From the IMG/VR virus record IMGVR_UViG_3300021961_000480, positions 1 through 28,004 of that record: a stretch of DNA of 28,004 nt; one strand, given 5' to 3'. Positions within the stretch are counted from its first letter, which is position 1. Each line of letters opens with the position of its first letter. Of the stretch, positions 1-28,004 are shown piece by piece. The position numbers were made by a program, and so were the translations under genes. The DNA is from a virus. Under the pieces are notes generated by a model. The model had not been told where the DNA came from, did no database searches, and was given only the letters and a program-made list of their open reading frames with translations.

Positions 1-2
1 GG

Positions 3-266
3 GTTCCGAAGCCTGGGATTGGGTCGTCGGTCTTGCCGCAGTATCAGAGCCCCACGGCACAAGCAGCACCGACCACGGACCAGCAACAACCGCAGCAACA
101 GCTTCAGTATGGTCCTATCGGTCAGGCGGCAACTTCCTCTTCAGATCTGTTGAAGAATCTGTTAGAATCGACTCAGCAGTCAATGCCTTTTGATTTTACG
201 GCCAACAATCCGTATTTGATGAACCAACAACCGGTGCAGTTCTTTGCAGAAGGTGGTGAGGTAAAA
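3..266 (+). repeat. Module copy A of the Q-rich/NPYLM repeat
   Basis: First of three copies in the large 5' partial gene. It contains the PQYQSPT, QYGPIGQ, NPYLM and FAEGGEV blocks. It shares the 22-base run at 105-126 with copies B and C. Confidence 0.8.
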
Positions 267-2783
267 CCTCCTGCTGCCCCGGTTGTTAATGTGGACTTGA
301 GTTGGTTCAACAACCCTAGTTTGCAGAATGAGCCTGCTTTTCAGCAGGGTGTGCAGGCATATGGAAGTGTTGCGGCGTTTAAGAATGCGTTGGAGAGTTA
401 TCGTCGGGACTATGACCGGTATCAAGCGGCTTTTGCGGAGAAGGAGTTTCGTGAGGGCAGGAGCGTTCCGGGGACGTTAGCCTCGACCTATGAGCAGCTT
501 TCTAAGTCTCCTTTCTTGTCTGCTGGAGAGCGCAGTAATTATGCTGCTCAGGTTCCTACTCTGCTTGCCCAACAGGAGGCTTTAGACAAGAGGAATCAAG
601 AGGAACGGGCAGCGTTTGATGTAGTGCTTGATCGGTTTAGGGCATACAACCCTGTTGAGACTCAGTTGAGTCAGCAGGCGTATGACATGCACAACCAGGA
701 GAAGGATTACATTCAGTCTAAGTATGCCTTGGAAAAGCAGGGTCTTAATCAGATCGGGGATCGTACTTTACGGACGAGGATGCTTCAGGACATAAATGCT
801 CGGATGACTGCTGAAGAGGATGCGGCGGTTAGGGGGTTGGAGCAGAACATAGCCTTCATTGCGGACACGCGTGAGCGGTTGCGTGGTGGTGATATTGATT
901 TGTCTAAGATCACTTTGCCGCATTTGTTCACGGCCCCTGAGCCGGTGCCCGTGCCTGAACCGCAGCCTACTTTGGTTCAGCCGACGCCTGCCCCTGCGCC
1001 CACGCCGACGACGCCTGTGCCTTCTCCGATTCCTGCTCCGGGTATTCCGCAGACGCCGTCCACTTCTGTTCCTGCGCCATCGATAACAACGCCGACCTTG
1101 ACTACGCCTTCGACGCCATCGGTTCCGTTGCCTGTTGGTGGAATTCCGCAGCCTACTTTTGGTTCGTCGAGTATTTTGCCACAATACCAAAGCCCCACGA
1201 CTCAAGCAGTGCAGCCCACGCAACAGCAGCAGATCCAGTATGGTCCTATCGGTCAGGGGGCCGTGAGTTCTGCGGATCTTTTAAAGAAGCTGTTGGAATC
1301 TAATCAGCAATCGATGCCTTTTGATCTAACAGCCAACAATCCGTATTTGATGAAACAAGAGCCGGTACAGTTTTTTGCTGAGGGTGGAGAAGCTACTCCG
1401 CAGCAGGACATAGGGTCGTTGGTCAAGCGGGTGATAGATGAAAGGTATACCCCTCAGATAACGTCGTTAAGCCAACAGGTCCAGAAAAATTCAGCGGAGT
1501 ACAACAAGCTGTTGCAAGAGCAACAAGCTGGTTATTCTTCGTATTTGGATAAGGAACGTGAGAAGTACATCAATAGCTTTACAGCGCCTTATCGGAAAGA
1601 GGCGGACAGTCTTTTGCAGCAAGCGCAAAGGACGAGGGAAGCGAAGGTAGGGGATGTTTTGGCTAATGGTCGTTTGCGGACGGAGATCACCAGTCCGGAA
1701 GAGGTGGAGTATTTTAGGACCACTGTTGCTGATAATTTAGAGAGAAAAGCGCAGCAGAAGCTTGAGCAGGGCAGGCAAGCTGCATTGAAGAGCTTAGAGA
1801 GTGGGGATTGGGAAGCGGGTATCAATGAACAGTATCTTAGGAACGTCATTGAGCCGTTAGAGGTGCAGTATGCTGACATGAACAGGAAGCTGTTTGATCA
1901 GCAGTTAGCCGCGCAGCTTGAGAGGGATAAAGAGTTTGACTATTTGTCGCCAAAGCTCTTTTCTTATTACGAAGAAAACATTGCCACCAATACGCCGTAT
2001 TTAGCTGGGATACAGCAGCAGTTAGATGCTGCGTATGACCAGTATATGCAAGGAATAAAGACCAACCCTGAGTTGTACAACGAGTTGACTCAGAAGTATG
2101 GGCAAGTAAAGAGCAATTTATTGGCTCAGGCGGATGTTGTAAAAAAGGCTTTAGAGGACAAGAGGTCGGCCTTTTTTGCTCCTAGTTTTACGGGCACTCC
2201 TGAGAGTTTTTCTGGGTTAGATAAGACTTTTGAAGGTTCTTTGGCGAGGTACGCCAAGGAAGCTGGTTTAGATGTTCCGCAGATTGGCACGTTAAGCTCG
2301 GTTCCTTATTTGTTTGGTTCGACGACGACGCTTGTTCCTACGGAGCCAAACCCTTATTCTCCGTTGAGTCCTAGCACTCCTACGGCCCCTGTTGGTACTG
2401 GGGGGACTAGCCAGCCTTCTGCACCTGTGATTCCGGCTCCGGTTATTGGTCAGCAGCCTTCGGTTCCGTCCGGAGGGTTATCTCCGCAACCGTTGCCTGG
2501 GGTTACGGCACCTCCTTCGATTGGTGGGATCCCGCAGCCGAGCATTGGGTATCAGCCTTCTTCTTACCAGAGTATGTTTCCTGGTTACCAGAGTCCCACG
2601 TTCCAAGCGACACAGCCCACGAGCCAGCAACCACAGCAGCAACAGATCCAGTATGGTCCTATCGGTCAGGGGGCCGTGGGCCAGTCAAATCTACTCAGTA
2701 CGCTCTTGTCCCAGCAGCAGGATCCGGCTAAGGTATCGTTGTTGGGTTTTGATAATCCTTATTTGATGAAGCCATTTGGATGA
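3..2783 (+). CDS. Large repeat-modular Q/P-rich virion-associated protein (5' partial)
   Basis: Function not recognised. The frame is already open at base 3, and the residues ahead of the first possible start (TTG at 33) match the internal repeat (PKPGIGSSVLPQYQSPT versus PQPTFGSSSILPQYQSPT). The true start is therefore upstream and the gene is cut by the window edge. Three copies of a module reading LPQYQSPT, QYGPIGQ, LL(K/S)xLL and NPYLM occur at about 3-266, 1143-1394 and 2521-2780; the first two continue into QFFAEGGE. Between them lie long charged helical stretches, probably coiled coil, and Pro/Thr/Ser-rich linkers (about 925-1140 and 2330-2560). The protein ends on NPYLMKPFG, just after the third module. 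Its stop overlaps the next start (ATGA at 2780). There is no signal peptide or catalytic motif. Its place upstream of the portal suggests an internal or ejected virion protein, which is inference. Confidence 0.75.
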   Translation, partial: VPKPGIGSSVLPQYQSPTAQAAPTTDQQQPQQQLQYGPIGQAATSSSDLLKNLLESTQQSMPFDFTANNPYLMNQQPVQFFAEGGEVKPPAAPVVNVDLSWFNNPSLQNEPAFQQGVQAYGSVAAFKNALESYRRDYDRYQAAFAEKEFREGRSVPGTLASTYEQLSKSPFLSAGERSNYAAQVPTLLAQQEALDKRNQEERAAFDVVLDRFRAYNPVETQLSQQAYDMHNQEKDYIQSKYALEKQGLNQIGDRTLRTRMLQDINARMTAEEDAAVRGLEQNIAFIADTRERLRGGDIDLSKITLPHLFTAPEPVPVPEPQPTLVQPTPAPAPTPTTPVPSPIPAPGIPQTPSTSVPAPSITTPTLTTPSTPSVPLPVGGIPQPTFGSSSILPQYQSPTTQAVQPTQQQQIQYGPIGQGAVSSADLLKKLLESNQQSMPFDLTANNPYLMKQEPVQFFAEGGEATPQQDIGSLVKRVIDERYTPQITSLSQQVQKNSAEYNKLLQEQQAGYSSYLDKEREKYINSFTAPYRKEADSLLQQAQRTREAKVGDVLANGRLRTEITSPEEVEYFRTTVADNLERKAQQKLEQGRQAALKSLESGDWEAGINEQYLRNVIEPLEVQYADMNRKLFDQQLAAQLERDKEFDYLSPKLFSYYEENIATNTPYLAGIQQQLDAAYDQYMQGIKTNPELYNELTQKYGQVKSNLLAQADVVKKALEDKRSAFFAPSFTGTPESFSGLDKTFEGSLARYAKEAGLDVPQIGTLSSVPYLFGSTTTLVPTEPNPYSPLSPSTPTAPVGTGGTSQPSAPVIPAPVIGQQPSVPSGGLSPQPLPGVTAPPSIGGIPQPSIGYQPSSYQSMFPGYQSPTFQATQPTSQQPQQQQIQYGPIGQGAVGQSNLLSTLLSQQQDPAKVSLLGFDNPYLMKPFG
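1143..1394 (+). repeat. Module copy B of the Q-rich/NPYLM repeat
   Basis: Second copy, with the same block order as copy A and ending in FAEGGEA. Bases 1230-1265 are identical over 36 bases to 2643-2678 in copy C, which suggests recent duplication or gene conversion. Confidence 0.8.
2521..2780 (+). repeat. Module copy C of the Q-rich/NPYLM repeat (shortened)
   Basis: Third copy. It keeps QYGPIGQ and NPYLMK but stops before the FAEGGE block, and its end is the C-terminus of the protein. It shares the 36-base run at 2643-2678 with copy B. Confidence 0.75.
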
Positions 2784-5700
2784 AGAAGAAGCTGACGACG
2801 GCGGAGTTCATCCGCAAGAGGGCCAAGGGAAGTCCGGAAGAGGGCGAGGTTGATGTTGCCGAGCAGATGACCGTGGGCACGATCCCTGAGGGCATGCGTG
2901 AATCGTTAGCAGACAAGAAGGCTTCGGAGTTATTGCGCGCTTTAGCTGAAACGGGGCGTGGGTTTGTTGGTGCGGATCCGATTGAGCGTGGGAGTGAGGC
3001 GTATCGGACGGGTCAGGCTTTGGCGAACATGCCTGGGATAGGTCTTGCAGCGGGTGCGGTGAAGGGCACGGGCAAGCTAAAGAATTTGACGAAGAAGGAC
3101 ATTAAGGCAATTGCTGGGGAGCTTGAGACCAGTCGTGGTCAGTTGGCCGAGATTACGAAGAAGTACCCACAGATAAAAGAGGCGTCGGTGGGGGAAGTAG
3201 AGGAGTTGACCAAGGGTGAGCCTTTTACGGCTTATCGGGGTGTTTCTTTGTTGCCGGGGAAAGAGCTTCGTAGTGAGGTAATGCCAAGCACAACGCTGGA
3301 TCCGAATGTAGCCATGGGTATTATTCAAAATGCTCCGGTGATGATGACTAAGGAGGGTTTTATTAGGGCAACCCCAGTGTTGAGGCAGTACCCCGGAATG
3401 AAGGCTTCGGAGACGGAGGTTTATGTTCCTTCTTTGATTAAGCAGGTTAAAGAGCGTCAGCCTGGGGCGTTGGAGATGAAGATTCCGACGCGGGGAGGGG
3501 AGAAGATGTCGTTGGCGGATATCTTCGAGGCGGTGCAGGGAGAGAAAGAACTTTTGGCTGATTTGTCAAAGAAGTCTCCTAAGGATATTTTGTTCAATCA
3601 ATACCAGGGTGGGGTTGGGGATCGGTATTTGATGGAAGTTGCACGAAGGGTCCTTAAGGGGGAGTGGAATGGCGGCGAAGCGTTAGTCAAAGAAATTGGT
3701 GGTTACCAGAGTGACCCTACGGCTTTGGCTAAGGAGTTTGATGACTTTGCAGACATGGTTAAGTCCACTGTGATTAAAAAAGCCCAAGGCGGTGAAGTCT
3801 CGACGACTGACTTCATTCGCAAGCGTCAGGCTGGCTCCCCGCCGGAGGGTGAGGTTCCCACGGATGATTACATCCAGCAGATGATGACGGGTGATGTGGT
3901 CCGGTCTGCCAGCAACTTTGGTCCAGAGATGTTGCAGATGATGCGTCGAGAAGGCATAGTGCCTAGTAGTTTGCAAAAGGTTCCTTTGCCCAAGGACGCG
4001 CCTTATACCACTAGGGCAGGATTGCCTGGGGTCGGGTTGTTTGTTGATCCAGATTTAACCGGAACAGATACGGCAGGGTATGTGTTTAAGAAAACACCAC
4101 CTACGGACACTTCTATCTTCCTAAGAAAAGACCTCCCAACAGAAACAGTTGCTCATGAGTCGGAGCATCTTCTTGCAAGAAGGCAGTTGGGCAAACCATC
4201 TAAAATAAATGCCTTGTTTGATAAGCTAATAGGTGCAAAAGAAGATGACGACAGCCGTCGATATGAGTTTGTTAAAGATGCTTCTAGAGCGTATCCATAC
4301 TTAAAAGAAAAATATGGACTACAGTCTGCTTACTTTGACCCACGCATGGTTACCTATCAGGGTTCGCTTGCGCCTAATTTAGCGTTTGAACAACTTGCAA
4401 GTTTGGCTGCAATAGAGGTTACTCAGGGTGTTGATCTCACAAAAGATCCTGAATTGCGTAAGACGTTATTCAAGGACAAGGACATTCGAGAGGTATATAG
4501 CGCTTTGACTGGACTAAGGCAGACGCGATTAGACAGCAAAGACATTCGACCCCATACTCGAATCCCAGAGACGGAGTCCTCTTTGATGGATAGAGCCAAA
4601 AAGTCTTTGGGATTTGCAGCAGGCGGCGAAGTCACGAATGATGAGTTCATTCAAGAGATGATGACCGGGACACCGCCGTCGGACACGTCGACGAATCCGG
4701 GTCTTTTGCCACCTGAGTTGCGTCGTGCGATTGATGTGCCATTGGATCTGGCGAACACGGCGGTTCGTGGGACGATAGGCGCGGTTGCTGGTCCGGCGTA
4801 TGGTTTGTACAAGGGCATCACGAGTGAGAAGTTTGGTACGCCTGAGGGTGTGCAAGAGGCGAGTTCCGAGGCAGGGAAGATGATGCAGCGGATCACGGGT
4901 GTGCCCAAGACGGAAACGGGGCGGGACGTGATGGAGTTTATTGGCAAGCAGGCTGAGGCCTTGAAGCTTGCGCCTACGCCCCAGCTTCTGACGGCCCCGC
5001 TTCCCGGACCAGGGTCCGCGAATGCTTTACTTCGATCCTATGAGTTAGCCGAGACGGCGCCTACTGGGTCGGTGAAGTTGCCGGGGAAAGAGGGCAAGCC
5101 TGTTGCCACACCGCAGATGGACGCGATGGGTTTGTACTCGCCCACGGAGCAGGTGGTGATGAACTTGCCGCAGGAGAAGGGCACGGCGCAGCAGATGCTG
5201 GCGCAGATTAGTAAGGCTCCGGGGTCCAGGGCTGCTGAATTACGCGCCACTGGCCTTGAGGAGTATTTGAAGGGTAAGGGCAATGCGCCTGTGACGCGGC
5301 AGGAGATTCAAGACTTCTTGAAGAGCAATCCGGTGCAGATAAATGAGGTGGTGTTGGGCAAGGGTATGGTCTTGTCTCCGGAGGCCAAACAGCGGATGGG
5401 TGAGGCTGAGAATCGGATGATTGAGATTGACAATCAGCTTGCGCCTTACTTTGAGAATTCGCAGAGGCAAGACATCGATCCTGTCAGTACTTTCTACAGA
5501 CTCCGTGGTTCGTTAGGCAGGAAGGCTGCGGCTGGGGATGCGGAGGCGATGGCCGAGATTGATGCGTTGAACTTGCCTCCGGACATTAAGCAGTTAGTGT
5601 TGGAGTTTGGTGAGCAGAAGAATGAGTATGGGAAGTACTCAAAGCAAGCGCGCAAGATGGTCAAGCCTCAGTTTGAGAAGTACAACATTCCTGGTGGCGA

Positions 5701-6961
5701 GAATGCGCGGGAGATTTATCTGACGTTGCCCGGTCCAACAAAAGCTGGTGTTTTACCCCCTTCTGTGGACGCGCAAGGAAACGTAATTCGTTCTGCAAAT
5801 GCACCAAGCCCTCTTTACATGGCTCCTCCTCTTCATCGTGTCAGCCCTGAGGCGGACACAAACCGTCTTGCCCATATCTTCTTAGACGACCGTATGGATG
5901 CAGAAGGTAAGAAGGTCTTGTTCGTGCAGGAATTACAGTCGGACTGGGGGCAGGAAGGGAAGAAGAAGGGTTTCCAAGTTCGTGGTAGTTCGTTGACGGA
6001 GGCACAAGACAAGCGGCTTACAGAGTTGACTTTGCGTGATCCAGACAGTCTTACTCCAAAAGAAAATCGTGAGCTGATGGATCTGATGGCGCTTCTTCCG
6101 CTGTCTGAATCTGAACGTATTGCCAATGAGTCAAAAATTCCGCAAGCCCCCTTCGTCACCAGCACCGAGGACTGGCTCAACCTTGCACTCAAGCGCGTGA
6201 TCAAGGAAGCGGTGGACACGGGCGCGGAGAATGTGGCCTTTATCAAAGGCGAACAGGCCGCGAAGAAGTATTCTCTAACTACGGTTTTAGATGGAATTGA
6301 AGTTTTCCCAACAAAACCCCAAAGTAACACCTCGCGACTTATTGAGTTAAAGCAAAAGGGGGGCGGAATAATTCCTATGTTTGTAAATGAGAAGGGTGTA
6401 GTAAACACCGTTGCTCCTCGGGTTTCCCAAGAATTTGTAGGCAAGCCCTTGTCTGAGATAATAGGCAAAGAACTGTCTGAAAAGGTTATGTCTGCAAAGC
6501 AAAAGCCCAGCGAGGGGGAATCAATTAGTTTTGATGTTGAGGACATTGAAGTAGGCGGCGAAGGCATGAAAGGTTTCTATGACAACATCCTGCCAAAGAC
6601 TGCAGAAAAACTCTTGAAGAGACTGGGTGGCGGGAAGATTGAGACAATAGATCTTGGCCGTACAAAAAGCAGGGAAACCTGGGTGCAGGGCAGAGAACAC
6701 CCGTTTAGTGTTGAACAGGACATCAACGAGCCATTTGAAGGGCGCGTAACAGTAGTTAATAAAGAAACTGGCGAATCCAAGATGTTTAACACACGAGATG
6801 AAGCGGACGAGTATATGGCCGAAGCTCTCGGCCATAACGTGGACCAAATACACCTCGGCTTCAAAATTACCCCAGAGATGCGTGAGATGGTCAAGACGCA
6901 GGGTCTGCCAAAGTTCGCAGCAGGCGGCGAAGTGACACAATTCATCAAGGCGCATGCCTAA
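2780..6961 (+). CDS. Large multidomain (polyvalent-type) virion protein
   Basis: A 1393-aa protein built of three modules. The start, residues 337-362 and residues 612-635 carry versions of GGEV-x-x-x-(E/D)FI(R/Q), and the C-terminus has KFAAGGEVTQFI. Module 1 (about 85-335) has Y152-R153-G154, S170-T-T and E211-T-E213, with the order and spacing of R-S-ExE ADP-ribosyltransferases. Module 2 (about 340-610) has H459-E-S-E-H463, a zinc metallopeptidase-type HExxH. Module 3 (about 636-1393) has QELQSDW at 1050-1056, then WLNLALKR, then GFYDNILPK and ITPEMRE near the end; this block order is typical of phage large polyvalent proteins. The start overlaps the previous stop (ATGA) and has no clear ribosome site, so translation is probably coupled. 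Its position before the portal suggests a protein packaged with or ejected by the virion. The domain calls rest on motifs only. Confidence 0.8.
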   Translation: MKKKLTTAEFIRKRAKGSPEEGEVDVAEQMTVGTIPEGMRESLADKKASELLRALAETGRGFVGADPIERGSEAYRTGQALANMPGIGLAAGAVKGTGKLKNLTKKDIKAIAGELETSRGQLAEITKKYPQIKEASVGEVEELTKGEPFTAYRGVSLLPGKELRSEVMPSTTLDPNVAMGIIQNAPVMMTKEGFIRATPVLRQYPGMKASETEVYVPSLIKQVKERQPGALEMKIPTRGGEKMSLADIFEAVQGEKELLADLSKKSPKDILFNQYQGGVGDRYLMEVARRVLKGEWNGGEALVKEIGGYQSDPTALAKEFDDFADMVKSTVIKKAQGGEVSTTDFIRKRQAGSPPEGEVPTDDYIQQMMTGDVVRSASNFGPEMLQMMRREGIVPSSLQKVPLPKDAPYTTRAGLPGVGLFVDPDLTGTDTAGYVFKKTPPTDTSIFLRKDLPTETVAHESEHLLARRQLGKPSKINALFDKLIGAKEDDDSRRYEFVKDASRAYPYLKEKYGLQSAYFDPRMVTYQGSLAPNLAFEQLASLAAIEVTQGVDLTKDPELRKTLFKDKDIREVYSALTGLRQTRLDSKDIRPHTRIPETESSLMDRAKKSLGFAAGGEVTNDEFIQEMMTGTPPSDTSTNPGLLPPELRRAIDVPLDLANTAVRGTIGAVAGPAYGLYKGITSEKFGTPEGVQEASSEAGKMMQRITGVPKTETGRDVMEFIGKQAEALKLAPTPQLLTAPLPGPGSANALLRSYELAETAPTGSVKLPGKEGKPVATPQMDAMGLYSPTEQVVMNLPQEKGTAQQMLAQISKAPGSRAAELRATGLEEYLKGKGNAPVTRQEIQDFLKSNPVQINEVVLGKGMVLSPEAKQRMGEAENRMIEIDNQLAPYFENSQRQDIDPVSTFYRLRGSLGRKAAAGDAEAMAEIDALNLPPDIKQLVLEFGEQKNEYGKYSKQARKMVKPQFEKYNIPGGENAREIYLTLPGPTKAGVLPPSVDAQGNVIRSANAPSPLYMAPPLHRVSPEADTNRLAHIFLDDRMDAEGKKVLFVQELQSDWGQEGKKKGFQVRGSSLTEAQDKRLTELTLRDPDSLTPKENRELMDLMALLPLSESERIANESKIPQAPFVTSTEDWLNLALKRVIKEAVDTGAENVAFIKGEQAAKKYSLTTVLDGIEVFPTKPQSNTSRLIELKQKGGGIIPMFVNEKGVVNTVAPRVSQEFVGKPLSEIIGKELSEKVMSAKQKPSEGESISFDVEDIEVGGEGMKGFYDNILPKTAEKLLKRLGGGKIETIDLGRTKSRETWVQGREHPFSVEQDINEPFEGRVTVVNKETGESKMFNTRDEADEYMAEALGHNVDQIHLGFKITPEMREMVKTQGLPKFAAGGEVTQFIKAHA
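6814..6836 (+). other. Perfect inverted repeat, 9-base arms, 5-base loop
   Basis: The arm TATGGCCGA (6814-6822) is exactly complementary to 6828-6836. It lies inside the end of the large polyvalent gene, about 145 bases before the portal start. No T tract follows, so it is not a terminator. It could be an RNA hairpin or a chance codon effect. Confidence 0.5.
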
Positions 6962-6980
6962 TTAAAGAGGAAACGGCACT

Positions 6981-9389
6981 ATGCCTATAGATAAAGTGGT
7001 GAACCCTGCACCGACCATCGAGATTGAGATTGAGGACCAGGGGCCGATGCCTGATGTGGAGATCGTGCTCGAGCCAGATGGCGGGGCGACGATTGAGATT
7101 GATGACAAAGCAGACGACGTGGACTTCTACGACAACCTTGTTGAGGTAATCGACAAGAGCGAGTTGTCTGGAATCTCGCTGGAACTCCTGGACATGTTCG
7201 AGGCGGACAAGTCCAGCCGTGAGCAGTGGGAACAGATGTATGCCAAGGGGCTGGATCTGCTGGGCCTGAAGGTCGAAGAGCGCACGAAACCCTTCCGTGG
7301 AGCGGCGGGTGCGGTGCATCCGATGCTGACCGAGTCGATTGTGCAGTTCCAGGCGCAGGCATTCAAAGAGCTTATGCCTGCTGGAGGCCCGGTACGGACG
7401 CAAATTCTTGGAAAAGAGACCTTGGACAAGGCGCAGCAGGCCGCGCGTGTGCAGGATTTCATGAATTACCAGATCACAACGGTGATGGAAGAGTTCACAC
7501 CGGAGATGGATCAGGCGTTGTTCTACCTTGGATACGGTGGTTCGGCGTTTAAGAAGGTGTATTTTGATGGTCAGTTGGGCCGGATGGTCTCAAAACTGGT
7601 GTTGGCGGACGATTTATACATCCCGTACACCGGTTCGAGTGTCATGTCGCAGTGTTCGCGGATCACGCACCGTATTGCGATGGATGCCAACGAGTTCAAA
7701 AAGCGTGTGGTAGCGGGGGAATACAGCGACATTGACGTTGTGGACGAGGATCAGGACACAAATCCGTCCCAGATCCGCATGAACACGGACAAAATCCTTG
7801 GTGTTCAGCCCACGGGCGAGGCCGAAGAGGTCTTTTTGCTCGAGTTCCACGTCAATTTGGACATTTTGGGCTTTGAAGACAAGGGCGAAGACGGCGAACC
7901 GACGGGAATTAAGCTTCCTTACGTCGTAACCATTGACGAAACGAGCGGTCAGATTGTCGGAGTTCGTCGGAATTGGGAAAAAGAAGACGAACTGAAGCGT
8001 CGGATTGAGTATTTTGTGCATTACGTGCTTGTGGAAGGCCCTGGAGCGTATGGCTTGGGCTTTGTTCACTTGATTGGTGGGCTTTCGAAGACGGCAACGG
8101 CGGCATTGCGGCAACTTTTGGATGCTGGAACGCTCTCAAACCTGCCTGCGGGGTTCAAAGCACGTGGCGCGCGGATCGCGGACGATGACAATCCGATCCA
8201 GCCGGGTGAATGGCGTGATATTGACGCTGGCGGGGCGGAACTTTCGGCCTCGTTGATGCCGCTGCCGTACAAAGAGCCCTCGCAGACACTGTTTGCGCTG
8301 CTTGGGTTTGTGGTGGATGCCGGAAGACGGCTTGCCAGCATCTCAGACATGCAGGTTGGTGACGCAAATCAGATGGCGCAGGTTGGAACGACGCTGGCGC
8401 TGCTTGAGCGTGGCTCGATGGTGATGTCTGCGATCCACAAGCGGCTGCATTACGCGCAGAGCATTGAATTTAAGATGCTGGCGAAGGGCTTTGGCGAGTA
8501 TCTGCCTGATGAGTACCCGTATGACGTGCCTGGGGCGAGTCGCAAGGTCAAGAAGAAGGACTTTGACAAGATGGTTGCGGTCTTGCCGGTGGCAGATCCC
8601 AACATCTTCTCGACAGCGCAGCGTATAACGCTGGCGCAGACGCAGTTGCAGTTGGCTCAGACTGCGCCGCAGATGCACAACATGTATGAAGCGTACTACC
8701 GTGTGTATGCAGCGCTGAATGTGCGGGACATTGACGGGATATTGAAGCCGCAGAGCAATCAGATGCCTGTGGACCCGGCAACGGAGAACTCCAACGTGCT
8801 CAATGGCATGCAGCTAAAGGCGTTTGCTGGGCAGCAGCATGACGCGCACATTGCATCGCACTTGATCATGGGAATGAGCCCAATGATGGGAGCAAATCCT
8901 CTGGCCGCGCAGGTGCTGCAGCAGCACATTCTTGAGCACATCAAGCTGAAAGCCGAAGAGTTCGTTGAGGCCGACATCTTCCGTAACTATGGCGTGGATC
9001 CTGATCGTATGGTCTCGGTCATCCAGAAGGAAGGCATGGTTGCGCTGAAGGTTGTGGAGTTCATGCAAGAAATGAAGAACATGCAGAACCAGTTGGCCGG
9101 GGTCGATGGTCAACAGCCGGATCCTGTTGTTCAGCTTAAGCAGCAAGAGCTTCAGATGCGCGCGCAGAACGACCAGATGGACAATCAAATCGAGCAGCAG
9201 CGCTTGGCCTTGGAGCAACGGAAGGCTCAAGACGTTATGGCGGCGAATCAGGCGCGGATCCAGTCGCAAGAAAACATTGCAATGCTGCGCGCCGACATGG
9301 CTAAACAGCGTTTGGATCAGGTTGATCGTCAGCAGAACATTTCACGTATGGAGGCGAGACAAAATGCCACTCAAACCCGGCAAAAGTAA
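6981..9389 (+). CDS. Portal protein (head-tail connector)
   Basis: An 802-aa protein of the large podovirus portal type. It would form the dodecameric ring at the capsid vertex through which DNA is packaged and ejected. Landmarks are an acidic N-terminal tail (1-45), the block KPFRGAAGAVHPMLTES near 105 typical of these portals, a long alpha/beta body, and a Gln-rich coiled-coil C-terminus from about 690, as expected for a barrel or crown extension. The length fits P22-like portals (around 700-800 aa). The ATG is preceded by AAAGAGG with good spacing. The next gene starts inside its last 26 bases. Scaffold and capsid genes downstream support the call. Confidence 0.9.
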   Translation: MPIDKVVNPAPTIEIEIEDQGPMPDVEIVLEPDGGATIEIDDKADDVDFYDNLVEVIDKSELSGISLELLDMFEADKSSREQWEQMYAKGLDLLGLKVEERTKPFRGAAGAVHPMLTESIVQFQAQAFKELMPAGGPVRTQILGKETLDKAQQAARVQDFMNYQITTVMEEFTPEMDQALFYLGYGGSAFKKVYFDGQLGRMVSKLVLADDLYIPYTGSSVMSQCSRITHRIAMDANEFKKRVVAGEYSDIDVVDEDQDTNPSQIRMNTDKILGVQPTGEAEEVFLLEFHVNLDILGFEDKGEDGEPTGIKLPYVVTIDETSGQIVGVRRNWEKEDELKRRIEYFVHYVLVEGPGAYGLGFVHLIGGLSKTATAALRQLLDAGTLSNLPAGFKARGARIADDDNPIQPGEWRDIDAGGAELSASLMPLPYKEPSQTLFALLGFVVDAGRRLASISDMQVGDANQMAQVGTTLALLERGSMVMSAIHKRLHYAQSIEFKMLAKGFGEYLPDEYPYDVPGASRKVKKKDFDKMVAVLPVADPNIFSTAQRITLAQTQLQLAQTAPQMHNMYEAYYRVYAALNVRDIDGILKPQSNQMPVDPATENSNVLNGMQLKAFAGQQHDAHIASHLIMGMSPMMGANPLAAQVLQQHILEHIKLKAEEFVEADIFRNYGVDPDRMVSVIQKEGMVALKVVEFMQEMKNMQNQLAGVDGQQPDPVVQLKQQELQMRAQNDQMDNQIEQQRLALEQRKAQDVMAANQARIQSQENIAMLRADMAKQRLDQVDRQQNISRMEARQNATQTRQK

Positions 9390-9624
9390 TAAGGTAGTAA
9401 GCACAAACATCTCGGAGATGGTACGATCCTATGGAAAGACGGGAAAGATAGGTGCCAGTAAGCCTGAGTCGAAGACGAAGGCTATTAAGCAAGCGACAGC
9501 GATAGCTCTTTCCAAAGCAGGTAAGTCGAGAAAGATGAAAGCTGGCAGTCGGCCTGCGGGTGTCCCTGGCCCGTCGATGGTTGTGAAGAAGAAGGATGGC
9601 AATAGGCCAGTAAAGATTTACTAA
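9364..9624 (+). CDS. Small basic conserved phage protein
   Basis: An 86-aa protein starting at the ATG at 9364, overlapping the portal end by 26 bases and preceded by GAGGCGAG. The same frame is open further upstream, but that part is a shadow of the portal. It is rich in Lys, Ser and Gly, with a core IKQATAIALSKAGKSRK. Short proteins of this KQAxAIALSKAGKS style sit beside the portal in many aquatic phage genomes; their role is not known to me. High charge and position suggest a minor virion or DNA-contacting protein, which is inference. Confidence 0.8.
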   Translation: MPLKPGKSNKVVSTNISEMVRSYGKTGKIGASKPESKTKAIKQATAIALSKAGKSRKMKAGSRPAGVPGPSMVVKKKDGNRPVKIY

Positions 9625-9671
9625 GCCCTTCAGACGGTGGCTTTTAACTGTCTGCTTTACATGGATAGACC

Positions 9672-9860
9672 ATGCTTGAGTATATTGAAGCACTACTGAA
9701 AGAGTTGCGGCAGATGCGCGCAGACTCTGAAGCTATTGTGCTCAACGGCACCATTACAGATATGGAACGCTATCGTTTCATGATGGGTCGTCTTGAAGGG
9801 TTAAGGCTTGCTGAAGAGACTGCCAAACGATTGGCAGATCGAGTCACGGAAGATTTATAA
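9672..9860 (+). CDS. Small helical conserved protein, function unknown
   Basis: A 62-aa protein predicted to be almost entirely helical, with charged heptad-like spacing and the block MGRLEGLRLAEE. There are no cysteines, membrane segment or catalytic motif. Only a weak ribosome site (GGATAG) precedes the ATG. It lies between the small basic protein and the co-chaperonin and could be a short oligomeric coiled-coil accessory to head assembly. Alternatives cannot be ruled out from sequence alone. Confidence 0.65.
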   Translation: MLEYIEALLKELRQMRADSEAIVLNGTITDMERYRFMMGRLEGLRLAEETAKRLADRVTEDL

Positions 9861-9880
9861 CCCTGAAAGGAGAACATCAC

Positions 9881-10351
9881 TTGGAAACAGCAACCGTCAC
9901 ACCCCTTACGCCTCTGGAGCAGAAGTGGCAGAAAGAGCGCGAAGAGAAGGGGCCAACCTTGGATGATGCGTACAGCGATGAAGGTCGTTTTGATCCTTCG
10001 TCTTTGGAAGCGTCTGTCAAAGACCGTATTCCCACACCGACTGGCTGGCGCATTGCGATCCTGCCGTACCGTGGGGCGGAGAAGACCAAGGGCGGAATTG
10101 TCCTGGCAGAGGAGACCCAGAAGCGCACACAACTGGCAACGGTTTGTGGTTATGTGCTCAAAGTGGGTGAGCTTGCTTATAAGGACGAATCAAAGTTTCC
10201 CACCGGGCCTTGGTGCGCGGAGGGGGATTGGGTGATCTTTGGCCGGTATGCCGGGTCAAGGATTTCCATTGATGGCGGCGAGATCCGTATTTTGAATGAC
10301 GATGAAATCATCGGTCGGTTAAACGACCCTGAAGACATCCTTCACATGTAA
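9881..10351 (+). CDS. GroES-like co-chaperonin (Cpn10)
   Basis: A 156-aa protein whose residues about 50-148 follow the GroES fold: TPTGWRIAILPYRGAEKTKG, the mobile loop with GGIVL at 71-75, then a GDWVIFGRYAG block at 115-125 and a final strand ending in DDEIIGRL. The GGIVL tripeptide region is what GroES uses to bind GroEL, so the protein probably caps the host chaperonin and helps fold the capsid protein, as T4 gp31 does. It has an N-terminal extension of about 45 residues, acidic and basic, absent from bacterial GroES, and lacks the usual C-terminal end. The start is a TTG at 9881 supported by a strong GAAAGGAG eight bases upstream. It sits directly before scaffold and capsid genes, fitting that role. 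Confidence 0.88.
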   Translation: METATVTPLTPLEQKWQKEREEKGPTLDDAYSDEGRFDPSSLEASVKDRIPTPTGWRIAILPYRGAEKTKGGIVLAEETQKRTQLATVCGYVLKVGELAYKDESKFPTGPWCAEGDWVIFGRYAGSRISIDGGEIRILNDDEIIGRLNDPEDILHM

Positions 10352-10360
10352 GGGGTGAAC

Positions 10361-11275
10361 ATGAGCGGCGAACAGATGGAATTTAAGATCGGAGAGGACG
10401 AAAGTCCTGCCGAAGTGGAATTAAATGAGGCAGGGGAAGGCACAGTCCTTAACCAGCCAGAGGCTCCTGCGGTTGAGCAAGCTTCTGCACCGCAACAAGA
10501 AGACGAGCTTGATAACTACAGCGAGAAGGTCAAGAAGCGGATTGACAAGCTGACGGCTCGGTTGCGTGAGACGCAACGTCGGGAAGAGGCGGCTCTGGAG
10601 TATGCGAAGAATGTCCAAGCGCAGCTTCAAGCGGCCCAGCAGACGGTCATTCGTTCAGATACAGACCGTTTGGCTGAAGCCAAGAGCCGAGTAGACACTC
10701 AGTCGGTGGCGCTAAAGCAGATTATCCGCAAGGCGCGCGAAGAGGGTGATCTTGAGACGGAGATGGAGGCGCAAGAGCGTTTAGCCTCTCTTGTCCTAGA
10801 GCAAAAGCAGATTCAGGCGGCTGAATCGCAGCGCGCTGCGTATGTACAGCAGGCACGTCAGCCCCAACCTCAACCCCAGCAATATCAACAGCCTGCAGCC
10901 CAGAGACCCAAGCCCAGCTTGGATCCGAAGGCAGAGCAGTGGGCTGAAGATAATACTTGGTACGGACAGGACATGGTTATGACCATGGCCGCGCAAGGTA
11001 TTCACATGGAACTTGTTCAAAATGAAGGGATTGACCCGACTTCTGACGAGTATTATGATGAATTAAATCGTAGGCTTAGAACCACTTTTCCCCAAAAGTT
11101 TCAAGCCTCGCAGTCATCCAGGTCACCGCGCCCCGCGCAGGCGGTAGCACCTGCTAACCGGTCTTCCGGTATCAACAATGCGCGCCGCACTGTCCGGCTT
11201 ACGCCGAGTCAGGTAGCGATTGCCAAAAAACTAGGTGTTCCTCTTGAGGAATACGCCAAATACGTGAAGGAATAA
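10361..11275 (+). CDS. Capsid scaffolding protein
   Basis: A 304-aa, highly charged, Gln-rich protein. The order is an acidic disordered N-terminus (1-55), a long coiled coil (about 55-165), a Pro/Gln linker (about 168-190), a helical region with WAEDNTWYGQDMVMTMAA, and a basic C-terminal tail that in scaffolds binds the coat protein. It would act inside the procapsid and leave before DNA packaging. The ATG at 10361 is chosen because AAGGGG ends about seven bases before it; a GTG at 10355 in the same frame would overlap that site. The position between portal and capsid is the usual one. Confidence 0.85.
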   Translation: MSGEQMEFKIGEDESPAEVELNEAGEGTVLNQPEAPAVEQASAPQQEDELDNYSEKVKKRIDKLTARLRETQRREEAALEYAKNVQAQLQAAQQTVIRSDTDRLAEAKSRVDTQSVALKQIIRKAREEGDLETEMEAQERLASLVLEQKQIQAAESQRAAYVQQARQPQPQPQQYQQPAAQRPKPSLDPKAEQWAEDNTWYGQDMVMTMAAQGIHMELVQNEGIDPTSDEYYDELNRRLRTTFPQKFQASQSSRSPRPAQAVAPANRSSGINNARRTVRLTPSQVAIAKKLGVPLEEYAKYVKE

Positions 11276-11277
11276 AA

Positions 11278-11763
11278 ATGGATACTATCGGTAAGATACC
11301 TGAGATCAAACGCGCTTCTCGTGCTGCTGACACACGCGAAACAACTGCGCGCCGTAAACCGTGGGCTCCTCCGTCACGTCTGGATGCGCCTGAGCCGCCT
11401 CCAGGATACAAGCATCGTTGGCTTCGGATGGAAGCAGGTGGTCAAGAAGATCGAATCAATATTTCCGGCAAAATCCGGGAAGGTTATGAGTTGGTTCGTT
11501 CGGACGAATACCCTGATTTCCCCGTTCCGTCGGTTGAAGATGGCCGTTATGCAGGGATTATCTCTGTTGGCGGTATGGTTCTGGCTCGTATCCCTGAAGA
11601 GACTGCAGAGGAGCGCAATGCGTATTACCGCAGCAGGGCACAAGACCAAGTTACGGCAGCCGATAATGACCTGCTGAAGACGAATGCTCATAACAGCATG
11701 CGTATTGACAGGCCAGTGCGGCAATCGAAGGTGACTTTTGGTGGCCCTAAGGCCGACTCTTAA
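11278..11763 (+). CDS. Conserved head-module protein, function unknown
   Basis: A 161-aa protein. The N-terminal 45 residues are basic and Pro-rich. The middle has YKHRWLRMEAGGQEDRINIS followed by GKIREGYELVRSDEYPDFP, a pattern I associate with proteins beside the capsid gene in aquatic phages. The tail has a charged helix (about 108-135). No known catalytic motif is seen. GAAGGA precedes the ATG, and the gene follows the scaffold by two bases. It may be a minor capsid or capsid-binding protein; this rests on position only. Confidence 0.75.
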   Translation: MDTIGKIPEIKRASRAADTRETTARRKPWAPPSRLDAPEPPPGYKHRWLRMEAGGQEDRINISGKIREGYELVRSDEYPDFPVPSVEDGRYAGIISVGGMVLARIPEETAEERNAYYRSRAQDQVTAADNDLLKTNAHNSMRIDRPVRQSKVTFGGPKADS

Positions 11764-11783
11764 TCTTTTAAAGGACTTTCAAA

Positions 11784-12359
11784 ATGGCAAATTCCAACAA
11801 TCCGTTCGGAATGCGCCCTCTAGGCAATCTCTCTGCCACGGGAGCGCAAAAGCAGTATGGGTATTTGATTAAGGAAGACTACGGCACGAACATTTTCCAA
11901 GGCGACTTGGTACGTCTCGTGGGTGGTTACATTCAGCGTCTGTCTGGGGCTACCCAAGCAGCCGTAGGCGTGTTTAACGGGTGCTATTACAACGACCCTG
12001 TTACCGGCAAGCCCACTTGGTCAAACAAGTTTATTGCCAATGCCGCCTTCACAACGGACATTCAGGCCGACATCATCGATGATCCCAGCCAACTGTTCCT
12101 GATCCAGGCTGATAGCCAAGTTATCGTTCAAGCCGACATCGGTGAGAACGTAGGTGTAACGTATGGTTCTGGTAGCGTGACCACTGGTCAGTCTGCTATG
12201 ACCACCACAGGCGCTCCTGACACCACGCAGGCTAACACCCTGAAGATCGTTGGTCTCTTTGCAGAGCCGGGTAATGAGCTTGGTGCTTACGCCAAACTCG
12301 TCGTTAAAATCAACAACCATAGCTACGGTAGTGCTGGCGTGGCTGGCGTTGCATCGTAA
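11784..12359 (+). CDS. Head decoration or stabilisation-like structural protein
   Basis: A 191-aa, beta-rich, Gly/Thr/Ala-rich protein starting NPFGMRPLGN, a style common among structural proteins encoded immediately before the capsid gene. Its body reads as repeated short strands (VVGGYIQRLSG-like turns, VIVQADIGENVGV, AKLVVKI). No enzyme motif is present. It is preceded by AAAGGAC and ends 12 bases before the capsid gene, so the two are probably made together. A capsid surface or stabilising role is inferred. Confidence 0.75.
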   Translation: MANSNNPFGMRPLGNLSATGAQKQYGYLIKEDYGTNIFQGDLVRLVGGYIQRLSGATQAAVGVFNGCYYNDPVTGKPTWSNKFIANAAFTTDIQADIIDDPSQLFLIQADSQVIVQADIGENVGVTYGSGSVTTGQSAMTTTGAPDTTQANTLKIVGLFAEPGNELGAYAKLVVKINNHSYGSAGVAGVAS

Positions 12360-12371
12360 GGAGTCTGACAA

Positions 12372-13280
12372 ATGGCTATTTCACGTTCCCAACTGGTACA
12401 AGAGCTTGAGCCTGGACTTAATGCTCTTTTTGGCCTTGAGTATAAAAACTATGAGAACGAGCATGCTGAGATCTATGCAGTAGAGACCTCGGATCGCGCG
12501 TTTGAAGAGGAAGTCATGCTCTCTGGCTTTGACTCTGCCCCGGTGAAGACTGAAGGCGCTGGTGTTGCTTATGACCAAGCGCAGGAAGTCTATACCGCTC
12601 GTTACACGCACGAGACTATCGCTCTGGCCTTCTCCCTGACGGAAGAGGCTGTGGAAGATAACCTGTACGCCTCTCTGGCTGCTCGTTATACCAAGGCTCT
12701 GGCCCGTTCCATGGCTAACACCAAGCAGATCAAGGCTGCGGCGATCCTTAACGGTGCCTTTACCACCTCTATCGGTGGCGACGGCAAGCCCTTGTGTGCT
12801 CTGGACCACCCGACTCTGTCCGGCCCGGTCCTCAAGAACGAGCTTTCCACCCCGGCTGACCTCAGCGAGACCTCCCTTGAGCAGGCTCTGATCGACATTT
12901 CCGCGTTCACCGATGAGCGTGGTCTGAAGATCGCTGTTCAGGGCATCAAGCTGATCATCCCGAAAGAGCTTCAGTTCACGGCTGATCGCATCATGAAGTC
13001 CACTCTGCGTGTTGGTACGGCAGACAACGACATCAACGCGATCAAGAACATGGGAATGATTCCCCAGGGCTATCGTGTCAATCATTATCTGACTGACCCC
13101 GAGGCCTTCTTCATCCTGACGGACGCTCCGAACGGCATGAAGATGTTCCAGCGTGTAGCCATGAAGACCGGTTTTGAAGGCGACTTCGACACTGGCAACG
13201 TGCGCTACAAGGCTCGTGAGCGTTACAGCTTTGGATTCTCGGATCCGCGTGGCATTTTCGGCTCTCCTGGAGCCGCTTAA
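12372..13280 (+). CDS. Major capsid protein, Mu gpT-like
   Basis: A 302-aa protein resembling the Mu major head subunit (gpT) group of HK97-fold capsid proteins. Blocks seen are LVQELEPGLNALFGLEY at the N-terminus, ALAFSLTEEAVEDNLY, LARSMANTKQIKAAAILN and a C-terminal FGFSDPRGIFGSPG. There is no obvious N-terminal delta domain, consistent with the separate scaffold upstream. AAGGAG lies eight bases before the ATG. Codons are noticeably more G/C-ending than in the left-hand giant genes, as expected for a highly expressed gene. A strong terminator follows the stop. Confidence 0.9.
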   Translation: MAISRSQLVQELEPGLNALFGLEYKNYENEHAEIYAVETSDRAFEEEVMLSGFDSAPVKTEGAGVAYDQAQEVYTARYTHETIALAFSLTEEAVEDNLYASLAARYTKALARSMANTKQIKAAAILNGAFTTSIGGDGKPLCALDHPTLSGPVLKNELSTPADLSETSLEQALIDISAFTDERGLKIAVQGIKLIIPKELQFTADRIMKSTLRVGTADNDINAIKNMGMIPQGYRVNHYLTDPEAFFILTDAPNGMKMFQRVAMKTGFEGDFDTGNVRYKARERYSFGFSDPRGIFGSPGAA

Positions 13281-13288
13281 GAAGTGCG

Positions 13289-13320
13289 AAAAGGGGGCGA
13301 CAACGCCCCCTTTTTTGTTT
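13289..13320 (+). terminator. Rho-independent terminator after the capsid gene
   Basis: A GGGGGCG arm (13293-13299), a four-base loop ACAA and a CGCCCCC arm (13304-13310), flanked by an A run and a T run that extend the stem and give the U tract. It begins nine bases after the capsid stop. It is the only textbook terminator I found in the window. Confidence 0.93.
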
Positions 13321-13363
13321 ATTATTGCTGTAAGTTCTAGGATTTTTACCCGTACAGACTGGC

Positions 13364-13381
13364 CTAGCAGACTTAGTAGAG
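13364..13381 (+). promoter_or_regulatory. Possible phage-polymerase-type promoter (weak)
   Basis: GACTTAGTAGAG (13370-13381) agrees with the T7 promoter core GACTCACTATAG at nine of twelve bases and lies between the terminator and the next gene. No second copy was seen in the window and no polymerase gene is present here, so this is only a candidate. Confidence 0.2.
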
Positions 13382-13418
13382 ACGGTACGGGGATGTGCTA
13401 CTACACAGGGGGTTTGTC

Positions 13419-13910
13419 ATGGCACGTACTACTTTCTCCGGGCCAGTTGCGTCCGAAAATGGTTTTATCAGTGTTGCTTCTACTTCTGGTAAAACACTCA
13501 CAATCAATGCTCCCGCAGCCCTTTCTGCGAATACAACCTTAGTATTTCCCAACGGTGCTGGTACTAATGGTCAACAACTGACTACAGACGGTACTGGAGT
13601 TCTTTCTTGGACCTCTGCGGGTGGTACAGGAACAGTTACGTCCGTAGGTGGAACTGGATCTGTTAACGGCCTGACCCTTACTGGTACGGTTACTTCTTCG
13701 GGTAATCTAACTCTTGGTGGTAACTTTGCTCTTGTAGCTGATACGGTAGCCAACCTTGAAGACGTTTCCAACGCGATCAATACCACTGGTAAATACACAG
13801 GCAAGATGGTTGTAGTGCTTGCTAATGGGTTAATTTTCACTGCTTCCGGTTCTGGTGACAGTGATATTTGGTATGCTTCTGACGGTACTACCACTGCAAG
13901 CCCAGTCTAA
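13419..13910 (+). CDS. Fibre-like decoration or tail structural protein
   Basis: A 163-aa, beta-rich protein. It starts MARTTFSGPVASENGF, a typical opening of small virion proteins found after the capsid gene in aquatic phages. The middle (about 68-105) carries the GTVTSVGGTGSVNG and LTGTVTSSGNLTLGG fibre repeat, which also occurs twice in the tail fibre at 20066-21973. The C-terminus is a compact strand-rich segment. The ATG at 13419 is preferred over a GTG at 13395 because CAGGGGG ends about seven bases upstream. It could be a head fibre or a tail-associated protein; the shared repeat shows module exchange between the two genes. Confidence 0.75.
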   Translation: MARTTFSGPVASENGFISVASTSGKTLTINAPAALSANTTLVFPNGAGTNGQQLTTDGTGVLSWTSAGGTGTVTSVGGTGSVNGLTLTGTVTSSGNLTLGGNFALVADTVANLEDVSNAINTTGKYTGKMVVVLANGLIFTASGSGDSDIWYASDGTTTASPV

Positions 13911-13922
13911 TCGGAGGCGAAC

Positions 13923-14225
13923 ATGAGTTCTAGTAACTTAAGTTCCGTCACCAAGACCGCAAGCAATCAGGCAATAGCTGGTCGCACCCGTGTTATTGGT
14001 ATTTACTTTACCTGCACGGATACGGCTTCTTCCTTTGAATTAAGGAATGGAGATGCCGACACTGATCCCGTTCTTGTGACCATTAACACTCCTGCTGCAG
14101 CCGGGGCTAATGATCTAATCATTCCGGACATGGGTATTCTGTTCGAGGACGGCGTCTTTATTGACCTAGCGGACAATAACGTCGAAAGCGTTACGCTGAT
14201 ATTTTACGGTGGCGCTGCCGTTTAA
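13923..14225 (+). CDS. Small beta-rich structural protein
   Basis: A 100-aa protein with alternating strands (TRVIGIYFTCTD, DPVLVTINTP, DLIIPDMGILFEDGVFIDL, SVTLIFYGG). The layout resembles small capsid-associated proteins that follow capsid genes in aquatic phages. A clear GGAGG site lies six bases before the ATG. No membrane, coiled-coil or catalytic motif was found. A decoration or head-completion role is inferred from position. Confidence 0.7.
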   Translation: MSSSNLSSVTKTASNQAIAGRTRVIGIYFTCTDTASSFELRNGDADTDPVLVTINTPAAAGANDLIIPDMGILFEDGVFIDLADNNVESVTLIFYGGAAV

Positions 14226-14233
14226 GGACAGCT

Positions 14234-14518
14234 ATGGCTTCCAAAGGCATGGGAATCAAAACCTCTGTGAAGTCGGGCAACTTTCGCCCGACTAAGCAAG
14301 GTGCAGGCATGACGAAAAAGGGCGTTGCTGCTTATCGTCGTGCCAATCCTGGTTCCAAACTTCAAACGGCTGTGACAGAAGACAAGCCTTCTCCCGCGCG
14401 CGCGGCGCGCAGGAAGTCTTTCTGTGCGCGTTCTGAAGGCCAGATGAAGAAATTTCCTAAGGCAGCGGCAGATCCTAATAGCCGTATTCGTCAGGCGAGA
14501 AAAAGGTGGAAGTGCTAA
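14234..14518 (+). CDS. Small Lys/Arg-rich protein with RKSFCARS motif
   Basis: A 94-aa basic protein containing MTKKGVAAYRRANPGSKLQT, RRKSFCARSEGQMKKFP and a C-terminal ARKRWKC. This block order matches a conserved family of very small viral proteins (I believe DUF6321, not checked) found in many aquatic phages. Two conserved cysteines (in SFCARS and at the last residue) could pair or bind metal. Preceded by TAAGGA. Function unknown; the charge suggests nucleic-acid contact. Confidence 0.8.
   Translation: MASKGMGIKTSVKSGNFRPTKQGAGMTKKGVAAYRRANPGSKLQTAVTEDKPSPARAARRKSFCARSEGQMKKFPKAAADPNSRIRQARKRWKC
14271..14293 (+). other. Perfect inverted repeat, 8-base arms, 7-base loop
   Basis: The arm AGTCGGGC (14271-14278) pairs exactly with 14286-14293. 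It begins 37 bases inside the small RKSFCARS gene. There is no U tract, so it is not a terminator. Confidence 0.5.
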
Positions 14519-14767
14519 ATGGAGATGATGCTTTGGAATGTCGTCTTGTCGGCGATAGTGGGGGTCATGGTGTTCATGCTTAAGAGCAAGTTTGATGAGA
14601 TGAACCGCTTGAGCATCCTGCTTAATAGGACTCGGGAAGAAGTGGCCCGTGAACACATTACTCGTGCAGAAGTGCGGCAGGATCTGGACAAGATCCGTGA
14701 ACATTTTGACGATGGCTTCCGCCGGTTAGAAGCCAAACTTGATGCCATGGCGCAGAGGAAAGCATGA
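14519..14767 (+). CDS. Single-pass membrane protein with coiled coil
   Basis: An 82-aa protein with an N-terminal hydrophobic segment (about 5-22, WNVVLSAIVGVMVFML) followed by a charged helix (about 23-80) with heptad-like spacing. This is the layout of small phage inner-membrane proteins such as pinholins, antiholins or i-spanin-like proteins, but none can be named. The start is the base after the previous stop and its own stop overlaps the next start (ATGA). It lies away from the lysis genes at 25031-26635, so a lysis role is uncertain. Confidence 0.7.
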   Translation: MEMMLWNVVLSAIVGVMVFMLKSKFDEMNRLSILLNRTREEVAREHITRAEVRQDLDKIREHFDDGFRRLEAKLDAMAQRKA

Positions 14768-14922
14768 ACAAGAAACCTCCTGGGTTGTATGCCAACATCC
14801 ACGCCAAGCGTAAGCGGATAGCCGCTGGCTCTGGCGAGAAGATGCGTAAGGTTGGATCTAAAGGCGCGCCTACCGCTAAGGCGTTTATTCAGTCTGCAAA
14901 GACAGCGAAGAAAGGAAAGTAA
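14764..14922 (+). CDS. Very small basic conserved phage protein (52 aa)
   Basis: Starts at the ATG overlapping the previous TGA and ends at TAA 14920-14922. The protein opens MNKKPPGLYANIHAKRKRIA and continues AGSGEKMRKVGSKGAPTAKAF, a pattern I associate with a conserved small protein of aquatic phages (LYANIHAKR and GSKGAPT blocks). A GAGGAAAG site precedes the ATG. It is strongly basic with no cysteine. It belongs to the run of small Lys-rich proteins here. Function unknown. Confidence 0.82.
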   Translation: MNKKPPGLYANIHAKRKRIAAGSGEKMRKVGSKGAPTAKAFIQSAKTAKKGK

Positions 14923-14923
14923 A

Positions 14924-15244
14924 ATGGCTCTTGGAAAGATGATGAAGAGAATGATGGAGTCCCCTGAGTTTAAGAGGGCGATGGGTCAAGCAGGCGCTGC
15001 TAAAGGAACTGGACCTTCTGCTGGTGACATGAAAGCTGCAGAAATGGTGGCTGAAAAAAAAGGCCCTCTTAAAACTATGAATAAGCCCAGACGTGGTTTT
15101 AGAAACCTTAAACAAGCAGCGGCAGCAGCGATGGCAGCTAAACCTGCAGGAATGAAAAAAGGCGGCATGGCCGATAAATCTGGCCGTGCTATGACTCGTA
15201 AAACTGCGGACACCAAGGGCCGCGCAATGAAAAAGGGGAAGTAA
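14924..15244 (+). CDS. Small Lys/Ala/Met-rich protein
   Basis: A 106-aa protein from the ATG at 14924, one base after the previous stop and preceded by GAAAGGAAAG. The frame is open upstream, but that part shadows the 52-aa gene. The composition is dominated by Lys, Ala, Met and Gly, with a histone-tail-like C-terminus (AAAAAMAAKPAGMKKGG, then Arg/Lys-rich turns). It may bind DNA or the capsid interior; no family can be named. Confidence 0.7.
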   Translation: MALGKMMKRMMESPEFKRAMGQAGAAKGTGPSAGDMKAAEMVAEKKGPLKTMNKPRRGFRNLKQAAAAAMAAKPAGMKKGGMADKSGRAMTRKTADTKGRAMKKGK

Positions 15245-15246
15245 TC

Positions 15247-15462
15247 ATGGCTGGAAAAGGAATGGGTGCTGCTACTAAAGGTGGTGGTTGCGTCATGAAA
15301 GGCGCAAAAAACCGTATGGAATCGAATCCTGCCAGTGGCAAAACAGGCCCTGTCATGATGGCTATGGGCGGCGATGTAAGCCCCCGTAAAAAGATGGCTA
15401 TGGGCATGATGGGCGGCGGCATGATGAAGAAGTACCGCAAAGGTGGGAGCGCTTGTAAGTAA
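15247..15462 (+). CDS. Very small Gly/Met/Lys-rich protein
   Basis: A 71-aa protein of low complexity with AMGGDVSPRKK, GMMGGGMMKKYRKGG and a single Cys near each end. An AAAAAGGGGAAG site precedes the ATG and its stop overlaps the following ATG (TAATG). The GG-D/E-V piece recalls the FAxGGE motif of the giant genes at the left. Function unknown; probably a minor virion protein, by position. Confidence 0.65.
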   Translation: MAGKGMGAATKGGGCVMKGAKNRMESNPASGKTGPVMMAMGGDVSPRKKMAMGMMGGGMMKKYRKGGSACK

Positions 15463-16130
15463 TGGCTACTTCAGGAACGACAGACTTTAACCTCAGCATC
15501 GATGACCTCATTGAGGAGGCCTTCGAGCGCTGTGGTATGCGAATGACGAGTGGTTATCAACTGACTACTGCTCGTCGTTCGCTTAATCTGTTGTTCTTGG
15601 ACTGGGCCAACAGGGGTTTGAACCTTTGGACGATTGAAGAGCAGACCTTTCCTCTAGTACAGGGGGATAACGAGATCACGTTGGACTCGGACACGGTAAA
15701 CGTGCTGTCTGCTGTGATCCGTCTGCCTGCTTCCCAGGGGCCTTTGACGGACATCACGCTTGATCGTATCAGCCGTGAAGAGTATTTGAACCAGCCGGAT
15801 AAGACTACGCAGGCGCGCCCAGCACAGTTTTATGTGCAGCGTTCGGACCCTTTCCAAGTGTTCTTCTACCCGGCTGCGGATCAGCCTTATACGTTCGTGT
15901 ACTACCGTATTCGTCGGATTCAAGATGCGGGTGAGTACACCAACACAACGGATGTGAACTTTCGATTCCTGCCTTGTTTGGCCTCGGGGTTGGCCTATCA
16001 ACTGTCATTGAAGTTTGCTCCTGAGCGTATGACGGTGTTGAAGGCTATTTATGAGGAAGACTTCAACCGGGCCGCGCTTGAGGACAGGGACACGGCCAGT
16101 GTCTCTTTTGTACCTGACTACGGGCAGTAG
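15462..16130 (+). CDS. Head-tail adaptor protein 1 (P22 gp4-like role)
   Basis: A 222-aa protein starting with a helix (LSIDDLIEEAFERCGM), followed by RRSLNLLFLDWANRGLNLW, a beta domain (EQTFPLVQGDNEITL and a FYVQRSDPFQVFFYPAADQPYTFVYYRIRRI strand set) and a terminal helix with LKAIYEEDFNRA. This plan fits phage adaptors that dock under the portal, called tail tubular A or gp4-like in podoviruses. It starts on the A of the previous stop. A second adaptor with similar content follows at 16480. Confidence 0.8.
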   Translation: MATSGTTDFNLSIDDLIEEAFERCGMRMTSGYQLTTARRSLNLLFLDWANRGLNLWTIEEQTFPLVQGDNEITLDSDTVNVLSAVIRLPASQGPLTDITLDRISREEYLNQPDKTTQARPAQFYVQRSDPFQVFFYPAADQPYTFVYYRIRRIQDAGEYTNTTDVNFRFLPCLASGLAYQLSLKFAPERMTVLKAIYEEDFNRAALEDRDTASVSFVPDYGQ

Positions 16131-16132
16131 AT

Positions 16133-16483
16133 ATGGCCTTTGCAACAGGCAAATTCTCTTTTGGTCTGTGCGACTATTGTGGTCAGCGATATCCGTACCT
16201 CACGCTCAAAAAGAATTGGCGTGGTTTTATGGTGTGTCCGGAGGACTATGAGCCTAAAGAACCGCAACTATTTCCGCTTCGCTTTAGTGGCGATGCGATT
16301 GCTTTACGGGATCCGAGGCCTGATCGTACTGAACCCGTTACGATATATGTGGGCACCCCTGGTTTTTCGGCTTTTCAGAGCACGGGGACGGCGGATAACA
16401 CCAACAACATGCAACCTGAAGCGCTGAATAATCCGTTGTACATCCAGTCTCAGATTGCTCCGGTTACGGTAGTCATATCATGA
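16133..16483 (+). CDS. Small Cys-rich (possible zinc-ribbon) connector-module protein
   Basis: A 116-aa protein with C13-x2-C16 in CDYCGQRYPY and C35 in FMVCPED, three of the four ligands of a zinc ribbon; the fourth might be D38 or be missing. The block (S/R)GQRYPYxxLKKxWxGxxVCPEDYEPKxPQ is familiar from small proteins between adaptor genes of aquatic podoviruses. The rest is a Pro-rich, strand-like tail. The stop overlaps the next start (ATGA). Role unknown, perhaps a structural spacer at the neck. Confidence 0.72.
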   Translation: MAFATGKFSFGLCDYCGQRYPYLTLKKNWRGFMVCPEDYEPKEPQLFPLRFSGDAIALRDPRPDRTEPVTIYVGTPGFSAFQSTGTADNTNNMQPEALNNPLYIQSQIAPVTVVIS

Positions 16484-17136
16484 CCTTTAACGAACTTGTG
16501 ACCAACATCCGCAACTACACCGACGTAGATGCGAACGTCTTCTCCGAGTCTGTCATCAACACCTTTGTGACGATGGCCGAGAATCGTATCTTGCGCGACA
16601 TCGATCTTGATGTGTTTAAGCGAGAAGACACTGGTACGTTGTCTGCCAACAATCGCTTTTTGACGGCCCCTAGTGAGATCCTGACCCATCGTTACCTGAT
16701 GGTTGTGGTCAATGGAGAGCGTATTTTCTTAGACTTCAGAGACCAGTCTTTCATGCGTGAGTACTGGCCTGATTACACCCAGACAGGTGTACCAAAGTAC
16801 TATGCGGTGTGGGATCAAAACACATTTTCTGTGGCTCCCACGCCTGGGCAGAACTATACGGTTCAGATGGGTTACATTTACCGGCCTGCACAGGTCTCTT
16901 CGGTAAACCAAACATCATGGATAAGCACTAATGCGCCAGAAGCGCTACTTTATGCTTGCTTAATTCAGGCCTACAGCTACACCAAGGGGCCTCCCGATAT
17001 GCTGGCTTACTTTGAGAACAGCTACAAGCAGGCTATTCAAGGTCTTGGGGTTGAACAGACAGGCCGTCGTCGTCGTGATGAGTACAGGGATGGGATGCTT
17101 CGTATCCCTCTCAAATCAGAGTCTCCGGGGCCCTAA
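16480..17136 (+). CDS. Head-tail adaptor protein 2
   Basis: A 218-aa protein with MTFNELVTNIRNYTD, then VINTFVTMAENRILRDIDLD, a beta domain including VPKYYAVWDQNTFSVAPTP and YTVQMGYIYRP, and a helical end with LLYACLIQAYSYTKGPPDM. This is a well-recognised phage adaptor layout (DUF-type gp4/tail-tubular A relatives). Together with the first adaptor it suggests two stacked or functionally split neck components. The start overlaps the previous stop. Confidence 0.82.
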   Translation: MTFNELVTNIRNYTDVDANVFSESVINTFVTMAENRILRDIDLDVFKREDTGTLSANNRFLTAPSEILTHRYLMVVVNGERIFLDFRDQSFMREYWPDYTQTGVPKYYAVWDQNTFSVAPTPGQNYTVQMGYIYRPAQVSSVNQTSWISTNAPEALLYACLIQAYSYTKGPPDMLAYFENSYKQAIQGLGVEQTGRRRRDEYRDGMLRIPLKSESPGP

Positions 17137-17139
17137 ACC

Positions 17140-17574
17140 ATGGCATTTACAGGAAATTACGTCTGTGATTCCTTTAAAGAGCAACTCTTTAAAGGGGTTC
17201 ATAACTTTGGTCCTGGCGGGGATCAATTTAAGATTGCTCTGTACAACAACAATGCCTCTTTTACAGCGGCTACGACGGCGTATACAACGGCCAATGAGAT
17301 GCCTGCCTCGGGCAGTTATACGGCAGGCGGAGGCAGTTTGGTGTCTCTTGCTCCTGTTGTATCGCAGGGAATTGTGCTGATCTCATTCGTTGATTTTGTA
17401 TTCACGGGAGTAGATTTCGGTCCTTTTGGAGCCTTGATCTACAACTCGTCGGTGGCGGGAAATCCCGCTGTTTGCGTGATGGACTTTGATGGTGAGAAGT
17501 CTGCAGTCAACCAGAACATGGAGATTCGCTTCCCTCCGGTCACGACAACGTCTGCCTTCTTAAGGTTCCGCTGA
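17140..17574 (+). CDS. Small beta-rich structural protein, paralogue A
   Basis: A 144-aa protein containing DQFKIALYNNNASF, NEMPASGSYTAGGGSL and FGALIYNSSVAGNPAVCVMDF. The same pattern, with FKMALL, GGYVTGG and YAVIYQSGGKLLCFC, recurs in the gene at 18442-18888, so the two are distant paralogues. Proteins of this kind occur in tail-fibre regions of aquatic phages. A perfect 11-base hairpin lies 31 bases inside the gene. Its stop overlaps the next ATG (TGATG). Confidence 0.7.
   Translation: MAFTGNYVCDSFKEQLFKGVHNFGPGGDQFKIALYNNNASFTAATTAYTTANEMPASGSYTAGGGSLVSLAPVVSQGIVLISFVDFVFTGVDFGPFGALIYNSSVAGNPAVCVMDFDGEKSAVNQNMEIRFPPVTTTSAFLRFR
17171..17195 (+). other. Perfect inverted repeat, 11-base arms, 3-base loop
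   Basis: CCTTTAAAGAG (17171-17181) is exactly complementary to 17185-17195 with CAA as the loop. It encodes FKEQLFKG near the start of paralogue A. No T tract follows. It is the most stable-looking hairpin inside a coding region here. Confidence 0.6.
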
Positions 17575-18440
17575 TGTTCACCTCTTTTCATTCTGATCCT
17601 CCAAAGATTGTTATAGCACCTATTGAGCCAAAACTAGAGTGGATTGCGGCTGAAGAAGTGGAAATGAAGGGGTCTCTAAACATTGAACTAGAGACCATGA
17701 AAAGCCACGTTGAACAGAATATCCGCAAGGGCTTTCAGCAGGTAGTACCTCATCCGACGAACGAGGTTGAGGTGATGATCGTAGGCGGTGGCCCGTCGTT
17801 GAAGGACCAGATCGAAGAGATCCGGTTATTACGTGCTTCGGGCGTCAAGCTGATTGCGCTTAATAATGCTTACCAATATTGCATTGACCAGGGAATCATG
17901 CCCTCGGCCTTGATCATGGTCGATGCTCGGGATTTCAACCTCCGGTTTGTGAAAAACACGATCCCGGATTGCAAGTACTTTATTGCATCGCAATGTCACC
18001 CATCTGTCTTTGATCGGTTAGAGGCTGTCAAAGAGCAGACATATATTTGGCACACAGGAGCGGAAGAAATCGTTGATATTTTGACCGCGTACTACCCTAA
18101 ATGCTACCCAGTTCCTGGTGGTTCAACGGTCTTGCTCAGAGCGATCCCGTTGTTTAGAATGTTAGGATTCAAGCGATTTCACGTCTTTGGATGTGATTCT
18201 TGCTTGCAGGACGGCCAACATCATGCCTACGATCAAAAGGAAAATGATGCCCAGATGGTGATTCCGGTGCGGGTGAACGGTAAGGTTTTTTACTGTCATC
18301 CGTGGATGCTTTCCCAGGCCCAAGAATTCATTGATCTTGTGGGGTGCATGGGGGATGTTATGGAACTAGATATTCACGGCGGGTTACTTCGTCAGATTTT
18401 GGAATCAGGCGCTGACCGCGCCGCCTTAGAGGAGATTTAA
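17574..18440 (+). CDS. DUF115 / MptE-like (MAF-like) enzyme
   Basis: A 288-aa protein. VMIVGGGPSLKDQIEEI with GGGPSL at 71-76, followed by LIALNNAYQYCIDQGIMPSALIMVDAR (107-119 region), matches the nucleotide-binding half of the DUF115 family, which includes archaeal MptE pterin diphosphokinase and bacterial MAF flagellin-glycosylation proteins. Further blocks are YFIASQCHP, PGGSTVLLRAIPLFRMLGFKRFHVFGCDSC and a His-rich stretch GQHHAYDQK. The last GF-x-x-FHVFGCDS block is typical of the family's second half. Likely activities are sugar or diphosphate transfer; which one cannot be said. It sits between two paralogous structural genes and overlaps the first, so modification of a virion protein is a reasonable inference. 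Confidence 0.72.
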   Translation: MFTSFHSDPPKIVIAPIEPKLEWIAAEEVEMKGSLNIELETMKSHVEQNIRKGFQQVVPHPTNEVEVMIVGGGPSLKDQIEEIRLLRASGVKLIALNNAYQYCIDQGIMPSALIMVDARDFNLRFVKNTIPDCKYFIASQCHPSVFDRLEAVKEQTYIWHTGAEEIVDILTAYYPKCYPVPGGSTVLLRAIPLFRMLGFKRFHVFGCDSCLQDGQHHAYDQKENDAQMVIPVRVNGKVFYCHPWMLSQAQEFIDLVGCMGDVMELDIHGGLLRQILESGADRAALEEI

Positions 18441-18441
18441 A

Positions 18442-18888
18442 ATGGCTGCTTCTGCATGGCAACTTTACAACAGTGGTAAGCGTTACATTGGTAACGGCAC
18501 CATTGAGCTTGGTGTAGGTAATTTTAAAATGGCCCTTCTTACGAGTGCCAGTAATACTTCCACGTTTACCCTGAGCACTTTTGCTTCTTTGACGAGTGAG
18601 ATCTCGGCAACGGGGGGATATGTGACTGGGGGTAAGGCACTAAACCCTGCTACAGGGCAATGGACAACCGGCGCTTCGGCAAAGCAGATGAAGTTTACCT
18701 ATTCGACTATTGGGGTGACTTTCACGGCTTCTGGTGCTCCGTTGACCAACGTCAAGTACGCGGTGATTTATCAGTCTGGCGGTAAACTTTTGTGCTTCTG
18801 CCAATTATCGAGCACTCAATTTACTGTTGCGTCGCCAAATACTTTGACGGTCCTTCCGGCTGCTACTGGTGTATTTACCTTGACCTAA
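18442..18888 (+). CDS. Small beta-rich structural protein, paralogue B
   Basis: A 148-aa protein similar in layout to the gene at 17140-17574 (NFKMALLTSASNTSTF, ISATGGYVTGGKAL, YAVIYQSGGKLLCFC). It is Thr/Ser/Gly-rich and strand-forming. A GAGGAGA site precedes the ATG. Its stop sits in the left arm of a hairpin that also covers the next start. Probably a tail or fibre-associated virion protein. Confidence 0.7.
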   Translation: MAASAWQLYNSGKRYIGNGTIELGVGNFKMALLTSASNTSTFTLSTFASLTSEISATGGYVTGGKALNPATGQWTTGASAKQMKFTYSTIGVTFTASGAPLTNVKYAVIYQSGGKLLCFCQLSSTQFTVASPNTLTVLPAATGVFTLT

Positions 18889-18899
18889 GAGTCTTAGGT
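18883..18899 (+). promoter_or_regulatory. Stop/start-spanning hairpin (7-base arms, 3-base loop)
   Basis: ACCTAAG (18883-18889) is exactly complementary to 18893-18899. The left arm holds the stop of paralogue B and the right arm overlaps the GTG start at 18898. It could gate initiation of the next gene or couple it to upstream translation; this is inference. Confidence 0.5.
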
Positions 18900-20055
18900 G
18901 GCAACCGAAACCGGCTGGAGTAGAGGCAGTTGGGGTTCCTACGGCTGGGGAGTAGGAATACTTATCGACCCCGCAGTCCAAGGGGTCGCGCTGCTGGGAT
19001 ATGCTCCAAGTATCCGCCAGGATTTATTTATAACTCCGGGCTCGGGAGCACTTTCTCTTGATGGTCACGCGCCAACTTCCTTAGTTGATATCCGTGTAAC
19101 ACCGGATGTTGTAAATCTTGTTTTAGCTTCTCAAGCACCTGAGACTCGAACAGATCTTTTCATAACTCCTGCGGCCAATGATGCAGTACTGGTAGGAAAC
19201 GCGCCTGGAATAGAAAGATCTTCTGTATTAACTCCGGCGACAGGTGCAGCAGCTTTTACAAATGAAACTCCCACTCTAGACAGCGGAATTGTCCCAAGCG
19301 TTGGAGAGGTTCTCTTACAGGGGTTTAGTCCCTTAGTAGAGAGTGGGATATTTCCGGGAGAAGCTTCTGTTGTCCTCTTAGGACATCCCCCCTTCTTAGG
19401 GATTACAGCAACTCCAGCAACAGGTAACTTATCCTTTGACGGAAAGTTCCCTGTAATAGATAGAACAGTAAGCACAGAAACGGGAGCAATTGTTCTCCAG
19501 GGACACAGTCCTTTTGTAGACCTAGGGGTTGTGCCCGGCACTGCTTCTCTTTCGTTGCTGGGGTCTCCACCCAGTGTTTCTTCTACTATAGAACCTTCAA
19601 CGGGCGATCTTTCTGTAGCGGGAAGTGTTCCGGTAATTAACCAGGGTAGTCAAACACTAACAGGTACATTGAGTCTCCTTGGCGCTGCGCCAAGTTTAGC
19701 GACTGTGGTCTTAGTACCTACCAGTCAGCTTGCTATAGAAGGGTATGCTCCAGGGTTTTCTAGAGGAGATGTTGTAACTCCTACAGGCGGGGCCAGTATT
19801 TTAGGGTCGTCGCCTAGTGTTGTTGTAGCTGGAACGATTTTTATCCCAGGAACAGGTAATGCTTCTTTTGTGGGAAGCGCTCCTGGAACTGCCATAAGTA
19901 GAGTGATTAGGCCTCCGACAAGGTCGTTGGTAGTTGCAGGAGTTAGACCTGCCCTTCAGAACCCCAACTGGGTTATTATTGATGATAGTCAAACGCCTAA
20001 CTGGGTGGCTATTGAGGATAGTCAAACGCCTAACTGGCATCCAGCAGCGGCTTAA
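18898..20055 (+). CDS. Tandem short-repeat (solenoid-like) virion protein
   Basis: A 385-aa protein beginning with a Trp/Gly-rich piece (GWSRGSWGSYGWG), then about 16 repeats of 20-22 residues with the pattern TP-x-TG-x-L-x-L-x-G-x-(A/S)P. Regular small and hydrophobic positions suggest a beta-solenoid or stacked-hairpin fibre. The C-terminus carries NPNW followed by two NW-containing units; bases 19984-20004 and 20017-20037 are identical, a 33-base period. It starts at a GTG with a poor ribosome site. It lies directly before the tail fibre, so a fibre or adhesin role is likely. Family not recognised. Confidence 0.7.
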   Translation: MATETGWSRGSWGSYGWGVGILIDPAVQGVALLGYAPSIRQDLFITPGSGALSLDGHAPTSLVDIRVTPDVVNLVLASQAPETRTDLFITPAANDAVLVGNAPGIERSSVLTPATGAAAFTNETPTLDSGIVPSVGEVLLQGFSPLVESGIFPGEASVVLLGHPPFLGITATPATGNLSFDGKFPVIDRTVSTETGAIVLQGHSPFVDLGVVPGTASLSLLGSPPSVSSTIEPSTGDLSVAGSVPVINQGSQTLTGTLSLLGAAPSLATVVLVPTSQLAIEGYAPGFSRGDVVTPTGGASILGSSPSVVVAGTIFIPGTGNASFVGSAPGTAISRVIRPPTRSLVVAGVRPALQNPNWVIIDDSQTPNWVAIEDSQTPNWHPAAA

Positions 20056-20065
20056 GGAGCTTTAG

Positions 20066-21973
20066 ATGGCAAGTACATATTCCACCCTCAAAATCGAACT
20101 TATAGGTACGGGTGAGCAGTCTGGCACCTGGGGCACAACGACCAACACCAATCTCGGTACGGCAATAGAAGAAGCGATTGTAGGCTCTGCCGATGTGTCC
20201 TTTTCGAGTGCCGATGTAACCCTAACGCTCACAGACGTTAATACGACGCAGGCAGCGCGGCATGTGCGCCTTAATCTGACAGGTACTTCTGGCGGCGCGA
20301 GAAACCTTATCCTGGGTTCTGGATGCCAGATCGACAAGCCTTACCTGATCAATAATGGCCTTGCAGACACAGTAACGGTCAAGAACACCACGGGCACTGG
20401 TATCGCGGTTCCGGCTGGTAAGACCATGTGGGTCTACAACAATGGAACCAACGTCGTTGATGCGGTGACTCATCTCACATCGCTTACGCTTGGATCTGCT
20501 CTTCCAATTACCTCTGGGGGTACTGGGAGCACTTCTACTACCTTTGTGAACCTCACCACGAACGTAACGGGAACGCTACCTGTTGCTAATGGTGGCACAG
20601 GCATTACTTCTTTTGGCACAGGCGTAGCTACGGCTCTTGGGCAAAACGTCTCAGGATCTGGAAGTTTTGCGTTGACAACTTCTCCTGTTTTCACCACCCC
20701 TAGTCTCGGCACTCCATCTGCGGCTACCCTTACTAACGCCACTGGATTACCTTTGTCTACGGGGGTTACGGGAACTTTGCCTTTAGCCAATGGGGGTACT
20801 GGCGCGGCGCTTACTGACCCAAACGCAGATCGCATTTTATTTTGGGATGATTCTGCTGGAGCAATGACTTTCCTTACCGCAGGCACAGGACTTTCTATTA
20901 GTGGTACAACAATAACTGCCACGGGTTCTGGTGGCACGGTTACGTCCGTAGGCGGAACTGGAACTGTTAATGGTATTACTCTCACTGGTACGGTTACTTC
21001 TTCGGGGAACCTTACCCTTGGTGGCACATTGTCAGGGGTTAGTCTTTCGACGCAGGTTACAGGTACTCTTCCTGTAGCAAATGGCGGTACGGGGCAAACC
21101 ACATACACTGACGGTCAGCTACTTATCGGTAACACAACTGGAAATACCTTAACTAAGTCTACGCTTACTGCTGGTAGCGGTATTTCTATTACTAACGGTG
21201 CTGGATCAATTACGATTGCGACCTCTGGGGGTGGAGGTACTGTAACCTCTGTTAGTGGTACAGGGACAGTAAATGGGCTTACCTTAACTGGTACTGTAAC
21301 CACTTCTGGAAGTCTTACTCTTGGTGGAACTTTGTCGGGGGTGAGTTTGACCTCTGCGGTTACCGGTACCCTTCCCTTGGCTAATGGCGGTACTGGCGCG
21401 TCTTTAACAGATCCAAACGCAGATCGCATTTTATTTTGGGATGACTCGGCTGGGGCAGTCACTTGGCTTACCGTAAGCACGGGATTGAGCTTAAGTGGGA
21501 CAACGCTTACCAATAGCGGCGTCACTTCCTATCCTGGTGCTGGCATTGCGGTCTCTACGGGATCTGCCTGGACCACTTCTTTAACTGCTCCTTCAGGAAC
21601 AATTGTCGGTACAACGGATACGCAGACGTTGACCAATAAGCGGGTTAACCCAAGAATCCAAACGGTATCAAGTGCTGCAACCATAACCCCTACAGGCGAT
21701 ACGGCAGATGAATATACGGTTACCGCGCTTGCTACTGGAGCCACTATTGCTGCTCCTTCAGGGTCACCTGTAGATGGACAGAAGCTAGTTTTGCGTATTA
21801 AAGATAATGGCACTGGTCGAGCGCTTACTTGGACTACTTCTTCTGGGGCTTACAGGGCTGTAGGAGTTACATTACCCGCTACAACGACCGCTTCTAAGGT
21901 GATCTACATCGGATGTATTTATAATTCTCAGGACACTTTCTGGGATGTCGTGGCAGTCGCACAACAGGCATAA
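20066..21973 (+). CDS. Repeat-rich tail fibre protein
   Basis: A 635-aa protein. The N-terminus (STLKIELIGTGEQSGTWGTTTNTNLG) is the common attachment end of aquatic phage fibres. From about residue 145 come repeated (V/G)TGTLP(V/L)ANGGTG units, two GTVTSVxGTGTVNG units and two copies of the DPNADRILFWDDSAGA segment. The C-terminus (VDGQKLVLRIKDNGTGRALTW) looks like a compact tip domain. A TAAGGAG site lies seven bases before the ATG. It probably recognises the host surface. Long DNA repeats within it invite recombination and copy-number change. Confidence 0.85.
   Translation: MASTYSTLKIELIGTGEQSGTWGTTTNTNLGTAIEEAIVGSADVSFSSADVTLTLTDVNTTQAARHVRLNLTGTSGGARNLILGSGCQIDKPYLINNGLADTVTVKNTTGTGIAVPAGKTMWVYNNGTNVVDAVTHLTSLTLGSALPITSGGTGSTSTTFVNLTTNVTGTLPVANGGTGITSFGTGVATALGQNVSGSGSFALTTSPVFTTPSLGTPSAATLTNATGLPLSTGVTGTLPLANGGTGAALTDPNADRILFWDDSAGAMTFLTAGTGLSISGTTITATGSGGTVTSVGGTGTVNGITLTGTVTSSGNLTLGGTLSGVSLSTQVTGTLPVANGGTGQTTYTDGQLLIGNTTGNTLTKSTLTAGSGISITNGAGSITIATSGGGGTVTSVSGTGTVNGLTLTGTVTTSGSLTLGGTLSGVSLTSAVTGTLPLANGGTGASLTDPNADRILFWDDSAGAVTWLTVSTGLSLSGTTLTNSGVTSYPGAGIAVSTGSAWTTSLTAPSGTIVGTTDTQTLTNKRVNPRIQTVSSAATITPTGDTADEYTVTALATGATIAAPSGSPVDGQKLVLRIKDNGTGRALTWTTSSGAYRAVGVTLPATTTASKVIYIGCIYNSQDTFWDVVAVAQQA
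20819..20850 (+). repeat. 32-base direct repeat, copy 1
   Basis: Identical over 32 bases to 21413-21444; both encode the PNADRILFWDD segment of the fibre. They are embedded in longer imperfect repeats. Confidence 0.85.
21413..21444 (+). repeat. 32-base direct repeat, copy 2
   Basis: Second copy, 594 bases downstream of the first and in the same frame, so recombination would delete or duplicate 198 residues without a frameshift. Confidence 0.85.
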
Positions 21974-21985
21974 AGGAGAAAATAA

Positions 21986-22249
21986 ATGGATGGTCATATC
22001 AAGATAGACTTTACATATGCCGAGGGGAATTTGAGCTTATCGGATGCTCTTTATCTTCCAGAAAACCATACGCTTACGCAGGAAGAAATAGAGGCTATTA
22101 AAAAAGAACGCTTTGATCGGTGGAAAGAATACATACTTAACCCCCCTCCTACGCCGGATACAGAACCCATTGTTGATGAGTTAGTTGAAGATCCTTTATA
22201 CCCTTCTAACAACGTAGATGGGAACACGGAAGAAACTACCTCTTCGTAA
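21986..22249 (+). CDS. Small acidic protein after the tail fibre
   Basis: An 87-aa protein: a short strand start (HIKIDFTYAEG), a helix with LTQEEIEAIKKERFDRWKEYI, and an acidic Pro-rich tail. A strong AAAGGAGA site precedes the ATG. No known motif. It may be a fibre chaperone or a hinge protein, judged only from its place between two fibre genes. Confidence 0.65.
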   Translation: MDGHIKIDFTYAEGNLSLSDALYLPENHTLTQEEIEAIKKERFDRWKEYILNPPPTPDTEPIVDELVEDPLYPSNNVDGNTEETTSS

Positions 22250-22288
22250 TCTATAAGAATACGTTATCAAACAGGTTAGGAGTTTTTA

Positions 22289-25012
22289 ATGGCAGATAGA
22301 TATTGGCGGGGCGGGACAGGAACTTGGAACAGCACCAATACAACTAACTGGTCTGCTACGAACGGGGGTACTGGCGGGGCTTCTGTGCCTACATCTGCTG
22401 ATAATGTGTTTTTCACCAGTTTATCTGGTGGGGGTACCTGCAGCATAAGTGGTACTGTAAATGCCCGAGACATGAATATGACTGGGTACACAGGCACTCT
22501 CGGAGGCAGTAGCGGTACGCTTAATGTCTTTGGTGGTCTAATAATGGCTACGGGCGGTAGCTGGACTTACGCAGGGGCTACTCGCTTTGTAGGGGGTACC
22601 GCTGGCACATGGACTACTAATGGTAAAACCATGAATGGGTCTGTGCTAATACAAAAGAATCCCGGCGCGTATATAACCCTTGGTGGCGCTATAACTGTAA
22701 ACAACACCGTTCAACTATCTTCATTAAGCTTTCCGTGGCTTGACTTGTCCACATACACGCTCACCTGTAAGTACTTTAATGAAGCAAGCAATTCAAATTC
22801 AATATTGGTTTTTGGATCTGGGTCAAAGATAGTTTGTAATGAGACAGGAAACACACTAAATGCTTTTAGCTGGGGAGCGGGTACTTACACTGGTACAGGT
22901 AGGGTAGAAGTACTAACACCACCCTCAGGGTCTACAACTAATATAACCGCTAGTGGCGGTACGGGGCTAACTGCACCCCCTGTTTACCTTGTTGCTTCCG
23001 GGACGGGTACTATTAGTGCTATTACAAGTTTTCTTTATATTGGTGCGGGTAATTATACGGTAGGAGGTAATTCACAGCTTTATAAAGGTTTTAACGTAGA
23101 TCCTGGATTTACAGGTACTGTTCAGTCTCCTTTATATGTAATCCCCTCAGATGCAACAGGTGCTACCGGTCAGGGTACTGTAGGCCTTACAACAATTTAT
23201 GTGAGTTCAGGCTCTACTTTATATCCTTTTACGTTATCTGGAGCACTTACAGTACAGAACATAGACATACAAGGAAGTTCTAAGTTAGTGCTTTCTTCCT
23301 ACACTTTGACCTGTACTACTGCCTTTTTTCTGTCGGGCACTGCCCCAGAACTGGATATGGGGTCTGGCACCATCTATTTATCCAATACGGGTTCCAATAC
23401 CGCTTTTGATGTTTGGGCAGCAACTAGCTTAACACTTAATAGGGGTACGGGAAAAGTTGCTCTCACAACACCCACATCAGGGCAGACAAAGACTGTACGG
23501 GTGCCCAGCGGTCACACAGAAGCCCAAGCATTTAACTATGAGGTTGTTGCTGTTGGAACTGGAAGCACTATATCTTTTGCGGGTGCATCAGGTGGATCTA
23601 TATGCAATGACCTAACTCTTGCCGGTGGATCTTATACACTTACTTCTTTTTCTAATTTTACTATCTACGGGAATCTTACTGTAACTGGAAATATAACTTC
23701 ATATACAACCACAACGCAGTATTTATTTTCCAAGTCCTCTGGAACACAGACAATAAACTGTGTCGGTACTTTTGGAAGAAGTGGTTCCACTGTTGTGTTT
23801 TCAGCGACTGGTGCTAATTGGTCTCTTGCCGGGGATACACCTTTTGCTTCTGCTACTTCACTTAATGGAGGAACGCTTGACTTAGGTGGTTACAGACTTA
23901 CGACAGCTTCTTTTTCAAGTAGTCTCTCCACTGCCAGGACGATAGCTTTTGGCTCCTCTGGCGCGATTAGACTTACTGGGTCTGGTACCGTTTGGACCAC
24001 AGCTACGGCTACTAATTTAACTACAACCGGCACTAATAAATATATTGAACCCAACTTAAATTCTGCTCAAACACTGACTTTTGGAACGGGGCTTACAGAA
24101 GCACAAATCATGGATGTAAGTGTGCCTTCCACGGCGTCAAATAATATATTGACTATCACTGGTCGAGTAAGAAATTTAACCTTTGCCAACGTCGCCTATA
24201 CGGTAGCAAATACTGCAATTACTTTTTATGGCGATGTGACCATTCTTGGGACCACCCCGACGTTTACTGCTGGTGCGAACGCATGGACGTTTGCGGCTAC
24301 TTCCGGTACAAAAACAATTACTACCAACGGTGAGTTACTTGATTTTCCGTTAACCATAAATAGTCCAGGCGCTACATTATCCCTTGGAAGCGCTCTCACC
24401 ATTGGTTCAACTCGACTATTGACCGTGACCGCAGGGACTTTAGACTCAAATAATTACAGCCTTACCATAGGCAGTCTCAGTTCAAATGGTAGCGGAGTTA
24501 GAGCATTTACTTTTGGAAGCTCTACTTGGACACTCAATGGCGCTTCGTGGGATACTTCTACCCCTGTAAACTTAACCATTAATCGTGGCACGGGCAAGAT
24601 AAGCATTGCTTATACGGCAAGTACCTTCAACTTTAATGGTGGTGGATTAACTTACCCCATATTGGATCTCGCTACGACACAAACCGTGGGTGTTACAAAC
24701 ACATCTAACACTTTCGCAGATATTCAAAGGTCGATCGCTAATTCAGCCGGAATCACTTTTGATTTCATTACCTATGTTGAGGCTTTCACGCTAAAGGGCT
24801 TTTCTGCTGCGGCTAGAACTTCGGTGACGGGACCTATATCCAAATCAAGCGGAATCATTGATTCGGATTATTTGCTAGTGACCAACTCCGCCGCCCAGGG
24901 TGGCGCTACTTGGTATGCGGGTGCAAATTCGGTCAACAACGGCGGCAATACAGGCTGGATTTTCACCGCCGCTCCGTCTAACAGCGGCAACATGCTCATG
25001 CTCTTTTCATAA
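22289..25012 (+). CDS. Large beta-rich tail fibre / spike protein
   Basis: A 907-aa, Thr/Ser/Gly/Asn-rich protein that opens MADRYWRGGTGTWNSTNTTNW followed by SVPTSADNVFF, a recognisable start of large aquatic-phage surface proteins. The body is a long series of short strands with LxLGxGTxT(L/V)T spacing, as in a beta-helix or autotransporter-like passenger. The segment INRGTGKI(S/A) occurs twice. The last 60 residues (GGATWYAGANSVNNGGNTGWIF) look like an end cap. A TTAGGAG site precedes the ATG. Codon third positions are more A/T than in the head genes. Probable host-range determinant; no enzymatic site seen. Confidence 0.78.
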   Translation: MADRYWRGGTGTWNSTNTTNWSATNGGTGGASVPTSADNVFFTSLSGGGTCSISGTVNARDMNMTGYTGTLGGSSGTLNVFGGLIMATGGSWTYAGATRFVGGTAGTWTTNGKTMNGSVLIQKNPGAYITLGGAITVNNTVQLSSLSFPWLDLSTYTLTCKYFNEASNSNSILVFGSGSKIVCNETGNTLNAFSWGAGTYTGTGRVEVLTPPSGSTTNITASGGTGLTAPPVYLVASGTGTISAITSFLYIGAGNYTVGGNSQLYKGFNVDPGFTGTVQSPLYVIPSDATGATGQGTVGLTTIYVSSGSTLYPFTLSGALTVQNIDIQGSSKLVLSSYTLTCTTAFFLSGTAPELDMGSGTIYLSNTGSNTAFDVWAATSLTLNRGTGKVALTTPTSGQTKTVRVPSGHTEAQAFNYEVVAVGTGSTISFAGASGGSICNDLTLAGGSYTLTSFSNFTIYGNLTVTGNITSYTTTTQYLFSKSSGTQTINCVGTFGRSGSTVVFSATGANWSLAGDTPFASATSLNGGTLDLGGYRLTTASFSSSLSTARTIAFGSSGAIRLTGSGTVWTTATATNLTTTGTNKYIEPNLNSAQTLTFGTGLTEAQIMDVSVPSTASNNILTITGRVRNLTFANVAYTVANTAITFYGDVTILGTTPTFTAGANAWTFAATSGTKTITTNGELLDFPLTINSPGATLSLGSALTIGSTRLLTVTAGTLDSNNYSLTIGSLSSNGSGVRAFTFGSSTWTLNGASWDTSTPVNLTINRGTGKISIAYTASTFNFNGGGLTYPILDLATTQTVGVTNTSNTFADIQRSIANSAGITFDFITYVEAFTLKGFSAAARTSVTGPISKSSGIIDSDYLLVTNSAAQGGATWYAGANSVNNGGNTGWIFTAAPSNSGNMLMLFS

Positions 25013-25030
25013 CAATGAAAGAACATCTAT

Positions 25031-25498
25031 ATGCTTTTAGAACTAGCAGCCGCCAATGCGGCCTTTGCTGTCATAAAGGAAGCGGTTGCTAACTCTGGGG
25101 AGATTATTCAGGCAGGTAAAGCAGTCTTTGAATACTTCGACAACAAGTCAAAGATTCAGCAAAAGGTAGCAGAAACACCGGATCACAAGCGCTCAGATTT
25201 AGAAGAGTTCTTTGCGCTGGAAGAGTTAAAGAAACAGGAGCAAGAGTTAAAAGAGATGTTTATCTACCAGGGGCGCCCTGGGTTGTGGGATGACTGGCAG
25301 AAGTTTCAGGTGCAGGCTAGGCATCGACGAGAAGAAGCAGCACGGGAAGAAGCTCGGTTAGCGCAGGAAAAAAAGGCACGACGTAACAGGATATTTGAGC
25401 AGATTCTTCTTGGTTTCTGGTTGTTTATGGCTGGGTCGATATTTGTTGGGATGTTGATTGGGGCTATCTGGTTGTACACAATCAGGGGCAAGTTTTGA
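25031..25498 (+). CDS. Coiled-coil protein with C-terminal membrane anchor
   Basis: A 155-aa protein. MLLELAAANAAFAVIKEAVANSGE, then FFALEELKKQEQELKEM and IYQGRPGLWDDWQKFQVQAR, then a charged coiled coil (about 98-122), then a hydrophobic segment (about 126-150). The same block order is common in cyanophage- and pelagiphage-like genomes next to lysis genes; its function is unknown to me. The position before two holin candidates suggests an envelope role in lysis. The stop overlaps a possible TTG start of the next gene. Confidence 0.75.
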   Translation: MLLELAAANAAFAVIKEAVANSGEIIQAGKAVFEYFDNKSKIQQKVAETPDHKRSDLEEFFALEELKKQEQELKEMFIYQGRPGLWDDWQKFQVQARHRREEAAREEARLAQEKKARRNRIFEQILLGFWLFMAGSIFVGMLIGAIWLYTIRGKF

Positions 25499-25539
25499 CA
25501 GACAAGCGACGGTTCTGGGCAATTCTCAAGGGCACGAAG

Positions 25540-25773
25540 ATGAAATACACCGCAGAAGAGATTCAGACGATGGTCTGGGCTATAGTGGTCATAGGCGTCC
25601 TGTCTCTGCTGGTCATCTCCACCGTTGGGATCATCCTGAGCGTTTTGTTTGTAGACCACGATCTAACCCAGATGGCCCCCATAGACCAAAAGTTTCTTGA
25701 GATACTAAAAGAGATCATGTTGGTGGCTATTGGCGTGATCTCTGGTGTTGCTAGTACGAAGATAGGAAAATAA
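25540..25773 (+). CDS. Small two-helix membrane protein, holin candidate
   Basis: A 77-aa protein from the ATG at 25540, with hydrophobic segments at about 12-36 (VWAIVVIGVLSLLVISTVGI) and 53-72, and a basic end. CTCAAGGG lies upstream. A TTG at 25495, overlapping the previous stop and preceded by AGGGG, would give 92 aa, so the start is uncertain and could even be dual. The size and two membrane segments fit a holin or antiholin. It is followed immediately by another holin-like gene. Confidence 0.65.
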   Translation: MKYTAEEIQTMVWAIVVIGVLSLLVISTVGIILSVLFVDHDLTQMAPIDQKFLEILKEIMLVAIGVISGVASTKIGK

Positions 25774-26171
25774 TGCTACCCATTGCCGCTCTTCTATCTA
25801 TCGGGGAAAAGGTTCTCGATAAAGTCATCCCCGACCCCGGTGCTAAAGCCGAGGCCCAGGCCAAACTCATGGAGCTTGCCCAAAAGGGGGAACTTGCCCA
25901 GTTAAACGCCGACATGAACGAGCAGGACAACCTGACGGAACGGGCCAAGGCAGACATGGCGTCCGACTCCTGGCTGTCTAAGAACATCCGGCCCATGACC
26001 TTGATCTTTATCCTGGTCGTTTATACCGTCTTTGCCATGATGTCTGCCTACGGGTACAACGCCAACGAATCCTATGTGACCCTGCTTGGGCAGTGGGGGA
26101 TGCTGATTATGAGCTTCTATTTTGGCGGTCGGACTCTTGAGAAGATTCTGGCTATGAAGGACAAGAAATGA
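25773..26171 (+). CDS. Holin, GTA-type 3TM-like
   Basis: A 132-aa protein with an amphipathic N-terminus, a charged helix with KAEAQAKLMELAQKGE, then DSWLSKNIRPMTL (65-77) leading into membrane segments at about 74-95 and 101-119. The WLSKNIRP(M/L)T block marks the holin family first noted in gene transfer agents and shared by many phages. It would open the inner membrane for the endolysin encoded next. The start overlaps the previous stop; GATAGGAAAA precedes it. The stop overlaps the peptidase start (ATGA). Confidence 0.82.
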   Translation: MLPIAALLSIGEKVLDKVIPDPGAKAEAQAKLMELAQKGELAQLNADMNEQDNLTERAKADMASDSWLSKNIRPMTLIFILVVYTVFAMMSAYGYNANESYVTLLGQWGMLIMSFYFGGRTLEKILAMKDKK

Positions 26172-26635
26172 CCCAACTGACCAAGAACTTCTCCCTAGCG
26201 GAGATGGTTAAGTCTGAGACCGCACTGCGGCACGGTATGGATAACAACCCTGGCCCGGACGAACTAAATAATCTTTTGGTGCTTTGCGCCAACGTCCTTC
26301 AGCCTGTACGGGACCACTACCAGAAAGGCGTGAAGGTCAATTCGGGCTATCGCTCTCCAGACGTAAATGCTAAAGTAGGCGGATCACGGACCTCGGACCA
26401 CTGCCGAGGAATGGCGGCTGACATAGAGATTCCAGGGGTAGCCAATGCAGATCTTGCTTCTTATATACGAGACAATCTTCAGTTCACTCAACTCATTCTT
26501 GAATTCTATACTCCTGGTGTACCTGATTCTGGTTGGGTTCATGTTAGTTATGATGGCGAAGATTTAAAGAAGCAAGTAATGACTGCTACGAAAAAAGACG
26601 GTAAGACCGTATATTTACCAGGACTGGTTGCCTAA
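26168..26635 (+). CDS. M15-family peptidase endolysin
   Basis: A 155-aa protein of the peptidase M15 (D-Ala-D-Ala carboxypeptidase / L-Ala-D-Glu endopeptidase) type. Zinc-site pattern: H78 in RTSDHCRG, D85 in MAADIE and H125 in GWVHVSY. VNSGYRSPDVNAKVGGS is the conserved strand-loop before the first ligand. It would cut peptidoglycan peptide bonds at lysis. No signal peptide is seen, so it depends on the holin encoded just upstream. AAGGA precedes the overlapping start. Confidence 0.9.
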   Translation: MTQLTKNFSLAEMVKSETALRHGMDNNPGPDELNNLLVLCANVLQPVRDHYQKGVKVNSGYRSPDVNAKVGGSRTSDHCRGMAADIEIPGVANADLASYIRDNLQFTQLILEFYTPGVPDSGWVHVSYDGEDLKKQVMTATKKDGKTVYLPGLVA

Positions 26636-28004
26636 ATGCCTTTGGTTCGCCTTTTTCTCAACCCTGGAATCAACAAGCAAGACACTGAGTACGGTGCGGA
26701 AGGTGGCTGGATCGACAGCGACTATGTTCGCTTTCGTTATAGCCTCCCAGAAAAAATAGGCGGTTGGGTAACCTTTAACGCAAACGAATATCTTTTGGGT
26801 CAGGCTAGTGATGTCTTTTCATGGAAAGATAACCAAGGATCCCCTTATGCTGCGGTGGGGACCAACCGAAAGATTTACATTTTCTATGGCGGTGGTTGGT
26901 ATGACATCACCCCTCTAAGAGGCACAACAACAAGTGTTACTTTTACTACCAATTCCGGGTCTAACCTTGTTGTCGTAAATGATGCAAATCATGGAGCAGT
27001 GCCTGGAGATTTTGTTACCTTATCCAACACCACTGGTGACCCAGGCGGCATACCTAACGCGGATCTAGACAATGAGTTTGAGATCCAAAGCATTCTTAGC
27101 GCAAACTCTTACACCATTCTTGCTCCTTCTTCGGCAAGTTCCACCGTGTTGGCTGCTGGTTCGGCTGATGCGGATTATCAAGTTAATGTAGGACAGCTTA
27201 GTGGTACTTTTGACTTTGGTTGGGGTACCGGAACTTGGGGTGTTTTGACGTGGGGAACGCCAAGACCACAATCGGTTGTTAGCCAGCTTTTCCCTCGTGT
27301 ATGGCAGTTTGATACGTTTGGTGAAAATCTTCTTATCCAGCAGGTAGATGGCAGTCTTTACGAGTGGTTGCCCTCTTCCGGGGTCAACACCAGAGCTTCT
27401 CTTGTCTCAGGGGCTCCGACAAAAAGCAAGTACGCTCTTGTTTCTACGCCAGACAGGCATCTTGTTTGCCTTGGAACAGAAAACACAATTGGCTCTCCGT
27501 CTACACAGGATCCGATGTTCGTGCGTTTCTCTAACCAAGAAGACATCAACACTTTTGAAGAGAGCGCGACCAACACCGCTGGGGGTCAAAAGCTCACTGA
27601 TGGCAACTTTATCGTCACGGCAGTGCGGTCTCGTGGTCAGATTCTTATTTGGACGGATACAGCGCTCCACGGAATGCAGTATGTAGGGCCTCCATACACC
27701 TTTGGTTTCCAACAGCTTGGCGCTAACTGCGGGTGCATCAGTCCTCACGGCGCGATTGACGTGAACGGTGTGGCGTATTGGATGGCCGATGATGCGTTCT
27801 GGGTGTTTGACGGTACGGCCAAGAAGATGCCTTGCACGGTGCAAGACTACGTCTTTAAAGACATCAACCTTGTTCAAGGCTTTAAGGTTTGTGCAGGGTT
27901 GAACACTCAGTTTAATGAAGTGACGTGGTTCTATTGCTCCATTACGTCAGATTTTGTAGACCGCTATGTGAGCTACAACTATTTAGAAAACGTCTGGTCC
28001 GTGG
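26636..28004 (+). CDS. Tail hub / stabilisation protein, P22 gp10-like (3' partial)
   Basis: The ATG at 26636 follows the endolysin stop directly, and the frame stays open to the right edge (456 codons), so the gene is cut. It starts MPLVRLFLNPGINKQDTEYG, then GGWIDSDYVRFRYSLPEKIGGW, then VFSWKD and AVGTNRKIYIFYGGGWYDITP, the recognisable opening of large beta-propeller-like tail proteins in P22-like and aquatic podoviruses. A Trp/Gly block near 195-211 (GWGTGTWGVLTWGTPRP) and later VRSRGQILIWTD and GVAYWMADDAFWVFDG are repeated blade-like strands. It likely forms the tail hub below the adaptors. Confidence 0.85.
   Translation, partial: MPLVRLFLNPGINKQDTEYGAEGGWIDSDYVRFRYSLPEKIGGWVTFNANEYLLGQASDVFSWKDNQGSPYAAVGTNRKIYIFYGGGWYDITPLRGTTTSVTFTTNSGSNLVVVNDANHGAVPGDFVTLSNTTGDPGGIPNADLDNEFEIQSILSANSYTILAPSSASSTVLAAGSADADYQVNVGQLSGTFDFGWGTGTWGVLTWGTPRPQSVVSQLFPRVWQFDTFGENLLIQQVDGSLYEWLPSSGVNTRASLVSGAPTKSKYALVSTPDRHLVCLGTENTIGSPSTQDPMFVRFSNQEDINTFEESATNTAGGQKLTDGNFIVTAVRSRGQILIWTDTALHGMQYVGPPYTFGFQQLGANCGCISPHGAIDVNGVAYWMADDAFWVFDGTAKKMPCTVQDYVFKDINLVQGFKVCAGLNTQFNEVTWFYCSITSDFVDRYVSYNYLENVWSV

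Follow-up and report, generated by a model that had tools for sequence, protein, structure and literature searches.

A DUF115 enzyme gene with a predicted Maf fold and its phrog_644 partner form a portable two-gene cassette in the tail region of uncultured phages

The Maf/PseD/PseE flagellin glycosyltransferases carry a PF01973 domain and work beside a structural surface protein, and they share this domain and the predicted fold with the phage enzyme analyzed here (E). Maf enzymes attach glycans to Ser/Thr, and CMP-KDO is among the donors that they can use (PMC11339370). The archaeal 6-hydroxymethylpterin diphosphokinase MptE (8sd5) belongs to the same Pfam family as E, and the GT42/GT29 sialyltransferases have a related Rossmann-type fold, with no significant sequence match to E. 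Glycosylation of phage virions is known from the mycobacteriophages Che8 and Rita (Freeman et al., 2023, as cited in PMC11256854). In these phages, phage-encoded glycosyltransferases decorate virion proteins, the enzymes lie near the genome end and the glycan is on the capsid (PMC11256854). The glycosylation of phage tail proteins has been little studied, and a search of the open-access literature for DUF115/MptE-like phage proteins returned nothing relevant.

The window, i.e., the whole stretch of DNA that was analyzed, was a 28,004-base viral contig (IMG/VR record IMGVR_UViG_3300021961_000480), which also encoded a portal, a head protein, a holin and an endolysin. The second adaptor, A, E, B, and the 385-aa gene described next were on the + strand. 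Two SU10-type tail adaptors were found on the 5′ side, the second of which (16480..17136; PF24175, 5.3e-26) is the core neck gene that precedes the cassette, and repeat-rich and fibre-like proteins were found on the 3′ side. Gene A (17140..17574; 144 aa), a core neck/tail gene, matched phrog_644 over nearly its full length (7.1e-9). It was followed by E (17574..18440; 288 aa), a DUF115/MptE-like putative glycosyltransferase with a predicted Maf fold, in the short form without a methyltransferase domain, and by B (18442..18888; 148 aa), the partner and proposed substrate of E, which also matched phrog_644 over nearly its full length (1e-13). A 385-aa repeat-rich gene (18898..20055) formed the right border of the cassette. 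A and E overlapped, as the first-pass annotation had described, by 1 nt (TGATG, 17572–17576), and its placement of B two bases after E was correct if counted from last to first base, the spacer between the E stop and the B ATG being a single base. An AGGAG within the 3′ end of E (18430..18434), seven bases 5′ of the start of B, was read from the sequence as the probable ribosome-binding site of B. The identification of E as a DUF115/MptE-like enzyme held in the profile search, in which PF01973 scored 69.2 bits (4.9e-19) over a curated cut-off of 34.6. The claimed paralogy of the two flanking genes was also borne out: besides the common phrog_644 assignment, A and B were 32% identical over 109 aa (E 3e-5), with a profile-profile probability of 96%, and judging from these comparisons they are true but old paralogues.

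The two SU10-type adaptors (15462–16130 and 16480–17136) are themselves paralogues and share the neck region with A and B, which therefore holds two paralogue pairs. Elsewhere in the window, a GroES co-chaperonin-like ORF (9881–10351; phrog_3188, 8e-18) was located between the portal and head genes, and an ORF right behind the head gene (13395–13910) had a 62% identical segment in common with the 635-aa fibre-like repeat protein at 20066–21973. Two small ORFs (130 and 71 aa) at 14852–15462 had a very high content of Lys, Met, and Gly. The region was not enriched in promoter-like sites.

A scan of IMG/VR with E detected 75 loci with proteins 62–97% identical to it, and the carriers of E-B were many uncultured phages, mostly aquatic. 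B was directly 3′ of E in all 70 loci whose contig ran past E; in the remaining five, the contig stopped within or just past E. The gap between E and B was 1 nt in 69 of the 71 measured loci, including the window. A was upstream of E in 75 of 75 loci and adjoined it directly, save for three in which an adaptor lay in between. The repetition of the gene order and of the 1-nt spacer across loci indicated that the arrangement did not arise by chance. Conversely, scanning with B detected 80 loci, all of which had E immediately 5′ of B, and E was likewise present with more divergent B proteins. Many loci were near copies, and removal of identical E+B pairs left 73; both scans covered close relatives, so the linkage statement applies to one subfamily. 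Within this subfamily, the obligate unit is E+B, a two-gene cassette behind core gene A. The first-pass annotation had described an enzyme sandwiched between two paralogous structural genes and expected the idea to fall if the enzyme were found mostly without them; in the loci found, a structural paralogue always adjoined E. The sandwich itself is real, since A, E, and B abut, but only E and B are obligate, as A freely occurs without either. Relatives of E were not found in named phages, nor in sequenced bacterial species in one scan limited to two short patterns.

The profile of A recovered at least 593 relatives in IMG/VR. Neither E nor B was near any of the best 80 of these, which were examined up to 5 kb per side, and this ruled out A as a member of the obligate unit. 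A is a general neck/tail gene that is common in phages without E, and its divergence tracked the adaptor, not E. The earlier proposal that the two paralogues are twin substrates of the enzyme is therefore unlikely, and B is the better candidate. In the closest relatives of the window, A still travels with E-B, so that in some lineages the exchange may start at the border between the adaptor and A. Two phages (L223 and L225) had an adaptor 81–82% identical to that of the window, a different A (38%) ~280 nt further on and no E-B, which is a swap at the adaptor-A border. In HTVC023P, the gene gp58 adjoins A and was considered as a possible counterpart of B, but it proved not to be B-like.

E-B was mostly absent from phages whose tail adaptor was 75–82% identical to that of the window. 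Of the adaptor relatives with at least 75% identity that carried A and had more than 2.5 kb of downstream sequence, 39 contained neither E nor B, five had both and none had one alone. In E-B-negative phages, the homologue of the 385-aa gene began 8–11 nt past A in 13 of 16, and in E-B-positive phages it was directly behind B in 113 of 118, both counts including near copies and only phages with such a homologue. The E-B-negative arrangement is a clean empty site. Across the 73 loci, pairwise identities were highly rank-correlated between adaptor and A (rho 0.73) and between E and B (0.71), and all cross pairs fell at 0.28–0.44. On the adaptor tree (FastTree, approximate), the presence of E-B changed at least three times on well-supported branches. 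B was up to 92% identical to that of the window in phages whose adaptors matched only 36–38%, and within the window's own adaptor clade five loci (L005, L008, L217, L219, and L221) carried B at 59–75%. Forcing this clade, which had been delimited by adaptor identity prior to construction of the E+B tree, to stay together in that tree was 74 log-likelihood units worse (AU p 1.4e-6), and vertical inheritance of E-B in the clade was rejected. The correlations, the tree changes and the AU test indicated that E-B moves as a pair between phage backbones; it is a portable pair exchanged between otherwise different phages.

The AlphaFold model of E (31 rows, pLDDT 84) matched the Magnetospirillum Maf 5mu5 best (Z 21.3, rmsd 2.9, 223 residues on 5mu5 244–503), followed by MptE (8sd5; Z 15.2), SteA (12.6) and, at Z 8–10, the GT29/GT42 sialyltransferases Cst-I, Cst-II, ST8SiaIII, and ST6GalNAc2. 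According to this model, E is nearest in fold to the Maf flagellin glycosyltransferase, ahead of MptE and the sialyltransferases, and takes the fold of the central Maf domain. With 288 aa, however, it matched only the middle of 5mu5, the full Maf architecture comprising N- and C-terminal domains and ~630 residues, and its neighbors were phage neck, tail and fibre genes, with no flagellin partner. Because neither the full architecture nor the flagellin context was found, E is not filed as Maf. The nearest NCBIfam model was FlagModPseD (flagellin modification PseD) at 19.7 bits, far below its cut-off of 670, and the similarity to phrog_4603 (sialyltransferase) was not significant (E 0.3). GGxPS, N97, D117, GGST, GCDSC, HHAY and several other residues were invariant or nearly so among 73 E relatives, and position 242 was H in 38 and N in 35 of them. 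We take these motifs, by their spacing and not by superposition, to fall where Cst-II binds the CMP-sugar, and position 242 to be the general-base position on the same comparison; the spacing is presumably similar to that of the GT42/GT29 sialyltransferases in general. Six Cys and two adjacent His (residues 103, 133, 141, 207, 210, 216, 217, and 241) were invariant in 73 of 73 relatives, and the other proteins around E were Cys-poor. The CxxC...HH...C of E could be a metal site, one not known from Maf or MptE. A role as a defense system was rejected, as none of E, A, and B had a PADLOC hit.

Roughly half of the E proteins were long forms (~475 aa) in which a class I SAM methyltransferase (PF13649/PF13489) makes up the N-terminal part, and on the E+B tree the long and short forms were separated by one change on a branch of modest support (80). 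The "mad2" hit of the methyltransferase half in PADLOC (1.2e-7) was taken as general methyltransferase similarity. In the siphophage ctUtU524 (MW202621.1; L302 5983–7367), a separate methyltransferase 40% identical to the long-form domain came next after the major capsid gene; behind it lay the gene of a GGAPSL protein, whose MptE-like match was weak and sub-threshold.

B contained 27% Ser+Thr, and 20 Ser/Thr positions were kept in at least 95% of its relatives; T20, T95, S97, S123, T134, and T136 belong to the conserved residues of this kind. Its model was poor (pLDDT 59), which limits it to a source of leads; the three best structural matches were all phage tail pieces, namely the GP4 fibre/fibre-tail adaptor (Z 6.7), the HFTV1 tail (5.9) and the phage 7-7-1 tail fibre (4.0). 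The beta structure previously attributed to B agreed with this low-confidence model. Foldseek alone gave no significant match for the model of B, and PDB sequence searches with A and B returned only low-scoring antibody and deaminase matches, which were taken as chance. A distant homologue of B was placed behind minor tail genes in mycobacteriophage Pollywog. B is probably a tail-surface or fibre-attachment protein, as far as the model can be followed.

The obligate pairing and the exchange of E and B suggest that E chemically modifies B, a presumed virion protein. In the mechanism proposed here, E-B would serve as a late-gene cassette lying behind core gene A and ahead of the next gene of the tail. 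E would take a CMP-activated sugar from the host and attach it to Ser/Thr of freshly made B. The glycosylated B would then enter the tail as a protein of its surface or of fibre attachment. Long forms would additionally use their fused SAM methyltransferase to add a methyl group there, to either the sugar or the protein. CMP-KDO is generally made by Gram-negative hosts, and for a host of this kind it would be the obvious candidate donor. A search of 12 related records of 34–70 kb, some of them fragments, revealed no CMP-sugar synthetase, which was consistent with a host-derived donor; each of these records had exactly one PF01973 gene. We infer the activity, its donor and acceptor, the location of B in the virion and the benefit, which would be altered recognition or stability.

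The Maf-like fold, the weak, sub-threshold similarity to PseD, the invariant candidate catalytic residues, the methyltransferase fusion in the long forms and the richness of B in Ser+Thr with its conserved Ser/Thr columns were counted in favor of this mechanism. On the other side, the residue at the presumed general-base position varies between H and N, the Maf N- and C-terminal domains are missing, and the fold is common to MptE and SteA and thus not limited to transferases. In addition, B shows a degree of conservation that would be unusual in a protein of surface recognition, which was counted against such a role. The reading as a whole, in which E, a Maf/DUF115-fold glycosyltransferase in a portable E-B cassette, modifies B with a host CMP-sugar, is about as likely as not. 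More tentatively, E-B could be a self-contained "writer plus substrate" module that is exchanged as a unit and decorates the tail with a sugar derived from the host and sometimes capped by methylation.

E might instead modify another virion component, such as one of the fibres (20066–21973 or 22289–25012) or the capsid, with B only a partner, e.g., an attachment adaptor. The downstream fibre-like proteins were also Ser/Thr-rich (29–31%), which was counted against a specific role of B as acceptor; the best structural matches of the B model were fibre-attachment or fibre parts; and no B homologue was found in the ctUtU524 stretch, where the methyltransferase and the weakly MptE-like gene adjoin the major capsid gene. 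However, E is locked to B and not to the fibre genes, which vary across E-B loci while B stays 72–97% identical, and this explanation was considered unlikely. It is also conceivable, although quite improbable, that E does not act catalytically on a protein but is a dedicated assembly chaperone of B, its enzyme fold having been turned to the folding or placement of B. Pairs of a structural protein and its chaperone are typically linked one to one and tightly coupled in translation as well, and the presumed general base is not fixed. Nevertheless, a chaperone would not account for the near-invariance of the GGxPS, N97, D117, GGST, and HHAY-type residues or for the second enzyme domain, the methyltransferase, in many E forms, and both A and the B-like homologues in mycobacteriophages manage without E. 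An enzyme that alters the host envelope or its glycans, for instance against superinfection, with B adjacent only through a shared late operon, would fit the lipooligosaccharide sialyltransferases Cst-I and Cst-II among the fold relatives, but it seems very improbable, as the pair moves jointly between backbones and neither gene occurs alone in the subfamily, which is needless for a host-directed enzyme. A pterin diphosphokinase with true MptE activity, or another metabolic kinase, is hardly credible despite the Pfam name and the fold match to M. jannaschii HPPK/MptE, since the Maf fold is closer and nothing in a metabolic role calls for a lock to a single structural gene.

If modification of B by E is correct, the mobile enzyme-substrate pair names both the writer and its target, and it would be testable in Escherichia coli with two genes. 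The cassette could be a source of a small Maf-like enzyme whose acceptor is defined, and the methyltransferase fusion suggests a capped sugar. The empty-site relatives are natural controls for the effect of the cassette.

Compared with Maf, E is less than half as long and lacks both terminal domains, and its partner is a phage phrog_644 protein instead of flagellin. Half of the E relatives have a fused methyltransferase, and no CMP-sugar synthesis genes were found in the related phage records. E differs from MptE in that it lies in a phage late operon, is locked to a structural gene and has a predicted fold nearer to Maf, and from the GT42/GT29 sialyltransferases in that its candidate general base is H or N. 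The model of B aligned 117 residues with the 136-aa chain of the fibre-tail adaptor of Ralstonia phage GP4 (8jou), but there was no sequence match, and the Z obtained with this low-confidence model is in the range of common arrangements. In contrast to Che8 and Rita, the enzyme of E-B belongs to a different family and forms a mobile cassette together with a single small tail-region gene. The first-pass annotation knew of no described system of this layout, and we likewise found no Maf-like enzyme locked to one tail-region protein as a moving two-gene cassette in the open-access literature. Phage virion glycosylation and Maf enzymes are already known, and the element that appears to be new is the pairing of a Maf-like enzyme with a tail-region protein in a cassette that moves between phages.
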